A stretch of 64,000 nt of DNA from Dictyobacter arantiisoli (GTDB lineage: Bacteria; Chloroflexota; Ktedonobacteria; Ktedonobacterales; Ktedonobacteraceae), in the NCBI RefSeq assembly GCF_008326305.1, contig NZ_BIXY01000021.1, positions 1 to 64,000 of the forward strand. Reading direction: 5' to 3'. Below are positions 1-64,000 of this stretch, piece after piece. The translations under genes were made by a program, and so were the position numbers. Positions within the stretch are counted from its first letter, which is position 1, and every line of letters starts with the position of its first letter. The notes beneath the pieces are model-generated. The model was not told the origin of the DNA and searched no databases. It saw only the letters and a program-made list of their open reading frames with translations.

Positions 1-305
1 TGCTGTTCCTCCTCGAGAGTCCAATCAGAAAACATCTTGTTCTCTCAAATATGGAGCAGCATCGATCATTTTGCAAGCGCATCTGTTGTTACAAGCCCTC
101 TCTATTTTGGACCAAACTTAGGCGCACGCGCCTGCCAGCAGGTGAGCAGCAAGATCCCGCTGGGAGTTGGGGGTTGACACTCTCTTAGATCTATCCTGGC
201 AGTCGTTTTCCTCACAGTAATAGTACGTGAAAATGGGAAAGATTGCATATCATGTATTTATATATAGGTACATGATATGCACTAGTAAGGGAAATAATAG
301 AGCGA
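1..305. other. Non-coding left edge with a repeat fragment
   Basis: No convincing gene is visible in these 305 bases. Positions 121-187 are a fragment of the interspersed repeat described elsewhere in this window. The rest has no recognisable promoter or RNA gene. It lies downstream of the leftward rho-like gene and may hold its transcription end, but I see no clear hairpin with a T-run. Confidence 0.5.
121..187 (-). repeat. Interspersed repeat, left-unit fragment (reverse orientation)
   Basis: This stretch reads, on the opposite strand, like the left unit of the 44.9-45.2 kb copies: it has a GCGCCTGCCAGCAGGTGAGC block, then CAGCAAGATCCCGCTGG, and ends in TTGACACTCTC, which matches the GAGTGTCAG terminus. 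The palindromic core and the right unit are absent or decayed. Confidence 0.7.
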
Positions 306-1220
306 TCAGCCCTGCTTAACGATGGCCTCCACCAGTTGGGCGTTGGATGGTGTTTTTTCAAAGAGTTGGATAACTTGTTCTGAGGCATCACGGCGGGGAA
401 TATCGGCCATACGACGGCGTACAATGGACATAGCTTGTAACTCGGTGGGCGTCAATAAGCGTTCTTCCTGGCGAGTGCTCGATACCGTCACATCAATCGC
501 TGGAAAGATACGGCGATCAGCCATCTCGCGTGAGAGACGCACTTCAAGGTTGCCGGTTCCTTTAAATTCTTCATAGACAACCTCATCAAGACGGCTGCCT
601 GTTTCGACCAGGCAACTGGCTACAATAGTCAGGCTGCCTCCTTCTTCAAGGGTACGGGCCGATCCAAAGACGCGGCGGCCAATTTCCAGCGCATGTGCGT
701 CGATGCCGCCTGAGAGTGTACGGCTGCTATGACCACCACGCTGATTGCGTGACCACATATCGCTATTCAGATTGTGGGCACGGGCCAGACGTGTCAAAGA
801 GTCGAGCAATATCACAACGTCGCGTCCTTGTTCAACCTCACGCTTTGCATCATGGAGGGCCTGTTCAACGATGATGCCGTGTTTTGAGGATTGCTGATCA
901 AAGCTTGAAGCGTAAAGTCGTACTTGAGGACCACGTACCTCTGTTCGCCAGTCTGTAACCTCTTCTGGCCGTTCATCGACCAGGCAAAGGTACAGGCGTA
1001 CCTCAGGAAAGTTTTGCTGTATGGCTCCTGCGATCTGGCGCAAAATCGTCGTTTTTCCAGCCTGGGGAGGAGCAACAATCAGCGCGCGCTGCCCGAAGCC
1101 GAGGGGAACCAGAAGATCAACGATGCGTGATGCGATTGGTTGCTTCCCGGTTTCTAATGTAATACGACGATTTGGGTGGATCGGAGTGAGCTTCTCAAAT
1201 GGAGTATGTGTAGATGCCAC
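306..1220 (-). CDS. Short Rho-type transcription termination ATPase lacking the RNA-binding N-terminus
   Basis: The 304 residues cover the hexameric helicase half of transcription terminator Rho. They start at the linker ([12 protein letters not shown]) and contain Walker A (APPQAGKTT), the DERPEEVTD motif, Walker B ([12 protein letters not shown]), and the EEFKGTGN and FPAID signatures. E. coli Rho has about 419 residues; the N-terminal helix bundle and cold-shock-like primary RNA-binding domain are missing here. The start is a GTG preceded by AGGAG, and an in-frame TGA lies two codons upstream (1224-1226), so the missing part cannot simply be a misplaced start. The Lys two residues before the Walker GKT in E. 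coli (PPKAGKT) is Gln here. The gene sits 36 bp downstream of a P-loop kinase gene and is probably cotranscribed with it. It may be a specialised paralogue rather than the cell's main Rho. Confidence 0.88.
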
Positions 1221-1256
1221 TCGTCATGGATCTCCTATCAACTACTAGGGGATATA

Positions 1257-2039
1257 TTACTCATACTGTACCACATCCGTCAAACTTGTGGGAGCTTCTA
1301 CCTCGCTCAAAAGTATTTGTCCCTCATGGATCGGACAGGATGTGGCGTGTTGTTGATATGGAATCGCGGACACTGGATGGGCTGTGTAACTGCTTAGAGA
1401 CTGGCCCGCACTGTGTTGATCTCTGGCAAGAATCTCTTGCAGAAAGTTTTCGAGTTGTTCCTGGAATTTGTAGTGTGTTTCTGTATTATTAATAATACGC
1501 ACATGTTGCTCTTGAATGCCATAACTGCTTAGCAGGCGATAGAGCAGCAAGGGATCGTACTCTTGCTGGTAGTAGCTACGTAGCATGGCTTCAGAGATAA
1601 AATGATCGTTTCTGGTCGTGGGATGATAGGCGCGGTTGTGAACTCGCCTGACGCAGGTGTCCAGATCAGCGTTGAGGAAGAGAAAATAGGCATTGCGTAA
1701 AAATGAGCACTGGAATTGTTGCAGGGCTTGAATATAATCGTCGCGCGCAAACTCCAATAATACTAATTTGCGAGGATGTGCACTATAAATACGCGCTTCA
1801 TATTCAATTGCATGTAGTGCTGTATCTAATACTGAAAAATCCAGCACGTCAAAACCACCATAGCCAGTAGGTTTGAATTTTATCTGTTGTGTATCAGCCT
1901 CAAATTGAGACCGTAAAAAAGGATAGTCATTAATATGGATCGTAGACCAGCCCTGCTGCTGGCTCAGGAGATGAAGATAATGGGCAGCCGTTGATTTCCC
2001 TGAACCGGGACGGCCTAATAAGAACAGAGTCATTGCCAT
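1257..2039 (-). CDS. P-loop nucleotide-kinase-like protein, module copy A
   Basis: This is a small P-loop NTPase with Walker A LGRPGSGKST near the N-terminus, like adenylate, cytidylate and shikimate kinases. A conserved YGGFDVLD patch and LEFARDDY strand follow, then an NADLDTCVRRV segment resembling Walker B and LID regions of small-molecule kinases. About 60 C-terminal residues are low-complexity and absent from its paralogue at 5712-6389. The ATG at 2039 is preferred over the GTG at 2066 because GGGAGA lies 9 bases before it. The substrate is unknown. It sits 258 bp downstream of the MerR-GAF regulator and 36 bp before the short rho gene. The paired gene order in both module copies suggests it acts with the regulator and sigma-like gene. 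Confidence 0.75.
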   Translation of the reverse strand: MAMTLFLLGRPGSGKSTAAHYLHLLSQQQGWSTIHINDYPFLRSQFEADTQQIKFKPTGYGGFDVLDFSVLDTALHAIEYEARIYSAHPRKLVLLEFARDDYIQALQQFQCSFLRNAYFLFLNADLDTCVRRVHNRAYHPTTRNDHFISEAMLRSYYQQEYDPLLLYRLLSSYGIQEQHVRIINNTETHYKFQEQLENFLQEILARDQHSAGQSLSSYTAHPVSAIPYQQHATSCPIHEGQILLSEVEAPTSLTDVVQYE

Positions 2040-2297
2040 GGACGATACTCTCCCATCTGCGATCACCTCTTACTCTAATCCTCTAACATAACTATAAATA
2101 ATGTAATGAATAAGTTTATCTATGTTGGCGTGAGCCAGGGAAGGAGGAGGTGCTGCTATCGGTAATTGATATTAATATACACGTAACGTGCGCATGGCAA
2201 GTGTAGTAACAGAATAGAACTTTGTGCAGGTTTCTGACTTTCTATCAAAAAATACTTGAAGCAGTAGTAAGGATGTTGGATAGAATCGCCATAGAGG

Positions 2298-4427
2298 TTA
2301 TTTGTGTTTTAATGGTGACCAGCGAATAAAATTGCGCTGGTCATAATCCCAGGTGACCACAACATTGCCACCCTCGATCTGGCCTTTAACCAGTGCGACA
2401 TCCAGAGCTGAAGTAATAATCGAACGCACTTCGGGTAATGCATATTCGGGGATATGCTCACGGAGAATCTCAGCTAGCTTGGGATATTCATAGGCAGTGA
2501 TGCCCAGACGAATGCTGACATCAGTCATTTCCACCACGCTCTCAGTACGGATCTGTTGTTCTGCATAGACGCGCAGGGCATCTAATTTATAGGGACCCAT
2601 GGCACCCATACGCAGGCGTTCAGCATGTTCGCGTGCCTGCTCGAGTGAAGTATTTTTCAAGAGAATAAAGAAGCGATCAGCATAGATATGGTAGAGTTGA
2701 CAATCGGGATATTCTCTGAAAAAGGTCCGAATCTGTTCCTGTACGCGCAAGCCTACCTCACGCGTCAGATTGCGGGCCAGGCGATCCCCGTATTTGTGAG
2801 CCAGGCTATTATATTTGTCAATGTCCAGCGCGATAAACGAGAGCACCTTATCTCCCTGTGGCTCGTCCGGGGATTGTCTTGTGGCAAGAGTTTGAATCTG
2901 CTGCAGGATGGCTTCTACATCCCTGTTAAAGTCATTTTCTGAGCCAAAGTTTTCAAATAGAGCATCCACTACTTCTGGGTTTTTAAGTATTTCTGTGAGG
3001 TGTCGAGTAGATTGTTTACGAATAGTGTAGGTTTTAAGCAGTTCTTCGATCATACGAGCTAGAATCCGTAACAGCCGTTGATCGTGTTGTGTAAAGGCAT
3101 CCTGGAAGTGGGAGGCAACATAGAGCACGCCCAGCGGTACACCATCCTCGCCCGAGAGCGGCATTGCCAGGGCTGAACGCAACGGTATGTCGAGATCACG
3201 TACCATGGATTGAGCATCAGTTGTTGGGATATTTGGCTCATAAAGGATATGGCGGCTCTGTAAGGCCCGGATGTAGAGATAGTTAGCATGTTTGTCCAGG
3301 GCGGTGAAGGCTGATTTCGTGGGTGAACTGGCAGCTTGATTATGTGCTCTCAGCGTGAGATTGCTCATCGTAGCGGGTTGCGATGCCGTACGTGGGAGCA
3401 AGATCCAGCAAAAGCGCCAGCGAGCCTCTCCTGATGCGTTATGTCCCCCCAGATGGACTATCATATCGGCCAGCCCATTTAAAATCGCATCATCATGATT
3501 CATACTGGTATAGAAATCCGTTGCGGAATCGCTAGTATCGCGCATACCAGTTCCCAGGCAGGCGCGTGTCAGAGTTACCTCTTCATAGAGGGGATTGAGG
3601 AGATTGCATACGGTCTCTACCACCTCGCTGCTCAGGGTAAGAGGACTCATCTCGCGCTGTAAGATGATCATTGTCTTATTGGCTGCCTGATTGGCCCGGG
3701 TGGAAGCACTCCGCATAGCTTGCAGGGCTTCCACCCGGAAGTCCGAGCTATATTGGAACCAGGGCCGGGTCGTCAGGAGTGCATGTGAGGTTCCATGCTG
3801 GCTCAACCAGCCGACTAACGATTCGCCCAGCGTTTCCACATCCTCAACGCGTTGAATCCTATCGCTGGTGGTGGTCGGTGAGAGGGGTAAAATCAAGCCA
3901 GCCGTCGTATTCAAAAAATCCTCGCATATCAGCTTTAAAGCCATATGCAACACATGCGACACAAAATAGTTCCAGAAAACGGTGGTCCGTGCCTGGGCAA
4001 TCCGTTGATTGATCGAAGGTTCGGTAGTCGGAGTATGGAGATAGTGATTTAATATTTGTTCTGCATGTTCGTTTGTCTGCACGGCATCTCTAGGGGTTCG
4101 GATCGCATGCCAGAGCTTATAGATGTCGGTGGGAATATCGTTGGCTGCATAGCCTGCATTGATCAGTTCGCGGATAATCGCCAGTTTATCGAGTTCGGTA
4201 GGAGTATAGAGTCGGCGCCCTTTGGGACCGCCGGGGCGCAAAGGATGAAGAATGCCATATTCTTCCCAATCGCGTAACTTATTTTCGGTAATACCAAATA
4301 GCTCGGCCGCGCGACTGATGGTAACCGTAGCTTCATCACGCCCTCTATGGATATTCTGCAAAATACGTTCCTGGACATCTTCTTTTTGCAAATGTTCCTG
4401 TATTAATTGCTTGCTTCGCACATCCAT
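2298..4427 (-). CDS. MerR-type HTH / GAF / degenerate GGDEF regulator, module copy A
   Basis: About 709 residues. Residues 34-98 form a MerR-like winged helix (TISRAAELFG, then KLRDWEEYGIL and LYTPTELDKLAIIREL). A middle region of about 200 residues is unrecognised. A GAF-like domain (about 330-480) contains GVPLGVLYVASH. The C-terminal 170 residues look like a GGDEF fold (FIALDIDKYNSLAHKYGD), but the GG(D/E)EF site reads YADRF, so diguanylate cyclase activity is unlikely. No membrane segment is visible, so it should be cytoplasmic. The ATG at 4427 has GAGG five bases before it. It is divergent from the sigma-like gene at 4928 across a 500-bp region that holds a promoter and an inverted repeat. 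It could be a ligand-sensing activator of that divergent gene; this is inference. Confidence 0.8.
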   Translation of the reverse strand: MDVRSKQLIQEHLQKEDVQERILQNIHRGRDEATVTISRAAELFGITENKLRDWEEYGILHPLRPGGPKGRRLYTPTELDKLAIIRELINAGYAANDIPTDIYKLWHAIRTPRDAVQTNEHAEQILNHYLHTPTTEPSINQRIAQARTTVFWNYFVSHVLHMALKLICEDFLNTTAGLILPLSPTTTSDRIQRVEDVETLGESLVGWLSQHGTSHALLTTRPWFQYSSDFRVEALQAMRSASTRANQAANKTMIILQREMSPLTLSSEVVETVCNLLNPLYEEVTLTRACLGTGMRDTSDSATDFYTSMNHDDAILNGLADMIVHLGGHNASGEARWRFCWILLPRTASQPATMSNLTLRAHNQAASSPTKSAFTALDKHANYLYIRALQSRHILYEPNIPTTDAQSMVRDLDIPLRSALAMPLSGEDGVPLGVLYVASHFQDAFTQHDQRLLRILARMIEELLKTYTIRKQSTRHLTEILKNPEVVDALFENFGSENDFNRDVEAILQQIQTLATRQSPDEPQGDKVLSFIALDIDKYNSLAHKYGDRLARNLTREVGLRVQEQIRTFFREYPDCQLYHIYADRFFILLKNTSLEQAREHAERLRMGAMGPYKLDALRVYAEQQIRTESVVEMTDVSIRLGITAYEYPKLAEILREHIPEYALPEVRSIITSALDVALVKGQIEGGNVVVTWDYDQRNFIRWSPLKHK

Positions 4428-4656
4428 CTGCACCTCTCTAAAAGAGTGGAGAAAACTTGGGGCCGATGTAATACAAGTTCAATGGTATCATAATTGTATG
4501 AGTTTGTATAGGTGATTTTAAGACAAAGAGTCAGGTTTTTTATTAAAGAAACATAAAAATAATTTGTAATATCAGATTAATTTATGATAAATGCTTTGTG
4601 TGAGGAAAGTTCTGTGTGGTATGAGTGAATATACAGGTGGCGTGAGGAAACTTGTG

Positions 4657-4693
4657 GAAAGTTATCTCTTGCTCTTCTGTATAGATAACTTTC
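4657..4693. promoter_or_regulatory. Perfect 11-bp inverted repeat upstream of the sigma-like gene promoter
   Basis: GAAAGTTATCT (4657-4667) and its exact reverse complement AGATAACTTTC (4683-4693) are separated by 15 bases and end 10 bases before the -35 box. The position suits an activator operator, for example for the divergent MerR-like protein, though the spacing is not the classic MerR arrangement between -35 and -10. Confidence 0.5.
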
Positions 4694-4703
4694 TTGCATG
4701 GTA

Positions 4704-4732
4704 TTGACAAAAAATCTATCCTAAGGTACCAT
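4704..4732 (+). promoter_or_regulatory. Sigma-70-type promoter for sigma-like gene A
   Basis: TTGACA (4704-4709), a 17-base spacer and TACCAT (4727-4732). The -35 box is consensus and the -10 box weak, as expected for an activated promoter. It points to the gene at 4928. Confidence 0.55.
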
Positions 4733-4927
4733 TTACATAAAATAGAGTAATTTTCTTATGGATTGTGAACATTCTTGTGGGCACGCCTTCTAGAGGGAGG
4801 AAATTTGTCCCGGTACTGGACGTTGCAAGAGGCTATTAATTTCGTACATCGGAAAAGAGAGTAGTTTAGCAAAAGGTCGCCTGATTTTTTTACGCAAGAG
4901 CTAATAGTATTCCCAGGAGGATCTCTC

Positions 4928-5596
4928 ATGTTAGCAGATGCGACATCTACTCATTTTGATGAGTGCGATATGGTGCATGGGCAAAGCTGGTTCGATCTGT
5001 ACATCTGGTTATTACCACTGACAGAAATCTGGGTACGTGACGCACATGTCTCATCCTGGTATGGACAGCAGAAAGAGATTGCTGAGGATATCGCTCATGA
5101 GGCGGTATTGCGTACCTTTCGTTATCATCAACGCGCCTGTTGCGGCGAGCTGCCTCCCATCGGTTCACTGAAGGCGTTGAGCCGTGTGATTGCACGGAAT
5201 TATTTTCGCGATTGGCGTAAAAAAGATTGGTGTCTGGTGCGCTCGACGCAAGATGACAATGAGCAGCATTGCATTGATGGCAGCGTATTAAGTTTGGATG
5301 TGGTGGATGCGGCTCAAATTGCGCTGGACCATTTGATGCTCGATGCAATTATTGTCATGGTTGCCCGGGTCGTTGCCAGGTTTCCCCGGGGACAAAAGGC
5401 CGCTCTGCTGACGGATCTGGCTAATATGTCTGATCTGGATGGGGAGCCTACACTGCTCGAGCAAGCCTTGTCGGATGTGGGTGTACATTTGAGAGATTAC
5501 AGGCGTCCTCGCTCAGAGGATCCGACGATTCGTGGTCGCGATGCTGCCCTGCGCAGTATTGCTTATAAGCGTTTGAGGCATGAGGTTATTTTGTAA
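4928..5596 (+). CDS. ECF-like RNA polymerase sigma factor, module copy A
   Basis: A 222-residue protein with a sigma-70 region 2-like half: EIAEDIAHEAVLRTFRYH, then SLKALSRVIARNYFRDWRKK, resembling the DxxQExFLR and ARNxxxDxxRR motifs of ECF sigma factors. The C-terminal half (FPRGQKAALLTDLAN to RSIAYKRLR) sits where region 4 belongs but lacks an obvious helix-turn-helix. A strong AGGAGG lies before the ATG. It is divergent from the MerR-like gene and convergent with kinase gene B. Its paralogue is at 9185-9865, same length and layout. It could be a true sigma factor or a sigma-derived RNA polymerase-binding regulator. No anti-sigma gene is recognisable nearby. Confidence 0.65.
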   Translation: MLADATSTHFDECDMVHGQSWFDLYIWLLPLTEIWVRDAHVSSWYGQQKEIAEDIAHEAVLRTFRYHQRACCGELPPIGSLKALSRVIARNYFRDWRKKDWCLVRSTQDDNEQHCIDGSVLSLDVVDAAQIALDHLMLDAIIVMVARVVARFPRGQKAALLTDLANMSDLDGEPTLLEQALSDVGVHLRDYRRPRSEDPTIRGRDAALRSIAYKRLRHEVIL

Positions 5597-5635
5597 GCCT
5601 GTTGTATCAGGCAAGCTTGCCAGTAGAATTTTCCG

Positions 5636-5681
5636 ACGCCCTGCGAACAAGAGACTATACAGTCTTTTGTTACGCGGGCGT
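5636..5681. terminator. Bidirectional hairpin between convergent genes
   Basis: A 21-base imperfect stem (5636-5656 with 5661-5681) around a 4-base loop ATAC, between the ends of the rightward sigma-like gene and the leftward kinase gene B. The arms pair fully at ACGCCC/GGGCGT and at AACAA/TTGTT to the loop, with a short internal mismatch. The T-run after it is weak. Confidence 0.55.
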
Positions 5682-5711
5682 TTCGTTTCCTCGTTGAATT
5701 AATTTGCTTGC

Positions 5712-6389
5712 TTATGCATGAGTGAGCACTTTCTGGGGGATTATCGTTTGTTGAAATTCCCTTTGAAAGAGTTGCTTGGCAAAGTCCTCAATAATGTCTA
5801 AGAGAGCTTGTAAGTTCCCCGCGTTGCGGAAGGCTCGCACCTCTTTATAGATTTGTTGCTCGGATCGCAGGTGGGCGTTCATATGTGAGCACATATATAG
5901 CCAGTTGTCGTGATCATAGTAGGTTCGCATGATATAGTCCGACACGAAGTGGTTATTGGTTACCTCTGATGACTCTATGCGCTGATAGATACGATCAATG
6001 CATGTATCTAGATCGGCATCGACAAAGAAGACATAAGCATCCTGTAAAAAACCTGCGCTAAATTGTTGTAGCGCCTGCCAGTAGTCATTGCGAGCAAACT
6101 CAATTGTGACAATCCCATCTTGTTCCAGATTTGCCAGCGCCTGCACCTGTTGTTCCAGTATGTGAAGGGCCGTGTCAAAGACTGATAAATCTAACACATC
6201 AAAGCCTCCATAGGCCGTCGTGCGAAAGCGGATATGTCTGGTATCTTCCTGAGACATACGGTGTAGAATTCTATAGTCATCCATATGGAGAGCTGTAAAA
6301 TTACTCTGGCGTGCTAACTTGAGAAGATGATGAATTGCAGTTGTCTTGCCACTTCCGGGCCGCCCTAAAACGAATACCTTCACTAACAT
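5712..6389 (-). CDS. P-loop nucleotide-kinase-like protein, module copy B
   Basis: A 225-residue paralogue of the kinase-like protein at 1257-2039. Shared blocks in the same order are LGRPGSGK(S/T)T (Walker A, residues 8-17), a DTRHIRF element, YGGFDVLDLSVFDTALH, IEFARNDYWQALQQF, DADLDTCI, and HFVSDYIMRTYY. The ATG start is 38 bp downstream of the MerR-GAF regulator stop, so the two are very likely one operon, a tighter arrangement than in copy A. The fold suggests ATP-dependent phosphorylation of a small molecule or nucleotide, but the substrate is unknown. A zeta-toxin-like role was considered but nothing resembling an antitoxin is adjacent. Confidence 0.75.
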   Translation of the reverse strand: MLVKVFVLGRPGSGKTTAIHHLLKLARQSNFTALHMDDYRILHRMSQEDTRHIRFRTTAYGGFDVLDLSVFDTALHILEQQVQALANLEQDGIVTIEFARNDYWQALQQFSAGFLQDAYVFFVDADLDTCIDRIYQRIESSEVTNNHFVSDYIMRTYYDHDNWLYMCSHMNAHLRSEQQIYKEVRAFRNAGNLQALLDIIEDFAKQLFQREFQQTIIPQKVLTHA

Positions 6390-6427
6390 CAGTCACATTC
6401 CTCCATCTACCATCTGTGTTTTAGGAT

Positions 6428-8605
6428 CTATCTATTTTTTTGTTGTTCCTCCCCTGACTGATGCGGCGTATAGGTCTGGGTAATTGGGTCCCAGGCATAA
6501 ATGATATTTCCTCCGGTGTCCGTACCTAATTTGAGCGCAAACTCTAATGAATGGTAGAGCGTCGAGCGCACATCGGTCACCGACCGCATGTGGTGAGGGG
6601 CTAAAAACTCGGCGAGTTTGTCATAGGGATACCAGGTCACGCCCAGATGCACCGATATATCGGGCAGGGTCAGTGCCGCACCTGGCAGATCTGATTGTTT
6701 TACCGCGATACTGCCTTCCAGGGCTTTGCGCAGGCGTTCAGCATTGTTTTTCGTCCGTTCAAGAGTAAAGCCGCGTAGCAAGAGGCAGTAAATACCGCCA
6801 TAAATATGATATAACTGGCAGTTTAAATGATTTGAGAAGAGCGCAGGCAAAAGATCATGGATACGTAATCCAATGGCTTTATGTAAATGATGGAGCGTTT
6901 GATCTCCATAGCTATTCGCGATCAATTCCTGTACCATACTATCAATATCTATAGCGATAAAGGATATTTCCTTCACCGGCCCATCCATTTCCGTAGGGAT
7001 GGTCCACACCTGTTTATGGGTCACCTGTCCTTTAATCGTGTGTAAGATTTCCGCCAGATCCTGCAGAAAATCATGCTCGGAAGCAAAATCTTTAAAAAGA
7101 GGATCAACCGTACCAGGATCTTCTAGTAGATCAGCAATGGTATCCGAGATATGTTGTCGGATACTGTAAGTATGTAAGAGCTCTTCGCAGATCTTGCCAA
7201 TCATGCGCAGGATGCGTTGATCTTCTTCGCTGAAGGCGTCACGCTCATACGAGGTAACATACATGACCCCCAGAGGAAGTCCGGTCTCACCTCCAATAGG
7301 AACTGCTATGTTCGAATGAATCGGCCCCTCGATCTCACGATGGAGGGCCAGGATATCTTCACGGGCCAGCTCTGGCCGATAAATGATGTGGCTGCTCTGA
7401 TAGGCACGCAGGCTCAGGCTGGTCACATGGCGCTCGGGTGATACAGAGGTAACCCCGATAGTATGGCGCGCATGCTGGCTTTTCGCCCGGACGACCAGGC
7501 TGCGTTGTTGTAAAGGCACATTTGTGTTAGTAGGTAAGAAGATGCAGCAATCTTGCCAGCGCGTCTGCCCATCGGCGTTCTTACCACCCAGGCGAATCGT
7601 CATGTTTGTCAGACCGGTCAGAACGGCATCGGTCAGTTTGGGTGTGAAATCCATGCCAGGAGCGATAATATCCTGCATACCTTCGCCTATATAGTGATGC
7701 CAGTGCATTTGCTCTTCATAGAGTGGTTCTAGCAGTCGCAACACAGTGCGCACTGCTTTTTCATTGTGGCGAACATGTTGAATCTCATCACGTTGTACTA
7801 CAATCAACGTCCGCGTTGCCAGTGAAGCTGGTAGTTGCATACGTAGCTCAGGAGGGCATAAGGGTAGTACAATATAATCGCTGGGATATTCAAACAATGG
7901 TTCGGGGGTCAGAAACGTAAAAAACGCCCGTGTCTGACCGAGCCAGCCGATTAATGATTCTCCAAGCGTGCGTAAGTTGGCAGGGTCCAGCGACGGCTCA
8001 TCGGGACGATAATCGTGCGCGGGCAGAATCAGGCCTGCATAAAAGCCTGGGATATCTTCATAGATCAGCAACAGCGCCAGCCAGAGCACACGCGAGGCAT
8101 AGACGCGCCAGGGTAACGACTCGCGGTAGGCGATAGTAACACGCTTATTGATATGCTCGGTTTGTGTTGCTAGATCGCCAGGAATATCCGATGGAAGCGT
8201 ATAATCCGTTTCCTCTTCGAAAATCTGTTGTGAGGTATTCAACGGTGATGCCAGTGCCGACCAGATTTCATCAATATTGGGAGGGATAGCCCCTGGTGTC
8301 AGATGAGCCTCATCAAGCAGCTCGCGAATAATCGCGAGTTTATCCAGTTCTGTAAATGAATACTGGCGCTGGCCCGTAACTTGCCTTGCGTCAGTGCCTT
8401 CCCTTGGGCGTATCGGCTTAATCAACCCCATCTTCTCCCAATCACGTAGCTGGCTTTCGCTAAAGCCAAACAAGCGCGATGCCCGTCCTATTGTAACAGT
8501 GACCTCGTTGCGGCCTCTCTGGATGTTATGGTAAACACGTCGTTGCGCGACCTCATCTTTGAGGTGCCTGGCAATCCGTTGTAGGTTGCGCTCATCCATC
8601 GCCAT
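6428..8605 (-). CDS. MerR-type HTH / GAF / degenerate GGDEF regulator, module copy B
   Basis: A 725-residue paralogue of the protein at 2298-4427. The MerR-like helix-turn-helix (about 37-105) contains TVTIGRASRLFGF, QLRDWEKMGLI and FTELDKLAIIRELL. The GAF-like domain contains GLPLGVMYVTSYERDAF. The C-terminal domain has the GGDEF-type strand FIAIDIDSM, but the active-site loop reads YGGIY (against YADRF in copy A), so the catalytic acidic residue is lost. The linker CQLYHIY before the loop is identical in both copies. The ATG at 8605 follows GAGGAAAT; an ATG at 8599 is also possible. Kinase gene B follows 38 bp downstream, and sigma-like gene B is divergent. It is probably a cytoplasmic sensor-regulator; the ligand is unknown. 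Confidence 0.8.
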   Translation of the reverse strand: MAMDERNLQRIARHLKDEVAQRRVYHNIQRGRNEVTVTIGRASRLFGFSESQLRDWEKMGLIKPIRPREGTDARQVTGQRQYSFTELDKLAIIRELLDEAHLTPGAIPPNIDEIWSALASPLNTSQQIFEEETDYTLPSDIPGDLATQTEHINKRVTIAYRESLPWRVYASRVLWLALLLIYEDIPGFYAGLILPAHDYRPDEPSLDPANLRTLGESLIGWLGQTRAFFTFLTPEPLFEYPSDYIVLPLCPPELRMQLPASLATRTLIVVQRDEIQHVRHNEKAVRTVLRLLEPLYEEQMHWHHYIGEGMQDIIAPGMDFTPKLTDAVLTGLTNMTIRLGGKNADGQTRWQDCCIFLPTNTNVPLQQRSLVVRAKSQHARHTIGVTSVSPERHVTSLSLRAYQSSHIIYRPELAREDILALHREIEGPIHSNIAVPIGGETGLPLGVMYVTSYERDAFSEEDQRILRMIGKICEELLHTYSIRQHISDTIADLLEDPGTVDPLFKDFASEHDFLQDLAEILHTIKGQVTHKQVWTIPTEMDGPVKEISFIAIDIDSMVQELIANSYGDQTLHHLHKAIGLRIHDLLPALFSNHLNCQLYHIYGGIYCLLLRGFTLERTKNNAERLRKALEGSIAVKQSDLPGAALTLPDISVHLGVTWYPYDKLAEFLAPHHMRSVTDVRSTLYHSLEFALKLGTDTGGNIIYAWDPITQTYTPHQSGEEQQKNR

Positions 8606-9184
8606 ATTTCCTCAAAAAAAATACAGGGGTTCTAAAAACCCGCGTATTTCCGAATACCCGCCTATAATAACACACGCTTTAATAGCTTGTACACCTGTAT
8701 ATGACGTTTTGGCAATTGGTAGATTAAAAAAACTCTTGCTCTGCATGGAAAAGCTAATAGTGGGTGTGATCTTCTTTCCTATAGATAGGACGTTCTTGCT
8801 CAGATTTTTTAACTATGTGTCTGTTTTGTACCGGTACGATGGTGAGGAATGTTGATAGCACGGTAAGGATTCATGAGCGAATGTGATTTTTCGTATGCTT
8901 GTATACTTATAGTTATTAAGATTTTTGGTGAATTGCCTTAAAAACATCAGCCAACCCTAAGAAAACATTGAATTACTAACTCTAGTATGCTATAAAATCT
9001 ATTAGGATAAGTGAAAGTCCAAGAACGGTGTGAAGTGTTCTATGAGAAAATTTGCTAGTGTGCTAAATATAGACGTGAGAGAGAATATCTTATCTGGTAG
9101 AGAAGAGCGAGCAAAGCATTTGAGCAGGTTATTTAGCAGATAAGTTGTTCTGCGGAAGCCTGACTTTCCTGGAGGTTACGACTC
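8606..9184. other. Divergent control region, module copy B
   Basis: A 579-bp AT-rich region between the MerR-like and sigma-like genes of copy B. It holds a rightward promoter (8968-8996) and a short inverted repeat TCCTAT-AG-ATAGGA (8777-8790). Beside that repeat is a TATAGATA...TTCTTGC string also present in the copy A region. No convincing gene is seen in it. Confidence 0.5.
8968..8996 (+). promoter_or_regulatory. Sigma-70-type promoter for sigma-like gene B
   Basis: TTGAAT (8968-8973), a 17-base spacer and TATAAA (8991-8996), about 190 nt before the start of the sigma-like gene. The leader length is nearly the same as in copy A, which supports both calls. Confidence 0.55.
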
Positions 9185-9865
9185 ATGGCTGTCTATCGAC
9201 CGGTGGTACAGACGAATGATCGCCAGACGGTGAGCGATCGTGTATGGGGCGAATTATATAAGACCTTGCGCCCCTATATTCTTGGATGGGTATATTCCTC
9301 TGGTGTTACTTCCTGGCATGGCCAGGAGCTTGATATCGCTGATGATATATTGCAAGAAGCTGTGATTCGCACAATGAAGTATACGCGACTGGCAGAAAGT
9401 GGGGGGGGATTACCTATTCATTCAATGACCTGTTTTGGGCGGACCGTGGCGCATAATCATTTTCGTGATCTGCGTCGGCGTGAATTACGCCTGATTCGCC
9501 CTTCTTCACAGGATGGAGAGTTCTCCTATTTGCTGGCCAATGGTGATGACGTTGATCCTTCGGAGGTGGCTCTGGATAGCCTGATGCGCATCTCTGTACT
9601 TATGACTCTGGCTCGAATTATTATCGATTTTCCAGCCAAACAACGGACTGCATTGTTAATTGATCTAGCTAATCATAGTGATCTTTCTGGTGAGAGCGGC
9701 CCTTTGCAAACGGCCTTTGCCGCTGTTGGTATTGATTTGCGGGAATATCTTCGCTCGCTTTCGAATGATCCTCTTGAAAGAAGCCGCCATGCAGCTTCCT
9801 TAAGTATGGCCTATAAGCGTTTGCGTCAAACATTTCAAGTCAAGGATGATGATCTGACCTGGTAG
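9185..9865 (+). CDS. ECF-like RNA polymerase sigma factor, module copy B
   Basis: A 226-residue paralogue of the protein at 4928-5596. Region 2-like motifs are DIADDILQEAVIRTMKY and FGRTVAHNHFRDLRRRELRL. The C-terminal part repeats the pattern of copy A (FPAKQRTALLIDLANHSDL, DLREYLRSL, SLSMAYKRLR) without a clear region 4 helix-turn-helix. TGGAGG lies 9 bases before the ATG. No ECF-specific anti-sigma factor or zinc-binding partner is adjacent; the neighbours are the MerR-GAF regulator and kinase. The duplicated context suggests that regulator and sigma-like protein form one control circuit. Confidence 0.65.
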   Translation: MAVYRPVVQTNDRQTVSDRVWGELYKTLRPYILGWVYSSGVTSWHGQELDIADDILQEAVIRTMKYTRLAESGGGLPIHSMTCFGRTVAHNHFRDLRRRELRLIRPSSQDGEFSYLLANGDDVDPSEVALDSLMRISVLMTLARIIIDFPAKQRTALLIDLANHSDLSGESGPLQTAFAAVGIDLREYLRSLSNDPLERSRHAASLSMAYKRLRQTFQVKDDDLTW

Positions 9866-9941
9866 TATACATGTATACTGTTGTCTGTTGCAATAGAAGC
9901 ATGCATGAATTCTGATCTTCAGGTAGCTGTATGCTTCTATT
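9864..9941 (+). terminator. Palindrome and hairpin after sigma-like gene B
   Basis: A perfect 16-base palindrome AGTATACATGTATACT (9864-9879) overlaps the stop codon. It is followed by an 11-bp perfect inverted repeat (AATAGAAGCAT 9892-9902, ATGCTTCTATT 9931-9941) with a 28-base spacer and then T-rich sequence. The second structure is a plausible terminator; the first could be an operator or part of the same fold. Confidence 0.45.
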
Positions 9942-10079
9942 ACGATTTCTATTTGTTTTGTTCTTTGAGAATAAACAAAGTGCTATTTACTAACATGAGA
10001 TAAGCATGATACAATGGCGGAAGCCTTCCTCACCGTGCCTATGCCCGAATATAGATCCACTACAAAGGATAGTTACTCT

Positions 10080-11258
10080 ATGTCACAAATGTCTACATAC
10101 GCCCAGGATTATCTTCCCTATTTTCATCGCTATCAAGATGAGTATTTCCAACGCCTGGAGTCACTGGTCAATATTGATTCAGGGACCGGTCAGGTTGAGG
10201 GGATTAATCGCGTTATGGATTATCTTCTGCAGTGGTTGGTTGAAGCCGGTTTCGTGGTTGAATTGCATCCTAGTGCGGGTTTTGGCAATAATCTGGTGGC
10301 GCGCCGGCAGGGGAAAGGGACGGTCCGTATGCTCCTGGTGGGCCATGTGGATACTGTCTATCCTGCTGGTGCGGTCCAGGCTCAACCGTTCGCGATCAAG
10401 GATGGGGTGGTTTCCGGTCCCGGAGTGCTGGATATGAAATCGGGGGTGTTGCTGGCGGTGTATGTGGTGCGTGCATTGCTGGCGGCGGGATTTGAGCAGT
10501 ATAAAGAGCTGGTGCTGGTCTTTAATAATGATGAAGAGGTGGGTTCGCGGGGCAGTATTCCATTGTTGCGTGAGATTGCGCGCGATATTGATTATGCATT
10601 GGTATTAGAACCAGCCGGGAAACCTGGTTCGTTAACCCATTCGCGCAAGGGCACGGATAAATATGTGTTGGAAGTGCATGGCATTGCGGCGCATTCAGGT
10701 GCTGAACCGTTTAAGGGGCGGTCAGCCGTGGTTGAGCTGGCGCATAAGATACTTGCGATCCAGAACCTGCATGCCATGTTCCCCGGCGTCACTTTCAATG
10801 TGACCAATTTAAGTAGTAATGAGCCCTTGAATGTGGTACCGGATATGGCTCGCTGTTCGATTTCTGTGCGCTCATTCTATGCGCATGGTCTGGACGTTGC
10901 TGCGGCTGCTCTGGAGAAGATTGCTGGCAGTAGTAGCGTACCTGATACACGTAGCACGCTACTACGTACCACAGGCCGTCCACCCTATCAGCCTACTCCC
11001 GAAGTATTGCGTCTGGTGGAACTGGCAGAGATGGAGGCGCTGACCCTGGGGGTACAACTCAAGGCGGAGCCAAAAGGTGGTGTGTCGGACGCCAACATCT
11101 TGATTGACGCTGGCGTGCCGACATTGGATACCCTGGGTCCTGTTGGAGGCGGGATGCACAATCTGGAGCGTGAGCATATGCTGGTCGATTCGATGCCCAT
11201 CCGTGGTGCGCTCGTGGCAGGATTGCTTCAGCACATCTGCCTCTCCGATCATGCCTGA
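10080..11258 (+). CDS. M20-family metallopeptidase (glutamate carboxypeptidase-like)
   Basis: About 392 residues of the M20 zinc peptidase family (carboxypeptidase G2/ArgE/DapE type). Metal and catalytic motifs are in order: VGHVDTVYP (His ligand and Asp), GPGVLDMKSG (bridging Asp), NNDEEVGSRGS (catalytic Glu pair), LVLEPAG, and GGGMHNLE (C-terminal His). The dimerisation domain begins at RKGTDKYVLEVHG, with AHSG. There is no signal peptide, so it is probably cytoplasmic. The ATG at 10080 has AAAGGAT upstream; an upstream in-frame ATG at 10014 would add 22 residues but has a poor ribosome site. It likely cleaves a C-terminal amino acid or deacylates an amino acid; exact substrate cannot be told. 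Confidence 0.88.
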   Translation: MSQMSTYAQDYLPYFHRYQDEYFQRLESLVNIDSGTGQVEGINRVMDYLLQWLVEAGFVVELHPSAGFGNNLVARRQGKGTVRMLLVGHVDTVYPAGAVQAQPFAIKDGVVSGPGVLDMKSGVLLAVYVVRALLAAGFEQYKELVLVFNNDEEVGSRGSIPLLREIARDIDYALVLEPAGKPGSLTHSRKGTDKYVLEVHGIAAHSGAEPFKGRSAVVELAHKILAIQNLHAMFPGVTFNVTNLSSNEPLNVVPDMARCSISVRSFYAHGLDVAAAALEKIAGSSSVPDTRSTLLRTTGRPPYQPTPEVLRLVELAEMEALTLGVQLKAEPKGGVSDANILIDAGVPTLDTLGPVGGGMHNLEREHMLVDSMPIRGALVAGLLQHICLSDHA

Positions 11259-11307
11259 TCCACCCGTGAAGGGCAATACCGCTTAAACAAGAGAAATTTT
11301 GACGAAA

Positions 11308-11409
11308 AACGTAGGTGCGGCCCGAACGCCAGTGAGGCCCGCTTTCCCGTGAATCGTACGATGAGGGGGAAAGCGCACCTCGGCTGCGGCCTTGGCACGC
11401 ACCTACGTT
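11308..11409. repeat. Nested inverted-repeat element between convergent genes
   Basis: The outer 12-bp arms are perfect: AACGTAGGTGCG (11308-11319) and CGCACCTACGTT (11398-11409). Inside them, CGCTTTCCC pairs with GGGAAAGCG, around a palindromic CGTACG. The element sits between the ends of the M20 peptidase and NAD synthetase genes, so it may end transcription in both directions or be a small mobile palindromic repeat. It does not match the other repeat family in this window. Confidence 0.55.
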
Positions 11410-11440
11410 CTCCATCATTTGTGGTTTTCTCCTATATTCC

Positions 11441-13204
11441 TTATTTGCCTTCGCGATAGCGGTTGGTGATTGGCAAGCGGCGGTCGCGACCGAAGGCACG
11501 TGGCGTGATCTTGATACCCGGAGGGGCCTGGCGACGTTTGTATTCGCTTTGATCTACCAGACGAAGTACGCGTTCAATCGTGGCTTTCTGATAGCCCATT
11601 GCCAGCATTTCTTCAAAGCTACGATCATCCTCTACATAGGCCTCCAGAATAGGATCGAGTTCCTCATAGGGTGGCAGGCTATCTACGTCTTTCTGGTCTG
11701 GTCTGAGCTCAGCAGATGGTGGCTTGTCGATAACCGTTTGGGGAATGACAGGCTTGTCACCCAGGGTATTGCGATAGCGGCAGAGGGCAAAGACCAGTGT
11801 TTTCAGCACATCCTTCAGCACAGCATAACCGCCAGCCATATCACCATAGAGCGTGCTATAGCCTACTGCCATCTCTGATTTGTTGCCGGTGGTCAGGACG
11901 AGGGGACCGAAGCGGTTGGAGACGGTCATCAGGATATTGCCGCGAATGCGGGCCTGAAGGTTTTCAGCGGCCAGTCCTGGATCTTCCGCGCCCAGTATCG
12001 GCTCCATCATATGCAGGGAGGTGCGGAAGGTCTCCTCAATCGCAATGGTCTGGTAACGTATGCCGAGATTGTCCGCCAGTAGTTGCGCGTCGCTCTTACT
12101 GTGGTCTGACGAATAGCCTGATGGCATTGAGATCCCAAACACATTCTCTGCGCCCAGGGCATCGGCGGCGATCACTGCCACCAGCGTCGAGTCGATACCT
12201 CCTGAGAGACCAATGATCACCTGTTTAAAGCCGGTTTTATGTACATAGTCGCGCGTGCCGAGTACCAGGGCGGAGTAAATCTCTTGCAAGGGTGGCATTT
12301 TGGCTTCAATTCGTTGTGGGGCTGCCAGCAGGGCAGGATGCTCATCTGGTATCTTTAAGGGTCGGGGATCGATAATGATCTCGGGTACATTCTGATTGGT
12401 CGTGCGCCAGCGTTCCTGGCGACGGCGTGGATCATGCAGGCGTGAACGGAACACCGAGGCCGTATCCACATCCACCATCAGAAGATCCTCGCTAAACTGT
12501 TTGCCGCGCGCAATCAAGAGTCCCTGCTCATTAAAGACCGTACTCCCACCGTCAAAGACCAATTCATCCTGACCACCGACCAGATTCAAGTAGGCGATAA
12601 TTACGCCATTGTCGGCGGCACGGGTCGAGATCATCTCTTCGCGTACGACGCCTCTGCCCTGATAGAAGGGCGAGCCATTGATATTGATAATCACTTCCGC
12701 ACCCGCCTGCGCCTGTTGAGTCAACGGACCGGTGGGATACCAGATATCTTCGCAAATATTGATGCCAATATGAATATCATGTAGCAAGAAGATTGGCGCG
12801 GTCGTGCCCGCGCTGAAGTAGCGATACTCATCGAAGACGCCATAATTGGGCAGGTAGTGTTTATGATAGACACCCACCAGTTTCCCCTCATAGATCACCG
12901 CCGCGGCATTATAGATATCATGATCGCGATCCACGAAGCCCACAATTGCTGTTGTGCCTGGCATATCCTGGCTGGCCTGTACAATTTCATCTAGTTTGCG
13001 CAGGTTCGCGGTAATAAAGCCCGGCTTCAATAAAAGATCCTCTGGCGGATAACCGGTCAGGGCAAGCTCTGGAAAACAAACCAGATGTGCTCCCGCTGCA
13101 TGAGCTTGCTGCATATAGGATAATATCTTTTGGGTATTGCCATCTAAATCACCGACCGTCATATTGGTCTGGGCAAGTGCGATTCTTAGCGGTATGATAT
13201 TCAC
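11441..13204 (-). CDS. nadE: Glutamine-dependent NAD+ synthetase
   Basis: A two-domain enzyme of about 587 residues that makes NAD+ from deamido-NAD+, ATP and glutamine. The N-terminal nitrilase-type glutaminase has the Glu-Lys-Cys triad: ELALTGYPPED, YHKHYLPNYGVFDE and NICEDIWYP. The C-terminal ATP-pyrophosphatase domain has the P-loop LSGGIDSTL and the GNKSEMAVGY signature. Full length for the family. The GTG at 13204 is chosen over an upstream GTG at 13240 because AAAGGA lies 7 bases before it and homology begins with IPLRIALAQ. It is divergent from the membrane protein gene at 13338, with 133 bp between them. Confidence 0.95.
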   Translation of the reverse strand: MNIIPLRIALAQTNMTVGDLDGNTQKILSYMQQAHAAGAHLVCFPELALTGYPPEDLLLKPGFITANLRKLDEIVQASQDMPGTTAIVGFVDRDHDIYNAAAVIYEGKLVGVYHKHYLPNYGVFDEYRYFSAGTTAPIFLLHDIHIGINICEDIWYPTGPLTQQAQAGAEVIININGSPFYQGRGVVREEMISTRAADNGVIIAYLNLVGGQDELVFDGGSTVFNEQGLLIARGKQFSEDLLMVDVDTASVFRSRLHDPRRRQERWRTTNQNVPEIIIDPRPLKIPDEHPALLAAPQRIEAKMPPLQEIYSALVLGTRDYVHKTGFKQVIIGLSGGIDSTLVAVIAADALGAENVFGISMPSGYSSDHSKSDAQLLADNLGIRYQTIAIEETFRTSLHMMEPILGAEDPGLAAENLQARIRGNILMTVSNRFGPLVLTTGNKSEMAVGYSTLYGDMAGGYAVLKDVLKTLVFALCRYRNTLGDKPVIPQTVIDKPPSAELRPDQKDVDSLPPYEELDPILEAYVEDDRSFEEMLAMGYQKATIERVLRLVDQSEYKRRQAPPGIKITPRAFGRDRRLPITNRYREGK

Positions 13205-13337
13205 TATAGATCCTTTCTGTTCTTGCTGAAATCTGCACACTGCATGATGCTATTGAGGGCAGAGACAAAACGTGGTATGGACCCTCTAACCAGGGCAGAG
13301 TACTATTGTTAAAACACGCCTAAGGAGTTTCTCTCAC

Positions 13338-13964
13338 ATGGAAGCCTTGATCTTTTTGCTGTACGTTGTTCCATTTCTACTCGCGTTTTATTTTGCCTTC
13401 CTGTTCTTTATCATACGCCCACCAAAGGCAATCTGGGTAGCTTCACTGCTTGGTGGATTGGTGATGGGTATCATGAATGTGCTTGTGGATATTGTAGCTT
13501 ATTATAGCCAGTGGTGGCATTACTCTTTGCTGCAATCGGGATTGAACAATCCAAACGCAGCCCAATCCTATCTGGCGAAAGAGTTTGTGCATGTCATTAA
13601 TGTACTGCATGCCCCCCTGCCATTTTATTTGACCCCCATCCTCATTTATGGGAGCCTGGCGTATCTCCTCATCTGGCGTTTCTGGTCCGGTAAAGGACGC
13701 TGGTTCTCCTATGTATTGCTGGCAGGTGTGCCACTATTCAGCATTTACCGCGACATTTCCGGTGGACTCGAAAATACCTCATATCAGGTCTGGACTAATG
13801 TCCCTCTGGCGGTGGTAGCGACGGTTGTGCTGTGGCTGGTCGCCTTTTTCCTGGGTTATCTATTGTTCTGGCGCACTGCCCGGCATATGCCCTTTGTTGC
13901 GCATCCAGTTGACGCAGAGGAAGTGGAGCAGGCACAGGACGCCCGGCCTCATGTATCCAGGTAG
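13338..13964 (+). CDS. Polytopic membrane protein of unknown function
   Basis: A 208-residue, strongly hydrophobic protein with about six predicted membrane segments, the first at residues 2-26. A short hydrophilic C-terminal tail begins near HPVDAEEVEQ. Loops are Tyr- and Trp-rich. I do not recognise a family motif. The start has AAGGAG upstream and is clear. It is followed 67 bp later by the thioesterase gene and is possibly cotranscribed with it, but no functional link is evident. Confidence 0.75.
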   Translation: MEALIFLLYVVPFLLAFYFAFLFFIIRPPKAIWVASLLGGLVMGIMNVLVDIVAYYSQWWHYSLLQSGLNNPNAAQSYLAKEFVHVINVLHAPLPFYLTPILIYGSLAYLLIWRFWSGKGRWFSYVLLAGVPLFSIYRDISGGLENTSYQVWTNVPLAVVATVVLWLVAFFLGYLLFWRTARHMPFVAHPVDAEEVEQAQDARPHVSR

Positions 13965-14031
13965 TATAATCTTGATCGAGTATGTCGTGAGACAGGATCA
14001 TGTATCTTACTAGAAAGGTGAGTAGAGAGCC

Positions 14032-14490
14032 GTGGATGATGCACAAAAGGAGTTGCTGGCACGTTTAAATGCGAGGCGTCAGGGTACCGTCATGGAAGCG
14101 TTAGATATTACTGTGGTAGAGGCCACTCTGGAGAAGGTAGTGGCCTCGATGCCAATTGGTCCTCAACATCTACAAATAGTGGGATATTTGCATGGTGGCG
14201 TCTCAGTTGTCCTGGCGGAAACGGTCGCCTCCATTGCCAGTGTTTTGCATATCGATGCTGAACGTCAGATGGCCTTTGGTTTGGAGATCAATGCCAACCA
14301 TCTGCGCCCCAAACGGGATGGCATTGTGCTGGGAACTGCCACACCGATCCATCTTGGCAAAACCACTCATGTCTGGGATGTACGCATCACGGATGAGCGC
14401 GACAAGCTAATCTGTATTTCGCGTTGCACCGTTGCCGTCGTTGATCAACCACCAGATGGTAGCAATCCTTTACTGCCTGATCCCCGCTAA
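14032..14490 (+). CDS. PaaI-type hotdog-fold thioesterase
   Basis: A 152-residue single hotdog domain. The HGGVSVVLAETVAS helix and the central MPIGPQHLQIVGYLHGG are typical of the PaaI / 1,4-dihydroxy-2-naphthoyl-CoA thioesterase group; the Glu of AET is the usual catalytic carboxylate. The reaction would be hydrolysis of an aromatic or short acyl-CoA. The start is GTG with GAAAGGTGAG upstream. No menaquinone genes lie nearby, so a role in that pathway cannot be assigned from context. Confidence 0.85.
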   Translation: MDDAQKELLARLNARRQGTVMEALDITVVEATLEKVVASMPIGPQHLQIVGYLHGGVSVVLAETVASIASVLHIDAERQMAFGLEINANHLRPKRDGIVLGTATPIHLGKTTHVWDVRITDERDKLICISRCTVAVVDQPPDGSNPLLPDPR

Positions 14491-14514
14491 GTGCGTGCCA
14501 CTAATTATTGAGGG

Positions 14515-14639
14515 TGAGTCTGACTTCTCTGGTTTTTGCGATCTTCGCGCATGAGTTTTCGCCCCGAGGTGCTTAAAAAAGAGCACCTGTCTGCTGTGGA
14601 GTAGCAGGATCCCGATGAGACAGAGAGCCAGACACATTC
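14515..14639 (-). repeat. Degenerate interspersed repeat without palindrome core
   Basis: It contains GCATGAGTTTTCGC, as in the right unit, then a short hairpin AGGTGCT...AGCACCT. CAGGATCCCGATG and GACACATTC follow, matching the reversed left unit of the 44.99-45.19 kb copy. The long palindrome is absent. It lies between convergent thioesterase and HAD phosphatase genes. Confidence 0.65.
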
Positions 14640-14688
14640 TGATCCGCCGAGCGCGTGATCAGTAGATGTGTCTGGTTGGATAGGGAGG

Positions 14689-15507
14689 TCAGGATTTGAG
14701 GGCGTGGAGTACGGCGGCGAGGTCTTCATAGACATAATCTGGTTTGAGTGTGGAGGCAGCGAGGCTGGCGGGCGTGTCTTTGCCGGAAAAGACGAGCAAG
14801 GTCTGGGTGCCAGCGGCCGCGCCAGCCTTAATATCAATCCCGATATTGTCGCCAACCATCACGGTTTCGGATGGCTGGCTGTTCAGCTTACGCATGGCTT
14901 CCTGGAGGAGGGCTGGTTCTGGTTTGCCGATCACTTTGGGACTGGTCTCGCTTCCGGCCTCAATCGCCGCTACCATCGTGCCACAGCCAGCCGTTAATGC
15001 GCCACCGGCAATCGGTAACAATGGATCGCGGTTGATGGCGATAAAGTCCGCCCCTTTGCGAATAGCCAGTACGGCCTCGGTCAATTTTTTGTAGTTGAAT
15101 GAGCGGTCCAATCCCACAAAGACTACATCAGTGCCCTGCCAATCCTCATTAGAGATTTTGAGACCATGGGAACGTACAATATCGAAGAGGGGAGCTTCGC
15201 CAATCACATAGACCGAGCCGCCGGGGAAGCGCTGGGCGATACTCTGTACTGCCGCCTGTGCCGCACCCATCACATGGGATAGATCCGTGCTGATGCCCAC
15301 GCGGGCCAGTTTCTCAACAACCTGAAGCTCGCTTGCAAAAGAATTATTAGTAAGGTAAAGATATTTTTTATGCTGTGCATCGAGCCAATCAATAAACTCT
15401 CTGGCACCATTAATGACACTTTCTCCTCGATAGACCACACCATCGAGATCGATCAGATAGGTCGTGACATCCTGTAGAGATGGCTGTATAGGTGGTATTT
15501 GTGACAT
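14689..15507 (-). CDS. HAD-superfamily subclass IIA phosphatase (NagD-like)
   Basis: About 272 residues. Motif I is YLIDLDGVVYRG with the DxD nucleophile pair. The cap domain lies between, with YLTNNS carrying the motif II Ser/Thr, and the C-terminal motifs are KPEP (Lys) and VGDNIGIDIKAG (acidic pair). These are signatures of NagD, 4-nitrophenylphosphatase and phosphoglycolate phosphatase-type enzymes that dephosphorylate small metabolites. The ATG at 15507 is preferred; the longer frame starts at a TTG without homology. It is cytoplasmic and lies downstream of dnaA on the same strand, 180 bp away. Confidence 0.9.
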   Translation of the reverse strand: MSQIPPIQPSLQDVTTYLIDLDGVVYRGESVINGAREFIDWLDAQHKKYLYLTNNSFASELQVVEKLARVGISTDLSHVMGAAQAAVQSIAQRFPGGSVYVIGEAPLFDIVRSHGLKISNEDWQGTDVVFVGLDRSFNYKKLTEAVLAIRKGADFIAINRDPLLPIAGGALTAGCGTMVAAIEAGSETSPKVIGKPEPALLQEAMRKLNSQPSETVMVGDNIGIDIKAGAAAGTQTLLVFSGKDTPASLAASTLKPDYVYEDLAAVLHALKS

Positions 15508-15686
15508 AGTTGTCGTGTAATCTCCCTTTATATCTAACCATACAAGCAAGCAGGGCAATCGTCTCTATGAAAATAGCTGAATATGCTGATGGTATTGGTA
15601 TATCTAATCTGCGCATCCAGTATATCACAGGTCAATTGCCCTGCTTGATGGGTTGATAGGTAGCTGACAACCTCGGTGTGAAAGAA

Positions 15687-17225
15687 CTATTCACGCATAA
15701 GTTGCTCGCGGATCGCCGTGATCTCACGGCGCAGGGATTGATTGACATTGATAGTCCGATCAATCTTCTCGCAAGAGTGGAGCACGGTACTATGATCCCG
15801 CCCGCCAAATAACTGTCCAATCTCCAGCAGCGAAGTTGAAGTCTCCTGCCGGATCAGGTACATCGCAATCTGGCGTGGGGTCACAATATATTTATCGCGC
15901 TGCTTGCCGCACATCGCTTCCAGAGAGATATGATAATAATCCGCCACGACCTGAGCGATCTGCCGACTATTCAGGGTAGGTTCACGCGTATCTGTACCCA
16001 GGGATGAGATAGCGGCGCGGGCCACATCCATCGTCAGTTCGGAGCGATGCAGTTTTTGGAACGCCATCAAACGATTCAAACAGCCTTCTAATTCACGGAT
16101 ATTGGTCTGTACGCGTCCAGCGATATAGGCAATAATTTCATCTGGCACCTGATAGTGCAGCAGATCTGCCTTGACACGCAGGATCGCCATTCTCGTCTCC
16201 AGATCAGGTGGCTGGATATCCGCGATCAAGCCCCACTCGAAACGCGAGCGTAAGCGTTCCTCCAGACTAAGAATCGCTTTGGGTGGACGATCGGAACAGA
16301 TCACAATCTGCTTGCTCATCTCATACAGACTATTGAAGGTATGGAAAAACTCTTCTTCCGTTGACTCTTTGCCAGCAATAAACTGGATATCGTCCACCAG
16401 CAGGATATCCACCGAGCGATACTTGGCCCGGAATTCTTCCTGTGTGCGATAACGAATAGCATTGACAATCTCATTGGTAAACTGTTCGGACGAGACATAG
16501 AGGACCGCCAGGCCCGTCTGCACCCCTTGATGTCCAATTGCGTGCAAAAGGTGGGTCTTGCCCAGTCCTACACCTCCATACAGGAAGAGAGGATTATAGG
16601 ACTCACCAGGAGCCTCGGCGACCGCCAGGGAAGCCGCATGTGCCAGCCGATTGCTATTGCCCACGATAAAAGCATCGAAGGTATAGCGCGGATTCAGTTT
16701 ATTATGGGCCAGCATATTCGCGCGCTGCTCGCTCTCCCAATCCAGGGTATTCGGCGAAGCATACGCAAACTCAGTCTGAGATGGAGCTTCTGGCTCTGGC
16801 TCTGGCTCATAATACTGATGTGCGAGTGGAGCCTGAGACTGCGCTTGCTGGCGTGGATGCAGCGGTATGCCGTTGGGTGAAGCTTGAGGCTCACGCTCAG
16901 CATACGGTTGAGTATGCTGAAGTTCATCCTCCTCGGGATACTCAGCCGGTTGTACCATCAAGGCAACAGGAAGACCAATTACCTCTTTCAGCACATCTTC
17001 CAGCAAATACTGCCAGCGTGTGGTAATCACATCGCTGGCCAGATCATTTGGAACTTGAAGAATAAAAGCCAGCCCTTGCTTAGGATCATCGGGATCATCT
17101 GATTCAATCTCATCTTGAGGAATAGCTGTCAGATGGGCATCTTGCAGCCATGTTTTGGTTAAATCATCGATGGGAGTAATATCCAGTTGTGCAAGGGCCG
17201 AACGCCAGATAGTCGCGGTATTCAC
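15687..17225 (-). CDS. dnaA: Chromosomal replication initiator DnaA
   Basis: A full-length DnaA of about 512 residues. Domain I is at 1-95. An acidic/Gln-rich linker (about 95-170) includes EPEPEPEAP. The AAA+ domain has Walker A GVGLGKTHLLHAIG (about 217-230), Walker B ILLVDDIQFIAGKE, and the LRSRFEWGL sensor/arginine region. The C-terminal DNA-binding domain has DHSTVLHSCEKI. It binds DnaA boxes and opens the replication origin. The start is GTG with GGGGGAA upstream. Unusually, dnaN and recF do not follow. The upstream neighbour is a RidA gene 17 bp away. A pair of perfect-type DnaA boxes is found 12 kb away, before mraZ. Confidence 0.96.
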   Translation of the reverse strand: MNTATIWRSALAQLDITPIDDLTKTWLQDAHLTAIPQDEIESDDPDDPKQGLAFILQVPNDLASDVITTRWQYLLEDVLKEVIGLPVALMVQPAEYPEEDELQHTQPYAEREPQASPNGIPLHPRQQAQSQAPLAHQYYEPEPEPEAPSQTEFAYASPNTLDWESEQRANMLAHNKLNPRYTFDAFIVGNSNRLAHAASLAVAEAPGESYNPLFLYGGVGLGKTHLLHAIGHQGVQTGLAVLYVSSEQFTNEIVNAIRYRTQEEFRAKYRSVDILLVDDIQFIAGKESTEEEFFHTFNSLYEMSKQIVICSDRPPKAILSLEERLRSRFEWGLIADIQPPDLETRMAILRVKADLLHYQVPDEIIAYIAGRVQTNIRELEGCLNRLMAFQKLHRSELTMDVARAAISSLGTDTREPTLNSRQIAQVVADYYHISLEAMCGKQRDKYIVTPRQIAMYLIRQETSTSLLEIGQLFGGRDHSTVLHSCEKIDRTINVNQSLRREITAIREQLMRE

Positions 17226-17242
17226 CGTTGTTCCCCCGTGAT

Positions 17243-17641
17243 CTAATCTTGAACGAGCGCGACACACTCAATTTCGACCAGCGCGTTACGTGGTAATTCG
17301 AGCACTGCGACCGTCGAGCGTGCAGGAGCGTCGGTGTTGAAGTACGTCGCATAGACCTCGTTCATGGCTTGGAAATTGTCCATTGTCGTGAGGAAAACCG
17401 TTGTTTTGATAACCTGATCAAGTGAGGTGCCAGCAGCCTCAAGCAAGGCCTGGAGATTCTGGAACACCTGCTGTGTTTGCGTCTGAATATCATCGCCTAC
17501 CATCTTGCCTGTAGCGGGATCAAGTGGAATCTGACCGGACGTATAAATGAACTGTCCGCTACGGATGGCCTGGCTATAAGGGCCAATCGCGGCCGGTGCG
17601 TTAGAGGTACTGATTTTGCTTTTTTTTGTCGTATTTGGCAT
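17243..17641 (-). CDS. ridA: RidA (YjgF/YER057c) family enamine/imine deaminase
   Basis: A 132-residue protein with the RidA signature blocks: APAAIGPYSQAI, IYTSGQIPLDPATG, ARSTVAVLELPRNALVEIE. The Arg in PARSTV and Glu in EIE are the substrate carboxylate-binding and catalytic positions in this family. It hydrolyses reactive 2-aminoacrylate-type imines from PLP enzymes in the cytosol. It ends 17 bp before dnaA and is probably in the same transcript, with no obvious functional link. Confidence 0.92.
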   Translation of the reverse strand: MPNTTKKSKISTSNAPAAIGPYSQAIRSGQFIYTSGQIPLDPATGKMVGDDIQTQTQQVFQNLQALLEAAGTSLDQVIKTTVFLTTMDNFQAMNEVYATYFNTDAPARSTVAVLELPRNALVEIECVALVQD

Positions 17642-17796
17642 GTGTTTATCCCATCGTTGGGCAAGGAGAAGCAGATGCTATCTTGCGCTTAATTTATACT
17701 GAATATGTTCGAAAAAAGTATTGATAGACAGGGAAGGACACGCTGATGAGTGCATGCGTGTCCCTGGCTGGTATCATAAATCCTACAGAGTAAAGA

Positions 17797-18756
17797 TCAG
17801 AATTGCCCCTGCTCTGAAGGGGGAAATTGGCCTTGCCCATGCGCATACTGTGCGGTATAGGGTTGACCTGATGGTATGAGTGATTGCTGGCCGCGCTCTA
17901 ATTCCTTCGCACAGGCACGCAATATTGCTTGCATCTCTGCGGCCGAATCGAAGCGTTCCTCTGGCTCTTTTTGGAGAGTCCGAGTTACGAGCTGCTCAAG
18001 GATCGGAGGAACGAGCGGGTTAAACTGGCGCAGTAGTGGTGGATTTGTGGACGCATGTTGCATCGCGATTGAAACCGCTGTGGGACCAACAAAAGGTGGT
18101 CGTCCGGCCAGCATTTCAAACATCACCACACCCAGAGAATACAGATCGGAGGACGCCGTAAGCGTCTCTCCACGCGCTTGTTCCGGCGATAAGTAGTCGG
18201 CGGTACCCAGAACGATACCACTATTTGTCAGACCCGCATCTTCGGCTACGCGTACAATACCAAAGTCGGTCAGCTTCACCCAGGCGCCCCCATCGCTGAG
18301 GCCCCCTGTACCACCGCTCCAGGCCAGCATGATATTTTGCGGCTTAATATCGCGGTGGACAAAACCACGTGCATGAGCAACCTGAAGCACTGCACAGACC
18401 TGGGCTGCAATCTCAATAGCCTCGCGAGGCTGTAACTGGCGGCGTTGTCCGATAAGCTGCTTCAATGTCGGGCCATGGATATACTCCATTACAAGAAAAT
18501 ACTGGCCCTGTTCTTCTAGAAAATCATAAATAGTGACGGCATTCGGATGTGCGAGCGCTGCGGCAGCACGCGCTTCTCGGCGGAAACGCTCAACTGCGCG
18601 AAGGTCATTTTTATCCAGGGATCGCAGGATTTTGATCGCCACGATGCGCTCTACGCGGTGATCCCAGGTTTTGAAGACGCTCGCCATACCGCCAGTGGCG
18701 ATATGCTCACGAATCTCGTACCGTCCAGCGATCAGTGTACCTTCAAATTGGTTCAA
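17797..18756 (-). CDS. Hanks-type Ser/Thr protein kinase, soluble
   Basis: 319 residues. The eukaryotic-like kinase domain occupies 11-275: a glycine-rich loop with IATGGMASVF, VAIKIL (ATP-binding Lys), HRDIKPQN (catalytic loop), TDFGIVRV (Mg-binding DFG), and SPEQARGE (APE-like). The C-terminal 35 residues are Gln/Ser-rich, with no transmembrane or PASTA segment, unlike most PknB proteins, so it should act in the cytoplasm. The start is TTG with GAGGTGA five bases upstream; no ATG alternative gives the full domain. An Asp/Gly-rich insert (GGTGGLSDGGAW) lies just before DFG. Targets cannot be told from the neighbours. Confidence 0.9.
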   Translation of the reverse strand: MNQFEGTLIAGRYEIREHIATGGMASVFKTWDHRVERIVAIKILRSLDKNDLRAVERFRREARAAAALAHPNAVTIYDFLEEQGQYFLVMEYIHGPTLKQLIGQRRQLQPREAIEIAAQVCAVLQVAHARGFVHRDIKPQNIMLAWSGGTGGLSDGGAWVKLTDFGIVRVAEDAGLTNSGIVLGTADYLSPEQARGETLTASSDLYSLGVVMFEMLAGRPPFVGPTAVSIAMQHASTNPPLLRQFNPLVPPILEQLVTRTLQKEPEERFDSAAEMQAILRACAKELERGQQSLIPSGQPYTAQYAHGQGQFPPSEQGQF

Positions 18757-19191
18757 CGTCTCACCTCAAGCGACCTGGGCGAATACTTTATAAGAAATTT
18801 CCGTATCAGAGGGTAGTATACCATTAATGAGTTATGCCGTCGAGTACCACATGACCCGTGTCAGCGCTTCCCAATTTTTACGCACCTGGAAAGGTTGCAA
18901 GGGAACCACAGTCCCATTGTCGTGGTTCAGAGTGACTCGAGAACTTTTCTCTCCCCAAATCTTTTTGTTCCGAATGAGTCATAAATACTAAAGGTGATAC
19001 TATCACAGGCTCTTATACGCTCTATAAGAATGTATCAATTATAAATAAATCCTGTAAATGCCATATGAACATTTTTAGCATCTCTATATTTATTAATTTC
19101 AATGTGAGGAATTGAATGTCTATGAAATTGGGAGCAATTTCATAGGAATATATCGTGTTTTTTTCTATCTATCGCGTTACGGAGTTGTACA
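18757..19191. other. Divergent intergenic region between protein kinase and GH3 genes
   Basis: 435 bp, AT-rich in its right half. It contains one clear structure, the inverted repeat at 19120-19145. Promoters for both genes should lie here, but I cannot pick a -35/-10 pair with confidence. No gene or RNA feature is seen. Confidence 0.4.
19120..19145. promoter_or_regulatory. 10-bp perfect inverted repeat before the GH3 gene
   Basis: CTATGAAATT (19120-19129) and AATTTCATAG (19136-19145) are separated by GGGAGC. It lies 47 bp before the start of the GH3 lipoprotein gene and could be an operator or a leader hairpin. Confidence 0.4.
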
Positions 19192-20439
19192 ATGCAAAAG
19201 GATAATGCTGTACACAGAAAGCAATCTGTCTTCTACTCGCTCTTGCTATTTAGTTGTCTCTGCCTGTTAAGTGGATGTTCTTTATTTTCGTTCGATGCGA
19301 CATCCACCAGTGCTCCCGAAGGCAAAATTATAAGCGCCCAATTGTCAGTAGATCCAGTTCAAGTGAAGGCACAATCTATCCTCAATAAGATGACCCTGGA
19401 TGAAAAATTAGCCCAGATGATCATGGTTGATTATTGGGGCACTGATTATGTAGCTTCTGGACTTCAGCAAATGGTTGCCCAACAACAGGTTGGTGGTGTT
19501 TTGTATCAGCCTTCTAATCATAACTTTGATTATCCCAATAATACAATTGCGAATATTTCAGCTTACTCTGTTCAAATCAACGCTGACGCGAAGGTCGCAC
19601 CTTTGATAGCGAATGATGAGGAGGGAGGGTCGGTTGATAAAATAACCCCGTTGTTTCCGCCATCTCCTGCTGCTGAACAGTTAGCTCAGTCTGGACAACC
19701 AAATGTTGCCTATCGACAGGCTGCACTGGATGCTTCAGAGCTTAAACAATTAGGTATTAATGTTGATTTCGCTCCAGTTGTCGATGTTGGTCCTGACACT
19801 AATCTTATGACCACACGCATGTTTAGCTCTGATCCTGGCACGGTGGCAACGTATGCTGGAACATTTGTCAAAGGTTTACAGGATAATGGAGTACTGGGAA
19901 CCCTCAAACATTTCCCTGGTCTTGGATTAGTCCCTAATAATAATTCACTTGACCCTCACAATGGATTGCCAGTAGTCTCAAGAAGTTTGAGTGATTTGCA
20001 GAAAATCGATTTTCTCCCCTATCAAAAGATCATTCAGCAAGATAATCCTGCTATGATCATGACTACTGATGTAAATACTCCGGCATTGGATAATACACCG
20101 GGTATACCTGCTGAACTTTCGTCAAAGGTGATTACGTATCTGCGTCAGACCCTCAAATTCAATGGTGTCATTATTACGGATGCCTTGAACATGGCTGGAT
20201 TGTATCCTGGTCTGGCATATGGAGCAGGACCTACCGATGACCAAAAGGCCGCGGCATGCGTGCAGTCTGTTGAAGCAGGGAACGATATGCTTGAAGGCGC
20301 GACAACACCAGCACAGGTCACTGATGATATTACGACCCTGGAGGCGGCGATCAATCAGGGCGCAATCAAACAATCCCAAATTGACCAATCCGTAATGCGT
20401 ATTTTAATGATGAAAATAAGATATGGTATTATAAAATAA
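19192..20439 (+). CDS. Secreted lipoprotein glycoside hydrolase family 3 (NagZ-like beta-N-acetylhexosaminidase)
   Basis: 415 residues. The lipoprotein signal peptide ends at LLSGC (lipidated Cys near residue 29), so the enzyme should be anchored outside the membrane. The GH3 N-terminal TIM-barrel motifs are MTLDEKLAQMIMVDYWG, ANDEEGGSV, FAPVVDVG, LKHFPGLG followed by DPHNGLP (the His of the NagZ Asp-His dyad), and GVIITDALNMAG (the Asp nucleophile). There is no C-terminal second domain, as in NagZ. The likely reaction is release of terminal N-acetylhexosamine from peptidoglycan or chitin fragments. ATG with GGAG upstream. The stop codon lies within the long palindrome that follows. Confidence 0.9.
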   Translation: MQKDNAVHRKQSVFYSLLLFSCLCLLSGCSLFSFDATSTSAPEGKIISAQLSVDPVQVKAQSILNKMTLDEKLAQMIMVDYWGTDYVASGLQQMVAQQQVGGVLYQPSNHNFDYPNNTIANISAYSVQINADAKVAPLIANDEEGGSVDKITPLFPPSPAAEQLAQSGQPNVAYRQAALDASELKQLGINVDFAPVVDVGPDTNLMTTRMFSSDPGTVATYAGTFVKGLQDNGVLGTLKHFPGLGLVPNNNSLDPHNGLPVVSRSLSDLQKIDFLPYQKIIQQDNPAMIMTTDVNTPALDNTPGIPAELSSKVITYLRQTLKFNGVIITDALNMAGLYPGLAYGAGPTDDQKAAACVQSVEAGNDMLEGATTPAQVTDDITTLEAAINQGAIKQSQIDQSVMRILMMKIRYGIIK

Positions 20440-20536
20440 GTTTTTAGTAGAGGGTGTATTGAAAAATACGTCGGACTTTTCAATACACCCTCTACTAAAA
20501 ACTTATTTGAGCACCCTGGGTGCGGAAAATCATGGG
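20434..20536. repeat. Long perfect palindrome plus partial interspersed repeat
   Basis: Perfect 32-base arms (20434-20465 and 20477-20508) flank an 11-base loop. The arms carry the family's conserved ends (TTTTTAGT...ACTAAAAA). Then TTTGAGCACC and GGTGCGGAAAATCATG resemble the right unit of the repeat at 45.1 kb. It overlaps the GH3 stop codon and lies between convergent genes, so it could also terminate transcription in both directions. Confidence 0.75.
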
Positions 20537-21814
20537 TTACGGAGTCCAGGCGGGGCGGGAGTCTGAATCCAGGCTGCCGTTGGCCTGGGTCAGTTGAACC
20601 TCACTATCTTGCTTGATAGAGTAGGCACCAGTTTTGGGATTTTTTATGATCGTTGCCAGCCAGAGATCAAAGGTGGTGTTATTGTATTCGTAGTAGGCGA
20701 GCTGGGTGCCGTCGGGCGACCAGACGGGCTGGCTGATATACTGGCTGGTTTTTAGTTTGACGGATTTCCCATAGCCAGCTAATCCCCGCTGTTGATTGGC
20801 GGTGCTGGTAACATCCACATTGGGATTGTTCGTATCGTTGGTGACGCCGTTGACCACGGGCATGACATTCAAGCTCATATGCGTGGTATCCTCGCGTCGC
20901 ACATAGACAATGCTATTCCCATCCGGCGAGAAACTCGGTTCCAGATTTGATAAACCACTTTTTTCTGGCGTCAATGTCACTCCTGGATTGCTCTCTGCTC
21001 CAAATTCTCCTGGATGGTATTTATACTGGTTTATCTGCATTTCGTTCCCAATCGCATTACTATTGATCAGGTTAAGCTGTGTTGATAATTGTGACCAGTT
21101 ACTGGCCTGTGTGTATTTATAACTGGTATAGAGAATTTCATCTGCATGACCAGGGCGAATAGCAGGATCGCGTAATCCACCGGCTCCAATCGCGGTATAA
21201 GCTACAGGCTGAGCATTTGCTATTTTATCCTGTGTATTGAGCCGATCATTCATAGACATCCTGAAGAGTTGCATATCCAGCAAGAAGGAATCATAGCCAC
21301 CAGTCTGATCTTTACTCCAATAGGCTTTCTGATTATCTCCTAAAAAGACAATATGCTGGTTATCTGCTTCCCAGGTTGGTTGTCCAAACCAATGGGCTGT
21401 ACTGGTCTCACCCCCGGTTTGTGTCGTTGTAAAAGTGCCGTTGCCATCAGCCAGGATTGTGTATTTTCCACCATTGGCAGGCATATAGGCGAGATCCGAG
21501 TAATTGGTGTGGCGAATAATGAAGGCGATCCATTTGCCATTGGGCGAGATGGCTGGATCACTCACGGTCAGTCCAGATGTTAACTGTTTGGGATTTTCTT
21601 TGTCATTCCCATTGAGCACATAGAGATTATGGTCGAGAGTGAAGTAGATTTTACCCTTGAATAGCGCTTGATCAACATTGATCTTGACATCGTTGCCATT
21701 TTTACTTTTTACTACGCTTTTATAGCTACTATCAGTACTACCCAGACAGCTCTGCAAAGCAAGCGAGAGCAGTGCCAGAATAGCTATAAATTCCCATTGC
21801 TTGTATCGTTTCAT
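20537..21814 (-). CDS. TolB-like beta-propeller lipoprotein
   Basis: 425 residues with a lipoprotein signal (LALQSC, Cys near residue 23). WD40-like/TolB-type beta-propeller repeats follow, each with an SPDG or SPNG turn: PAISPNGKWIAF, EPSFSPDGNSIVYVRR, PVWSPDGTQLAYYEY, and a final SRPAWTP. Such proteins are usually extracellular scaffolds or ligand binders; no catalytic motif is visible. It lies 93 bp downstream of the LCP gene on the same strand and is possibly cotranscribed, which points to a cell-envelope role. Function is not known. Confidence 0.82.
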   Translation of the reverse strand: MKRYKQWEFIAILALLSLALQSCLGSTDSSYKSVVKSKNGNDVKINVDQALFKGKIYFTLDHNLYVLNGNDKENPKQLTSGLTVSDPAISPNGKWIAFIIRHTNYSDLAYMPANGGKYTILADGNGTFTTTQTGGETSTAHWFGQPTWEADNQHIVFLGDNQKAYWSKDQTGGYDSFLLDMQLFRMSMNDRLNTQDKIANAQPVAYTAIGAGGLRDPAIRPGHADEILYTSYKYTQASNWSQLSTQLNLINSNAIGNEMQINQYKYHPGEFGAESNPGVTLTPEKSGLSNLEPSFSPDGNSIVYVRREDTTHMSLNVMPVVNGVTNDTNNPNVDVTSTANQQRGLAGYGKSVKLKTSQYISQPVWSPDGTQLAYYEYNNTTFDLWLATIIKNPKTGAYSIKQDSEVQLTQANGSLDSDSRPAWTP

Positions 21815-21907
21815 GCTGTTCTTACTATTCTGAAAATAAAGGTGATGCTGCTTATTGCCATCACCCTGGCATGCGGTTAGATCTAATGGTTAGAATACGC
21901 AACAGTC

Positions 21908-23857
21908 TTATTGCATCGCATTGAAGGATCCTGATACTGCCAGGAGCATCAAGTTTACCAGATTATTGTAGGCAGTTGTGTTTCCAGCGCTTTGAGACAT
22001 GCTGGCTGTTTGGATAGAGGGACTGGCTACACCAGTGCTGCCTATAGATGCCGAGCTTGTTGTGGAAGCCACTGCCGCTGTTTGTGTCGGGATTGTTGAG
22101 GGTGGTGCCATTGCAATTCCTGTGCCAGCCGGTTGAATGGAGCTTTGTGGATTACAATTTCCCTGCACACCAAACATCTTTTGGATTTTAGGAACAATCT
22201 TATTACAATAGGGAGCGACATTGGTGGTGTTTGCTCCCAGGGAATAGGAATAGTCGTTGGTAAAGGAGACACGATCAATTTTATTGATATCGACGTCTTT
22301 GGCCACCTGGGCAAAAGTTGCCAGTTGGGATACCTGGAGATCTGTCATCAGATATCCGTCCAGCGCATTCAAGATTTGCGGAGCCTGCGTAATCGCGTCA
22401 GTGTTCGTTAATTTGAGCTTAATCTGACCCAGGACTTGTTGTTGACGATCTGTACGCCCAAAGTCACCGCCGAGGTCGGCGTGGCGTGTACGCACATACG
22501 TAAGTGCCGCATGTCCATCCAAATGTTGAGGACCGGGTGCAATATTTAAACGCGTGTATCCATATTTATTCCCATTGCCGGTATCATCAGGATAGACATC
22601 ATCAAATATGGGATGTTGCACGTCAATATCTATCCCACCAATTGAATCAATGACTTTGATGAAGCCTTGCAGACCCACCCAGGCATAATGATCAATGGTG
22701 ATACCATAATTTTCTTTGATGACCTCTTCCATATGTCCAGCCGCTAACTGAGCGCTCTCTTTGGAATTCTTGCCTCGCCATGCATGCTCAAAGGCTTCAT
22801 CAATTTTCGCTGTGCCATACTGCGCATCGGAGACCTGCATGTCACGTGGAATGGAGAGCATTCCTACATATTTGGTCTGGGGATCGATAGTAATAATAAT
22901 CACTGTCTGTGCCAGCGGGGTGCCTGTGGTAGGATCATTGCCTTTCCCGTCGGTGTCGCTGCCCAGAAGCAGGATATTGGTACGCGTGGTTAAAGGATCT
23001 ACATTGGTTTCCTGCACAGCCTGTGTGGTCCCATTTACCATATGTAGTGCGCCTTGTCCAGTAATATCGCTCACCGATTTTGAGAAGGTGAATTGATAGT
23101 AGGCATAGGCGCTGCCACCAACGACAAGGAAGAAGACAAGCACGCCAATAGCTATGCGTGCCCAGATAGGAATACGTCGTTTCTTTGCTGCAACAGCAGG
23201 TGCTGGCTGAAATTCTGGAGGAGGGCCGCTAAAGCCAGGATTGCCTGTAAGGTTGGGATTGCCAGGCTGCCCCGGACCGAGAGGAAAGCTATATCCGTTA
23301 ACAGGACCTGCCTGTCCGTTGTAGTTGTCCCGTCCGCTATTTGGATACTGGTGTACATCTCCATGGGTGCTTGGTTGATTGAGAGGTGGTTGGCTGGAAG
23401 GGGGAATCAAGCCAGGAAAGCCCTGATTATTCTGTGGAGCGCGAGGTTGTCCCCCGGGATAGGTTTGTGCTTGCTGCTGAGATGGTGGTTGATATTTTCC
23501 CGGCTCGGATGGTGCCGGGGCATTGGGCATGCCTGATTGGGAGACAATGGGTGGATGTGTGTTGGAGGGGCGCATGGCAAAAGGATTAGCGGCAGGATTG
23601 ACAGGTTGTCGAGGTGTGCCCGTCTGGTAAGGTGGACGTGGCATTTTGCGTCGCTCCAGTGGATCAGTTATAGGTTCACCAATGAGGTCCCCGACTTGTT
23701 GTTCCGGATGTTGTAACTGTCCCGTTTTCCAGTGTTTGAGGAGCCCATCCTGGGATGGGGGAGTCATCTTCCCGGGATTGTTTTGGGACTGGGCTTGATT
23801 GCCTGCTTGGCCTGTATCACCGTCTGGCGAGGGTTTATTCATAAATTGATTTTTCAC
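21908..23857 (-). CDS. LytR-CpsA-Psr (LCP) family cell-wall ligase with a long Pro/Gln-rich cytoplasmic tail
   Basis: 649 residues. Residues 1-225 are Pro/Gln/Asn-rich and disordered. One transmembrane helix spans about 233-255. The LCP domain (about 290-480) has LLLGSDTD, PRDMQV, YAWVGLQGFIKVIDSIGGID, HLDGHAALTYVRTRH and GRTDRQQQVL, including the Asp and Arg residues that bind polyprenyl-pyrophosphate. LCP enzymes attach teichoic-acid-like polymers or glycans to peptidoglycan outside the membrane. The C-terminal 100 residues are Ser/Thr/Ala-rich. Start is GTG at 23857 or ATG at 23842. The disordered N-terminus is long for the family and may be a binding or phosphorylation platform. Confidence 0.92.
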   Translation of the reverse strand: MKNQFMNKPSPDGDTGQAGNQAQSQNNPGKMTPPSQDGLLKHWKTGQLQHPEQQVGDLIGEPITDPLERRKMPRPPYQTGTPRQPVNPAANPFAMRPSNTHPPIVSQSGMPNAPAPSEPGKYQPPSQQQAQTYPGGQPRAPQNNQGFPGLIPPSSQPPLNQPSTHGDVHQYPNSGRDNYNGQAGPVNGYSFPLGPGQPGNPNLTGNPGFSGPPPEFQPAPAVAAKKRRIPIWARIAIGVLVFFLVVGGSAYAYYQFTFSKSVSDITGQGALHMVNGTTQAVQETNVDPLTTRTNILLLGSDTDGKGNDPTTGTPLAQTVIIITIDPQTKYVGMLSIPRDMQVSDAQYGTAKIDEAFEHAWRGKNSKESAQLAAGHMEEVIKENYGITIDHYAWVGLQGFIKVIDSIGGIDIDVQHPIFDDVYPDDTGNGNKYGYTRLNIAPGPQHLDGHAALTYVRTRHADLGGDFGRTDRQQQVLGQIKLKLTNTDAITQAPQILNALDGYLMTDLQVSQLATFAQVAKDVDINKIDRVSFTNDYSYSLGANTTNVAPYCNKIVPKIQKMFGVQGNCNPQSSIQPAGTGIAMAPPSTIPTQTAAVASTTSSASIGSTGVASPSIQTASMSQSAGNTTAYNNLVNLMLLAVSGSFNAMQ

Positions 23858-24322
23858 CTATACTACCTGCCTCTTTCTTTGCTACATATATAAGTTTCTT
23901 TCCAGGAATGCCCCTCGCCTCCTTTTTATGTTTCCTCTACTCCTTTTCCAGATCGACTAAGCCGCTAGTATTCATTTATAATGCTACAAAATGATATAAA
24001 AAGATGCATTTACTATCAGTATAACGTATGGCAGAGTAAATCATCACGATCATAACTGTTTTCTCATCTACCAATGGAGATTGCTGTTTATGCATCAGTA
24101 TGTGCCTATTTAATGACCCTTTATCCTGGCTTTTACACACCGCTAAACAAGGCTTAATTGTCCTCTAAATAGAACGTGTTACGTTTGAAGCAGGGTACAT
24201 TGATCACCCTTTTGTCTAAGTGCTAACTGGTCGTCAGCCAACGCAATGCGACAGAGAGATTTGTATCGATTCCCGTGGTTCGTAACGTTGCTGGCGGCAT
24301 ATTCCTGGTAGGTGGTGAACCA
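23858..24322. other. Divergent intergenic region between LCP and glycosyltransferase genes
   Basis: 465 bp, AT-rich between about 23960 and 24030. Promoters for both flanking genes are expected here. I see no strong hairpin, RNA gene or open frame with a ribosome site other than the glycosyltransferase start. Confidence 0.35.
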
Positions 24323-25489
24323 ATGCGCGTTGCCATTATTACAGAAAATTTTTTGCCGAAATTAGATGGTGTTACACGGACAGTCTCACGATTACTCGAA
24401 CATTTACAGCTCCATGGACATCATGCGCTACTGATGGGTCCTGAAAGCGGCATGATTGAGTATGCCGGTGCTGAGATTATCGGAACAGCCGGTCTCCCAT
24501 TACCGTTTTATCCAGAATTGAAATTTAATTTTTTTCGACCTTTATTTATGCGCCGCTTAATCGAGTTCCGACCGGATATTGTCCATGTCGTCGATCCTGT
24601 GATTCTGGGAGCGACCGGCCTGGCTGCCGCACGTGTCCTGAATATTCCCATCGTCTCATCATATCACACGAACCTGGCGGCCTATTGTGGCTATTTCGGT
24701 TTCCCGTTATTAACCCGTCCGATGTGGCTCTATAACCGCTTTATCCATAATCAGTGTGCCCTGACCTTTTGTCCTTCGAACTCCACGGCCACAATGTTAA
24801 ACCGCCAGGGATTTGGGCAGGTGCGTATCTGGCCGCGTGGCGTGGATCGCACGCTTTTTCATCCCCAGCGCAGGAGTGAGGCTCTGCGTGCCTCCTGGTT
24901 ACAGGATCGGCCTGCACCTCAAGATAAGACTATACTGTTATATGTCGGACGCGTCTCGTGGGAAAAGAATTTGCGTTTGTTGATCCAGGCCTATCGTCAG
25001 ATAGATCACTCGCGTTGTCATCTTGTGATTGTAGGACAGGGACCAGCCTATGTGGAGGTTGAGCAAGAGCTCAGCCAGGTGCCGGTCACCTTTACCGGCT
25101 ATCTCAGCGGCACCGAACTTGCCACTGCCTATGCGTCGGCGGATATCTTCGCTTTTCCTTCCTATACCGAAACCTTTGGACAAGTTGTGCTGGAGGCCAT
25201 GTCTTCTGGATTACCGGTAGTCGGAGTGAGTTCTGAAGGCGTCAGTGATCTGGTGACGCATGGTCAGACAGGATTGTTACTGGCTGCTGAAGAACTATCT
25301 ATAGAAGAGCAGGTAGCTGGTTATCGTATGTATTTAGAGCGACTGATGCAGCGACCAGACGAGTGTGCTGTGATGAGCCGGCAAGCCATAGCGGCTGCTA
25401 TGACACGTACCTGGTTTGATGCGATGGAGTGCCTCGTGGATGGATACCGCGAAGTTATTGCAGGAAATAAGCTCCCTGTGGCGGTTTAA
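24323..25489 (+). CDS. GT4-type glycosyltransferase (alpha-mannosyltransferase / SqdX-like)
   Basis: About 388 residues with the GT-B fold. The N-terminal MRVAIITENFLPKLDGVTRT is characteristic of the MgtA/SqdX/PimB-type GT4 group. The acceptor-side SYHTNLAAY and WPRGVDRTLFHP linker follow. The donor half has LLYVGRVSWEKNL, GTELATAYASADIF and PSYTETFGQVVLEAM, the E(x7)E retaining motif. It probably transfers a hexose from a nucleotide sugar to a lipid or glycan at the inner face of the membrane. ATG at 24323 fits family alignment; 16 upstream residues in frame are unlikely to be translated. It is divergent from the LCP gene, compatible with envelope glycan synthesis. Confidence 0.88.
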   Translation: MRVAIITENFLPKLDGVTRTVSRLLEHLQLHGHHALLMGPESGMIEYAGAEIIGTAGLPLPFYPELKFNFFRPLFMRRLIEFRPDIVHVVDPVILGATGLAAARVLNIPIVSSYHTNLAAYCGYFGFPLLTRPMWLYNRFIHNQCALTFCPSNSTATMLNRQGFGQVRIWPRGVDRTLFHPQRRSEALRASWLQDRPAPQDKTILLYVGRVSWEKNLRLLIQAYRQIDHSRCHLVIVGQGPAYVEVEQELSQVPVTFTGYLSGTELATAYASADIFAFPSYTETFGQVVLEAMSSGLPVVGVSSEGVSDLVTHGQTGLLLAAEELSIEEQVAGYRMYLERLMQRPDECAVMSRQAIAAAMTRTWFDAMECLVDGYREVIAGNKLPVAV

Positions 25490-25491
25490 AG

Positions 25492-26310
25492 TTAAGCTGG
25501 TACGGCCCAGGCCTTACCATCCGGCCCGGCGGTAAGCACCTGGACCCCTGAGGCGGTAAGTGCCAGAGTATGCTCGAAATGAGCGGCTGGTAGACCATCT
25601 TGAGCCACAATGGTCCAATGATCTGGTAGTGTTTGAACGCGCTGTGAGATCATCGTGACCATTGGTTCAACGGCGATGACCACCCCGGCTTGCAACTCAA
25701 AATCCCCCAGCGCCTCATATTGCAAGCTATAATAATTAGGCACCTGTGGTGTTTCCCACATCTCGTGGCCGATACTATGGCCCACTAAACCTTCCACTAC
25801 TGCGAAGCCAGCCTGTTTCACATAAGCCTCTAACGCACGCGCTACCTGACTCCAACGTTGTTTTTGAGGGAGTAACTCAATCGCCAGTTGTAGCGCTCCC
25901 TCGGTGATATCGAGGATGCGTTGTGTGCTCTCTGCGATGGGTCCAACTGGATGGGTCACAGCGGCATCTCCACACCAACCATGATAGCGCAGACCGATAT
26001 CGATACTTACGATATCACCTGTTTGCAATTGTCGTGTGCCAGGTAAACCATGGACCAATTGTTCATTGATAGAAATACAGGTCACAGCGGGAAAGGGAAC
26101 ATTGCCCGTCGCGCTGGGTACATCTTTAAAGAGGGACTCGGCTTGCTGTTCCTGGATAAACTGAGCCACAGCATGGTCGATTTCCGCAGTGGTGATGCCT
26201 GGTTTGACCAGTGCCGCCGCCACCTGATGAGCCTGCCAGGTGAGCAGACCAGCCTCACGCATACTGGCGATCTCTGCCTCTGACTTTAAATTCTGATGAT
26301 TGTATGACAT
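25492..26310 (-). CDS. map: Type I methionine aminopeptidase
   Basis: About 272 residues. It contains the five metal ligands of MetAP: IDIGLRYHGWCGDAA (two Asp), GLVGHSIGHEMWE (His), AVEPMV (Glu) and AHFEHTLAL (Glu). It removes the initiator Met from nascent proteins in the cytoplasm. ATG at 26310 with CAGGGA upstream is chosen over the longer frame. It ends two bases after the convergent glycosyltransferase gene. It is unlinked to secY/adk or ribosomal genes, so it may be one of several Map copies. Confidence 0.93.
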   Translation of the reverse strand: MSYNHQNLKSEAEIASMREAGLLTWQAHQVAAALVKPGITTAEIDHAVAQFIQEQQAESLFKDVPSATGNVPFPAVTCISINEQLVHGLPGTRQLQTGDIVSIDIGLRYHGWCGDAAVTHPVGPIAESTQRILDITEGALQLAIELLPQKQRWSQVARALEAYVKQAGFAVVEGLVGHSIGHEMWETPQVPNYYSLQYEALGDFELQAGVVIAVEPMVTMISQRVQTLPDHWTIVAQDGLPAAHFEHTLALTASGVQVLTAGPDGKAWAVPA

Positions 26311-26423
26311 ACATTCTATCCCTGAAGTTGCAGCGTACATGTCCGCCATGGTTAATACTGCTAACACTTGTTGACCGCAAAGCTTTGTCCATGCTATAGA
26401 CTGAAGTGTCTATGTGTGATGTT

Positions 26424-26963
26424 TTAGCGGGCCGGTAGAAGTTTTTCCAACGCCTGTTGATAAGTTGTATATGTACGCTGGTCAAAGAGTACCAATAAAA
26501 TCCGCTGTAGGCTGGTTGGCGTTTGCAGATGATCCAGTATCGTCGTAAGAGCCAGGGGAGCTGCCAGATTAACAGGATAGCCATAGGCTCCGGTACTGAG
26601 TGATGGGAAGGCGATGCTCTGAATTTGATAGTGTTCCGCTAGTTCCAGACAGCTCTGATAGGCGCTTTTGAGTAAGCGTGCATCCTCTGGACGACTTTGA
26701 TAGATAGGGCCGACTGCGTGGAAGATATAGCGAGCGGGTAATTTGCCAGCTGACGTCGCGACCGCCTTACCTGTAGGGCAACCACCAATTTTGCGGCATT
26801 CCTCGATCAGCGTAGGTCCAGCGGCGTGGTGAATCGCGCCGTCTACGCCTCCGCCACCTGCCAGTGCGGCATTCGCGGCATTGACAATTGCATCGGCGGC
26901 AACCGTGACAATATTTCCTTGCAGCAAGGTAAGTGTGACGCCATTGATTGTATGCGTTGCCAT
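26424..26963 (-). CDS. Macrodomain protein (ADP-ribose / O-acetyl-ADP-ribose hydrolase type)
   Basis: A 179-residue single macrodomain of the YmdB/MacroD class. Ligand-binding motifs are in order: DAIVNAANAALAGGGGVDGA (adenine and distal-ribose loop), RYIFHAVGP, and AFPSLSTGAYGYP (phosphate loop). Such proteins remove ADP-ribose from proteins or deacetylate O-acetyl-ADP-ribose. It lies upstream of map on the same strand, 113 bp away. No ADP-ribosyltransferase or sirtuin gene is visible nearby. Confidence 0.93.
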   Translation of the reverse strand: MATHTINGVTLTLLQGNIVTVAADAIVNAANAALAGGGGVDGAIHHAAGPTLIEECRKIGGCPTGKAVATSAGKLPARYIFHAVGPIYQSRPEDARLLKSAYQSCLELAEHYQIQSIAFPSLSTGAYGYPVNLAAPLALTTILDHLQTPTSLQRILLVLFDQRTYTTYQQALEKLLPAR

Positions 26964-27239
26964 AAGTTACTTTCAGCTTTTGTTAGGAGTTATTGTCCTT
27001 CAGGGCATAAGAACAATATGGGCGGAACCTGGCTAGTGCCCGAGTACAAGAGAAAGAGGCATGCAAGAAAGTTTTGGCATAGCCTTATACGCATCGCGTC
27101 CCGACGTGCCTCTTGGCATCGGTATTGAATCGAAGAAAATAGTGCTCTGGAATCCATATCTGGGCGTCTAACTTTTTCGATCAAAACAATGCATGATAGG
27201 CTATGCGATTGTGGCAGTGAGCAAATTTGACACGACTTA

Positions 27240-27557
27240 CTATTTTTTGAGCACAGCTTCCGAGAGTTCCTTGCCTGGGAAAAAGCGAACTCGTTCTTTG
27301 GCTGGCACTTCGATTGGTTGGCGGTCGCGTGGATTTACCCCCTTGCGTGCGGCACTCTGGCGGACTTTGAAAGAGCCAAAACCTACTAAACGGACCTCAT
27401 CGCCATCTTGAAGGGCTTCACGGATTGCCGTGAGGGTAGCCTCAAGGACTTCAGATGCTTGTTTTTGTGAAAGCTTTGCCTGCTTGGCAATACGCTTGGA
27501 AAGCTCTTGCCGACCAACGGTTTGCGTAGCTGCCTGTGCGGTCTTATTATCGGCCAT
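27240..27557 (-). CDS. HU-family nucleoid DNA-binding protein
   Basis: 105 residues: a short N-terminal extension of about 15, then the HU/IHF fold with ELSKRIAKQAKLSQKQA, the GFGSFKVR strand, the DNA-inserting arm RKGVNPRDRQPIEVPAK with the proline tip NPRD, and FFPGKELSEAV. It binds and bends DNA without strict specificity. ATG at 27557 has AGGAGG upstream. A well-matched promoter lies at 27661-27689, leaving a leader of about 100 nt. Confidence 0.95.
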   Translation of the reverse strand: MADNKTAQAATQTVGRQELSKRIAKQAKLSQKQASEVLEATLTAIREALQDGDEVRLVGFGSFKVRQSAARKGVNPRDRQPIEVPAKERVRFFPGKELSEAVLKK

Positions 27558-27660
27558 AGGTTCGATTTCCTCCTTGCAACTATCAACACACGTCGCTTGT
27601 CTGCCCAATAGCACTTTGCCGGGCTTGTAGAGCGGCGTCACAACCTCACTGCCGATTAGG

Positions 27661-27689
27661 AGTATAGCACGCGATTTTGAGAAATACAA
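27661..27689 (-). promoter_or_regulatory. Sigma-70-type promoter for the HU gene
   Basis: On the minus strand, TTGTAT (27689-27684), a 17-base spacer and TATACT (27666-27661). It is close to consensus and well placed for the HU gene. The remaining bases from 27690 to 27868 show nothing else I can name. Confidence 0.65.
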
Positions 27690-27868
27690 GCGTCGCACTC
27701 GCAATCAAATGTGAGGATTTAGCGCGAACCAGCCTCCAGAGCGGCTTTGTACCCTACCTGATGGCGGAAAAATGGCCTGAGAAGCGGGCTCTATATAAGA
27801 TTGTTCTTTTCTCGATTCTATTTGTTAGCCGGACCCTCTAAGTTATTCCATTGTAAAAAGTATTTGCA

Positions 27869-28888
27869 TTATAGTGCCTGCTCCTTAGAAGCCGCAGCTG
27901 AAACGATGTAATATAGAATGCCTGCTTGATTTATAGTTTGTGTTACTCTTCCCTGACCACGTAGATACTCCAGGTGGGCAATGATCTCTGACAGTGCCAT
28001 ACGATGGGCTTGAGAGTTCTTGATGCGCTCACCAAAAAGTTGGATTGTAATGGAATTGGCATCCTGTGGTTGTTGTGTGAGTAAATCTATAATTTTTGTT
28101 AAACGTCGTTGATGATGTTCGACAATCTCTGCAGTTCTGGTCGCAAGATTGCTAAAAGGTTCGCCATGTCCAGGTAAGACTATCGATGCAGGTAGAGGCG
28201 AAACTTTCGCCAGTGATTGCAGGTAATCTTGCAAAGGATCAGGACGATTTTCAGGCGAATCGAGGCTGATATTTGGTGTAATGCGAGGAAGCACATGATC
28301 AGCAGCCAGAAAGACGTCATCGCGTTCGCGTAGGAGTCCAATCTGTCCATCCGCGTGCCCGGGGAGCCAGAGGACCAGATAGTGTTCGCCCGCCAGTTCA
28401 AGCCGTTCACCATCGTTGACAGGATGGAACGCTTCAGGTGGTGGCACACGAAGAATCATCCGCTGTTGCTCCGGCGTGAGAGGAGATTCTTCAATAGATT
28501 GTTTCGGTAAGCCATGCTGTACCAGAAATTGACTGTGCTGCTGAAAGCGCGCTCGACTGATTTGAGGATTGCCCCAGGTTTTTTGTAGATTATCTATATC
28601 AAGTGGATGCATATAGACTGGAATATGGTGTAATTCCTGGAGTTCTCCTGATAGTCCCACATGATCAGGATGATAGTGGGTGAGCACGATAGATTGCAGA
28701 TTGTCCAGCGTTAATCCACGCTGGGAAAGTCCCTCATGCAACGCTGCACGGCCCTCTACCGTTCCCATTCCTGTATCAATCAGTACCCAACCATGAGTTC
28801 CTACCAGTGCATATACATTGACGGTTTTCAATGGAAAAGGGATGGGTAGACAGATTCTGACGATATTTCCAATACTATTTTCTATCAT
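27869..28888 (-). CDS. Metallo-beta-lactamase-fold hydrolase
   Basis: 339 residues. The MBL-fold metal motifs are LTHYHPDHVG (HxHxDH), LPGHADGQIGLL (third His), LAADHVLP (bridging Asp) and LPGHGEPF (last His). A winged-helix-like C-terminal domain (residues about 255-335) includes EIIAHLEYLRGQGRV, as in the LACTB2 / glyoxalase-II-like group. Substrate unknown: a thioester, RNA or lactone hydrolase is possible. It is divergent from the mraZ-led division cluster with about 960 bp between them. Confidence 0.87.
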   Translation of the reverse strand: MIENSIGNIVRICLPIPFPLKTVNVYALVGTHGWVLIDTGMGTVEGRAALHEGLSQRGLTLDNLQSIVLTHYHPDHVGLSGELQELHHIPVYMHPLDIDNLQKTWGNPQISRARFQQHSQFLVQHGLPKQSIEESPLTPEQQRMILRVPPPEAFHPVNDGERLELAGEHYLVLWLPGHADGQIGLLRERDDVFLAADHVLPRITPNISLDSPENRPDPLQDYLQSLAKVSPLPASIVLPGHGEPFSNLATRTAEIVEHHQRRLTKIIDLLTQQPQDANSITIQLFGERIKNSQAHRMALSEIIAHLEYLRGQGRVTQTINQAGILYYIVSAAASKEQAL

Positions 28889-28995
28889 CTTATTATTGTA
28901 CAGTATGCATCTGCTGAAAAGCTAGCTTCATGCATATCTAAATTAAGTGATGGTTAACCAATCCTTTATAGTCACTATTTGTGCTTGGTTTTTAA

Positions 28996-29160
28996 GAGTG
29001 TGTCGGACTTCCATGCTCTCCACGGTCTCTGTGCATGAGTTTTCGCACCTGCGGTGCTCAAACATCTTTTTAGTGTGTAGTGCAGGAAAGGTGCACAGCA
29101 CCTTTCCTGCACTACACACTAAAAAGGGCGCAGGCGCGCACGCGCCTGCCAGCCAGAGCG
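28996..29160 (-). repeat. Interspersed repeat with perfect 29-bp-arm palindrome
   Basis: The reversed right unit (GAGTGTGTCGGACTTCC to GGTGCTCAAACAT) is followed by a palindrome with perfect 29-base arms (29066-29094, 29098-29126) around a 3-base loop, then a truncated reversed left unit (GGCGCAGGCGCG to GCCAGAGCG). It is the best match to the 44.99-45.19 kb copy. It lies between two divergently transcribed genes. Confidence 0.8.
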
Positions 29161-29625
29161 GTCAAGAAATTCAATTGCTTGTGGTGAAAGTTCATAAAAA
29201 TCGAACCAGCAAGAGGAATTTCGTAGGTAGATGTCGAGGTCTCGTGTCTCTTATCTATTATATATCACCTTTATGTGACTTTATACATATAACATTTCTA
29301 ATTGTGCATGTTTCTGTGCTGAATGTCTAGTACACTAGAGGGTCAGATATCTGTATGTGCGGAGATTTGTTTTGATTAGAATGCAAGTTCATTGAGAGTG
29401 GATAAAATTTTCTCGCCTGGTACTACTTTGGTACTCAGTGGTTAGGGGATAGCACATTTGCTCTAGCATTTTTCCGGTTATTTTTTAGTTTCTAGAGAAG
29501 CTGTGTCAAATAACTTTTTTGTAGACATGGGGATTTACCTGAAACCATATGCGAAAATATGTACAGTAAATGCAGCTAAAATCTCTAAAACTCTCCAATC
29601 CGGAATGATTGGTGGCCAAAAAAAG

Positions 29626-29645
29626 TTATCCACAAGTTATCCACG
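29626..29645 (+). promoter_or_regulatory. Tandem DnaA boxes
   Basis: TTATCCACA (29626-29634) is the consensus DnaA box and TTATCCACG (29637-29645) differs at the last base. They are direct repeats with an 11-bp period, about one helical turn. They lie about 200 bp before mraZ and could let DnaA control the division cluster or be part of an origin. Confidence 0.6.
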
Positions 29646-29708
29646 TTGAAAGGAAAAATTGGTGGGAAAGCCTCTTTTCGCACATGCCTAAGAAGTGTTA
29701 CAATGAAG

Positions 29709-29733
29709 TGGGGAAAAGTGGGGAATTTTGGTG
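29709..29733 (+). promoter_or_regulatory. Putative MraZ operator (10-bp-phased TGGGG repeats)
   Basis: TGGGG at 29709, TGGGG at 29719 and TGGTG at 29729 have an exact 10-bp period. MraZ is known to bind TGGGN direct repeats of this spacing upstream of its own operon. A TACAAT -10-like box (29699-29704) lies immediately before, so binding would cover the start of transcription. Confidence 0.6.
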
Positions 29734-29846
29734 AGATTGTATGATAGGGATGAAGATAAGGAAGTATACCTGAATAGCGCAGAAGTTTTGGTGTGTGTAC
29801 AGGTATTGCGACGGTCTCTTACGCAACGCAGGTTGAGAAAGTATGG

Positions 29847-30263
29847 ATGCGATCAATGTTTCTTGGGGAATATGAGCATACCATTGATGCCAAAGGACGC
29901 CTGGCGGTCCCGGCAAAGTTCCGCGCGCAGATGCTTAAAGGCGCAGTCGTCAGTAAAGGTATGGGTACCTGTCTCTCTGTCTACACGTTAGAACATTGGG
30001 AGCAGCGCTCCAATGAACTGGTGGCTGGTATGTCAAGTGATGACCTGCGTGATTTTGAACGCCGCATTTATCCCAGCGCCAGCGAAATTGAGTTAGATGC
30101 TCAAGGACGCATGATTATCCCCGCGAAATTACGTGCGTATGCGAATTTGACAAGTGAAGTCACTGTTGCTGGTGTCCGCGATCATGTCGAGATCTGGGAT
30201 CGTGCGACATGGCAGTCTTATCAGGAAAAATTAGACACTGAAGGTAGCAATATCCCGTTTTAA
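29847..30263 (+). CDS. mraZ: Division/cell-wall cluster transcriptional regulator MraZ
   Basis: About 138 residues with two SpoVT/AbrB-like MraZ repeats: FLGEYEHTIDAKGRLAVPAKFR and EIELDAQGRMIIPAKLR, each with the DxxGR signature. MraZ forms a ring-shaped oligomer and represses the division cluster. ATG at 29847 (MRSMFLGEYEH) is chosen by homology; an ATG at 29856 is nearly as good. It is the first gene of the cluster, 43 bp before rsmH. Confidence 0.94.
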   Translation: MRSMFLGEYEHTIDAKGRLAVPAKFRAQMLKGAVVSKGMGTCLSVYTLEHWEQRSNELVAGMSSDDLRDFERRIYPSASEIELDAQGRMIIPAKLRAYANLTSEVTVAGVRDHVEIWDRATWQSYQEKLDTEGSNIPF

Positions 30264-30306
30264 AGCCTGTAGCTTGTTAAATCTCTAGAATAACTTTTTG
30301 GTGATA

Positions 30307-31320
30307 ATGGAACATACACAACATGTGTCAGTAATGATGGATGAGGTGCTGGAGTATCTTCAGCCTGTACCTGGAGGACTCTACATCGATGGGACGTTAG
30401 GTGGCGGGGGTCATACTGCGGCGATTTTAGAACGTTCGGCCCCCGATGGGAAGGTTTTGGGCATTGATACTGATCAGCTAGCCCTGGACCGCGTCGGTGC
30501 ACGGCTGGTTGAGTTTGTGGAGAGTGGTCGCCTGATTCTGGCACATGGCAATTTTTCTGATCTGGCGCAGATTGTCAAACAGACGGGATTTGGTGCAGGT
30601 CATCCGCTGCAGGGAGTTTTGCTGGATCTAGGATTTTCATCGGATCAGATGGATACACCTGAGCGTGGTTTCTCCTTTGGGGCCGATGGCCCACTGGATA
30701 TGCGCCTTGATCAGTCGCTGCCGCTGACTGCCGCTGACATTGTCAATGGTGCCAGCGAGCAAGAGTTGGCAGACATCTTCTGGCGTTATGGGGATGAGTC
30801 GCGTTCGCGTCAGCTAGCACGACGTATCGTACACATGCGCACACAAAGCGAGTTTACCCATACAGCCCAACTGGCCGCACTGATGGCTGCCGGAGTGCCC
30901 CGTAAGCCGGGCGCAATCCATCCCGCGACCCGCGCCTTTCAAGCGCTACGCATCGCGGTTAACCATGAATTAGAGAGCCTGGAGAAGGTAATGCCGCAGA
31001 TTGTTGATATACTCGAGGGAGACAAAAAGCCGCTACAAGGTGAGATTGAGAACCAGAGTGCCACAGAAACGTCAAGAGCTGGCAGAATGGTCATCATCTC
31101 ATTTCATTCTCTCGAAGATCGTATTGTCAAAGAATTTACGCGGCGCGAGGCCAAAGATTGTATCTGCCCACCTCGACTTCCAGTCTGTATGTGTGGTCAT
31201 AAAGCGCGTTTACATATTCTGACCAATAAGCCTGTCGTCCCGGGTGAATTGGAAATTGAGCAAAATCCTCGCGCTCGTAGCGCCAAATTGCGAGCCGCTG
31301 AAATAGCTATAAATTCGTAG
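30307..31320 (+). CDS. rsmH: 16S rRNA (cytosine(1402)-N4)-methyltransferase RsmH
   Basis: About 338 residues. SAM-binding motifs are YIDGTLGGGGHTAAIL and VLGIDTD. The RsmH signatures GVLLDLGFSSDQMDTPERGF, NHELESLE and FHSLEDRIVKEF are present, with a zinc-like CICPPRLPVCMCG segment near the C-terminus. It methylates C1402 of 16S rRNA. An upstream in-frame GTG (30301) or TTG (30298) could also serve as start. It is second in the cluster, as in most bacteria. Confidence 0.95.
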   Translation: MEHTQHVSVMMDEVLEYLQPVPGGLYIDGTLGGGGHTAAILERSAPDGKVLGIDTDQLALDRVGARLVEFVESGRLILAHGNFSDLAQIVKQTGFGAGHPLQGVLLDLGFSSDQMDTPERGFSFGADGPLDMRLDQSLPLTAADIVNGASEQELADIFWRYGDESRSRQLARRIVHMRTQSEFTHTAQLAALMAAGVPRKPGAIHPATRAFQALRIAVNHELESLEKVMPQIVDILEGDKKPLQGEIENQSATETSRAGRMVIISFHSLEDRIVKEFTRREAKDCICPPRLPVCMCGHKARLHILTNKPVVPGELEIEQNPRARSAKLRAAEIAINS

Positions 31321-31413
31321 CGTGTCACACGTAGGGGATGGAGTGCCGCAGGTTTGCCTGCCCGCCATACAGAGCCACCCGTGATGTTTCATTATCGTGA
31401 AGGAACGCAACCT

Positions 31414-31821
31414 ATGGATGACCAGATGAAGCAAATTGGAGACAACCAGCCAGGCCAGAAGTCGCCGCTGAGGCCGATGCTCGCCGTTAGACGAGGTCGG
31501 CAACTGCGCCCATTTTTCTTTCATATGGGACCAGTGGCTTTATCGATCACCAGCGTTCTGTTGATTGGCCTGATGGCAGTGCTGTATCTGGGACAGGTTG
31601 GGCAGGCAGCGGTTGCCAATCAGCAACTTCAAGATATCCGCAGCCAGCAGGCGACCTTGCAACGTGAAAACCAGGATCTAAGTCAGACGATTGCGATTGA
31701 GCGCTCCCCTGCTTATATTACCAAACAAGCTATCAGGGCGGGTCTGGTACCAGTCAATCTCAGGAACGTCAGAACGATCCAGGTCCCTGGCTTGCAGCCA
31801 GTACAGAATCCCGAGAAGTAG
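31414..31821 (+). CDS. FtsL-like bitopic division protein
   Basis: About 135 residues. A basic N-terminal cytoplasmic stretch (about 40) precedes one transmembrane helix (about 41-63, VALSITSVLLIGLMAVLYLG). A coiled-coil of about 35 residues follows (QQLQDIRSQQATLQRENQDL), then a short extracytoplasmic tail with AYITKQAIRAGLV, as in FtsL/DivIC proteins. The position between rsmH and ftsI fits ftsL. ATG at 31414 has AAGGA upstream. Sequence alone cannot separate FtsL from FtsB/DivIC. Confidence 0.8.
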   Translation: MDDQMKQIGDNQPGQKSPLRPMLAVRRGRQLRPFFFHMGPVALSITSVLLIGLMAVLYLGQVGQAAVANQQLQDIRSQQATLQRENQDLSQTIAIERSPAYITKQAIRAGLVPVNLRNVRTIQVPGLQPVQNPEK

Positions 31822-31876
31822 CCAGCCCGATGCAGTCATGAAGATGCTGAGACGCCTTGAATGAGGAGCTTGTCAA

Positions 31877-33646
31877 ATGAGTACAGAATTACGCCGTGCA
31901 CGCAACCGACAGATGGTGATTTTTCTGTTGGTTTGTACAGGCATGGTCGTTCTGTCCAGCAGGCTCTATTACTGGCAGATTACTAACGGTCCCAGACTGG
32001 CCGCGGCCGCCAATGCGGAGCATATCCAGAATCAAACGGTCAGTGCGCCGCGCGGCTTGATCTATGATGCCAACGGAGCGTTACTGGCAACGAATGTGGT
32101 GCGTGATGACGTCTATATTGAACCATCACAACTTGTTACCGATTATCCTGATGCGTATCAAAGCGAGCGAGACACCCTGGTACAAAAACTGCATAGCGTG
32201 CTGACAGATACTTCCTTAGGCACCTTGAAAAACGCCCTGAACTCGGCTTCACCTACCGTGCGTATTGCCACTTCTATTACTCCTGAGCAGAGTCAGAAAT
32301 TGCAGAATCTCCATTTGCCCTATACTTTTCTTGAACCGCGCACCTGGCGTACCTATCCTGGTGGCGATCTGGCTTCCCAGATTCTAGGCTATGTGCAGGA
32401 ACAGGATGGAGCCAGCAACGTAGTGCCACAGGGTATTTATGGGATCGAGAAAAAATACAATACTTTGCTGGCTGGCAAAAGCGGCAGCTTCACCGCCGAG
32501 ACGGATCTTAATGGGAATCCATTAACGGTTGGTTCCAGTTCTGAGCAGGGAGTAGTGAATAGTGCGAATATTACATTGACCATTGATAGCACCATTCAAT
32601 ATGAAATGCAGCAGGCGCTGACGCAACGTGTCAAAGAGATGAATGCCGAAAGCGGTTCAGCTATCGTCCTGAATGTGAAAACCGGAGCGATTGTCGCTAT
32701 GGCTGGTGCTCCCTCGTTTGATCCCAACAATTACGGTGTTTATGCGGCGAACAATGGTTGTCGAAATCAACTGCAAGTTTATAGCAATCCGGTCTTATAC
32801 TGCGCGTATGAGCCAGGTTCGACCATGAAAGTAGTCACCATGGCGGCAGCCCTCGATCTGCATCTCATCAAGCCAACCGATACGATTGACGATACCGGTA
32901 CGCTATCCTTTGCCGATGGCACGCCAGCGGTAAGCAACTGGGAGGGCAAAGGATACGGTATCGAGACGATGACGCAGGTACTACAGCATTCGGCCAATGT
33001 GGGAGCGGCCTGGGTGGCAACACAAAAATTAGGGGCGCAACGTTTTTATCCCTATCTTGCGAACTTTGGCTTTGGTCAGGCGACGGGTGTTTTAGAGCCT
33101 GAAAGTGCGGGCCTTTATCGGTCCAATACTGATCCTGGCTGGTCACCCAGTGATCTGGCGCGGCAATCCTTTGGTCAGAGCATTCTGGTGACACCTTTAC
33201 AGATGGCGGTCGCCTATCAGGCCATCGCTAATGGCGGAACGATGATGCAACCCTATCTTGTCTCGTCGATTAACAGCAATGGGCATGCCACGACGACGCA
33301 GCCGCGGGTCAAGCGTCAGATCATCCATGCTGCCACCTCCAAAACGCTGACGCAAATGTTAGTCAGTGTCGCGCAGTCTGAACATATCAGCGTACCCGGC
33401 TATCATGTCGCCATCAAAACAGGGACATCCACGATACAGGGATTGCCAGATACTAATACCGACGCCTCTGTTGCTGGTTACTTGCCCGCTTCAAATCCAC
33501 AATTTGTCATACTGGTGGAATTGGATCATCCCACAGCCAGCATTTATGGAGGAAGCGCGGCGGGCCCATTATGGGCAAATATTGCGCAACAACTGATGTG
33601 GCACTATAGTATCCCTCCGGATGATCCGGCTTCATTGCGGCCGTAA
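31877..33646 (+). CDS. ftsI: Division-specific peptidoglycan transpeptidase (FtsI/PBP3)
   Basis: 589 residues. An N-terminal membrane anchor (about 13-32) precedes a class B PBP dimerisation domain (RGLIYDANGALLATN). The transpeptidase domain has active-site motifs YEPGSTMKVV (SxxK), HSANVG (SxN) and IKTGTS (KTG). No PASTA domain is present. It crosslinks septal peptidoglycan outside the membrane together with FtsW. ATG has GAGGAG nearby. It is placed right after the ftsL-like gene, as expected. Confidence 0.95.
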   Translation: MSTELRRARNRQMVIFLLVCTGMVVLSSRLYYWQITNGPRLAAAANAEHIQNQTVSAPRGLIYDANGALLATNVVRDDVYIEPSQLVTDYPDAYQSERDTLVQKLHSVLTDTSLGTLKNALNSASPTVRIATSITPEQSQKLQNLHLPYTFLEPRTWRTYPGGDLASQILGYVQEQDGASNVVPQGIYGIEKKYNTLLAGKSGSFTAETDLNGNPLTVGSSSEQGVVNSANITLTIDSTIQYEMQQALTQRVKEMNAESGSAIVLNVKTGAIVAMAGAPSFDPNNYGVYAANNGCRNQLQVYSNPVLYCAYEPGSTMKVVTMAAALDLHLIKPTDTIDDTGTLSFADGTPAVSNWEGKGYGIETMTQVLQHSANVGAAWVATQKLGAQRFYPYLANFGFGQATGVLEPESAGLYRSNTDPGWSPSDLARQSFGQSILVTPLQMAVAYQAIANGGTMMQPYLVSSINSNGHATTTQPRVKRQIIHAATSKTLTQMLVSVAQSEHISVPGYHVAIKTGTSTIQGLPDTNTDASVAGYLPASNPQFVILVELDHPTASIYGGSAAGPLWANIAQQLMWHYSIPPDDPASLRP

Positions 33647-33743
33647 GGATTGTCAGGCTGAAAAATATTTGATGAGTTGTATAACAGTAGTAAAAGTATA
33701 CGTATCGCTGTGAACAGACGATGTTGTGTTGAGAAGGTGTGAA

Positions 33744-34058
33744 ATGAACGAAAACGAGAAGAGTCCACAGCAAAACCCAAATGTACCATCCTTTCATACG
33801 GATGAATTGAGTGCCGCCTGGCAGGAATTATTAGGTTGGCGTGCCTCTAAGGTCATGCCAGAAGGTACCAATAGCGAAGATATGGGTATTCCAACGCTCG
33901 AAAGTGACCCCTGGAGTACGTTAATACAAGCGAAGGGCGTTGAGATTGTTGATCTAGACAAAACACACTTGCATCTTAGCGCGCAAGAAGTAGAGCAGAT
34001 GCTCCGTTTAATGCAAGAGCAATCTACCCAGCAAGGTGACGAGGGTTTATCGTCATAG
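33744..34058 (+). CDS. Small acidic protein of unknown function within the division cluster
   Basis: A 104-residue hydrophilic protein, acidic and Gln/Glu-rich, without a membrane segment, signal or Cys. A C-terminal amphipathic helix (SAQEVEQMLRLMQEQ) is likely. ATG with GAAGG upstream. It sits between ftsI and ftsW, the position where murE, murF, mraY and murD lie in typical clusters. I recognise no family. Its place suggests a lineage-specific division or cell-wall factor, but that is context only. Confidence 0.65.
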   Translation: MNENEKSPQQNPNVPSFHTDELSAAWQELLGWRASKVMPEGTNSEDMGIPTLESDPWSTLIQAKGVEIVDLDKTHLHLSAQEVEQMLRLMQEQSTQQGDEGLSS

Positions 34059-34162
34059 TAGTGCTAATCAATCTAGGAACCTTACTGAAGTGTAGTGTAC
34101 TAGAAAATTCGTTCTATGTCAAGGCTGGCGCCATCATGGATGAGAAATAGAGAAAAAGCTTC

Positions 34163-35890
34163 ATGCCACAAAACAAGCTCAATCGAAGAAAGAAAGCGAA
34201 CGAGAAACAGCGAGAAGGTGGGCAGCGCAGAGATTATGCGCCACGCACCTTCCGTTCTCCTGTGCTTGATGCGAAGGTGGATGAGAAGCGTGGACGGCCC
34301 AAACAGGTGAGCCAACATACACTGGCTGTTCGACGCGACAATGCCGCAGGTCAGCGATTGAGGCAGATCAGCTATGCAGCAGAGGAGAAGCTGGATGAGC
34401 GTAAGCACCATAAGCGCTTGCCCCTGATGCCGCGTAAGCCATTGGTTGGCAGGCCGAGCAAGCCGCTGCTGGTGACGCCGCAGCAAGCTTCGCGGCTAGA
34501 CCCTGAGCGTCAGACGGCCGCAGAGGCGCTTGAGACGCCACTGACAGTACCTATGGAGCCAATTGTCTTGAGAGAGCCAGTAGATGTCACTGCCAGCGTG
34601 CAGGGACCGTCTGGACGTACCGTGATCCCAAGGCGCACGGCAGATTTGCGGCAAGCACCTAAACGACCGAGCGTGCCTCTGGAAGTGATGAGTAAGGAGG
34701 AACAGGAAAAGCTGAGCGAGTTAGAGATGTTCTTGCCACGTATCGCTCATAAGCCTGATCCTATCCTGTTGATGGTTGTGCTTAGCCTGCTCTGTATTGG
34801 ACTGGTGATGGTCTATAGTGCCAGCTCGTTTGTCGCGGCCCAGTACTATGGGGATGCTTCGTATTTCTTTCAGAAGCAACTGCTGGGAGCCGTCCTGGGT
34901 GTGGCTGTCATGCTGGTGACGATGCGGGTAGATTACCGCATCTGGCGGCGTTTCTCTTTGTTGGGATTGGCGATTGGATTACCTTTGCTGGCGGCTGTCC
35001 TCTTTATTGGCAGTAGTGCCTATGGAGCATCGCGCTGGCTGGTCCTTGGGTCCTTTTTCTCATTTCAGCCCAGCGAGTTGATTAAACTGGTGCTTGCCCT
35101 GTATATTGCGGACTGGTTAGCACGTAAGGGCAATCAAGTGGGAACCTTTCTCTATGGCCTGGCTCCCTTTGTTCTGCTGGTTGGTCTGGTGCTTGGCCTG
35201 GTGCTCCTGCAAAAAGATATGGGAACCGCCAGTGTGATTGCTATTTTGACGACGACAATGTTTTTTACGGCTGGAGCCAATATCTTGCAACTCTTACCTG
35301 CCCTGGGAGCTGGTTTTTTAATCTTTTTGTCCCAGGCATTTAGAGGATATCGCTATTACCGTTTGATTGGCTTCCTTGATCCGTTTAAGTATACGACCGA
35401 TATTAATCTACAACTCTATCAGTCATTATTGGCCCTGGGCTCGGGTGGCTGGTTTGGGGTAGCGCTGGGAGCGAGTCGACAGAAGACGGGCTATCTGCCT
35501 CTTCCCTATATTGACTCGATTTTTGCTATTATCGGTGAGGAATTGGGCTATGTCGGGTGTATGGTGGTCGTGTTATTGTTTATGCTACTGGCGTTTCGTG
35601 GCTTTCGTCTGGCCCGACGCACGCAGGATGTCTACGGAGCCCTGCTGGCGACAGGTATTACAACCTGGATTGTGGTACAGGCCATGATCAATATCGGGGC
35701 GACAACTGGTACGATTCCATATACCGGTGTGCCATTACCATTTATTAGTTTTGGCGGCACCTCGTTGGTGATTACGTTGGCAGGGATTGGTGTATTGTTA
35801 AATATCTCTCGCTATATTCAAGAGCCCGAGGAACCTGTATTCTCGCGGCGTACTATCGCAAAAAGGTTAAAAAGGAAAGTTGCGGAGTAA
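34163..35890 (+). CDS. ftsW: SEDS peptidoglycan polymerase FtsW with a 200-residue basic N-terminal extension
   Basis: 575 residues. The first 200 are hydrophilic, rich in Arg, Lys and Pro, and not found in standard FtsW (about 380-420 residues). The SEDS domain follows with about ten membrane helices: VMVYSASSF, GSFFSFQPSELIKL, QKDMGTASV, IIGEELGYVGC, and IPYTGVPLPFISFGGTSL near the C-terminus. It polymerises glycan strands at the septum, partnered by FtsI. The extension is cytoplasmic and could bind FtsZ, FtsA or nucleic acid. The next gene, murG, begins 46 bp after the stop. Confidence 0.93.
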   Translation: MPQNKLNRRKKANEKQREGGQRRDYAPRTFRSPVLDAKVDEKRGRPKQVSQHTLAVRRDNAAGQRLRQISYAAEEKLDERKHHKRLPLMPRKPLVGRPSKPLLVTPQQASRLDPERQTAAEALETPLTVPMEPIVLREPVDVTASVQGPSGRTVIPRRTADLRQAPKRPSVPLEVMSKEEQEKLSELEMFLPRIAHKPDPILLMVVLSLLCIGLVMVYSASSFVAAQYYGDASYFFQKQLLGAVLGVAVMLVTMRVDYRIWRRFSLLGLAIGLPLLAAVLFIGSSAYGASRWLVLGSFFSFQPSELIKLVLALYIADWLARKGNQVGTFLYGLAPFVLLVGLVLGLVLLQKDMGTASVIAILTTTMFFTAGANILQLLPALGAGFLIFLSQAFRGYRYYRLIGFLDPFKYTTDINLQLYQSLLALGSGGWFGVALGASRQKTGYLPLPYIDSIFAIIGEELGYVGCMVVVLLFMLLAFRGFRLARRTQDVYGALLATGITTWIVVQAMINIGATTGTIPYTGVPLPFISFGGTSLVITLAGIGVLLNISRYIQEPEEPVFSRRTIAKRLKRKVAE

Positions 35891-35936
35891 CGGGGTACAC
35901 AGATGTGCAGTCGTTGCTCTTCACGGAACAATAGCT

Positions 35937-37094
35937 ATGCGAATTCTTATTTCTGGTGGTGGTACGGGAGGCCATATCTATCCGGCTCTCGCGGTCGCTA
36001 CACATTTACGAAATACATATAATGCTGATATTCTCTATCTTGGCAGTGATGATGGCCTGGAGCAGCAACTGGTGCCCGCAGCGGGCTTCCGGATGGCAAC
36101 TATTAAAGCAGGTAAGCTCCAGCGCTATGTCTCTGTGAAGACCTTAAAGGGGATTGCCCGCGTGCCCGTGGGTATGGCGCAAGCCATTGGTATCGTACGC
36201 GATTTTCATCCTGCGGTCTCATTTACCAGTGGGGGATATGTCGCGGTACCAGCTGGTCTGGCAGCTCGCTTAAATGGCGTACCACTGCTACTGCACCAGC
36301 AGGATGTCCCGCCCAATCTGTCGAATAAATTGATTGCGCCGCTGGCAACCCGCATTTCGATTGCCTTTGCCGCTTCGCAGCACTACTTCCCGGCTCAGAA
36401 AACCCTGTTACTGGGAAATCCCATTCGGCAGGAGATTCTGGATATTCGCTCGACCAGCGTGGCCGAGGCTCGCACCCGTCTGGGTTTTGCGCCTGATCTG
36501 CCATTGATCCTGGTCACTGGTGGCAGTCAGGGAGCGCGACATTTAAACCAGGTCGTGGCGCATGCATTACCTGAACTCCTGAAGACGTGTCAGGTGTTTC
36601 AGATTAGTGGACAGAAGCTGTTTGAAGAGACACGCCAGCTGGCGGAGAGTACGACGCAAGCTTTGGATGAGACGGCAAAGCAGCGCTATCGCCTGGTTCC
36701 TTATCTTTCAGATGAGATGCCGCTGGCGTTACAGGCGGCTGAGCTGGTGGTCTGTCGCGCCGGAGCTGCGACGCTGAGCGAACTGGCTGTATTAGGAAAA
36801 CCCAGTCTGTTAGTACCTTTGCCACCTGCACTTGGTAGCTCACCACAGGAGCGCAATGCTGAAACCTTTCGTCAGGCTCAAGCGGCTCAGGTGGTGCTCA
36901 ACGACACTTTGAGTCCAGAGGTGTTAAGCGAGCGTGTACAACACATTATAAACTCAGCTAGCTTGCTTGAAATGACGAACGCGTTGCAAGGTTTTGCCAG
37001 ACCAACGGCAACGCACGATATTGCTGAGGCGGTGGTACGGATGGCAAATGATGCTGCGGCAACAGCATCCACACACAAGGGGATAAACGTTTGA
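35937..37094 (+). CDS. murG: UDP-N-acetylglucosamine:undecaprenyl-PP-MurNAc-pentapeptide GlcNAc transferase MurG
   Basis: About 385 residues, GT28 family. The N-terminal glycine-rich loop MRILISGGGTGGHIYPA binds the lipid I side. The C-terminal donor domain has LVTGGSQGARHLN, YLSDEMPLALQAAELVVCRAGAATLSEL and the PLPPALGSSPQERNAE loop. It makes lipid II on the inner face of the membrane. ATG at 35937 is fixed by the family N-terminus. Its stop overlaps murC by 4 bases, so translation is likely coupled. Confidence 0.95.
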   Translation: MRILISGGGTGGHIYPALAVATHLRNTYNADILYLGSDDGLEQQLVPAAGFRMATIKAGKLQRYVSVKTLKGIARVPVGMAQAIGIVRDFHPAVSFTSGGYVAVPAGLAARLNGVPLLLHQQDVPPNLSNKLIAPLATRISIAFAASQHYFPAQKTLLLGNPIRQEILDIRSTSVAEARTRLGFAPDLPLILVTGGSQGARHLNQVVAHALPELLKTCQVFQISGQKLFEETRQLAESTTQALDETAKQRYRLVPYLSDEMPLALQAAELVVCRAGAATLSELAVLGKPSLLVPLPPALGSSPQERNAETFRQAQAAQVVLNDTLSPEVLSERVQHIINSASLLEMTNALQGFARPTATHDIAEAVVRMANDAAATASTHKGINV

Positions 37095-38587
37095 TGAAGT
37101 CACGCTTGCATTTTATGGGCATTGGAGGCCAGGGCATTTCTTCCGTGGCGCAGATGGCACATGCCTCAGGCGCTATTGTGACGGGATGTGATCAGCGCGC
37201 ATCGGCTACGGTACGCGCTTTACGCGAAGCAGGGATTGCGATTGAGATCGGCCATAGTAGCGAGCATCTCAAAGACATAGACACGCTGGTTATCAGTCCT
37301 GCTGTACCTGCTCTGGACCCTCATAATCCCGAACTGCTGGCTGCTCAGGAGCGTGGCTTGCGCGTTGTCACCTGGCAGGAAATACTGGGCGGATTGATGC
37401 AGGATAAATGCGTCCTTTCCGTGAGTGGGGTACATGGCAAAGGGACGACGACCGCGATGCTCTCGCTGATGCTGGTGGATGCCGGTCTGGACCCGACCTG
37501 TGAGATTGGTGCGGTTGTTCCTCGTTTTGGCGCGAACTATCGCGTGGGCCAGAGTGCCTACTTTGTCAACGAGGCCGATGAATTCAATCATAATTTCTGG
37601 CACTATCATCCACGTTTAGTCATTGTCACCTCAATTGAGTTTGAGCATCCAGAGTTCTTTGCGGATTACGAAGCGTTCCTGTATGCCTTCGAGCATTTCA
37701 TTCGCGGCATGGATCTGGATGGCGACTGGCCGTTGCCTGCCACGGTCATCCTGAATGCTGACAGCCCTGGCTGTTGGGACTTGCGTGCCCGCCTGCACGA
37801 TTGGCCGGGACGTATTGTTACCTACTCGCTGGGCGGTGAGATGGCGCAGCAGCATGAGCCAGCCACCTTTGAGGCTTTTGATGTCGTATTGGATGGCCAG
37901 ACGAGTTTCCGCGTACGCACGCGTGCTGGAAGTGTCTTCCCGGAAGACCTGGTTGTGCGTTTGTCCTTGCCGGGTGGCTATAACATTGAGAACGCGCTGG
38001 CCGCGCTATCCGCCGCTCATTTATTGGGCGTGGATGCGACGACGATAGCCAACGCGCTCGCCAGCTTTACCGGTACCAGACGGCGTTTTGAGATTCGCCA
38101 TCAAGGACCCTTGCGTCTACCTGAGCAGGTAGTGGATGTGACTCTGGTTGATGACTATGCCCATCATCCAACCGCGATTGCGGCCACTCTGGAGGCCACA
38201 CGCCGTCGCTATCCCGGCCAGCGCATTGTGGCGGTCTATCAGCCACATATGTACAGTCGCACCAAAACATTCTTAGCACAATTCCTCCGCTCATTTGATG
38301 CCGCGGATGTGGCAATCATTGCGGATATCTATCCAGCGCGTGAACGGGATACCGGTTTGATTCATGCGCAGGCGGTGGTGGATGGACTGGCTCTGCAACC
38401 CCATTTTGCTGCGGGGACAGGACAGGTGTTACACGGTGGCAGTGTAAGTGAGACAACCGGATTGGTAGCCAGAACCTTGCGTTCTGGCGATATCGCCATT
38501 GTCATGGGGGCTGGCGATATCTATGTTGTTACAGAAACATTACTGAATAATGCACAACAGGCCCAGGGGAACAATCATGACATTTGA
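37091..38587 (+). CDS. murC: UDP-N-acetylmuramate-L-alanine ligase MurC
   Basis: 498 residues of the Mur ligase family. The N-terminal Rossmann domain has HFMGIGGQGISSVAQM. The ATPase domain has VSGVHGKGTTTAM and NEADEFNHNFW. The C-terminal domain has VDDYAHHPTAI and the YQPHMYSRTK motif. The first amino acid, L-Ala, is added to UDP-MurNAc in the cytoplasm. In most MurC proteins the N-terminal loop reads GIGGxGMSG; here it is GIGGQGISS. A distant relation to Mpl is possible but less likely in this gene order. Confidence 0.92.
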   Translation: MMKSRLHFMGIGGQGISSVAQMAHASGAIVTGCDQRASATVRALREAGIAIEIGHSSEHLKDIDTLVISPAVPALDPHNPELLAAQERGLRVVTWQEILGGLMQDKCVLSVSGVHGKGTTTAMLSLMLVDAGLDPTCEIGAVVPRFGANYRVGQSAYFVNEADEFNHNFWHYHPRLVIVTSIEFEHPEFFADYEAFLYAFEHFIRGMDLDGDWPLPATVILNADSPGCWDLRARLHDWPGRIVTYSLGGEMAQQHEPATFEAFDVVLDGQTSFRVRTRAGSVFPEDLVVRLSLPGGYNIENALAALSAAHLLGVDATTIANALASFTGTRRRFEIRHQGPLRLPEQVVDVTLVDDYAHHPTAIAATLEATRRRYPGQRIVAVYQPHMYSRTKTFLAQFLRSFDAADVAIIADIYPARERDTGLIHAQAVVDGLALQPHFAAGTGQVLHGGSVSETTGLVARTLRSGDIAIVMGAGDIYVVTETLLNNAQQAQGNNHDI

Positions 38588-39596
38588 TGCTGAGATTGCT
38601 TATAACGAACTGCTTGCTCATTTTGGTCGTCACGTACGCCGCGATGAGCCATTAGCCCGTCATTGCACCTTCGGGGTTGGTGGCCCCGCTGATGTATGGG
38701 TCTCAGTTGATACGCCAGAGGACCTCGTTGGCCTGGTGACAATTTGCGCGGAACAACGCTGGCCATTGCTGATTACAGGCAATGGAACCAATGTCCTCTA
38801 TGCGGATGCAGGGGTGCGTGGCGTGGTTGCACGTGTCGCGCTGAACGCTTTTACGATTGAGGATAGAGGAGATGGCACCGCCTTCCTGACAGTTGGCGCT
38901 GGTATCAGTTGGCCGCGCATTATCAACGAAATCGCTCCCAAAGGATGGGGAGGATTGGAGTTTGGCCCTGGTATTCCAGGGACGTTGGGTGGTGGTGTGG
39001 TGAGCAACGCTGGTGTGCATGGACATGATCTGGGACAGGTACTGGAATGGGTTGAGATTGTCGATGCCCGTCAGTCTGAGGAGCGCCCTGTAGCACCCAC
39101 GGTGGTGCGCTATCAACATAGCGAGCTAGACCTGAGCTATCGCCATAGCCGTTTCCGTTCGCAACGGCGCGTCCAGTTTGATGAGGAGGGCAATCCTGTT
39201 GCCGCTCCACGGCAACTGATCGAGCCAGCGGAGATCGTCATGCAACTGGGTATTCGTCTGACACAAGGCGATCCACAGCAGTTACGTGCCGAGATCGATG
39301 AGCACAAGCAATATCGGAAACGTACACAACCACCGCAGCAGAGCGCGGGTTCCATTTTCAAAAATCCGGCAGGTGATTATGCCGGGCGGCTCATCGAGGC
39401 GGTAGGATTAAAGGGACAGATCCAGGGGGGGGCACAAATTTCGGAGCGTCATGCCAACTTTATCGTCAATGTAGGTGGAGCACGTGCAGACGATGTCGCA
39501 GCTCTGATGAGAGAAGCGCATCAGCGTGTCTATGACCGTTTTGGCATCGATCTAGAGTTGGAGGTCGAGCTGCGCGGGGAGTGGAAGGTATCATGA
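38577..39596 (+). CDS. murB: UDP-N-acetylenolpyruvoylglucosamine reductase MurB
   Basis: About 339 residues. The FAD-binding PCMH-type fold has TFGVGGPADVWV, the LITGNGTNVL loop, GGLEFGPGIPGTLGGGVVSNAGVHG, the catalytic-Ser region QQSAGSIFKNP, and LIEAVGLKGQ with ISERHANFIVN. It reduces enolpyruvyl-UDP-GlcNAc to UDP-MurNAc with NADPH. ATG at 38577 overlaps the murC stop by 11 bases, indicating coupled translation. An insert of about 20 residues lies around EEGNPVAAPRQL. Confidence 0.95.
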   Translation: MTFDAEIAYNELLAHFGRHVRRDEPLARHCTFGVGGPADVWVSVDTPEDLVGLVTICAEQRWPLLITGNGTNVLYADAGVRGVVARVALNAFTIEDRGDGTAFLTVGAGISWPRIINEIAPKGWGGLEFGPGIPGTLGGGVVSNAGVHGHDLGQVLEWVEIVDARQSEERPVAPTVVRYQHSELDLSYRHSRFRSQRRVQFDEEGNPVAAPRQLIEPAEIVMQLGIRLTQGDPQQLRAEIDEHKQYRKRTQPPQQSAGSIFKNPAGDYAGRLIEAVGLKGQIQGGAQISERHANFIVNVGGARADDVAALMREAHQRVYDRFGIDLELEVELRGEWKVS

Positions 39597-39597
39597 C

Positions 39598-40788
39598 ATG
39601 ACAGAGAGGAAAAAGCTACCGGGACAACAGGCGAGCCAGAGTCACAGCTATAATAAGCTCAGAAAAGTGTATGATCCCCGTCGGGACGCGGCAGGGAGTG
39701 CAGCATCACGTAGCGCTGCGAGATCCCCTCGGGCGTCGCAACGTGTTGTCACGATCCCGAAAGAAGATCCTTCATCGGCATGGCAGACCTTTGAGCAGCG
39801 ACAGATGCAGTTGCGGAAAGTGCGTTCACGGACGCGACCACCCGTAAAAATGGTGTCTCGTACGTTTGTACAAACAGGGTTGCGTGCTCCGATTGGACGT
39901 ATTCCTGCGGTACGGCGTCCACTTCCGTATCATAAGTCGTCGATACCTTTGCGAAGACGGCGGAAAGGTCTACGGCGTGGCTTTTTCTGGAAAGTATTGG
40001 CCGTGTTATTTGCCCTGATTTGTCTGGTGCTGCTGGCAGATTTTCTGTTAACGGGGAAGATGTTTCGTCTTAAAAGCGTTGATGTGGTTGGTACGACCGA
40101 TACGACTTTGCTTCAAAGCATTCAGCAGATGCATCTCAAAGGACAGAACATCTTTCTTGTCAACGTGGACGATCTTAAAACGCGGATAGAGTCCTCGCCC
40201 CTGGTGGCGTCAGCGGTCATGAGCAAGCAATATCCTGACCAGCTGACCGTCACCATCACGGAGCGCCAGCCGGTTGTGCTCTGGCAAACCGCGCAAGGAA
40301 CCTATAGCGTCGATGCTCAGGGTAAGGTCATCGCCAGGATTGATAGTGGCTCGACAATGGATGGAGCGCAGCTCGCAACCGTTGTTGATCTCACTCCGAG
40401 AGGCCAACAAGCAAATGGGGACGCAAAAACAGAGCTGTTATTGCGGCCCGGAACGTATTTAAAGAATATAGATAGCGTATTTGCAAGCCAGGTTTGGCAG
40501 AACGTTCCTAAACTCGCAGGTATCGGTGCTTTCAAACTGTATTACAATGGTACAATGAATGCTAGTACTACCAGACAAACCGGTAGTGTGGCGGATAGTA
40601 GGGGATCATATATTATTGAAAGCCCAGAAGGCTGGAAAGCGTATTTGGGTGGGTCGCAGGATGCCAATCCGCTGGCGAATCGTCTCAAGGAATTACATGA
40701 GATTGTAAAGCTCGCACACCAAAAGCAAATGAATATAGCTACTATTGACTTACGTTATGGCTTGCGGCCAGTGTTTACATTAAAATAG
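39598..40788 (+). CDS. ftsQ: Division protein FtsQ/DivIB with long basic N-terminus
   Basis: 396 residues. About 125 are basic and Ser/Arg-rich in the cytoplasm, much longer than the roughly 20-60 of typical FtsQ. One transmembrane helix follows (about 128-151), then a POTRA domain (about 155-225, FRLKSVDVVGTTDTTLL to VTITERQPVVLW) and the FtsQ beta domain ending in IDLRYGLRPVF. It scaffolds the divisome with FtsL and FtsB. It starts one base after the murB stop. Together with FtsW it shows the same lineage trait of long basic tails. Confidence 0.9.
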   Translation: MTERKKLPGQQASQSHSYNKLRKVYDPRRDAAGSAASRSAARSPRASQRVVTIPKEDPSSAWQTFEQRQMQLRKVRSRTRPPVKMVSRTFVQTGLRAPIGRIPAVRRPLPYHKSSIPLRRRRKGLRRGFFWKVLAVLFALICLVLLADFLLTGKMFRLKSVDVVGTTDTTLLQSIQQMHLKGQNIFLVNVDDLKTRIESSPLVASAVMSKQYPDQLTVTITERQPVVLWQTAQGTYSVDAQGKVIARIDSGSTMDGAQLATVVDLTPRGQQANGDAKTELLLRPGTYLKNIDSVFASQVWQNVPKLAGIGAFKLYYNGTMNASTTRQTGSVADSRGSYIIESPEGWKAYLGGSQDANPLANRLKELHEIVKLAHQKQMNIATIDLRYGLRPVFTLK

Positions 40789-40876
40789 TAAAGAACGTGA
40801 AATTACTTATGTCAGTTGTCAAAAAGTGTCTTTGTAGTGCGTCTCAAGAGTGTACCGCCCAATAGGAGCGTAGATA

Positions 40877-42115
40877 GTGCAAGAGCGGGTGATCGTTGGT
40901 ATCGACGTGGGAACAACAAAGATCTGCGTCCTGGTCGGCGAACTTGATCGCGACGGGAAGCTGAATATTGTTGGCGTTGGCACCTGCCCTTCACAGGGGT
41001 TGCGCCGTGGGGTGGTGGTAAACATTGAAGAGACCGTCACTTCAATAGCAGCGGCGCTAGATCGTGCTGAACGCTTATCAGGGAAGAAAATTACCTCCGC
41101 GTATGTAGGAATTGCGGGCAGCCATATTTCATCGGAGAATAGCAAGGGTTTTGTGGCTATTTCTCCTAAAAATCGGGATATTGAACAGAACGATATTAGT
41201 CGTGCGTTCGAGGTCGCCCGTGCAATCGCTATTCCCGCGAACCGTGAACTTATTCATGTGATTCCGCGTGGGTATGTCGTGGATGGACAGGAAGGCATCA
41301 AGAATCCGATTGGTATGTCTGGCTTCCGCCTTGAAGTGGAGGCACATATCATCACTGGATCAGTTTCTTCGATGCACAATTTAATTAAATGTGTTCACAA
41401 GACACATGTAGAGATTGAAGACCTCGTCCTGGAACCGCTGGCTTCAGGCGATGCTGTCCTGGAAGAGGGCGAGACCGACCTGGGTGTGGTTCTGGTGGAT
41501 ATTGGTGGAGGCACCACCGATGTCGCCGTGTATACCGATGGAGCTATCTGGCATACTGTTGTCTTGCCGGTTGGTGGCAATCTGATTACCAGTGATATTG
41601 CTATTGGTTTACGTTTGCCGGTCGGAGTCGCTGAAGAACTCAAAATTACGTATGGACACTGCGATCCGTCAACAATAGATGAAGACGATATGATCGATTT
41701 GTCACAGTTTATGCCCGATTGCGATGATCTCGTGCCACGGAAACTGCTGGCTGAAATTATTCAGGCGCGTGTGGAAGAGATTCTGAGTATTGTGCATGAA
41801 GAGATTAAGAAGTCTGGCTATGATGGCCTGTTACCCGCCGGGATCGTGATCACGGGTGGGACCGCCGAATTGCCGGGTATCTTAGAGTTGTCTGGCCAGA
41901 TTCTAGATTTGCCTGCGCGTATTGGTTCTCCACTGGGCCTGCATGGTCTGGCGGATTCAATTAATCGACCAGCCTATTCAACTGCCGTTGGTTTATTGCT
42001 CTGGGGCCTGAGTAACACCTCGCTCTTGATGGAAGAAGACGAACCAGTCGATATAGAAAATGAAAATAATCTTGTTTCTCGGTTTGGGCGCTGGCTGAAA
42101 GCATTTATTCCTTAA
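40877..42115 (+). CDS. ftsA: Cell division actin-like protein FtsA
   Basis: 412 residues of actin/HSP70-like ATPase fold: phosphate 1 VGIDVGTTKICVLVG, the FtsA-specific 1C subdomain, phosphate 2 VLVDIGGGTTDVAV, and adenosine motif IVITGGTAELPGI. The C-terminus FGRWLKAFIP is an amphipathic membrane-targeting helix. It tethers FtsZ to the membrane. The start is GTG with AGGAG upstream. ftsZ follows after 132 bp. Confidence 0.95.
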   Translation: MQERVIVGIDVGTTKICVLVGELDRDGKLNIVGVGTCPSQGLRRGVVVNIEETVTSIAAALDRAERLSGKKITSAYVGIAGSHISSENSKGFVAISPKNRDIEQNDISRAFEVARAIAIPANRELIHVIPRGYVVDGQEGIKNPIGMSGFRLEVEAHIITGSVSSMHNLIKCVHKTHVEIEDLVLEPLASGDAVLEEGETDLGVVLVDIGGGTTDVAVYTDGAIWHTVVLPVGGNLITSDIAIGLRLPVGVAEELKITYGHCDPSTIDEDDMIDLSQFMPDCDDLVPRKLLAEIIQARVEEILSIVHEEIKKSGYDGLLPAGIVITGGTAELPGILELSGQILDLPARIGSPLGLHGLADSINRPAYSTAVGLLLWGLSNTSLLMEEDEPVDIENENNLVSRFGRWLKAFIP

Positions 42116-42247
42116 GCACAGGTGCTCATTTATAGGCGGACAAGCGAGTCGAAAGAGAGAAAATTGAAACAAAGCGTTACTCATTCGTTGTACACATCAA
42201 AGGTGTCATCTTATAAATGAGAAACTTGAAAGGGGGCCACGAAGAAA

Positions 42248-43774
42248 ATGTTACCAATGGGAAATCATCAACTTGAAGGCTTCGCCCAGATCCGTGTCAT
42301 CGGTGTCGGGGGAGGTGGCAGTAATGCGGTGAACCGCATGATCCAGGCCAACATGACAGGCATTGAATTCATCGCCATTAATACCGATGCCCAGGCCTTG
42401 CTGCTAACAGATGCACCACATCGTCTCCGTATTGGCGATAAGCTGACGCGTGGCCTTGGCGCAGGAGGCAATCCTAGTGTTGGCATGAAGGCCGCAGAAG
42501 AAAATGCTGAGGACATCTACGAGGCCCTCAAGGGCTCGGATATGGTCTTTATTACAGCAGGGATGGGTGGTGGCACTGGCACCGGTGCGAGCCCGGTGGT
42601 GGCGCAGATTGCTCGTGAGGTAGGAGCGTTGACGGTAGGTGTCGTCACGCGCCCCTTTACCTTCGAAGGAAAAAAACGTTTGCTTTCCGCCGAGGAAGGC
42701 ATCAATAATCTGAAGCAGCATGTGGATACTCTGATTACTGTGCCCAATGATCGACTGTTGCAAGTGGCGGATAAGCGGACTCCACTCGCCGAAGCGTTCC
42801 GTCTGGCTGATGATGTGTTGCGTCAGGGTATTCAGGGTATTAGCGATTTAATTACCGTCCCTGGATTGATCAATCTGGACTTCGCCGATGTGAAGACAAT
42901 TATGTCGGCTGCGGGTTCGGCATTGATGGCGATTGGTGAGGCGAATGGCGAGAATCGCGCCATGGATGCAGCCCAGATTGCTATTTCCAGTCCTTTGTTG
43001 GATATTGATATTAGCGGCGCACGAGGCGTGCTCTTTAATATTACTGGCGGCATGGATATGACCTTATTTGAGGTTAATGAGGCTGCTGATATTATCAGTC
43101 AGGCGGCCCATCCAGAGGCGAATATTATCTTTGGTGCAGTACAGGATCCTAACTATGAGGGCAAGGTCAAAATTACGGTGATCGCGACTGGATTTGATCA
43201 GGTGCCGAATGCGCGCTCGACCAGTTTTCCTTCGCCACGGCCAGAATATGATCGCAGCCGTTTATATACGATCTCCAATCCAGTGCAGGGAGGAGCGGCC
43301 AGTGGTGGTAATGTGCCAGTGCGTGCGGGAAGCTCACAGGGCTATACGCCCCCCGTCACACCATCCCAGGCCAATCATCCGACCGATCCATTGCAGGGCA
43401 CGCCGCGTAGCCAGCCAGCGGCCTCTGTGTCGCCATCCAGTCCATCCTTGCTACCCTATGGCGCGGACGGTGGTCGTCAGCGGGGCTATACCCCCCCACC
43501 AGCATCGATACCCATCATGAGCAATAATCTGGATAGCGATGAAGAGGATGATCTGGATCTAGAGCAGGATATCCCGACACCCGGCATGGATAACAAATTA
43601 CCGATGCCTGATTTAGAGGATCAGGCGTTGCGTCAGCGACCAGGTCAGGCGAATCAGCAACATCGACATGTACGCCGTATAGATCGAGGAGTGGCCTCTG
43701 AATTGTCACGAGGTAATCGCAACACGCCATCGGGTGAAGACATCGACATTCCTGCCTTCCTGCGTAAACGCTAA
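42248..43774 (+). CDS. ftsZ: Cell division tubulin-like GTPase FtsZ
   Basis: 508 residues. The GTPase domain (about 10-320) has [15 protein letters not shown], the tubulin signature [11 protein letters not shown] and the T7 loop [12 protein letters not shown] long linker of about 170 residues, rich in Pro, Ser and Asp, ends in the conserved C-terminal peptide DIPAFLRKR that binds FtsA. It forms the Z ring at mid-cell. Strong GAAAGGGGG lies upstream. It is the last gene of the cluster and is followed by a strong hairpin. Confidence 0.97.
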
Positions 43775-43860
43775 GCCGATTGGCAATAAAAATATGTAGA
43801 GATACTCAAAAATTTTATTGTATATTGCAGAAAAAAAGGCGCGTCAGCGTTTGCCTGAAC

Positions 43861-43917
43861 AAAAAGGAGCTCTCTGCAGCGGGCTGCTAATGCAGTCGCT
43901 GCAGAGAGCTCCTTTTT
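43861..43917. terminator. Strong bidirectional terminator after ftsZ
   Basis: Perfect 20-base arms (43861-43880 and 43898-43917) surround a 17-base loop. The stem begins AAAAAGGAGC and ends GCTCCTTTTT, so both strands give a GC stem followed by a T-run. It lies between convergent ftsZ and the BON-domain gene. Confidence 0.85.
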
Positions 43918-43928
43918 GGTAGATCGGA

Positions 43929-44714
43929 TCAGGCGTTTCTGGTCTTGCCCAGGTTGCCAGGAATGTCTTTATTCAGGCCAATATGGTTGACGACGACGCG
44001 TACACCGGGGATACCGACGACCTCGCGCTCCAACGCATATTTCATACTTGAATTGGGGACATCTCCATACAGATGTAAAATATAATTCTCGACCAGAACA
44101 GAGATATTTTTTGCACCTTCGAGCTTGCCCTGCGTCTTCAGCTTTTCGATGCGACTGTAAGCACCCTCCAGGATGCTATCTTCGGCAACAACGAAGTTAC
44201 GTACGCTGGCTACGCCCGGTACTTGACTGACTTCGGCTTCCAGACGTTCACGCTGAACCATGAGCTCAACTTTCCCATACAGGGTGATGACGGCACCTTC
44301 TGGCGTCTCGCTCTCAAGTTCCGCTTTAATTGGATGGATACTATAGGCTGTGCTGCCAAAGGTAACCACCCGCTCAACAGCTGCGCGTGCATTGTCCAGT
44401 ACTTCACTACCAGGCAATATCACAACCGGCCTGGCTGTCGCTACCCCTGCATGAGCACCCATAGGATCTTCCAGTGCCCAACCAAGGATACCGATAAAGA
44501 CAAAGACGGCTGCCACTAGCGTCAGCCAGGGGGCATCAGGAACAAACAATAGTCCAACCACGGCGACCAGAATGAAGGCGCTTAACAGAAACGGCCACGC
44601 ACTGGGTCCGGGCATATGGATATGGTGTTCCGCCTCTTCTGCGTCCTGATATGTCTCAAGGGACGAATCAACATCATCCACTGCGAGATTTACTCTTTGA
44701 AGAGATGATTCCAT
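43929..44714 (-). CDS. Membrane protein with two BON domains
   Basis: About 261 residues. An N-terminal acidic cytoplasmic stretch (about 45) precedes two close membrane helices (WPFLLSAFILVAVVGLLFV, then TLVAAVFVFIGILGWAL). Two BON-type lipid-binding domains follow: the first around VITLYGKVELMVQRERLEAEVSQVPGVASVRN, the second around LYGDVPNSSMKYALEREVVGIPGVRVVVNH, each with the conserved central Gly. BON proteins such as OsmY bind envelope lipids under stress. ATG at 44714 with GGAGGAG upstream. Function is not defined; no neighbour explains it. Confidence 0.8.
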   Translation of the reverse strand: MESSLQRVNLAVDDVDSSLETYQDAEEAEHHIHMPGPSAWPFLLSAFILVAVVGLLFVPDAPWLTLVAAVFVFIGILGWALEDPMGAHAGVATARPVVILPGSEVLDNARAAVERVVTFGSTAYSIHPIKAELESETPEGAVITLYGKVELMVQRERLEAEVSQVPGVASVRNFVVAEDSILEGAYSRIEKLKTQGKLEGAKNISVLVENYILHLYGDVPNSSMKYALEREVVGIPGVRVVVNHIGLNKDIPGNLGKTRNA

Positions 44715-44881
44715 ACGCTCTCGCTCTCCTCCGCGAATGGTATACAATCAGCGCGGACTGATATATTTTTCGTAATAGTAGTCCTGTACGTCTAAGCATA
44801 GCAAATATATATGCTTCGTGCAACCTGACGGAAGCTACCCCTTCGCTGCCTTGAAGGGCTTGCCATCCCATATTTCTCTAT

Positions 44882-44987
44882 GAGAGTGTCAGCCCCCCAA
44901 TACCAGCGGGATCTTGCTGCTCACCTGCTGGCAGGCGCGAAAACTCATGCACAGAGACCGTGGAGACCACGGGAGGCTGACACACTC
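44882..44987 (+). repeat. Interspersed repeat, short copy without palindrome
   Basis: Left unit (GAGTGTCAGCC... CGGGATCTTGCTGCTCACC ...GCAGGCGCG) is joined directly to the right unit (AAAACTCATGCACAGAGA ... GGCTGACACACTC). The ends form terminal inverted repeats GTGTCAGCC / GGCTGACAC. It lies in tandem with a longer copy 3 bp away. Confidence 0.8.
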
Positions 44988-44990
44988 TAT

Positions 44991-45193
44991 GAATGTGTCA
45001 GCCTCCCAGTACCATCGGGATCTTGCTGCTCACTTGCTAGCAGGCGCTTGCGCGCCTGCTACCTTTTTAGTATGTGGTGGAGAAAAAGTTCTTAGAACTT
45101 TTTCTCCACCACATACTAAAAAGATGTTTGAGCACCGCAGGTGCGAAAACTCATGCACAGAGATTATGGAGAGCATGGGTGTTTGCCACACTC
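44991..45193 (+). repeat. Interspersed repeat, full copy with perfect 30-bp-arm palindrome
   Basis: The left unit starts at GTGTCAGCCTCCC. The palindrome 45063-45123 has perfect 30-base arms around a single central T. The right unit runs from ATGTTTGAGCACC to CCACACTC. It is the most complete copy in the window, about 203 bp. Its right end runs almost to the stop codon of the next leftward gene and forms part of a GTTTGCCAC...GTGGCAAAC hairpin there. Confidence 0.85.
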
Positions 45194-45196
45194 TAT

Positions 45197-46186
45197 TTAA
45201 GAGGGTGGCAAACATAACAACTCTTCTTCGAGATCCTGCCAGATCAGTAATTCGGCTTGCGCATGGGGCAAAGGGGAATGCTCATGCATCAATTGCATGT
45301 GAATCATGCGTTGCTTAAATTGTGTTATGAAAGACAATTGTTGGGGACGTGGAGGCATTACGCCTAGTGCGAGATCGGAGAGTGCGAAAAATTGGGCGGC
45401 ATCGAAAGCCAGAGTCAGCAAATATACGTATTTCTGCAAAATATCGAGATGCGCCTGTGTAAAAAGGCGTGCCTGCGTGCTGGCCAGGCAAAATACTCCG
45501 ACTGTCTGGTCGGCCAGTAAAATAGGATAAGCAACCGAACTTTCCTCTACCTCCCAGGCGTGCAATGGAAAGAGGCGCTCTTTCTCAGCTCTGCTCTGTA
45601 TGACAATAGGATGAAGCGTGTTTAATGCGTGTCCAGCCTGCGATTCCGCGCCAAAAAACTGGGTATGATTCTCTATCAGATTTCCTCCCAGTACATGTGT
45701 CCCACGCCCGATGGTCTGGCGCAGGCTGCGCACATATCTCCCTTCTCGGGGTGGCATGCATTGGGCAACCAGAGTGATCATTCCTTTCTCGTGTGGATCG
45801 AGATGTTTCAGGATCTGCTGTAGGATGAGCGCACAGATGTTGCGTGTGCGTACATGGCTAGGATTAGATGTATAGGAGTTGAGCACATGAGCGTAGAAGG
45901 TGGCTGAGACATCGATAAGCTCCTCTTTCTGCTGTAAGGTATGAAAGGCATTGGGATATTCTTTTATAATCAGCGCTTTGAGGGCTTCGCGTTGGAGTGG
46001 TAGCACCTCTACCAGCCGTCTGAGGCTATCGGGACGTGGATTTGACTTGTTCGTTGTCCAGCGGATCAGTGTCACAGGATTGATGCCGATTGCATCAGCA
46101 ATGCGTTGGCGTTCGTGTGGATCGACGATAAGAGTGCCCAGGAATACACGCCATGTTAAATCTTCATTCATTGTAACAGTCACCAT
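45197..46186 (-). CDS. HTH-GAF transcriptional regulator
   Basis: 329 residues. Residues about 15-75 form an XRE-like helix-turn-helix (ERQRIADAIGINPVTLIRW). A GAF-like sensor domain spans about 125-270, with SVAYPILLADQTVGVFCLAST and the following HLDILQKYVYLLTLAF helix. A shorter start (ATG 46171) is possible. It is cytoplasmic. The ligand and targets are unknown. Its 3' end forms a hairpin with the adjacent repeat, which might end its transcription. Similar sensor architecture is used by the MerR-GAF proteins at 2.3-8.6 kb, but the DNA-binding domain is a different family. Confidence 0.75.
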   Translation of the reverse strand: MVTVTMNEDLTWRVFLGTLIVDPHERQRIADAIGINPVTLIRWTTNKSNPRPDSLRRLVEVLPLQREALKALIIKEYPNAFHTLQQKEELIDVSATFYAHVLNSYTSNPSHVRTRNICALILQQILKHLDPHEKGMITLVAQCMPPREGRYVRSLRQTIGRGTHVLGGNLIENHTQFFGAESQAGHALNTLHPIVIQSRAEKERLFPLHAWEVEESSVAYPILLADQTVGVFCLASTQARLFTQAHLDILQKYVYLLTLAFDAAQFFALSDLALGVMPPRPQQLSFITQFKQRMIHMQLMHEHSPLPHAQAELLIWQDLEEELLCLPPS

Positions 46187-46356
46187 TTATTATTCATACA
46201 TAGATAGATTAGTATAATATGATTTATTTTGAGGCTCTTTGCTTTAAATGCCTTAAATGAAAGATAACTCTAGTATAGAATAACCTATCAGATAAGTTCA
46301 GTCAATCGCGTAAGCAGAGATTGTAAGCTTTTTTATAAGATTTTAATAATCAGCAA

Positions 46357-46392
46357 AAAAGGATAAGGTTTACCAAAAAACCTTATCCTTTT
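46357..46392 (-). terminator. Hairpin terminator after the SCO1 gene
   Basis: AAAAGGATAAGGTTT (46357-46371) and AAACCTTATCCTTTT (46378-46392) are perfect 15-base arms around a 6-base loop. Either strand ends in a short T-run. It serves the leftward ctaB-SCO1 unit, past a repeat insertion. Confidence 0.7.
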
Positions 46393-46408
46393 GGATGTCA
46401 AACTGCCA

Positions 46409-46503
46409 GAATGTGTCAGACTCTCATCTCCATCGGGGCCCTGGTGTTCACCTGTAGGTAGGCGTTGACGCGCCTGCACCCTTTTTATTGTATGGTATCT
46501 GAC
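46409..46503 (+). repeat. Interspersed repeat, decayed left half
   Basis: GAATGTGTCAGACTC, CCATCGGGGCCCTGG, TTCACCTG and GACGCGCCTGCACC follow the left unit of the 44.99 kb copy step for step, ending in CTTTTTATTGTATGG where a palindrome should begin. The right half is missing. It lies between the SCO1 stop and its terminator. Confidence 0.7.
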
Positions 46504-46533
46504 ATGGTATCAGGGTAATAAGCTAGCTGGCTT

Positions 46534-47187
46534 TTATTTTTCTTGTAGTAATTGTTTCAGGTTAGCGGCCATCTGTGCTGGTTGAAAGTCGTCGCCCATA
46601 TAGACGCGTTCGCGTCCCTGTTTATCGATCAGATAGAGTGCGGTCGTATGGTTAATACTCTGCTTGAACGATTGGGCGTTGATGCTATATTTGCTCCAGA
46701 TTGGTGAAAGTTCTTGCTGGGTTCCTGTCAAGAAGTGCCAGGAATTCTGCATATTATGTTCGGTTGAAAATTGCAGTGCCGCCTGCGTGGTATCTCCTTT
46801 AGGATCAGTACTGACCGCCAGGATACCTACTTTGCTGGCATCGGAGCCCATTTGTAACAGGGCCGTGTGCAGATGCTCCGCCGTTAGTGGGCAGACATCA
46901 GGACAGTGCGTGTAGAGAAAGGTCACCACCAGCGGTTTGCCGTGGAATTGCGCGAGCGAAACCGTTTTGCCGTATTGATCGGTGAGCTGGAAGCCAGGTG
47001 CCGGTGTGCCACCGAGATCCGTCCCCTGCAATTGCAATGTGGACGTTGTGCTGGTCGTTGCACCACCACTTTGAGCCGGTACGTTTGTGCGCTGGTGTTG
47101 AATCAGTGCTACCACGATCACGACAACGATGGCGAGTGTTATTACTGATAGGCGCGAAGCAAGCCGCCAGTTCATACGTATACTCAT
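46534..47187 (-). CDS. SCO1/SenC-type copper chaperone for cytochrome oxidase
   Basis: 217 residues. An N-terminal membrane anchor (about 13-30) precedes an extracytoplasmic thioredoxin-fold domain with the copper-binding CPDVC pair in YTHCPDVCPLTAEHL and a downstream His in SWHFLTG. SCO proteins load copper into the CuA site of oxidase subunit II. It is downstream of ctaB by 18 bp in the same operon and divergent from coxB, a consistent oxidase assembly context. Confidence 0.93.
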   Translation of the reverse strand: MSIRMNWRLASRLSVITLAIVVVIVVALIQHQRTNVPAQSGGATTSTTSTLQLQGTDLGGTPAPGFQLTDQYGKTVSLAQFHGKPLVVTFLYTHCPDVCPLTAEHLHTALLQMGSDASKVGILAVSTDPKGDTTQAALQFSTEHNMQNSWHFLTGTQQELSPIWSKYSINAQSFKQSINHTTALYLIDKQGRERVYMGDDFQPAQMAANLKQLLQEK

Positions 47188-47205
47188 AGTTTTAGATCTC
47201 GCTAG

Positions 47206-48120
47206 CTAGAAAAGCACTCGGTCTACCACCATTATCGCGAAGATCGCAGCCAGATAGCAGTTGGAGTACCAGAAAATAGTGCGTGCCCATTTGTGCTGTT
47301 TGTCTATCAACAGGCGAACCGACATATAAATCAGAATGCTGTCCATAATGACGACACTGACCAGATACAGATAGCTCATGGTATGCATAAGGAAAGGCAT
47401 CAGTGTCACGGCTCCCAGCAAGAGCGAATAGAAGAAGATCTGGCGTCGTGTTTCGGCCTCGCCAAACATCACCGGCATCATCGGCACATTTACCTTGGCA
47501 TAGTCTTTTTGAATGAGTAATGCGAGTGCCCAGAAGTGTGGCGGGGTCCAATAAAAGACGATCGCGGTCAGCCAGATCGCATCCAGTGAAATATAATTGG
47601 TCGCGGCAGTCCAGCCGATCAGAACCGGAAGTGCGCCCGGCAGGCCACCGATCACAATATTCTGAGCGGTTGTGCGTTTGAGCCCCATCGTATAGATCAC
47701 AACATAAAACAGGATCGCGCCCAATCCCAGGGCCGCACTCAACAGATTGACAAAGAATCCGAAGACGAGGCAGGATAAGACACCCATGACGAGGCCAAAG
47801 ATCAGGGCCTGACGGGGCTGCACTTTACCAGCAGGTAAAGAGCGGCGCTGCGTACGTCCCATAATCTGGTCGATGTCGCGGTCAATATAGCAATTAATCG
47901 AATTCGCGCTTCCTGCCGCCAACGTTCCACCGAGCAGCGTTGCCAGCACCAATCCTAGATTGGGTAGACCCCGATCTGCGATGGCCATGGTTGCGAGAGT
48001 TGTCCCCAGTAACAACACAGTTACGTGTGGTTTCATCAGATTGATATAGGCGGAAAGTGTCTGACGCCAGGCACTCTCTTGCTTTGGTTCTTCAATCTCG
48101 GTATGGCTTAACACCTTCAT
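47206..48120 (-). CDS. ctaB: Protohaem IX farnesyltransferase (haem O synthase)
   Basis: 304 residues with about nine membrane helices, UbiA prenyltransferase family. The first Asp-rich motif NCYIDRDIDQIMGRTQRR binds farnesyl diphosphate; the second conserved loop includes YTPPHFWAL-like WTPPHFWAL and KDYAKVNVPMMP. It converts haem B to haem O, required for the caa3 oxidase encoded divergently. ATG start. No ctaA (haem A synthase) gene is visible in the window. Confidence 0.95.
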   Translation of the reverse strand: MKVLSHTEIEEPKQESAWRQTLSAYINLMKPHVTVLLLGTTLATMAIADRGLPNLGLVLATLLGGTLAAGSANSINCYIDRDIDQIMGRTQRRSLPAGKVQPRQALIFGLVMGVLSCLVFGFFVNLLSAALGLGAILFYVVIYTMGLKRTTAQNIVIGGLPGALPVLIGWTAATNYISLDAIWLTAIVFYWTPPHFWALALLIQKDYAKVNVPMMPVMFGEAETRRQIFFYSLLLGAVTLMPFLMHTMSYLYLVSVVIMDSILIYMSVRLLIDKQHKWARTIFWYSNCYLAAIFAIMVVDRVLF

Positions 48121-48700
48121 GTACAGGCTCCCTTTTCGTCTATAGAGTTTGACGTCTCCTATTTTCGGCGTCGTTCCTGATACTGCCCTTGCAGTAGCTT
48201 TCTCTTACCTTACAATTGCCTGAACGTTTGTAATTGATTGGATCGAAAGAAAAAGCTCCTGGTAGAGAAATTTCCCTTGTCGCTCTTTCCTTCCCTTGCT
48301 ATAGTATGTAAAAGGATTTGTGGAGCGGTCAGCAATGATGTGAACTGATGTCGAACTCAACTTTTGGATGATCCCATAACAGTAGGAACCAATCCTTATT
48401 CCGGGAACTGCAATTCTTGTTGTCTGTTAGAATTATCTGCCAAAATTCTAGAGATACTGTTCACATGCTCTTTTTTGCTGGTATGCTTTTGCCTGGCACA
48501 ACCAATTGATCAGCCTGCTACTCCCGAATACTGAGGAGAAGGCGCTTCTTCGTTCAGGCTCTTGTAAGGTTCCTTTTTTAAATTGCAAGTTCCATGTCAG
48601 GCTCTATAGCTACATTACAGCGTATAGTGGAACAATGTCGCCAAAATGAGAGACATCATCGTCCATCATCAAAGAATTGTTTTTTAGGAGAGATTTAGAC
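48121..48700. other. 580-bp divergent region between haem O synthase and oxidase operon
   Basis: It holds a candidate rightward promoter (48277-48305) far upstream of coxB and a small inverted repeat TAGAATT...AATTCTA (48428-48450). If the promoter is real, the coxB leader is almost 400 nt. No gene with a good ribosome site is visible. Confidence 0.4.
48277..48305 (+). promoter_or_regulatory. Candidate promoter for the oxidase operon
   Basis: TTGTCG (48277-48282), 17-base spacer, TATAGT (48300-48305). The match is fair; a nearer promoter cannot be excluded. Confidence 0.4.
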
Positions 48701-49849
48701 GTGAGGATGCCGGTATTTCGTAGGAAAAAGCACTGGTTAGCTGCGCTGACCGGAGTGCTTTTATCCTCTATTCTATTAGCCGCATGCGGCGAAAACTCAC
48801 CTTCTATCTTGAACGTCGCGGGACCAGTGGCAGAGAGCGAGAGTAGCCTGTTCTGGTTGATTCTTTATCTTGCTCTAGCCATTTTCATCCTGGTAGAAGG
48901 TGTATTGATCTACTCCATTTTCAAGTATCGTGAACGTCCTGGAACTCCAAACCCATACCAGAACCACGGTAACATGTTATTGGAGCTTGTCTGGACCGTT
49001 ATTCCAACGGTGGTCCTATTTGTGATCTTATTCTTCACTATTCGCGGCCTATTGCAAGTCGCGCCGGAGGCTGAACCAGCCGCCTCAGCATCACAGCCGA
49101 AAATCGAAGTGACTGCTGTTGGTCACCAGTGGTACTGGGAATTCTATTATCCAAAGTACAATGTGACCACTGCCGATACTCTGGAAGTGCCGGTGGGTAC
49201 GACTGTGCACGTCAAACTATTCTCAAATAATGTCATCCACAGCTTCTGGGTCCCTTCCTTAACAGGTAAGACCGACGTTGTGCCGGGCCACGACAATACC
49301 AAATGGTTTGTGGCACAAAAGACCGGGTTATTCACAGGTATCTGCGCCGAGTATTGTGGTACACAGCACGCCAACATGCGTTTCAATGTCAACGTAGTGG
49401 ACAACAGCAGCTTCATGACCTGGATTTCGGGTCAGCAACAGGCTGCCGCTGCTCCAACAGACGCACTGGCACAAAAGGGTGAAGCATTATTCAAAAATCA
49501 GTGTGCCTCCTGTCATGGTATTGTCGGCGTAAATGTGACGCAGTTCTACAATACAGCCCAGGAATGTACCGATCTGCCAGGTGGTAAAGCCAACGGCACG
49601 CCACAGTGTTTGATTGGACCAAATCTGACGCACTTCGGTAGCCGCTCTCTGATTGCTGGTGGTGTATTGGATAACAATACCAAAGATAATAATTGCGATC
49701 CAAATAATCCGAACCTGATGCAATCCTGTAATCTCGCGAAATGGCTGAAAGATCCTCAGGCGGTCAAACCTGGGAACGATATGGCTATTGGCGCACTCAG
49801 TAATGCCGAGATTCAGCAATTGATTGCATACCTTGAAGGGTTGAAATAA
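48701..49849 (+). CDS. coxB: Cytochrome c oxidase subunit II with fused cytochrome c domain (caa3 type)
   Basis: About 382 residues. A lipoprotein-type signal (LLAAC) and two membrane helices precede a cupredoxin domain with the CuA ligands in GHQWYWEF and CAEYCGTQHANM. A C-terminal cytochrome c domain follows with CASCHG haem attachment and a distal Met probably in NDMAIG. This makes it a caa3-type oxidase that accepts electrons through its own haem c. GTG at 48701 is chosen because AGGAGA lies 9 bases upstream. It needs both SCO1 (copper) and the Ccm genes at 58-64 kb (haem attachment). Confidence 0.95.
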   Translation: MRMPVFRRKKHWLAALTGVLLSSILLAACGENSPSILNVAGPVAESESSLFWLILYLALAIFILVEGVLIYSIFKYRERPGTPNPYQNHGNMLLELVWTVIPTVVLFVILFFTIRGLLQVAPEAEPAASASQPKIEVTAVGHQWYWEFYYPKYNVTTADTLEVPVGTTVHVKLFSNNVIHSFWVPSLTGKTDVVPGHDNTKWFVAQKTGLFTGICAEYCGTQHANMRFNVNVVDNSSFMTWISGQQQAAAAPTDALAQKGEALFKNQCASCHGIVGVNVTQFYNTAQECTDLPGGKANGTPQCLIGPNLTHFGSRSLIAGGVLDNNTKDNNCDPNNPNLMQSCNLAKWLKDPQAVKPGNDMAIGALSNAEIQQLIAYLEGLK

Positions 49850-49902
49850 TCTGCCTTGCCCTGTGACCCTTTGTTTAGGGCTAGACTCTGGAGGATTTAC
49901 GC

Positions 49903-51591
49903 ATGGCAACTAGCACGATCGGTGAGCGCGCTACAACCATAGATGTTCGCCGAAAGCGTTTTAGTGAAACCTATATCGGTGAGTGGATTACAACGACCGA
50001 TCATAAGCAACTCGGTCTGATGTATCTGATCACAGGTTTCTTTTTCTTTGTTGTGGGTGGCATGGAGGCTCTCCTGATCCGCACCCAGCTGGCCTTGCCA
50101 AATGGTAAAGTATTAGATCCTGATACCTATAATCAGATCTTTACCATGCATGGCACGACCATGATCTTCTTGTTCGTGATACCAGTGCTCTCGGGTTTTG
50201 GTAACTATATCGTGCCGCTGATGATTGGTGCACGCGATATGGCCTATCCCCGTATGAATGCCTTTGGCTTCTGGCTCCTACTCTTTGGTGGTATCTTCAT
50301 GCAGTCCAGCTTCCTGTTTGGTCAGGCACCAAACGGCGGCTGGTTTATGTATGCGCCATTGAGTGAGCTGGCGGCTGGACATGCCTTCCAGGCGACTCCG
50401 CACATGAATGCGGACTTCTGGCTGCTGGGTACCACCTTACTGGGTATCTCGTCGATCACCGGTTCTTTGAACTTTGTTGTCACGGTCTTCAAATTGCGCG
50501 CTCCTGGCATGAGCATTAACCGCATGCCGCTGTTCACATGGATGATCCTGGTGATGTCCTTCCTGTTGCTGTTCGCGTTGCCAAGCCTGACCGTTGCCAG
50601 CGTCTTGTTGCTGCTGGACCGTCACATGGGTGCGCATTTCTATCAGTATGGCAGTGGTGGTGATCCACTTCTCTGGCAACACCTGTTCTGGTCCTTCGGA
50701 CATCCCGAAGTATACATCCTGATTCTCCCGGCCTTTGGTATTGTCTCTGAGATTCTGCCGGTCTTCTCGCGTAAACCGATCTTTGGCTATACCTTTATCG
50801 CCTGGTCCGGTGTTGCGATTGGCTTCTTGAGCTTTACCGTCTGGGCCCACCATATGTTCGCAGTTGGTCTGCCATCGATTGCGCAAGCCTTCTTTGCGAC
50901 CAGCACGACCCTGATCGCCATTCCAACGGCTGTCAAAATCTTCAACTGGCTGGCGACGATCTGGGGTGGTAAGATTCGCTTTAACGCGCCGATGCTCTTC
51001 GCATTGGGCTTTATCGCGATGTTCCTGATTGGTGGTCTGAACGGCGCTGCCCTGGCGGTCGTGCCTTTTGACTACCAGATCACAGACAGCTACTTCGTCG
51101 TGGCGCATATCCACTATGTGCTCTTCGGTGGTACTGCGCTGGCCGTGTTCGCGGGCATCTACTACTGGTTCCCGAAATTCACCGGCAAGTTGATGGATGA
51201 CCGTCTGGCAAAGTGGCACTTCTGGGTCACCTTTATTGGTCTGAACCTGACCTTCTTCCCAATGCACCTCATGGGTATTCTGGGCATGCCTCGGCGCGTC
51301 TATACCTATCCAGCCAATCTGGGTTGGAATGATTTGAATGCCATGGCTTCGGTTGGTGCCTTCATCATTGGTGTAGGCGTAATCCTGTTCATGATCAACA
51401 TTATCAAGAGCCTGAAGGCCGGGCAGGCCGCTGGCGATGATCCCTGGGATGCCTATACGCTGGAATGGGATACCACATCTCCTCCGAAAAAATATAACTT
51501 CCTGGAGATTCCGGTGGTGCGTAGCCGCCGTCCCTTCTATGACAAGAAGTATCCTGATATTGCTGACTGGAAAAACGTCATTAAGCACTAA
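49903..51591 (+). CDS. ctaD: Cytochrome c oxidase subunit I
   Basis: 562 residues with 12 or more membrane helices. Haem-copper ligands are visible: MHGTTMIFLF (low-spin haem His), FGHPEVYILILPAFG (CuB His with the crosslinked Tyr, and the Glu of the D channel), WAHHMF (CuB His pair), and VVAHIHYVLFGG (haem a and a3 His). The GHPEVY sequence marks an A1-type oxidase. It reduces O2 to water and pumps protons. GGAGG lies upstream of the ATG. Second gene of the oxidase operon. Confidence 0.97.
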   Translation: MATSTIGERATTIDVRRKRFSETYIGEWITTTDHKQLGLMYLITGFFFFVVGGMEALLIRTQLALPNGKVLDPDTYNQIFTMHGTTMIFLFVIPVLSGFGNYIVPLMIGARDMAYPRMNAFGFWLLLFGGIFMQSSFLFGQAPNGGWFMYAPLSELAAGHAFQATPHMNADFWLLGTTLLGISSITGSLNFVVTVFKLRAPGMSINRMPLFTWMILVMSFLLLFALPSLTVASVLLLLDRHMGAHFYQYGSGGDPLLWQHLFWSFGHPEVYILILPAFGIVSEILPVFSRKPIFGYTFIAWSGVAIGFLSFTVWAHHMFAVGLPSIAQAFFATSTTLIAIPTAVKIFNWLATIWGGKIRFNAPMLFALGFIAMFLIGGLNGAALAVVPFDYQITDSYFVVAHIHYVLFGGTALAVFAGIYYWFPKFTGKLMDDRLAKWHFWVTFIGLNLTFFPMHLMGILGMPRRVYTYPANLGWNDLNAMASVGAFIIGVGVILFMINIIKSLKAGQAAGDDPWDAYTLEWDTTSPPKKYNFLEIPVVRSRRPFYDKKYPDIADWKNVIKH

Positions 51592-51639
51592 TCGTATACC
51601 CATACTCCACAGCGTTGGAACAAGACAAGTAGAGGTTAT

Positions 51640-52017
51640 ATGGTGTCTCAAGAACAAAAAGATCATGTAGAGCAACAAGTAGTAGATGAGCAGGAGGAGG
51701 ACGCAGGCGTCTCTTCTCCTGACACCACCCCGACCCCCGACTCTGCATTATCTGATGATAAGCAGGAGTCACAGCCGGAGGCCGCGACAACGGGGGGGCA
51801 GCAACAAGCAGTCCGTACAGGCAAGCGTCGGGGACGAGCCAGAGGACGTCTGGTCAATGCCGAAGAGGTGATGCCAAAGCCAAGCCTCTGGCCGCTGGCC
51901 GTGGCTTTCTCTATCGCGTTCGTGCTGTTTGGTGTGATTGCCGGTCTTGTTGTCCTTGTGATCGGTGTCATACTCCTTGTTGCATCGATTGTGGGTTGGA
52001 TACTGGAGCGTCGATAA
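51640..52017 (+). CDS. Small membrane protein within the oxidase operon
   Basis: 125 residues: an acidic, Gln/Pro/Thr-rich N-terminal half (1-60), a basic stretch RTGKRRGRARGR, then two hydrophobic helices near the C-terminus (LWPLAVAFSIAFVLFGVIAGL and VLVIGVILLVASIVGWIL). The location between ctaD and coxC and the hairpin of membrane helices suggest a small oxidase subunit, analogous to subunit IV, but I recognise no family motif. ATG with AGAGG upstream. Confidence 0.7.
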   Translation: MVSQEQKDHVEQQVVDEQEEDAGVSSPDTTPTPDSALSDDKQESQPEAATTGGQQQAVRTGKRRGRARGRLVNAEEVMPKPSLWPLAVAFSIAFVLFGVIAGLVVLVIGVILLVASIVGWILERR

Positions 52018-52090
52018 GAGAGAGCCTGTGTTTGCTACTTTGGTAGCGGACACAGGTGATTATTCTCGCGTAGTTAAGGGAGTGACTTGT

Positions 52091-52711
52091 ATGAGTGTTG
52101 CTCATGGCGAGCAAGTACGAGTGTTGGAAGAAGAGCACGGCCAGGTAGGTGAACGGAGCCTCAACTGGTGGGGCATGGTCTTTTTCATCGCCTCTGAGGC
52201 TCTGATCTTCGCCAACCTGATTGCTGCTTACCTCTATCTAGAGATTCGTAACAACAACGATATCTGGCAATTGCCGCATAGCAATCTGTTTTTGCCTCTG
52301 CTCAATACCGCTATCCTGCTTGGTAGTAGCGTTTCAGTGCATTTTGCAGGCACTGGTATTCGCAAAGGCAATGTAAGGCAGCTAATCATTGGTTTAAGTG
52401 TCACCATTTTCCTGGGTGCCTGTTTCTTGGTTGGTCTGGCCTATGAATGGACCTCATTGATTGCTGACGAGCATTTCAGTATCTCCAGCAGCATTTTTGG
52501 TTCAGCCTTTTTCACGCTGACAGGCTTTCACGGTCTGCACGTCACCATCGGTGCGATCTTCCTGGCCGTCTGTCTGGTGCGTGCCACGAAGGGCCATTTT
52601 AGCAAGCAGCAGCATTTCGCTGTCCAGGCGGCTGAAATGTACTGGCACTTTGTGGACGTGGTCTGGCTGTTCGTCGTAACATTGGTCTACTTTGTACCGC
52701 TGTTCCGCTAA
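52091..52711 (+). CDS. coxC: Cytochrome c oxidase subunit III
   Basis: 206 residues with about five membrane helices. Typical motifs are WWGMVFFIASEALIFANLIAAYLYL, FFTLTGFHGLHVTIGAIFL and EMYWHFVDVVWLFVVTLVYF near the C-terminus. It stabilises proton uptake by subunit I. ATG at 52091 with AGGGAG upstream is preferred over the longer frame that would overlap the preceding gene. Last gene of the operon, followed by a hairpin. Confidence 0.95.
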   Translation: MSVAHGEQVRVLEEEHGQVGERSLNWWGMVFFIASEALIFANLIAAYLYLEIRNNNDIWQLPHSNLFLPLLNTAILLGSSVSVHFAGTGIRKGNVRQLIIGLSVTIFLGACFLVGLAYEWTSLIADEHFSISSSIFGSAFFTLTGFHGLHVTIGAIFLAVCLVRATKGHFSKQQHFAVQAAEMYWHFVDVVWLFVVTLVYFVPLFR

Positions 52712-52733
52712 GTAGTCTGACGCAATTTTCTGG

Positions 52734-52765
52734 TGACCTGATATTTTATATGAGATGTCAGGTCA
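52734..52765 (+). terminator. Hairpin terminator after coxC
   Basis: TGACCTGA (52734-52741) and TCAGGTCA (52758-52765) around an AT-rich loop, followed by CTTTATTATTTT. The remaining bases to 53018 hold a presumed promoter of the next gene (TACAAT-like -10 near 52965) and nothing else I can name. Confidence 0.6.
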
Positions 52766-53018
52766 CTTTATTATTTTAAAGGACAGGTGGTTTTTCAGGT
52801 AGTCACGAGCGCAAATCTTCAATCAGTTGTTGTACGTGGATAAGATATAAAGAGTTATCTCACCAGCACTCGACGTTTGGTTCTATTGAAAGGCTTATTT
52901 TCATTTTACTCACAGTGTATGTGGTTTGCTTCTTATTTACCATCGATACGGGTAAAAATATGTTACAATTGAAAGTAAAAGCTGATGATACCAGGGGTAG
53001 AGAAGAAAGGGTAGTAGC

Positions 53019-53432
53019 ATGAAAGATGCGATGCGCAGTGGCGCGCCTGGCGTTGCTGTTCCACCCCATGATACGCGTAAGCGACAGAGCCGTTTGCCCG
53101 TATATTGTTCTATTTGTACAAATCGTATCTGGTCCGAGCCAATGAATATTGTAGAGCCAGATGGCGTGCCAGAACCACGCCTTTCATGGACATTATGTAA
53201 AGCCTGTTATCAGGCCCTGGTGGTTGAGATGAGTCGCTCACCACTACAATCTCCCCTGCGGCTACGTATCGCGATGGGATTAGTGGCGGCGGAGCGCTGG
53301 CCGCATGCGTATTCTACCCGTGTGCGCGAATATGTAAGTGATCGACGCTGGATCATTTTTATGGCTGCGGCTTTTATTATTGCAATGCTCGTTCACCTGA
53401 TGCTTATCGTGATGATCGCGGGCATCAAATAA
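53019..53432 (+). CDS. Small membrane-anchored protein with two CxxC pairs
   Basis: 137 residues. Residues about 29-72 hold two Cys pairs, YCSICTNRIW and LCKACYQAL, spaced like a zinc ribbon. A basic amphipathic middle follows, then a C-terminal transmembrane helix (IIFMAAAFIIAMLVHLMLIVMIAGI). The zinc-binding part should face the cytoplasm. No family is recognised. It stands alone between the oxidase operon and the histidine kinase gene. Confidence 0.65.
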   Translation: MKDAMRSGAPGVAVPPHDTRKRQSRLPVYCSICTNRIWSEPMNIVEPDGVPEPRLSWTLCKACYQALVVEMSRSPLQSPLRLRIAMGLVAAERWPHAYSTRVREYVSDRRWIIFMAAAFIIAMLVHLMLIVMIAGIK

Positions 53433-53611
53433 TTGTTCACCCTCTTCAGGACTCTTTAAGAAGTAGGTAGACGGTCTTGTGCTGGGCCATGAAACAGGTT
53501 GGCAAGCTCTTTTTCCGCTTTTCTTGTTGAGCTGGGTGTGGTTGACTCTTTTTGCTAAAATATGAGTAGCCAGGTACAGATCATTATCGGGCGGGAAAGG
53601 GTTGTTTTTGT

Positions 53612-55630
53612 ATGTCCTCCTCCATTGAAAAAAAACACAGCAAAACCACCGGTGGATTGTGGATTGCGGAGAATGCTGCGCCAGTAACCCCACATCCAGG
53701 TAGACCTACAGAACCTATCCCCGCAGGTTTTACGCGTGAGTATCAGGTTCTCGCAGAAATGTGCGCCAGCATGAGTAGTGGCTTTATGCTCCTTAATCAG
53801 CATGGCCGCGTAACCTATTCGAATGAAAGTGCTTTGCGCCTGTTGCGTGTTGATGTACGGGATCGTTCCGCGTTTCAGGAATTTGATGTCCAGGAGCATT
53901 TGCTGGCTCTGTCAACCGATCCACAACATGCCAGAGCAGATCTGGAACAACTCTGGCAGCATCAGGATCAGGAGCGGTCAACTGATCTCTCATTGATTGA
54001 TGCTGCCGCCAACTGGTTACGTGTACGCAGTTTTCCTGTCCATGATGAGCAGGGTCGCAGCCTGGGTCGTGGTGTGTTGCTTGATGATATTACTCTGGAA
54101 CGTTCCGCGGCCGCATCCCGGACCGAGACGTTGATGATGGCGGCGCATGAGTTTAAAACGCCACTGGCTATTATTAAGGGTTGTGCGACCACCCTGCTGG
54201 GTGGCTCCGCGCGCTGGGACCCCTCCATGCAGCGCGAGATGTTACAGATGATCGATGCACAGTCTGATCGCTTGTATGATGTCTTAAATACGCTGCTAGA
54301 TGTCTGGCGCTTTGATGCGGGCACTCAACCGCTGCATCTTGCTCAGGTCCAGCTCTCCGAACTTATCTTACAATTGATTACACGCTGGCAGAAGCAGTCT
54401 CCTGAGCATCGCTTTGTCCTGGATCTGCCCGATGATGTGCCTACGGTAACCTGTGATGCGTTGCGTATCGAGCAAACCCTGAATCACTTGCTGAATAACG
54501 CGGTGAAAAATTCGCATGCCGGACAAATTGTGCGGACAATGCTTGATTTTACGGCTGGCGAGTTGCGGGTGAGCGTGAGCGATGAGGGTATCGGCATCGC
54601 GTCAGAACATCTGGAGCGTATCTTTGATCGCTTTTATCGCATTGAGCAGGCCAGTAAAGCCCACAATGAACACGAGGATGCCGCTCTGTCGGATGAGCCG
54701 GGGGGAAGTGGGTTGGGACTCTCAGCGGCACGCGCGACTATTGAAGCACATCGAGGGCGCATCTGGGCTGAGTCGGCAGGACCGGGCAAGGGCGCTACCT
54801 TTTTCTTCACCTTACCATTAAACGCCAGCCGTTACGCTCCTATAGAGACTTTGACTGCGCTTGAGGAGCCGGAAACGAGTAGTGGAGTGACCGGACCGTT
54901 GCGCAAAACGCGCACGTCGTCTCTGGATCAGGGCCGCCATGTGCGTGTCCTGCTGGCGGAGAATGATGCTCGCCTGGCACGCTATATTCGTGCCAATTTA
55001 GAAGAGCAGCAATATCGGGTACGGGTCGTCACCCATGGTATTCAATTCTTACGTCAGTTGGATTTGGAAGAGACGGATGTGATTTTGCTCTCTACCCAGC
55101 TTGCGGATATGAGTGGTGCAGAGTTGCTCAAGCGCTTGCGTGAATTCTCCCATGCGCCAGTAATCATGCTCTGTGATGCCTGTGATGAGGATGAGCGGGT
55201 GCAGATGTTTGAACTGGGTAGCGATGATCTGGTTGTCAAACCTTTTGGGATGCGTGAGTTGTTGGCACGCGTACGTGCCCTCTTGCGTCGTCAGGGACCA
55301 CCAGCCGAGCAGAAGCAACAACCGTCAATTTTCACAACTGGCGAGCTGACCATCGACTATGCGCAGCATCAGGTGACGGTGCGTGGACAGGCTGTTCAGT
55401 TGAGCCGTACCGAGTATAAACTGCTCAGCACTCTGGCGCAGAATGTTGGCCTGGTCGTGACGCATGAGTTATTGCTGGAAAAGGTCTGGGGGCCGGAATA
55501 CAATCGCGATATTGACTTTATCTGGGTCTATATCAGTCGCCTGCGCCGTAAAATCGAGGCGAACTCGCGCCATCCTGAATATATCCTTACCGTACCGGAT
55601 GTAGGCTATAAATTAGCCAGGCATGCATAA
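53612..55630 (+). CDS. Cytoplasmic histidine kinase fused to a degenerate receiver and OmpR-type winged helix
   Basis: 672 residues in one chain. A PAS-like domain (about 45-150) is followed by HisKA with the phosphorylatable His179 in AAHEFKTP. The HATPase follows with NHLLNNAVK, DEGIGI and GGSGLGLS. A receiver-like domain (about 444-560) is next, and a PhoB/OmpR-type winged helix (about 570-670) ends the protein. In the receiver the phospho-acceptor Asp of the LLD motif is Ser494 (VILLSTQL) and the switch Thr is Cys (MLCDA), while Lys543 (VKPF) remains. No membrane segment exists. Kinase and DNA-binding output in one protein is uncommon. It may signal by conformation, or pass phosphate to the receiver protein encoded next. 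Confidence 0.9.
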   Translation: MSSSIEKKHSKTTGGLWIAENAAPVTPHPGRPTEPIPAGFTREYQVLAEMCASMSSGFMLLNQHGRVTYSNESALRLLRVDVRDRSAFQEFDVQEHLLALSTDPQHARADLEQLWQHQDQERSTDLSLIDAAANWLRVRSFPVHDEQGRSLGRGVLLDDITLERSAAASRTETLMMAAHEFKTPLAIIKGCATTLLGGSARWDPSMQREMLQMIDAQSDRLYDVLNTLLDVWRFDAGTQPLHLAQVQLSELILQLITRWQKQSPEHRFVLDLPDDVPTVTCDALRIEQTLNHLLNNAVKNSHAGQIVRTMLDFTAGELRVSVSDEGIGIASEHLERIFDRFYRIEQASKAHNEHEDAALSDEPGGSGLGLSAARATIEAHRGRIWAESAGPGKGATFFFTLPLNASRYAPIETLTALEEPETSSGVTGPLRKTRTSSLDQGRHVRVLLAENDARLARYIRANLEEQQYRVRVVTHGIQFLRQLDLEETDVILLSTQLADMSGAELLKRLREFSHAPVIMLCDACDEDERVQMFELGSDDLVVKPFGMRELLARVRALLRRQGPPAEQKQQPSIFTTGELTIDYAQHQVTVRGQAVQLSRTEYKLLSTLAQNVGLVVTHELLLEKVWGPEYNRDIDFIWVYISRLRRKIEANSRHPEYILTVPDVGYKLARHA

Positions 55631-55659
55631 GTCATAGCCAGGAAAACATACTATTTTTG

Positions 55660-55690
55660 AACCCGTCTCCATATAATATGGGGGCGGGTT
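55660..55690 (+). terminator. Terminator after the fused histidine kinase gene
   Basis: AACCCGTCTCCATAT (55660-55674) pairs with ATATGGGGGCGGGTT (55676-55690), with two G-T pairs and a single-base apex, followed by TTTGTTTTC. A TATAAT at 55707-55712 just after it could be the -10 box of the next gene, though no matching -35 is clear. Confidence 0.8.
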
Positions 55691-55863
55691 TTTGTTTTCA
55701 ATACGTTATAATTGTGGGGGGAATGAGATTAAACTCATAAATGTTCAGGTCACTGTAAGGGGATTTCGCTAGCTGTCAAAGATTCTGTAATGTGGGCCTC
55801 GTATGCTTACTATGAATACGATACTATTTAGCTATTTTTACTGGTAGCGATAGAGGTGCATAT

Positions 55864-56484
55864 ATGTCGCAAGGGCTACAGCCATCAGTTTCGACGGTCC
55901 TGTTATTGGAGACTGATCCTTCCATTCGGCGTATGATTACGCTTGGTCTACGCCATCGTGGACTCCATGTGATCGAGTCCATTTCATTGTCAACTCTTTC
56001 TGCTCGTGATGTGCAAAAATTGGATTTACTGATTGTAGATGTTGATGATGGAATTCGTTGTGACCGGGCTATGCTTGAAGCCGCTCAGGCACATCCGCAA
56101 TTGTCAGCCTTACCTACGGTCGTGCTGTCCTGGGAGCCTCTGATAGAACAGAAGGATCAGCAGGTGGCTGTGACCAAGCCCTTTGACGCACGCGCTTTGC
56201 ACGCCGGGATTGACCAATTGCTGCTGGCGCGTAGTGCCGCACAGATCCAGCAACTACAACAGGCCGAGGCTCTCCTTCTGGCGTCCTATGCTAAACATAC
56301 TGCTCCCAGCATCTGGCCTGCCATCACTGCTGCGGGTGTGCTACTGGTTGTGATTGGTTTATTGTTACAATTTGCGATCACCATTATTGGCCTGCTCGTG
56401 ATTGTCTGTGGATTGCTGTTATGGACTATTGGCTCCCATACATCAGTTGAGAAGCCTGAATTGTCTCTCACTGTGGGTAAATGA
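55864..56484 (+). CDS. Receiver-domain protein with C-terminal membrane hairpin
   Basis: 206 residues. The receiver domain (about 10-120) has the acidic pair in LLLETDPS, phospho-acceptor Asp59 in LLIVDVDDG, the Ser/Thr switch in VVLSW and Lys105 in VTKPF. A helix rich in Gln and Leu (about 125-145) leads to two adjacent membrane helices (about 151-170 and 171-190). There is no DNA-binding or enzymatic output domain. Receivers tethered to the membrane by a C-terminal hairpin are unusual. It follows the fused kinase, whose own receiver has lost its Asp, so it may be the actual phosphate acceptor; that is inference. Confidence 0.8.
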   Translation: MSQGLQPSVSTVLLLETDPSIRRMITLGLRHRGLHVIESISLSTLSARDVQKLDLLIVDVDDGIRCDRAMLEAAQAHPQLSALPTVVLSWEPLIEQKDQQVAVTKPFDARALHAGIDQLLLARSAAQIQQLQQAEALLLASYAKHTAPSIWPAITAAGVLLVVIGLLLQFAITIIGLLVIVCGLLLWTIGSHTSVEKPELSLTVGK

Positions 56485-56635
56485 CTGCGATTTCCTCTTT
56501 TTGATTGAAATACTCTTTCATCGCTTGTAAGCTGAGTATGATCAAAAGTGGTTGCCAGTTCTTTCCTTTATGCGCTATCCTTTCCTCTGAGAATGTTTAT
56601 TGCGGCATTGGAAAGCACAAAGGAAAGAGAGATTT

Positions 56636-57199
56636 ATGTATATTCGACCAGCCAGAAAAACAGATGCTCAGGATGCATTACCCTTGATCTATCAGGTGAT
56701 CAGTGGATTTAGTGGTACCTTGCTGGGCTCCAGGACTGAGCAGGAATTTCATGAGGTCATCGCAGATTTTTTTCAGGCCGAAAATAACCGCTTCAGTTAT
56801 CAAAATTATCTCGTGGCGGAAGTTGGGCAGCGTGTCGCTGGCCTGTTACTGCTGTATCATGGTCGCGATGCCGAGGTATTAGATCGTCCTATATTAGAGC
56901 ACGCCCGTCGGGTTAAAAACAATCCTACCTTCAGATTGGACAAAGAGGCGGATGAAGATGAATGGTATATCGATACGCTTTCTGTCTCTCCTGACTATGC
57001 CGGGCAGGGTATTGGCACTGCCTTGATGAAGGCGGCTGAGGAACAGGTGCGCCAGAGACAGGATCGCAAGCTAGCGCTGCTTGTAGAAGAAGAGAACACG
57101 CGCGCTCATCGCTTATATCAGCACCTGGGCTATAAAGAAGATAAAAAGACCATGCTCTATGGTATCTCATTGTTGCATATGGTGAAATTTCTGGCCTGA
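56636..57199 (+). CDS. GNAT-family N-acetyltransferase
   Basis: About 187 residues with the GNAT fold: IRPARKTDA at the N-terminus, YLVAEVGQRVAGLLLLYH (strands 3-4), WYIDTLSVSPDYAGQGIGTALMKAA (the acetyl-CoA loop) and ENTRAHRLYQHLGY (motif B). It transfers an acetyl group from acetyl-CoA to an amine; the acceptor is unknown. ATG at 56636 with AAAGGAAAG upstream. A short GATCA/TGATC hairpin followed by seven Ts overlaps its stop and may end transcription. Confidence 0.9.
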   Translation: MYIRPARKTDAQDALPLIYQVISGFSGTLLGSRTEQEFHEVIADFFQAENNRFSYQNYLVAEVGQRVAGLLLLYHGRDAEVLDRPILEHARRVKNNPTFRLDKEADEDEWYIDTLSVSPDYAGQGIGTALMKAAEEQVRQRQDRKLALLVEEENTRAHRLYQHLGYKEDKKTMLYGISLLHMVKFLA

Positions 57200-57319
57200 T
57201 CATCCTAACATCTGATCCTTTTTTTCTACATATTGTTGAGACACTATTCCCGTCTTTGTTCCGTATACTACATGTCTCTGGTTCTAAAAATCGTTTTGTA
57301 GAAGCAGGAAGGTGGAGTT

Positions 57320-57934
57320 ATGCAAACCAATAGTAAAATATTAGATGGTGTACGTGTCGCAATCCTGGTTACGGATGATTTCGAGCAGGCTGAGCTGGCG
57401 GAACCGAAAAAGGCACTTGAACGCTGTGGAGCAACCACTAAAATTATCGCTCCTAAAGCTGGTCAGGTACAGGGACTCAATCACGATGAGAAGGCGGATG
57501 CATTCCCCGTTGATTTGACGCTTGATCAGGCTAATGTGAATGATTTTGATGCTGTGCTGCTACCGGGTGGCGCTGTGAATGCGGATGCTTTACGCATGGA
57601 GCAGAAGGCTCGTACTTTTGTGCAGCAGGTGAACCAGAGTGGACGACCCATGGCTGTGATCTGTCATGCTCCATGGCTGTTGGTTTCTTCTGGACTCGTC
57701 AAGGGACGGACATTAACGAGCTACTTTACCATTCAGGACGATATTCGCAATGCAGGTGGTAACTGGGTTGATCAGCAAGTTGTGCGTGACCATAATCTGG
57801 TGACCAGTCGTAGCCCTCAGGATTTGCCAGCGTTTAATTCAGCGATAGTTTCATTGATTGCTGAATATAAGGACAAGGGCCCTCTCCTGCCACGTGGCAG
57901 TAACCAGAGCCCCCAGGATGTGATCTCTGCCTAG
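57320..57934 (+). CDS. DJ-1/PfpI-family protein (YhbO/PfpI type)
   Basis: 204 residues, class I glutamine amidotransferase-like fold. AILVTDDFEQAEL contains the conserved Glu near the active site, DAVLLPGGAVNADAL precedes it in the fold, and the nucleophile elbow VICHAPWLL holds catalytic Cys and His. The C-terminal part has TSYFTIQDDIRNAGGNWVD and VTSRSPQDLPAF. Family members act as general stress proteins, reported as glyoxalases or deglycases, or as intracellular proteases. Strong GGAGG-like AGGTGGAG upstream. Monocistronic by the following terminator. Confidence 0.92.
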   Translation: MQTNSKILDGVRVAILVTDDFEQAELAEPKKALERCGATTKIIAPKAGQVQGLNHDEKADAFPVDLTLDQANVNDFDAVLLPGGAVNADALRMEQKARTFVQQVNQSGRPMAVICHAPWLLVSSGLVKGRTLTSYFTIQDDIRNAGGNWVDQQVVRDHNLVTSRSPQDLPAFNSAIVSLIAEYKDKGPLLPRGSNQSPQDVISA

Positions 57935-58029
57935 CCTCACATGCGCGAGCGATAGCAGAGAACCTTAGTCGTACGCACACCTTGCCTCACGGCTCTCTAT
58001 GTTGGCTCTGCTGGATGATACCGCAGATG

Positions 58030-58076
58030 AAAAAAGAACCTTAGCACGTTGTAGTGCAGCGTGGAGGTTCTTTTTT
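58030..58076 (+). terminator. Rho-independent terminator after the PfpI gene
   Basis: AAAAAAGAACC (58030-58040) pairs with GGTTCTTTTTT (58066-58076), and inside it GCACG pairs with CGTG. The structure ends in a T-run on the plus strand and is also usable in reverse. Confidence 0.8.
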
Positions 58077-58192
58077 GTGCGTAAAAAATGTTCAGGACAT
58101 TGTAAGGTGAGAGGGAAAGCCTGCAAGTTGGCTATCAGGCTCAAGCACCATAATCGTGGTGATGTTCTTTAGTTTGTGAGAATTGTGCTGTT

Positions 58193-58804
58193 ATGGAAAT
58201 AAATGATTCGCTGACCAGAAGATCCCGCAAGCGTAATATTATCGTCTTTATTGTGACGAATGTGTTGATCGTTGGCCTGCTGGTGCTATTATGGACTCAA
58301 CTTATGACTCCTAAAGTGGGTCTGACCCATTCACCGGATGAAAGTCTGGTGACAGTCGGAGATCTGCCCAGCCCACTTCTGGGCAAGCCCGCCCCTGGCT
58401 TTGCTTTGCCTTTGTTGCAGGGGAATGGTCAGAAAGTGAGTCTCTCTGATTTTAAAGGCAAGCCGGTGCTCATTAATTTCTGGGCGTCGTGGTGCGATCC
58501 CTGTAATCTTGAGGCTCCTTTTTTGCAGAACAAGTGGCCGGGATTGCAGTCCAAAGGCATTGTGATGCTGGGTATTGATGGCGGTGAGATGGCCAGTGCC
58601 GGTCAGGCATTTTTGAAAAAGTATAACATTAGCTATACCAATGTCGCTGATACTATCGGGGGCAATACAAGTCTGGCCTATGGTGTTTCCCAGATGCCGG
58701 AGACGTTTTTTATTAATGCGGATGGCAAGGTTGTGGCGCGCTGGGCCGGGCCACTGGATGATACAAATCTGCAAAAAGAATTAGCCAAACTGCATATGAA
58801 TTGA
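58193..58804 (+). CDS. TlpA/ResA/CcmG-like membrane-anchored thioredoxin
   Basis: 203 residues. A membrane anchor (about 15-36) precedes an extracytoplasmic thioredoxin-like domain: APGFALPLLQGNGQKVSLSDFKG, active site FWASWCDPCNLEAP (CxxC), GIDGGEM, and the cis-Pro region SQMPETFFI. In cytochrome c maturation such proteins reduce the CxxCH cysteines of apocytochrome c. It is the first gene of an apparent operon with CopD-like, CcmE, CcmF and CcmH genes, supporting a CcmG role. Confidence 0.9.
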   Translation: MEINDSLTRRSRKRNIIVFIVTNVLIVGLLVLLWTQLMTPKVGLTHSPDESLVTVGDLPSPLLGKPAPGFALPLLQGNGQKVSLSDFKGKPVLINFWASWCDPCNLEAPFLQNKWPGLQSKGIVMLGIDGGEMASAGQAFLKKYNISYTNVADTIGGNTSLAYGVSQMPETFFINADGKVVARWAGPLDDTNLQKELAKLHMN

Positions 58805-58817
58805 GGCGAGCATCGCT

Positions 58818-59276
58818 ATGTGGGAAATTCGCTGGATCGTTCGTCTTATCCATATTCTGGCCGCGAGTGTCTGGGTGGGTGGCAGTTTTATGTATCTGGC
58901 GGTGGTGATGCCAGCTCTGCGCCTGGGTGGACCCGCGCCAGCCGTGGCGGCGAAAGTGGCTGAACTCTTTAAGAAGATGGTCAATATATGCGTCGGGCTG
59001 TTATTATTCAGTGGTGCTTACCTGACGGTGGATCGTCTGACACAGACGCAATTGGGTTTGAGCTATATCGTCGTCCTTGTGCTGAAAATAATTGGTGCTC
59101 TCGGCTTATTTGTCCTGGCCGTCTATCTCAGTCAGAGTAATATTCGGCGTTTGGCGAAGCGCAAGACGCGTCTCTCGCAGGCCTCTCCCCAACTGATGTT
59201 AGCCCTGGGCATTCTGGTATTTATATTTGGTGCATTGCTCAACGCTTTGTTTGAGAACACCCTTGCGCCACATTGA
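58818..59276 (+). CDS. CopD-like four-helix membrane protein
   Basis: 152 residues with four membrane helices. The first holds RLIHILAASVWVGGSFMYL, matching the HxxxxxxWxGG pattern of the CopD/DUF2269-type domain; the last holds ALGILVFIFGALLNALF. CopD-type proteins are linked to copper import or haem-copper protein assembly. It starts 13 bp after the thioredoxin gene and sits before ccmE, so a role in haem or copper handling at the membrane is likely but unproven. Confidence 0.75.
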   Translation: MWEIRWIVRLIHILAASVWVGGSFMYLAVVMPALRLGGPAPAVAAKVAELFKKMVNICVGLLLFSGAYLTVDRLTQTQLGLSYIVVLVLKIIGALGLFVLAVYLSQSNIRRLAKRKTRLSQASPQLMLALGILVFIFGALLNALFENTLAPH

Positions 59277-59289
59277 TGGAGGTCGTATT

Positions 59290-59754
59290 GTGCAGCCTGC
59301 TTTAGACGTTTTGGATGCTTCCAGAGAGGGGTTGAAGAGAACAGCACCGCCGCGCAAGCGTGTCCCGTTCAGCTTTATCCTGGCCGGAATCGCTATCCTG
59401 GGTGCCATTATCTATCTTGTCTATGCCAATACCCAGGCCAGCGCGGTCTATTATTTGACGGTGCCAGAGCTGAAGCATTGTACCGATTGTGTTGCGCGCT
59501 CGGTGCGTGTGGCGGGTGTGGTACAGAACAACTCGGTGAAGCATACCAGTCAGGATCAGAGCATCTCGTTTACGATTACGGATAGCAATCAGACCTTGCC
59601 GGTCACTTACAGTGGAGTTGTGCCAGACATTTTTCGTGCTGGCGTTCAGGTCGTCGTGGAGGGTCACTATACTGGCAGTGGTGCGTTCCATGCTCAAACA
59701 TTGTTAGCGAAGTGTCCATCGAAATTTCAGTCTGCGACTCCTACCGCAAATTAA
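59290..59754 (+). CDS. ccmE: Cytochrome c maturation haem chaperone CcmE, Cys variant
   Basis: About 154 residues. One membrane helix (about 28-46) precedes a beta-barrel OB-fold domain: RVAGVVQNNSV, ISFTITDSNQTLPVTYSGVVPDIFRAG and VVVEGHYTGSGAFHAQTLLAKCPSKF. In the family the haem-binding residue is His in LAKHDENY; here the aligned residue is Cys142 (LAKCPSKF). Cys forms with a CxxxY motif are known in some bacteria and archaea; here the Tyr position is Phe146. GTG at 59290 with GGAGG upstream. It receives haem and passes it to CcmF. Confidence 0.88.
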   Translation: MQPALDVLDASREGLKRTAPPRKRVPFSFILAGIAILGAIIYLVYANTQASAVYYLTVPELKHCTDCVARSVRVAGVVQNNSVKHTSQDQSISFTITDSNQTLPVTYSGVVPDIFRAGVQVVVEGHYTGSGAFHAQTLLAKCPSKFQSATPTAN

Positions 59755-59763
59755 GGATTGACT

Positions 59764-61794
59764 GTGTACTTCTCAGATCTCGGCATTATTGCGCTTGTGT
59801 TAGCTTTAGGGTTTGCCATTTATACTGTTATCGCCTCGGTCGTGGGAGCGGTGCGTTCCGTGCCTCAACTGGTGGTGAGCGCGAAGCGCGGCCTGCTGGC
59901 AGTCACCTTTTTCTTTGTGCTGGCAGCCATAGCATTAATCGTGTCTTTCCTGACGCATGATTTTGGCGTCAACTATGTGGCTCAGCATTCCGATCTCTCG
60001 ATGCCCTGGTATTTTGTGACTGCGGCTTTTTATGGCGGTCAAGAAGGATCTCTGCTCTACTGGGCCCTGATGCTTTCGATCTTCTCGGCCATCTTTGTGT
60101 TTACCTCCAAACGTGCGCCAGCCGCGCTGGTGCCCTATGTGATGGCGACCTTGATGGCAATTGAAATCTTCTTCCTGATCGTGCTGACGGTCATCTCAAA
60201 TCCTTTTACGCGTTCAACAGTTGCGCCCCACGATGGCGCGGGCCTGAATCCATTGTTGATGGACCCCGGCATGCTAGTGCATCCTCCTACCTTGCTGATG
60301 GGCTACATGAGTTTTTCGGTGCCCTTTGCATTCGCCGTGGCCGCTCTGATTACGGGTCAGTTGAATGCCGAGTGGTTGCGCTCGATACGCCGCTGGATGC
60401 TGGCTTCATGGATGTTACAGACGGCTGGCCTCTTGCTGGGTGCCTGGTGGGCCTATCATGTATTGGGCTGGGGCGGCTATTGGAGCTGGGACCCCGTGGA
60501 GAATGCGGCGCTTTTACCCTGGCTGACGGCGGGCGCGTTCTTGCATTCCACGATGGTGCAGGAGCGTCGAGGCATGTTGAAGGTCTGGAACCTCTTTCTG
60601 GTGATTACCTCCTTTGCCCTCTCCATTTTTGGCACCTTTGAGGTGCGTAGCGGACTGATTAGTTCGGTCCACTCGTTTGCCTATTCTGCTATCGGTAGCT
60701 ATTTCCTGGTCTTTTTGATCATTGTGGTGGTCTTTTCCAGTGCCCTGTTTCTATTCCGTCTGCCGCACTTACGTCCTGAGCAGACATTTGATTCGGTGGT
60801 ATCGCGTGAGGGTGTCTTCTTACTGAATAACTTTTTGCTGGTCGGTATCACCTTTGCCGTTCTGTGGGGAACGCTGTTCCCATTGATTTCGGAGGCTTTC
60901 CAGGGACAGACAATGACGATGGGTCCTCCCTTTTATGATCAGGTGGTGGGTCCGTTGGCGGTAGTGCTGATCCTGGCGATGGGTATTGGTCCTCTGCTTG
61001 GCTGGCGGCGTACTTCCGCGCAGGCGCTGTGGCGCAACGCCAGTGTCCCTGCTATCGCGGCGGCTGTCTGTGCGGTTCTGCTGCCAGTGCTGGGGATTAC
61101 GGATGTGGTGGCCAATATTGGCTTCTCGGTCTGTGCTTTTACGGCTGGAGCAATCTTCTATGAACTCTGGCGTGGAGCGCGCGTACGTCATAGCCATGGT
61201 GAGCCATATGGCATGGCGGTATTTATGCTCTTTAAGCGTTACCGTCAGCGTTATGGTGGCTATGTGGTACATCTGGGCATGATCTTATTAGTCGCGGGTA
61301 TTATTGGTTCGCAGTTCTTCCAGCAGGAGAAGGACGCTGACCTGCATCCCGGACAAGATATGTCGGTGGGTGGCTATACCTTCACCTATCTTGGCAATAT
61401 CGATGCTAAGGATACGGATCGTGAGACGGTCTCTTCACAGGTACAGATCTGGCACGATGGTAAGCTGATTCAATATGTTTATCCGGGTCGTATTACCTAT
61501 AGCAGTTATCCCACGCAGCCAACCAGTGCGATTGTGATCAATACCTATGGGGTCACAGATGTCTATATCTATCTGGCGGATTGGCAGGGGGCATCGCAGG
61601 CCAAGTTGAGTGTCTTTATTAATCCGCTGGTATCCTGGGTCTGGGCAGGTGGCGTCTTGATGCTGCTGGGAGGATTCCTGTGCTGGTGGCCGACGCGTCG
61701 CCGGGCGGTGTCCGCTGTCCGAGCACCTCAATCGACTGCAGTGCCGGAGGCGTCCAGTTCATCCAGTGTGCCTGATGGAGGTGTGATCGCATGA
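59764..61794 (+). CDS. ccmF: Cytochrome c haem lyase CcmF
   Basis: About 676 residues with about 13-14 membrane helices. The WWD haem-handling motif is WGGYWSWDPVENAALLPWL, flanked by conserved His residues (MLVHPPTLLMGYM). The C-terminal soluble domain lies before a last helix (WVWAGGVLMLLGGFLCWW). It joins haem from CcmE to apocytochrome CxxCH outside the membrane. GTG at 59764 with AAGGA six bases upstream; a TTG two codons earlier is an alternative. It overlaps ccmH by 4 bases. No ccmABC genes are seen in the window. Confidence 0.95.
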   Translation: MYFSDLGIIALVLALGFAIYTVIASVVGAVRSVPQLVVSAKRGLLAVTFFFVLAAIALIVSFLTHDFGVNYVAQHSDLSMPWYFVTAAFYGGQEGSLLYWALMLSIFSAIFVFTSKRAPAALVPYVMATLMAIEIFFLIVLTVISNPFTRSTVAPHDGAGLNPLLMDPGMLVHPPTLLMGYMSFSVPFAFAVAALITGQLNAEWLRSIRRWMLASWMLQTAGLLLGAWWAYHVLGWGGYWSWDPVENAALLPWLTAGAFLHSTMVQERRGMLKVWNLFLVITSFALSIFGTFEVRSGLISSVHSFAYSAIGSYFLVFLIIVVVFSSALFLFRLPHLRPEQTFDSVVSREGVFLLNNFLLVGITFAVLWGTLFPLISEAFQGQTMTMGPPFYDQVVGPLAVVLILAMGIGPLLGWRRTSAQALWRNASVPAIAAAVCAVLLPVLGITDVVANIGFSVCAFTAGAIFYELWRGARVRHSHGEPYGMAVFMLFKRYRQRYGGYVVHLGMILLVAGIIGSQFFQQEKDADLHPGQDMSVGGYTFTYLGNIDAKDTDRETVSSQVQIWHDGKLIQYVYPGRITYSSYPTQPTSAIVINTYGVTDVYIYLADWQGASQAKLSVFINPLVSWVWAGGVLMLLGGFLCWWPTRRRAVSAVRAPQSTAVPEASSSSSVPDGGVIA

Positions 61795-62399
61795 GCAGTA
61801 TCTCTCGCGTCGCGCCTGCTCCCAGGCAACAGCGCTCACTCTATCTCTTGCTGGCGATTGTGGCCTTTATTGCCGCAGTCTGGTTCTGGCTCTATTTTGC
61901 CGTACCAAAGCAGCAAACGCTGGACCAGCATGTGCGCAGCATCGCTTCGCAGTTGCGCTGTCCCGTCTGTCAGGGCGAATCTGTTGCGGATGCTCCGCCA
62001 CTGATTGCTCAGCAGATGCGGGCATATATTCGTCAGGAAATTCAGGCTGGTGCATCCGATCAACAGATTATCCAGTATCTGTCCAGTCGCTATGGTTCAA
62101 ACATCGTCTGGGTGCCGCAGTGGCAAGGCTTTACCCTGTTAGCCTGGATCGTGCCGATGCTTTTGTTGCTGGCTGGCCTGATCTTTCTTACACTGGTCGT
62201 GCGAGACTGGCAAAACAGTGCCCTGCTGGCACGTGGACAGCCTGTTAGTAACATACGGACCGCCGATGCCACCGCGCTGGTAGAAGGATCTTTCCTCTCA
62301 GATGAAGATGCTGAGTTGGAGCGCTATCGTGTACAACTAGAACAAGAAATTGCCGCCGCTGACCCGCTCTTCAGGCGGACGAAAATGGAGGCTGACTGA
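61791..62399 (+). CDS. ccmH: CcmH-type cytochrome c maturation thiol reductase
   Basis: 202 residues. An N-terminal membrane helix (about 17-37) precedes the CcmH/CycL three-helix domain with active site LRCPVCQGESVADAPP (LRCxxC) and the following MRAYIRQEIQAGASDQQIIQYLSSRYG. A second membrane helix follows (about 115-145), then a cytoplasmic acidic tail. It reduces apocytochrome c or its mixed disulfide with CcmG. ATGA overlap with ccmF and a one-base overlap with the next gene show tight coupling. Confidence 0.92.
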   Translation: MSSISRVAPAPRQQRSLYLLLAIVAFIAAVWFWLYFAVPKQQTLDQHVRSIASQLRCPVCQGESVADAPPLIAQQMRAYIRQEIQAGASDQQIIQYLSSRYGSNIVWVPQWQGFTLLAWIVPMLLLLAGLIFLTLVVRDWQNSALLARGQPVSNIRTADATALVEGSFLSDEDAELERYRVQLEQEIAAADPLFRRTKMEAD

Positions 62400-62785
62400 T
62401 GGCGCTCGCTATTGCATTTATTCTGGGTTTGTTCGCTCTCGCTTTTGTACTCTATCCACTGGTAAGACGTTCTCGGAGTGAGGATGCATCCTCTGAGCCG
62501 TCCGTACCATCGCAGTCGCAAGAGCAGATAGCGGCAGGGCATGAAGACGCGCTGGAACTGATTGAGCGTGAGCAATCCGCCCGGGCGGCAATCCAGGAAG
62601 TTGAATTGGACTATCAGCTCGGCAATATAGATGAGCCAGATTATCGCTCTTTGCGTGAACGCTATATGCGACGGGCGTTGACCGCCCTGAAATCCCGCTA
62701 CGAGCGTGAAGAAGAAATTGATGATGAGATAGAAGAACAGCTACAGAAGTTAAAGGAGTCCTATGAGAAAACTAAGCAAGGCTAG
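62399..62785 (+). CDS. CcmI-N-terminus-like small membrane protein
   Basis: 128 residues: one N-terminal membrane helix (about 2-22), a Ser/Glu-rich linker, then a charged coiled-coil. The stretch AAIQEVELDYQLGNIDEPDY resembles the ELxxDxxxGxISexDY pattern of the CcmI/CycH N-terminal region. The TPR domain of CcmI is missing. It probably assists CcmH/CcmF in apocytochrome handling. The start overlaps the ccmH stop; the next gene begins within its 3' end. Confidence 0.75.
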   Translation: MALAIAFILGLFALAFVLYPLVRRSRSEDASSEPSVPSQSQEQIAAGHEDALELIEREQSARAAIQEVELDYQLGNIDEPDYRSLRERYMRRALTALKSRYEREEEIDDEIEEQLQKLKESYEKTKQG

Positions 62786-64000
62786 TATCCTTAGCACTCT
62801 GCTGCTGGTTCTGGTGTTCTTCATCTGGCAGGCGTCTCCTGCGCGTGCGGCTTCAGCCGAAAAGAACGGGCGTATCTCTGGCGTTGTGGTAGATGGTAGT
62901 AACAAGCAAGCACCACTAGTGGATCAATCTGTCACCTTGCAGATGGCGCAGAATAATGCCAGCCACGATGTAAGCACCGTCAAGACGGACAAGACCGGGA
63001 AGTTCACATTTCCAACGGTCGATACTGACCAGACTATCACCTATGTGATCTATACGCAGTATCAGGGCGCGCAATATGTGAGCAATGCAATCAATTTTGG
63101 CAATAGCACTGCGAAGGCCGTCACCGTCCAGGTTTATGAAGCGACGCAGCAGATGCAGAATATCGCCATTGTGCAGTCCAATGTATTGGTGCGCAATCCT
63201 GATCCCGCTAAAGGAATCATCACGATATCGCAAGCCTTCTCCTTCCAGAACTTAAATCCCAAAACATTTGTGGGTTCATTAAATGCCAGCAAAGGTAAGC
63301 CAGACGCTCTCTTCTTTTCCTTGCCTGCTGGTGTGCGCAACATCACATTGGGCGCGGGCTTCGCAGGCTATCAGGTATTGCAGATCGACAAAGGCTTTGC
63401 CACCAATGCGGCGCTCTTACCGGGCAGCAATGACTTCTCCTTCTCGTATGAGCTTCCCTACACACAATCCAACTATAATCTGAGCTATCAGACGCAATAT
63501 CCCACGGTCGCGCTCTCCTTCTTGATCGATCCAAATATTCACGCCAGTTCAGCACAACTGACTTCGGCTGGTATCGTAAATGCTAATAACCAGGAATATC
63601 ATGCCTATAAAGCCACCACGCTATTGCCTGCGCAGTCGACTATCACTATCGCTTTGTCGGGTCTGGCGGTGGCTCGAAGCACCAATGGCTCGCTGGCCTG
63701 GAACGCTGGTAGCATCTGGCTGATTGTTGGCATCCTGGTCCTGGCTGCGATTATTGTCATGACCTGGTTTTTATACCGCGCACGCCGTCATCGGGTAGGT
63801 CTACAATCCCGGGCTGCGAAGACCTCGGCTGGTAAGGGCGAAAAAGATATCGCGCCAGCGGAGACTCTTGATCCACAGCAAAAGCTCTTGCAGACGTTAT
63901 TGGCTCTGGATCAGGATTATGCAGCGGGTAAGCTGAATAAAGCTACCTATGAGGAGAAGCGTAATAAAACCAAGGCACGCCTGCGAAGCTTGAAGAGCGA
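62763..64000 (+). CDS. Exported membrane-anchored protein with Ig-like N-terminal domain, cut by window end
   Basis: Open for 412 codons to the window edge. Signal peptide with a likely AxA cleavage site in PARAASA. A carboxypeptidase-regulatory-like beta domain follows (GRISGVVVDGSNKQAP to TGKFTFPTVDTDQ), then a second beta-rich region of about 180 residues. A membrane helix (about 320-341) holds IWLIVGILVLAAIIVMTWF. The cytoplasmic tail ends with LDQDYAAGKLNKATYEEKR, which resembles the CcmI-like motif of the gene before it. ATG at 62763 overlaps the preceding gene by 23 bases. It is likely part of the same cytochrome c maturation unit; its role is unknown. Confidence 0.75.
   Translation, partial: MRKLSKASILSTLLLVLVFFIWQASPARAASAEKNGRISGVVVDGSNKQAPLVDQSVTLQMAQNNASHDVSTVKTDKTGKFTFPTVDTDQTITYVIYTQYQGAQYVSNAINFGNSTAKAVTVQVYEATQQMQNIAIVQSNVLVRNPDPAKGIITISQAFSFQNLNPKTFVGSLNASKGKPDALFFSLPAGVRNITLGAGFAGYQVLQIDKGFATNAALLPGSNDFSFSYELPYTQSNYNLSYQTQYPTVALSFLIDPNIHASSAQLTSAGIVNANNQEYHAYKATTLLPAQSTITIALSGLAVARSTNGSLAWNAGSIWLIVGILVLAAIIVMTWFLYRARRHRVGLQSRAAKTSAGKGEKDIAPAETLDPQQKLLQTLLALDQDYAAGKLNKATYEEKRNKTKARLRSLKS

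Follow-up and report, generated by a model that had tools for sequence, protein, structure and literature searches.

Organization of the Locus

The analyzed window is a stretch of 64,000 nucleotides from Dictyobacter arantiisoli (contig NZ_BIXY01000021.1), and a check of its open reading frames recovered two paralogous kinase-regulator-sigma blocks within positions 1257-9865, with all six ORFs at the place, in the order and on the strand described in the first-pass annotation. Block 1 consists of kin1 (1257-2066, minus strand), encoding a P-loop kinase with AAA_33/AAA_18 and NMP-kinase-like profile matches; reg1 (2298-4433, minus strand), encoding a MerR-GAF-GAF-degenerate GGDEF regulator in which the Pfam models MerR_1, GAF_2 and GGDEF score above their cut-offs; and sig1 (4928-5596, plus strand), encoding an ECF-like sigma factor and divergent from reg1. 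The true start of kin1 is probably the internal Met10 at about position 2039 rather than the annotated start. Block 2 repeats this layout with the P-loop kinase gene kin2 (5712-6389, minus strand), located 38 bp 3' of the regulator gene reg2 (6428-8605, minus strand), and the ECF-like sigma factor gene sig2 (9185-9865, plus strand), which is divergent from reg2. The motifs GRPGSGK, YGGFDVLD, LDKLAIIREL, CQLYHIY and AYKRLR were all confirmed to be present. The coordinates given earlier hold for the genes of the trio, but not as limits of the locus, since the conserved neighborhood reaches beyond them to a truncated Rho gene (306-1220) and an M20 peptidase gene (10014-11258). An Rfam scan of the first 12 kb of the window returned no match.

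Promoter-like sites facing in both directions were found in both intergenic regions and recur at corresponding places in relatives; single-sequence promoter matches are no commoner than in shuffled DNA, and the support for these sites lies in their conservation. The predicted sig1 promoter (4704-4732, plus strand; TTGACA-17-TACCAT) is a consensus match only, with two matches in the region vs. 2.0 expected by chance, and has corresponding TTGACA sites in the intergenic alignments of relatives. On the opposite strand, the predicted reg1 promoter (4482-4510, minus strand; TATACA-17-TACCAT) lies where relatives have TATACA-17-TACTAT. For block 2, we predict a sig2 promoter (8968-8996, plus strand; TTGAAT-17-TATAAA) that is conserved in Dictyobacter and a reg2 promoter (8664-8693, minus strand; TGTACA-18-TATTAT), whose -35 element is overlapped by a 34-bp conserved island in the sig2-reg2 intergenic region (8682-8715). 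This island, in which at least 20 of 25 columns are identical across four genomes vs. a region mean of 8.8, is a candidate operator; no palindromic operator common to the clades was found by k-mer counting and alignment of the intergenic regions. In a scan that covered spacers of 16-18 bp, the best promoter-like sites have spacers of 17-18 bp, vs. 19-20 bp in classical MerR activation, and thus give no indication of the classical long-spacer mechanism. A short hairpin and a T-run after it (8614-8641, minus strand) immediately precede the reg2 ribosome-binding site, and visual inspection showed a similar layout in three further genomes of Dictyobacter; the element is a possible attenuator with a weak stem.

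Domain Architecture of the Encoded Proteins

All 19 of 19 regulators carry a MerR domain (PF13411, best E-value 1.4e-14), for which the closest PDB relatives by sequence are TnrA/GlnR. The AlphaFold model of Reg2 (mean pLDDT 81), from which the domains of this protein were assigned, comprises a MerR domain (residues ~35-107), two GAF-like domains (GAF-A, ~152-306; GAF-B, ~327-480), and a GGDEF-like domain (~510-715), where the α/β domain at ~152-306 is read as a first GAF domain missed by Pfam. The MerR-GAF-degenerate GGDEF make-up proposed in the first-pass annotation was therefore recovered, with the number of GAF domains revised from one to two. A Foldseek search with the regulator model retrieved GGDEF cyclases, tandem-GAF phosphodiesterases and phytochrome-linked cyclases, and the GGDEF fold aligned to YfiN with a target TM-score of 0.81. 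The GG[DE]EF motif is absent from every readable aligned regulator copy; its position is taken by pentapeptides such as YADRF (including Reg1), YGGRF, SADRF, YGGIY and similar, in which arginine or another residue stands at the position of the catalytic glutamate. No RxxD I-site was found upstream of the degenerate motif in the aligned copies, and the DxD region is mostly conserved. Because both the cyclase motif and the I-site are lost, the GGDEF domain is expected to serve as a receptor or dimerization domain rather than as an enzyme. The regulators gave no match to a cobalamin domain, and their sensor part consists of GAF-GAF-GGDEF.

Neither Sig1 nor Sig2 has a significant Pfam match. Within the wider family, the Sigma70_r2 model is matched by 13 of 26 members (best E-value 1e-8), and the family profile finds the ECF sigma factors SigL (E-value 9e-5), SigE and SigW in PDB, whereas region-4 models are matched by none of the 26, leaving the C-terminal half unrecognized. 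The AlphaFold model of Sig2 (pLDDT 77, pTM 0.50) has ECF sigma factors as all 10 of its 10 best PDB matches in Foldseek, with probabilities of 0.20-0.95, E-values of 0.017-0.56 and low TM-scores, and these alignments run over both domains, including the C-terminal half. The sigma-type identity put forward previously is thus in line with the structural matches over region 2. The helix ending in AYKRLR stands where the recognition helix of an ECF sigma factor would be, which suggests that recognition of the -35 element by the sigma-like protein may be altered. No anti-sigma factor was identified next to the sigma genes of the module.

Judged from its conserved motifs and profile scores, the kinase is an intact P-loop kinase of the small-molecule type that falls into no named family. 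A Walker A motif GRPGSGK[ST], an invariant Asp-Tyr after it, an EFAR motif, and two arginines in the lid-like region are kept in nearly all 35 kinases, therefore the enzyme is probably active. Its best profile matches are to AAA_33 and UMP-CMP/adenylate kinase; however, it reaches none of the NCBIfam kinase cut-offs, scoring 27 bits with UMP_CMP_kin_fam vs. a cut-off of 208. Kin2 also passes the Pfam cut-off for Zeta_toxin (25.3 vs. 22.3 bits), with the match confined to the Walker A region (residues 5-48). Elsewhere in the phylum, two distant kinase relatives (L201:5978-6916 and L202:6355-7101) occur as single genes with no regulator or sigma gene beside them. They carry GRPASGKSE and GRPACGKSE, respectively, together with EFSRG motifs, have at most sub-threshold AAA_33 matches and no NCBIfam match, and are members of an uncharacterized kinase family; the motifs GRPxxGK and EF[AS]R are common to them and the module kinases.

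Duplication of the Gene Block

The products of the two blocks form three diverged pairs of paralogs, as had been noted from the sequence, with alignments far beyond chance: 39% protein identity over 212 aa for Kin1 and Kin2 (E-value 2e-54), 38% over 716 aa for Reg1 and Reg2 (E-value 3e-153), and 43% over 198 aa for Sig1 and Sig2 (E-value 6e-46). At the DNA level, the two blocks can be aligned in just two short stretches, which argues against a recent copying of the block. In the regulator tree, 12 Rho-side copies (from Dictyobacter, strain brp13, Tengunoibacter, Ktedonobacter, Ktedonospora, Thermosporothrix, and two MAGs) form one clade with an SH-aLRT support of 95, and exactly the same 12 rows stand on one side of a branch in the sigma tree (support 90). 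The kinase tree does not recover this set, yet does not reject it (p-AU 0.435). The identical clade in the regulator and sigma trees implies that the module was duplicated as a block, in agreement with the earlier suggestion that the trio was kept together through duplication, with which the kinase tree is compatible. The simplest reading of the trees would be a single whole-block duplication predating the Dictyobacter-Ktedonobacter split, after which the single-copy genera each lost one of the two copies. Several branches are long, thus the deeper placements are unsafe. Inheritance of the module in Ktedonobacteraceae is vertical, and the two copies in the window are old paralogs.

Distribution and Genomic Context

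In a scan of named genomes, relatives of the regulator are confined to Ktedonobacterales, with representatives in Dictyobacter, Tengunoibacter, Ktedonobacter, Ktedonospora, Ktedonosporobacter, Thermosporothrix, and Thermogemmatispora; neither the regulator nor the sigma-like protein was found outside the order in a sample of 400 genomes of the phylum. Among 47 genomes of the class, the regulator is present in 26, the sigma-like protein in 25, and the kinase in 24, all 24 of which also encode the regulator; moreover, every kinase match in the class lies within the locus of this module. The module was found in 23 of the 29 Ktedonobacteraceae genomes. The sigma gene is divergent and upstream of the regulator gene in all 34 mapped loci of the family (one sigma gene being broken and one cut by a contig end), at a distance of 284-692 bp, or 1147 bp in D. 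vulcani, measured to what is left of the broken gene. The kinase gene is located downstream of the regulator gene in 32 of the 34 loci, a count that includes two kinases missed by the ORF map (in T. aurantia and, at a contig edge, in HOG45); it is missing from the second Ktedonospora copy and from a copy in genome G014 whose regulator is broken. This G014 regulator, the middle of the regulator copies in that genome (L101:12707-14809), is split by a stop, has no kinase, and resembles a decaying third copy. In D. vulcani (G001, C1:1711566-1712483), sig2 is fragmented, next to undamaged reg2 and kin2 genes. Three genomes (G012, G013, G017) have a doubled kinase gene, and G030, from another family of the same order, encodes the regulator and the kinase without the sigma gene in an unrelated neighborhood.

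The sigma-like proteins are more widely scattered: ten paralogs are located elsewhere in the genomes of the class, and further matches in G005, G007 and on contig C533 of G014 lie at contig ends, adjoining the M20 peptidase and ABC transporter genes that usually flank the module. Five of the ten orphans (L119, L121, L122, L123, L126) are divergent, at 223-406 bp, from genes for WD40-repeat proteins of ~1,200 aa, in which N-terminal HTH-like and NTPase-like segments were read by eye. Another orphan (L117:7445-11187) is directly upstream of a gene for a TIR-nSTAND1 protein. The repeated location of this sigma family opposite large sensor-like proteins fits the idea of a relay from a sensor to a sigma factor.

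The trio thus recurs through Ktedonobacteraceae in the same order and orientation. The first-pass proposal that its members form one working unit is favored by this recurrence and by the block duplication, but is weakened by the absent or broken sigma or kinase genes in G030, Ktedonospora, and D. vulcani and by the ten sigma genes located elsewhere. The usual gene order is M20 peptidase, one or more modules, truncated Rho, zinc-ribbon protein, pyrimidine-nucleoside phosphorylase (PyNP), and Ser/Thr kinase, where the names of all neighbors other than Rho and the M20 peptidase were read from sequence. In G013, an intact trio is on one contig, and the truncated Rho, zinc-ribbon, and PyNP genes are on another, an arrangement that argues against mere stasis of the neighborhood.

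The truncated Rho paralog in the window (306-1220, minus strand) is a protein of 304 aa that matches positions 124-413 only of the Rho model and is without the N-terminal RNA-binding part; two full-length Rho genes (446 and 428 aa) are present elsewhere in the same genome. The paralog is 74-90% identical to the other members of its group and adjoins the module in 16 of the 18 genomes that have it. Its closest relatives, in family f4 of the order, are proteins of ~950-1,040 aa whose N-termini are long and of low complexity. We considered the truncated Rho as a further member of the unit and rejected it: Thermogemmatispora has the trio without Rho, and Rho occurs with no adjacent trio in G013 and on the partial contig of G022.

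Proposed Function and Alternative Explanations

We propose that the regulator is a one-component sensor, in which a MerR DNA-binding domain is joined to a GAF pair and a catalytically dead GGDEF domain. Most likely, it binds between the divergent regulator and sigma genes and controls the expression of both, which are apparently transcribed from housekeeping-type promoters. A ligand or a redox signal at the GAF-GAF-GGDEF part would switch on the sigma gene, and the ECF-like sigma factor would direct RNA polymerase to a regulon. The kinase gene is probably co-transcribed with the regulator gene, and its product would most likely phosphorylate a signal-related small molecule or nucleotide, either making or clearing the ligand. 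We have moderate confidence in the relay from the MerR regulator to the sigma factor; that the kinase acts on the ligand pool of the sensor is a more tentative suggestion. The reading as a whole, i.e., a MerR sensor controlling a divergent ECF-like sigma gene, with a linked kinase acting on the sensor's ligand pool, seems to us about evenly poised between right and wrong. A more elaborate version, which we put forward as speculative and rather unlikely in its full form, is a new type of switch from a signal to a sigma factor. Here, the kinase would produce or eliminate a phosphorylated nucleotide-like ligand sensed by the GAF and dead GGDEF domains of the MerR regulator, which would control an ECF-like sigma factor with a rebuilt promoter-recognition domain, and the two copies, kept since before Dictyobacter and Ktedonobacter diverged, would act as independent channels in a mycelial lineage that forms spores.

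The three genes may instead share no pathway and be adjacent simply owing to infrequent rearrangement in this part of the chromosome. Such stasis would account for the equally conserved M20 peptidase, ABC transporter, zinc-ribbon, PyNP, and Ser/Thr kinase flanks, and is compatible with the orphan sigma paralogs and the missing sigma gene of G030; however, the block was duplicated as a unit and has kept its layout at ~40% protein identity, the trio of G013 stays together with its usual neighbors on another contig, the regulator and kinase of G030 are still paired amid unrelated genes, and kinases of the module family are never found apart in the class, which makes the explanation improbable. 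Doubtful, too, is the possibility that the sigma-like protein derives from a sigma factor but now acts as another kind of regulator, e.g., by competing for core RNA polymerase or simply as a DNA-binding partner. The failure of region-4 models in 26 members of which 13 match region 2, the modest Foldseek statistics (E-values of 0.017 and above, low TM-scores), and the lack of significant Pfam matches for the copies in the window point in this direction, while the uniform ECF identity of the ten best PDB matches, aligned over both domains, and the retrieval of SigL, SigE, and SigW by sequence profile speak for a sigma factor.

Two further explanations concern the other proteins of the trio. We regard a toxin-antitoxin or defense module built around a zeta-toxin-like kinase as very unlikely: the Zeta_toxin score of Kin2 that suggests it comes from the Walker A region only, the AAA_33 and NMP-kinase profiles give matches that are no worse, PADLOC gives weak generic matches only, the recurring gene order includes no antitoxin-like partner, and the module has a fixed chromosomal place and vertical inheritance, unlike a mobile island. 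A module that switches c-di-GMP synthesis through a regulator with diguanylate cyclase activity is hardly credible, given that no aligned copy has GG[DE]EF, the catalytic glutamate is replaced and the upstream I-site is missing, even though the YfiN-like fold is recovered and the DxD region is largely kept.

Comparison With Known Systems

Ktedonobacteria are a mycelial, spore-forming branch of Chloroflexota, and almost nothing is described of their regulation in the open-access papers searched. The prevalence of the module in the family and the retention of two copies across genera make it a good candidate for an important switch, and it would unite a dead GGDEF domain, an ECF-like sigma factor with an unrecognized region 4, and an uncharacterized kinase family in one testable unit. 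Open-access papers on Ktedonobacter sigma, ECF, or GGDEF proteins or on MerR-GGDEF-ECF combinations yielded no description of it, and the module, which is restricted to one lineage, is apparently undescribed.

Each component has recognizable relatives. The MerR domain of the regulator is related to those of TnrA and GlnR; these two proteins are short and have neither GAF nor GGDEF domains, whereas both domain types are attached in the module. The C-terminal two thirds of the regulator resemble, in fold and domain order, GAF-GGDEF and phytochrome-type diguanylate cyclases and degenerate GGDEF effectors; it differs from those cyclases by the loss of the catalytic motif and the I-site in every readable copy and by the fused MerR domain. 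The sigma-like protein shares region 2 and a two-domain helical layout with the ECF (group 4) sigma factors SigL, SigH, SigE, and SigW, but has an unrecognized region 4 and no identified adjacent anti-sigma factor. The kinase is similar to AAA_33 and UMP-CMP kinase-like P-loop kinases in its Walker A motif, the Asp-Tyr after it, the EFAR motif and the two arginines of the lid-like region, while falling below every NCBIfam cut-off.

For the arrangement as a whole, the closest parallel is in Streptomyces coelicolor, where the MerR-family regulator LitR, which senses light via adenosyl-B12, controls the ECF sigma gene litS and its own gene (PMC5401885). The first-pass view that no described system has this make-up therefore stands for the trio, for which we found no counterpart in the open-access literature, but not for the pairing of a MerR regulator with an ECF sigma factor as such. 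In both systems, a MerR regulator is paired with an ECF sigma gene as its output, here in divergent orientation at all mapped family loci; the control is demonstrated for LitR/LitS and inferred for the Ktedonobacteraceae module. By this analogy, the module would work most like a LitR/LitS-type relay from a MerR regulator to an ECF sigma factor, differing in its GAF-GAF-GGDEF sensor, in which no cobalamin domain was matched, in the strongly diverged C-terminal half of its sigma factor, and in its added P-loop kinase.

Follow-up and report, generated by a model that had tools for sequence, protein, structure and literature searches.

Results

A cytochrome oxidase locus with a one-chain regulator

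The window analysed here, a 64-kb stretch of the 7.2-Mb genome of a member of the Ktedonobacterales, carries a cytochrome oxidase locus in which a gene for a 672-residue protein, designated HKR, lies downstream of the oxidase genes (Table 1). In the source genome's own family of soil bacteria, Ktedonobacteraceae (f1, 29 genomes), and in the sister family f3, ctaB-SCO1 is divergent from coxB-coxA-(COX4-like gene)-coxC-P3-HKR-P2, and the next genes after P2 are usually those of a ccmG/TlpA-CopD-like-ccmE-ccmF operon. The product of the COX4-like gene is likely the oxidase's small subunit IV; its reading frame overlaps the start of the listed coxC ORF. P3, a conserved small protein, gave no match in Pfam or NCBIfam and is possibly a zinc or redox partner. 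A BON-domain protein encoded near ctaB and SCO1 (43929-44747, minus strand) also has a hairpin with a weak Cyt_c_ox_IV match (E 1.5e-4); the same PSxWP-type hairpin is carried by different heads across the locus. Upstream of HKR lies a conserved block resembling TTGACT/TAAAAT, with a spacing that does not suit a single sigma-70 promoter.

Table 1 Genes, protein domains and candidate operators of the locus (positions in the window)
Feature	Position	Strand	Basis or remark
SCO1/SenC, inferred target with ctaB	46534-47187	-	
ctaB (UbiA family, heme O synthase type), inferred target	47206-48120	-	
Candidate operator upstream of ctaB-SCO1	48176-48224	-	
Candidate operator upstream of coxB	48553-48601	+	-10-like TACATT at 48611-48616
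coxB (subunit II with cytochrome c), inferred target	48677-49849	+	
coxA (subunit I)	49903-51591	+	
COX4-like small subunit, relative of the P2 hairpin	51640-52017	+	Cyt_c_ox_IV 28.6 bits, cut-off 26.9 bits
coxC (subunit III)	51965-52711	+	
P3, Cys-rich (CxxC...CxxC) head and one C-terminal TM helix	53019-53432	+	Directly upstream of HKR in f1 and f3
HKR, PAS-HisKA-HATPase-pseudoreceiver-winged-helix one-chain regulator, 672 aa	53612-55630	+	Pfam, AlphaFold2 model, orthologues
HKR PAS domain, residues about 54-164	53771-54103	+	PAS_9 just under cut-off; AlphaFold2 model
HKR HisKA/DHp, phospho-acceptor His179 at 54146-54148, H-E-F-K-T-P intact	54119-54322	+	Pfam, alignment
HKR HATPase_c, N, G1 and G2 boxes intact	54455-54823	+	Pfam, alignment
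HKR pseudoreceiver, Ser494, Asn451, Cys521 and Leu540 changed, Lys543 kept	54947-55276	+	Pfam, alignment
HKR OmpR/PhoB-type winged helix, recognition helix DIDFIWVYISRLRRKIE	55385-55615	+	Pfam, alignment
Candidate operator upstream of P2	55744-55792	+	Second pair variant
P2, diverged receiver followed by COX4-like membrane hairpin (about 56299-56442)	55864-56484	+	
Candidate operator upstream of the ccmG/TlpA-CopD-like-ccmE-ccmF operon	58091-58139	+	
ccmG/TlpA-like, CopD/DUF2269-like, ccmE, ccmF, inferred target operon	58193-61794	+	

HKR joins an intact kinase to a receiver lacking its phospho-acceptor

HisKA (residues 170-237), HATPase_c (282-404), Response_reg (446-555) and Trans_reg_C (592-668) all scored above the curated Pfam cut-offs. 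The third domain is a receiver by the sequence model (70.5 bits), and the C-terminal winged helix that follows it (81.7 bits) is of the OmpR/PhoB type. PAS_9 at residues 56-161 reached 26.6 bits against a cut-off of 27. An AlphaFold2 model (mean pLDDT 74, pTM 0.39) contained a PAS domain, a DHp coiled coil, a CA domain, a (beta-alpha)5 receiver and a winged helix in the order given by Pfam; because of the low pTM, relative domain positions were not used. HKR has no hydrophobic or membrane segment (maximum 19-residue Kyte-Doolittle mean 1.30), and its PAS domain shows no invariant His or Cys ligand pattern among the aligned orthologues. The single soluble chain proposed in a sequence-only reading of this DNA is thus borne out by Pfam, the model and the lack of a hydrophobic stretch.

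The same reading had described the kinase motifs as intact, and the alignment agrees: across 25 orthologues there is no variation at H179, N296, D324, G326, G328, G367 or G369. It also confirmed a Ser in place of the receiver's phospho-Asp (Ser494, codon 55091-55093, within VILLSTQL) and a Cys in place of the switch Thr (Cys521). Two further losses had been missed, that of the second acidic residue (DD2), now Asn451, and that of the K-3 aromatic residue, now Leu540. The first acidic residue (Glu450) and Lys543 are retained. With Ser, Ala or Glu at the Asp position, DD2 lost and the Thr mostly lost, HKR has the sequence of an aspartate-less receiver.

Loss of the acceptor is conserved within Ktedonobacteraceae

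A full-length, single-frame HKR orthologue was found in all 29 f1 genomes, with 58-77% identity across 24 f1 relatives; the closest named orthologue is that of Ktedonospora formicarum (65%). The Asp position is occupied by Ser or Ala in every one of the 29, so that the check suggested earlier, a search for the same domain order and a conserved Ser in other genomes, was passed within this family. In genus g13 the Ala is followed by an Asp, together with a one-residue deletion; since one member has Asn in place of that Asp, it is not a kept acceptor. A scan of named genomes yielded only three true orthologues (L035-L037), and in the other 77 loci, which are non-orthologous, the single-ORF fusion was not recognised.

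Pairwise dN/dS in the HKR receiver is far below 1 (for example, dN 0.02-0.05 against dS 0.3-0.7 in close relatives) and, in close-relative pairs, is as low there as in the PAS and ATPase domains. Purifying selection acts on the receiver, and there is no decay. An explanation of Ser494 as a sequencing error or the mark of a decaying gene has virtually no chance of being right, being refuted by the 29 genomes, the purifying selection and the conserved synteny; nothing was found in its favour. The earlier prediction that the output would not be switchable by Asp phosphorylation of HKR's own receiver is supported. Because f1 retains the full set of kinase motifs, some phosphotransfer function must be selected there.

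The relay is broken at a different place in each lineage

In the tree of the receiver-winged-helix half, the HKR proteins of f1, f3 and f4 form one clade (support 100/100). The only f3 genome (G026) encodes a complete kinase with Glu at the Asp position and Asn at DD2. Nine f4 sequences (31-40% identity) keep Asp at the acceptor position, but their kinase is dead, as all nine lack the N-box Asn and the G1 Asp and seven lack the His. Most of them have also lost the PAS domain; DD2 is missing from eight of the nine receivers, the Thr from most and the Lys from some. Seven of the nine f4 genes lie head to head with ctaB and beside coxB, and by this position they are HKR orthologues. The relay is therefore interrupted at a different place in each family, by Ser or Ala beside an intact kinase in f1, by Glu beside an intact kinase in f3 and by a dead kinase beside an Asp in f4, so that no lineage has a competent in-chain His-to-Asp pair. 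The best-kept domain across lineages is the winged helix. Orthologues with an Asp, named in the sequence-only reading as what would expose the Ser as a one-off error, do exist in f4, but with the f4 kinase dead they give no ground for calling the Ser an error.

No HKR orthologue was identified in one f4 genome (G031), which had only a separate histidine kinase/response regulator pair that grouped with the HKR paralogues of the source genome. The f2 genomes contained neither an HKR orthologue nor a matching coxA.

A four-half-site candidate operator precedes the cytochrome genes

Within-genus alignment revealed a block shared by the upstream regions of coxB and P2. The full candidate operator reads TTCAGG-N5-GTAAGG-N15-GCAAGN-N5-RTCAGG, with four hexamers at offsets 0, 11, 32 and 43 on one helix face, and a -10-like hexamer (TACACT, CATAAT or GACAAT, for example) begins 9 nt after it, a distance that is fixed across sites. 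In PhoB-type activation, the last half-site adjoins the -10 element at the -35 position. The hexamer geometry fits the direct repeats of OmpR/PhoB sites, which are about 11 bp apart; regulators of the OmpR type bind repeats at this distance, with further copies one or two turns off, 11 or 22 bp in ArcA (PMC3798270).

Within the window there are exactly four copies of the core TTCAGG-N5-GTAAGG, one each before ctaB, coxB, P2 and ccmG, versus none in 100 dinucleotide shuffles. The whole genome holds five matches, four of them in the window, and the reversed control gave none. The fifth, on contig 86, was taken as a chance match since it has no second half of the array, no -10 and no downstream ORF. 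The strict operator pattern was found in 29/29 f1, 1/1 f3, 6/11 f4 and 0/6 f2 genomes, whereas the reversed control matched in none of them; relaxed inspection added the f4 genomes G039, G037 and G042. The f2 result is a weak negative control because coxA is absent there as well as HKR. Where sites in other genomes lie far from HKR, they still precede ctaB, coxB or ccmG. In f4, where the kinase is dead, the array is retained both in the HKR-ctaB interval and ahead of coxB.

HKR and ctaB share one operator-bearing intergenic region at seven f4 loci (L142, L144, L145, L146, L148, L149 and L150), from which f4 HKR may regulate itself. In G010 (L156, about 9524, minus strand), a TGTAAGG-N4-TGTAAGG pair lies upstream of HKR itself, possibly a degenerate operator for autoregulation.

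Outside the order, the pattern occurred in one of 263 genomes (G259), upstream of coxB (L225, G259:C46, about 9158). The closest HKR relative in that genome (L226, G259:C419) is a stand-alone canonical OmpR-type regulator with its Asp intact and YLWAY in the recognition helix, compared with an FIWVY-like signature in HKR from f1 to f4; the four nearest HKR paralogues examined in the source genome have MLQVN or YLRLY. The G259 regulator may resemble HKR's ancestor, a lead from a fragmented assembly with 9% contamination in which the regulator is not firmly placed in the tree.

P2 combines a diverged receiver with a COX4-like hairpin

The head of P2 has a receiver fold. Asp59 and Lys105 are kept in 20/20 aligned members and the Asp in 22/22; Glu16 is invariant and the second acidic residue is lost in all members. 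P2 thus departs from a canonical receiver, in which the DD pair, Asp, Thr/Ser and Lys are all present, and most single sequences fall below the Pfam receiver cut-off. Its hairpin matched Cyt_c_ox_IV (PF12270) in 12/20 members at E<=0.1 (best 5e-5), all below the cut-off, and a profile comparison paired it with the product of the COX4-like gene that separates coxA from coxC (probability 97%, E 7e-11, 48 columns). P2 perhaps sits near the oxidase. It is present alongside an intact kinase in 24/25 f1 genomes and in f3, and was not detected in f4, where the kinase is dead and one weak off-locus match (E 7e-6) was seen. P2 is thus the best candidate acceptor for the HKR kinase, although a single contrast between lineages is slender evidence.

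Discussion

A probable phosphorylation-independent regulator of cytochrome oxidase

Taken together, HKR is probably a conserved OmpR/PhoB-type regulator that works without phosphorylation and is still covalently fused to what was its sensor kinase; most likely it activates the genes for cytochrome oxidase and cytochrome-c assembly. The kinase module would supply dimerisation and a cytosolic PAS/ATP input. Lacking both the phospho-Asp and the Y-T switch, the pseudoreceiver would be locked and would serve for spacing and dimerisation, while the winged helices would bind the four-half-site operator, whose last half-site would replace the -35 element 9 nt before the -10; from these operators HKR would drive ctaB-SCO1, coxBAC, P2 and ccmGEF. 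The signal would travel by conformation through the PAS/kinase module without Asp phosphorylation, and HKR might be turned off by conformational control through the PAS domain and kinase or by control of its amount. The intact kinase would serve another acceptor, with P2 as the best candidate.

The operator persists both in f4, whose kinase is dead, and in f1, whose receiver has no acceptor; this suggests that output is independent of Asp phosphorylation. The last half-site stands at the -35 place beside the -10, the PhoB-type geometry, so activation by HKR is likely as read from this geometry. Two double mutants of the PhoB receiver, D53A/Y102C and D10A/D53E, are titled constitutively active in the PDB; f1 HKR alters the same two positions as the former, and f3 HKR, which has Asn at DD2 and Glu in place of the Asp, resembles the latter. 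For the hybrid two-component systems (HTCSs) of Bacteroides, tethering of the DNA-binding domain to a histidine kinase dimer has been proposed to promote its dimerisation (PMC11253607), and by the same argument fusion to a kinase dimer would favour dimeric binding by HKR.

Other readings of the locus

That HKR is the protein on the operator is inferred from sequence, and many other OmpR-type regulators of the genome could each bind it: 79 receiver domains are encoded, and REC-wHTH proteins are numerous. A different regulator would then occupy the operator, HKR would act on other sites or none, and the linkage would be coincidental. This is improbable, given that HKR and the operator share the same taxonomic range and locus across 36 genomes, that the FIWVY-like signature is kept from f1 to f4 and absent from the four nearest paralogues examined, and that a similar YLWAY helix is found in the regulator of the sole outside genome with the operator. 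A receiver modified at another residue, Ser494 itself or Asp499, might alternatively control the output. Modification of some regulators on Ser or Thr is known, and Asp499 is nearly invariant in the HKR alignment. Yet position 494 is Ala in part of f1, Asp499 is off the acceptor position, DD2, the Thr and the K-3 residue are lost as well, and the Asp next to the acceptor position in g13 has given way to Asn in one member; we regard this alternative as very improbable.

A further reading is compatible with phosphorylation-independent control of the cytochrome genes: the HKR kinase would pass phosphate in trans to membrane-anchored P2, and its DNA binding would serve location or feedback, because P2 is itself under the operator. 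The receiver fold of P2, its conserved Asp59 and Lys105, its gene adjoining HKR and carrying the operator, and its occurrence with intact kinases speak for it. Set against these are the absence of the metal-binding second acidic residue from all members, the scores of most single sequences, below the Pfam receiver cut-off, and the fact that the association of kinase and P2 amounts to one or two evolutionary events. We hold it as a tentative possibility. A bolder form, in which DNA-bound HKR phosphorylates the receiver-like domain on the COX4-like hairpin, controls the P2 gene and so links the oxidase promoters to a membrane receiver, perhaps at the oxidase, would be rather unlikely on the sequence evidence.

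Relation to known systems

A literature search found no paper on Ktedonobacter two-component systems or single-chain hybrids. A kinase that carries its own DNA-binding domain, which the sequence-only reading had called rare, proved to be shared by others. Bacteroides HTCSs combine kinase, receiver and DNA-binding domain in one chain as membrane glycan sensors with a phosphorylation-competent receiver, and at least one of them, BT4236, is without the His (PMC11253607). HKR is HTCS-like in holding all three modules in one chain, but it has no hydrophobic stretch that would make it a transmembrane sensor kinase, nor a receiver that its fused kinase could phosphorylate, the acceptor Asp being absent in f1 and f3 and the kinase in f4. 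It thus differs from the HTCSs in being soluble, in its OmpR-type winged helix, in a relay that is dead in every lineage and in a predicted cytochrome-oxidase regulon. Among 301 Chloroflexota genomes, four further single-ORF HK-REC-wHTH fusions were found outside the order (L182-L185); they have HKR's core domain order, but all keep the receiver Asp, and none of the three included in the tree belongs to the HKR clade. The L182 fusion has an additional N-terminal receiver.

Bacillus ResDE, in which two separate proteins form a canonical relay, is linked to genes for heme, cytochrome oxidase and cytochrome c biogenesis. HKR resembles it in the linked gene set and differs in being a fused chain without a canonical relay. 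ChxR (PMC3960148) and HP1043 (PMC5253667) are stand-alone OmpR/PhoB-type regulators without a phospho-Asp, whereas the pseudoreceiver of HKR shares its chain with a kinase that has complete motifs. In a survey of ALRs, Ser made up 15% of the substitutions, and the first acidic residue and the Lys were usually kept while the second acidic residue was lost (PMC4395418), a pattern that HKR follows. ShkA and CikA join kinase and pseudoreceiver in one chain, and the pseudoreceiver can control the kinase; as described there, unlike HKR, they have no in-chain DNA-binding output (PMC12632262). HKR combines an atypical response regulator with an HTCS-like fusion, both of known kinds, and its predicted operator target is the new part.

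Biological meaning

The key facts lie outside the HKR gene itself (53612-55630), in the operator set, the cytochrome-oxidase locus and the COX4-like hairpin of P2. How pseudoreceivers switch was called a mystery in a 2025 review (PMC12632262). HKR offers a pseudoreceiver and an intact kinase in one chain, four predicted operators and three natural breaks of the relay within one order. These features make it testable whether a kinase module controls DNA binding by conformation alone, and HKR gains in interest from the small size of its predicted regulon and from a relay broken in several ways. A two-component system seems here to have been turned into a one-chain, phosphate-independent regulator of respiration.

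Follow-up and report, generated by a model that had tools for sequence, protein, structure and literature searches.

A pseudo-receiver with a CtaF-type membrane segment and its neighbouring hybrid kinase in the oxidase gene cluster of Dictyobacter arantiisoli

The oxidase gene cluster of Dictyobacter arantiisoli contains the gene of a receiver-like protein with a hydrophobic C-terminal segment (REC) and, next to it, the gene of a histidine kinase fused to a receiver and a DNA-binding domain (KIN). The locus raises the question of what a receiver fold with a membrane segment might do beside a kinase that already carries a receiver of its own. We studied both genes in a window of 64,000 nucleotides, the whole stretch of DNA that was analysed (contig NZ_BIXY01000021.1, positions 1 to 64,000), and in related genomes.

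53612..55630 (+): KIN, a PAS-HisKA-HATPase-receiver(Asp-less)-Trans_reg_C fusion of 672 amino acids (Pfam; orthologue alignment)
55864..56484 (+): REC, pseudo-receiver (residues ~10-130) and C-terminal membrane segment; open reading frame with ATG, 206 amino acids

We searched 101 genomes, that of D. arantiisoli included, for REC. Thirty contained a match; those in G031 and G097 proved to be ordinary receivers and were removed, which leaves 28 genomes. When 400 genomes sampled from the phylum were searched, the same 28 were returned at E values up to 1e-16. A search of named genomes with the window protein gave no match. REC is present in 27 of the 29 genomes of the window's family (f1) and in the single genome of family f3, and it is absent from all six f2 and all 11 f4 genomes. 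With a threshold of E below 1e-180, KIN orthologues are present in 30 of the 101 genomes, comprising every f1 genome (29) and the single one of f3; 53 genomes match at E values up to 1e-60. When comparing the positions of the two genes, we found KIN and REC together in 28 genomes of the Ktedonobacterales. In 21 of these they are direct neighbours in the same orientation, separated by 127-282 bp; the outcome that would have refuted the original prediction, genes that are not neighbours or do not co-occur, was thus not observed. In five genomes of one genus REC lies across the oxidase genes from KIN, ~11-12 kb away on the same contig and on the opposite strand. Two genomes of one genus have the genes on separate contigs, and the KIN contig of G006 extends 9.6 kb beyond KIN without REC. 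KIN was seen without REC in G009 and G027, both fragmented assemblies; the G009 contig stops ~160 bp past KIN and has a REC-type upstream box (see below) within those bases.

We also considered that the neighbours form an operon. This is weakened by a terminator-like hairpin between them in the window, which is not general in relatives: among the 21 adjacent pairs, G003 alone has a comparably strong one besides the window.

55659..55691 (+): intrinsic-terminator-like hairpin between KIN and REC (scan: 1 site against 3.0 expected in region shuffles)

KIN has an OmpR-type DNA-binding domain at residues ~590-672 and a PAS match slightly below the Pfam cut-off. Its kinase part has the catalytic residues checked, with His179, Asn296, Asp324, Gly326, Gly328, Gly367 and Gly369 kept in all 30 orthologues. 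Position 494 of the fused receiver, where the phospho-accepting Asp is expected, is Ser in 18 orthologues, Ala in 11 and Glu in one, and never Asp; in one genus (five genomes) the residue after it is an Asp. The fused kinase had been predicted to carry a dead receiver, and this agrees with the loss of the aligned Asp in 30/30. KIN has no clear membrane segment, the best 19-residue hydropathy being 1.18-2.05 over the 30 orthologues and above 1.6 in three.

54146..54148 (+): KIN phospho-acceptor His179 (30/30)
55091..55093 (+): KIN position 494, the phospho-Asp site of the fused receiver, occupied by Ser (orthologue alignment)

KIN resembles the hybrid two-component systems (HTCS) of Bacteroides in that a single chain contains a kinase, a receiver and a DNA-binding domain. 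HTCS are described as membrane sensors in which the receiver is phosphorylated and the DNA-binding domain is of the AraC type (PMC11253607, in the part cited). KIN differs from these in its OmpR-type domain, in having no clear membrane segment and in its receiver, which has the Asp in 0/30.

REC consists of a receiver fold followed by a single hydrophobic stretch of ~38 residues. No output domain was found in the orthologues or in the window protein, as had been predicted. The AlphaFold2 model of REC (mean pLDDT 83.7, pTM 0.62) had a response-regulator receiver as its best Foldseek match (E 1e-6), and receivers made up most of the 50 matches listed. The Pfam profile Response_reg (PF00072) matched 23 of 27 REC members at E values up to 0.05, and did not match the window protein at E 0.1. 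The REC of G014, which is cut by a contig end, was left out of this and the other 27-row alignments and out of the segment profile described below. The active-site positions of the receiver are as follows.

55909..55914 (+): Glu16-Thr17, position of the acidic pair; DD2 is Thr17, non-acidic in 28/28
56038..56046 (+): phospho-Asp site Asp59 through D+2 residue Asp61, each of the two invariant in 28/28
56128..56133 (+): Ser89 (Thr/Ser switch) and Trp90 (T+1), Trp90 in 28/28
56176..56193 (+): Lys105-Pro-Phe-Asp-Ala-Arg110, invariant in 28/28

REC had been predicted to have all receiver residues, a claim that we rejected after aligning the 28 orthologues. It is right for Asp59 and Lys105, which are invariant, as is Glu16 (DD1), and position 18 is acidic in all 28. 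The claim fails at DD2: position 17 is Ala in 16, Ser in five, Thr in four, Pro in two and Gly in one, and never acidic. It fails in part at the Thr/Ser switch, where position 89 is Ser in 18, Ala in nine and Cys in one, and the T+1 position, which in receivers usually holds a small residue, is Trp throughout. Hence, of the five active-site residues, DD1 (as Glu), D and K are present in 28/28, T/S in 18/28 and DD2 in 0/28. A pseudo-receiver has been defined as a protein that keeps the receiver fold and misses at least one of these five residues (Bourret and colleagues, in the cited part of PMC12632262). Judged by its sequence, REC is a pseudo-receiver by this definition, because DD2 is absent from every member while the fold is kept.

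Could REC nevertheless be a working phospho-acceptor? KIN would then phosphorylate Asp59, with Asp61 or Asp18 replacing the missing metal ligand, and REC would act on the oxidase or drain phosphate from KIN. The invariance of Asp59, Asp61 and Lys105 and the acidic residue at position 18 speak for this, and so does KIN itself, in which intact catalytic residues are combined with a receiver without the aligned Asp, which leaves no obvious cis acceptor for the phosphate. Moreover, the REC gene is absent in f4, where the kinase has decayed. Against it stand the loss of DD2 and the Trp at T+1 in all 28 members and the loss of the Thr/Ser switch in ten; for BldM, it has been proposed that a Val in the T+1 position impedes phosphorylation (PMC12632262, in the part cited). 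We consider a phosphorylated REC quite unlikely, and the predicted role of taking phosphate or acting as a sink is weakened because DD2 is missing and a bulky Trp occupies T+1 in every member. Still, the invariant Asp59, Asp61 and Lys105 exceed the needs of a pure scaffold, which counts against a reading of REC by contact only.

The hydrophobic stretch of REC has a mean hydropathy of 1.9-2.5 in the 27 complete members, compared with 0.85-1.73 for the best 19-residue window elsewhere in the protein. A charged residue occurs in it only at the last position, in 7/27 members. We built a profile of this segment from the 27 complete REC sequences and ran it over 4473 open reading frames from the window, 31 regions of relatives and three loci of the own genome. 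Besides REC, it matched 29 rows of the oxidase subunit CtaF at E values from 2.7e-8 to 0.003 (the CtaF of the window counted twice). One other protein of the own genome matched at 2.9e-6 and BON-type proteins at 0.0018 to 0.53, and no further open reading frame was better than E 0.91.

56308..56433 (+): REC membrane segment, residues 149-190, family consensus PSIWP...G...G...W; homologue of the CtaF / cytochrome oxidase subunit IV hairpin
51640..52017 (+): CtaF (Cyt_c_ox_IV; Pfam), whose hairpin is the homologue of the REC segment

Scored against the REC-segment profile, 27 CtaF segments reached a mean of 29.2 bits and a minimum of 19.1 (the repeated own-genome loci L094-L096 were left out), while 567 shuffled or reversed CtaF sequences stayed at or below 11.9. 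Among 155 natural hydrophobic 50-mers the best scores, 7.7 and 7.2 bits, came from the BON-type segment and the next was 5.6. In a profile-profile comparison REC and CtaF aligned over 48 columns with a probability of 98; the hhalign score was 59.1, and none of 26 further hydrophobic windows from the cluster exceeded 14.5. The Pfam profile Cyt_c_ox_IV (PF12270) matched 13 of the 27 REC members at E values up to 0.05 (best 2.6e-5) and all 27 CtaF segments; the window REC scored 13.6 bits, under the curated cut-off of 26.9. DUF3040 and DUF7541 matched 11 and 10 of the 27 members, more weakly than PF12270. A chance likeness of hydrophobic segments is ruled out by the shuffles, the reversed sequences, the 155 natural 50-mers and the 26 control windows. 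The membrane segment of REC is, on these alignments, homologous to the PSxWP hairpin of CtaF, and of the two proteins REC alone carries a receiver domain. A search of the PDB with the segment profile gave no oxidase chain at E values up to 10.

The segment had also been predicted to be a two-helix membrane hairpin. The homology with CtaF favours it; AlphaFold2, however, predicts one unbroken helix for residues 151-191 of REC and two helices, 20-37 and 39-60, for CtaF. The putative hairpin topology of REC is thus suggested by the homology with CtaF only.

CtaF-type segments also occur elsewhere. Beside the oxidase genes, at 43929-44747 (-), lies the gene of a BON-domain protein with an N-terminal CtaF-type PSxWP segment, and in one genus REC is found ~0.9 kb downstream of the BON-domain gene on the same strand. 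Contig C116 of the own genome encodes another such protein (L002:967-1842, -), in which the CtaF-type segment leads into a soluble part that no Pfam family matches; this gene adjoins one reading like methionine aminopeptidase, with no oxidase genes nearby. The presence of the segment on these two proteins means that it may be merely an anchor in REC as well. On this reading, the segment would be a generic two-helix anchor of CtaF descent without affinity for the oxidase, and REC would merely hold KIN at the membrane, an explanation that overlaps with the one we favour below except for the oxidase contact. What argues against a generic anchor is that REC stays in the oxidase/ccm gene set and is under the box described below in 23/28 genomes; we regard it as somewhat unlikely.

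The gene order around the pair is SCO1, CtaB, CtaC, CtaD, CtaF, CtaE, a zinc-ribbon membrane protein, KIN, REC, GNAT, DJ-1, ResA, a CopD-like protein and CcmE-F-H-I, and most of this cta-ccm cluster is kept in relatives. The ctaF gene lies ~4 kb upstream of the REC gene, and the CopD-like assignment is slightly below the Pfam cut-off.

46534..48120 (-): SCO1-like (46534-47187) and CtaB (47206-48120); open reading frames and similarity of relatives, names read from sequence
48677..51591 (+): CtaC (48677-49849, CxxCH motif) and CtaD (49903-51591); open reading frames and similarity of relatives, names read from sequence
51965..52711 (+): CtaE, oxidase subunit III; Pfam COX3 from profile position 67, TM1-TM2 region absent
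58193..62785 (+): ResA-like thioredoxin, CopD-like, CcmE, CcmF, CcmH and CcmI-like; open reading frames and similarity of relatives, names read from sequence except CopD-like (Pfam)

The zinc-ribbon gene (53019-53432) encodes a small conserved protein with four zinc-ribbon-style cysteines and a C-terminal hydrophobic helix, without a Pfam match, and is located upstream of KIN in all 30 KIN-bearing genomes.

The CtaF profile reached residues 14-59, the first two helices, of Rhodobacter subunit III and also Corynebacterium subunit 4, in both cases weakly (E 0.031 each). Together with the CtaE match, this is suggestive of the CtaF hairpin being the split-off TM1-TM2 of subunit III; five-helix forms of COX3 have been described (PMC4013037, in the part cited). 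REC could even be a regulatory oxidase subunit, in which a CtaF-like hairpin with a receiver fold replaces TM1-TM2 of subunit III and cytosolic KIN reads the assembly or turnover of the oxidase by contact, with no transfer of phosphate. We think this unlikely.

We next turn to the regulation of these genes. The upstream sequences of REC have in common a 17-bp direct repeat, TTCAGG-N4-TGTAAGG.

55744..55760 (+): regulon box TTCAGGTCACTGTAAGG before REC (upstream alignment, genome scan)
48553..48569 (+): regulon box before ctaC (genome scan)
48208..48224 (-): regulon box before ctaB-sco1 (genome scan)
58091..58107 (+): regulon box before resA-ccm (genome scan)
55776..55807 (+): second, weaker direct-repeat site (55776-55792) and -10-like TATGCT (55802-55807), the presumed REC promoter (read from sequence)

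The 7.2-Mb genome contains five exact matches to the box, four of which are in the cta-ccm cluster, and none to the reversed pattern. The remaining match falls within the first copy of a CRISPR-like array on contig C86 of the own genome (L217:1474-2773; 18 repeats, ~73 bases apart), where the following spacer completes the pattern by chance. Within the class (n=47), the box is present in all 30 KIN-type genomes with 2-5 copies each, giving 104 matches compared with one for the reversed pattern in these 30. Outside the KIN-type genomes, exact boxes were found in none of the 11 f4 genomes and once each in two of the six f2 genomes. In the loci examined, 99 of 109 box rows (some of them recurring in overlapping loci) stand before ctaC, ctaB, REC or resA and ten elsewhere.

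Counted gene by gene, with at most one mismatch allowed and within 450 bp upstream, the box precedes ctaC in 24/24, REC in 23/28, resA in 17/20 and ctaB in 8/15 cases. The five REC genes without it belong to one genus; in the three cases of resA without a box, resA directly follows REC, and for six of the seven ctaB genes without a near box there is one ~1.1 kb upstream. By the same count no box was found before KIN (0/30), the zinc-ribbon gene (0/29 testable), ctaD (0/25 testable), ccmF (0/18), SCO1 (0/15), DJ-1 (0/12) or GNAT (0/5). A site with two mismatches precedes KIN in the window genome (53445-53461) and in one relative (G010), and autoregulation of KIN is therefore possible.

Operators of the OmpR/PhoB type are direct repeats ~11 bp apart near the -35 region. 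The half-sites TTCAGG and GTAAGG of the box are 11 bp apart, and a weaker second pair follows ~32 bp downstream. Among 21 distinct REC upstream sequences, 13 have TGTAAT at the offset of the second site and 16 have a -10-like hexamer nine bases later. In its sequence, the box fits an operator of this type and looks like an activator site that replaces the -35 element. The protein that binds it is presumably KIN.

The sharing of a box also bears on whether REC has anything to do with KIN at all. REC could be an accessory oxidase or assembly protein, unrelated to KIN and its neighbour merely by way of the kept cta-ccm cluster. Consistent with this, the whole cluster from SCO1/CtaB to CcmI is conserved and not the pair alone, REC is sometimes located by resA-ccm and far from KIN (G006, G018), and REC shares the box with ctaC and resA, while KIN has none at up to one mismatch. 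Receiver folds, however, mostly work with two-component partners, and REC is absent where the kinase residues of KIN are gone, which is one evolutionary contrast. An accessory role without KIN is in our view doubtful.

This contrast comes from the sister family f4. We read ten f4 counterparts of KIN. Eight lie beside ctaB in divergent orientation, whereas the contigs of the other two have no cta genes; G044b, one of the latter, begins at a contig end. The counterparts lack the His in 9/10, the Asn in 10/10 and the G1 Asp in 10/10, and have the Asp of the fused receiver in 10/10; this receiver has lost the Lys in 5/10 and DD2 in 9/10. They keep the DNA-binding domain and are thus pseudokinase regulators with a decayed kinase part. 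REC was found only where the kinase of KIN is intact, and this amounts to one contrast between lineages, not to many independent events. All eight intergenic stretches examined between the f4 counterpart and ctaB contain a diverged box, the best site having one mismatch in seven stretches and two in the eighth; of 800 shuffles, none had a site with up to one mismatch and five had one with two. The combination of a DNA-binding part shared in good order with KIN and a diverged box points to KIN as the binder. In a tree of the receiver-DNA-binding part, f3 grouped with f4 (support 98/88) and f1 stood apart (86/92); with 232 columns, long branches and a distant outgroup, the tree has the value of a hint. 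If it is right, REC and the kinase residues would have disappeared from f4, and the fused-receiver Asp would have been replaced separately in f1 (by Ser/Ala) and f3 (by Glu).

Our preferred reading, which we hold tentatively, is that REC is a co-regulated membrane docking partner, perhaps at the oxidase, that feeds respiratory status to KIN by contact. KIN would bind the 17-bp repeat before ctaC, ctaB, rec and resA-ccm and probably activate these genes, thereby turning on the oxidase, haem/copper assembly, cytochrome c maturation and REC jointly. As a member of the oxidase regulon, REC would be made together with the oxidase. Held in the membrane by its CtaF-type segment, possibly at the oxidase, REC would expose its receiver to the cytoplasm. 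In this position it may bind KIN by a receiver-kinase contact and report the amount or state of the oxidase without taking phosphate, and the presumed feedback on KIN, its sign included, would be exerted by sequestration or by an allosteric change. Of the roles originally proposed, withdrawal of the kinase from DNA to the membrane is possible and best fits the pseudo-receiver, the membrane segment and the shared box. The five genomes of one genus in which REC has no box and KIN is 11-12 kb distant on the opposite strand count against docking on KIN by a co-regulated REC. Further points against the preferred reading as a whole are the terminator-like hairpin between the two genes of the window, the single helix in the AlphaFold2 model of REC and the PDB search without an oxidase chain.

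Bacterial pseudo-receivers (PsR, or atypical response regulators) include FrzS and CmrT, and protein contact is among the mechanisms discussed for them; CmrT is encoded with an apparently normal kinase (PMC12632262, in the part cited). REC differs from FrzS and CmrT by its CtaF-type membrane segment, the missing output domain and its membership in the oxidase regulon, and also by its neighbour kinase, whose own chain includes a receiver without the Asp and a DNA-binding domain. RsfSR of Mycobacterium smegmatis is a two-component pair responding to the state of the respiratory chain, including the loss of the aa3 oxidase (PMC10950880, in the part cited). What sets this pair apart is RsfR, a PP2C-type phosphatase that is phosphorylated on Asp74; the cited part of that article mentions no oxidase-like segment. 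The parts of the system are each of a known kind (pseudo-receivers, hybrid kinases, CtaF), and among the papers listed in a search of the open-access literature there was neither their combination nor a receiver-bearing respiratory subunit. The locus is a compact case: the neighbour kinase is conserved, an operator is predicted, its four targets are defined and the membrane segment has a known relative, and contact-based signalling by a pseudo-receiver is directly testable in it. Docking on the oxidase, if it occurs, would make REC a respiratory subunit with a receiver and would explain how the haem-copper oxidase, its assembly and cytochrome c maturation are matched.

In the genome of genus g13 that was examined (G016), a 638-codon open reading frame that reads like a CtaA-CtaB fusion (L079:7310-9223, -) has the box immediately upstream.
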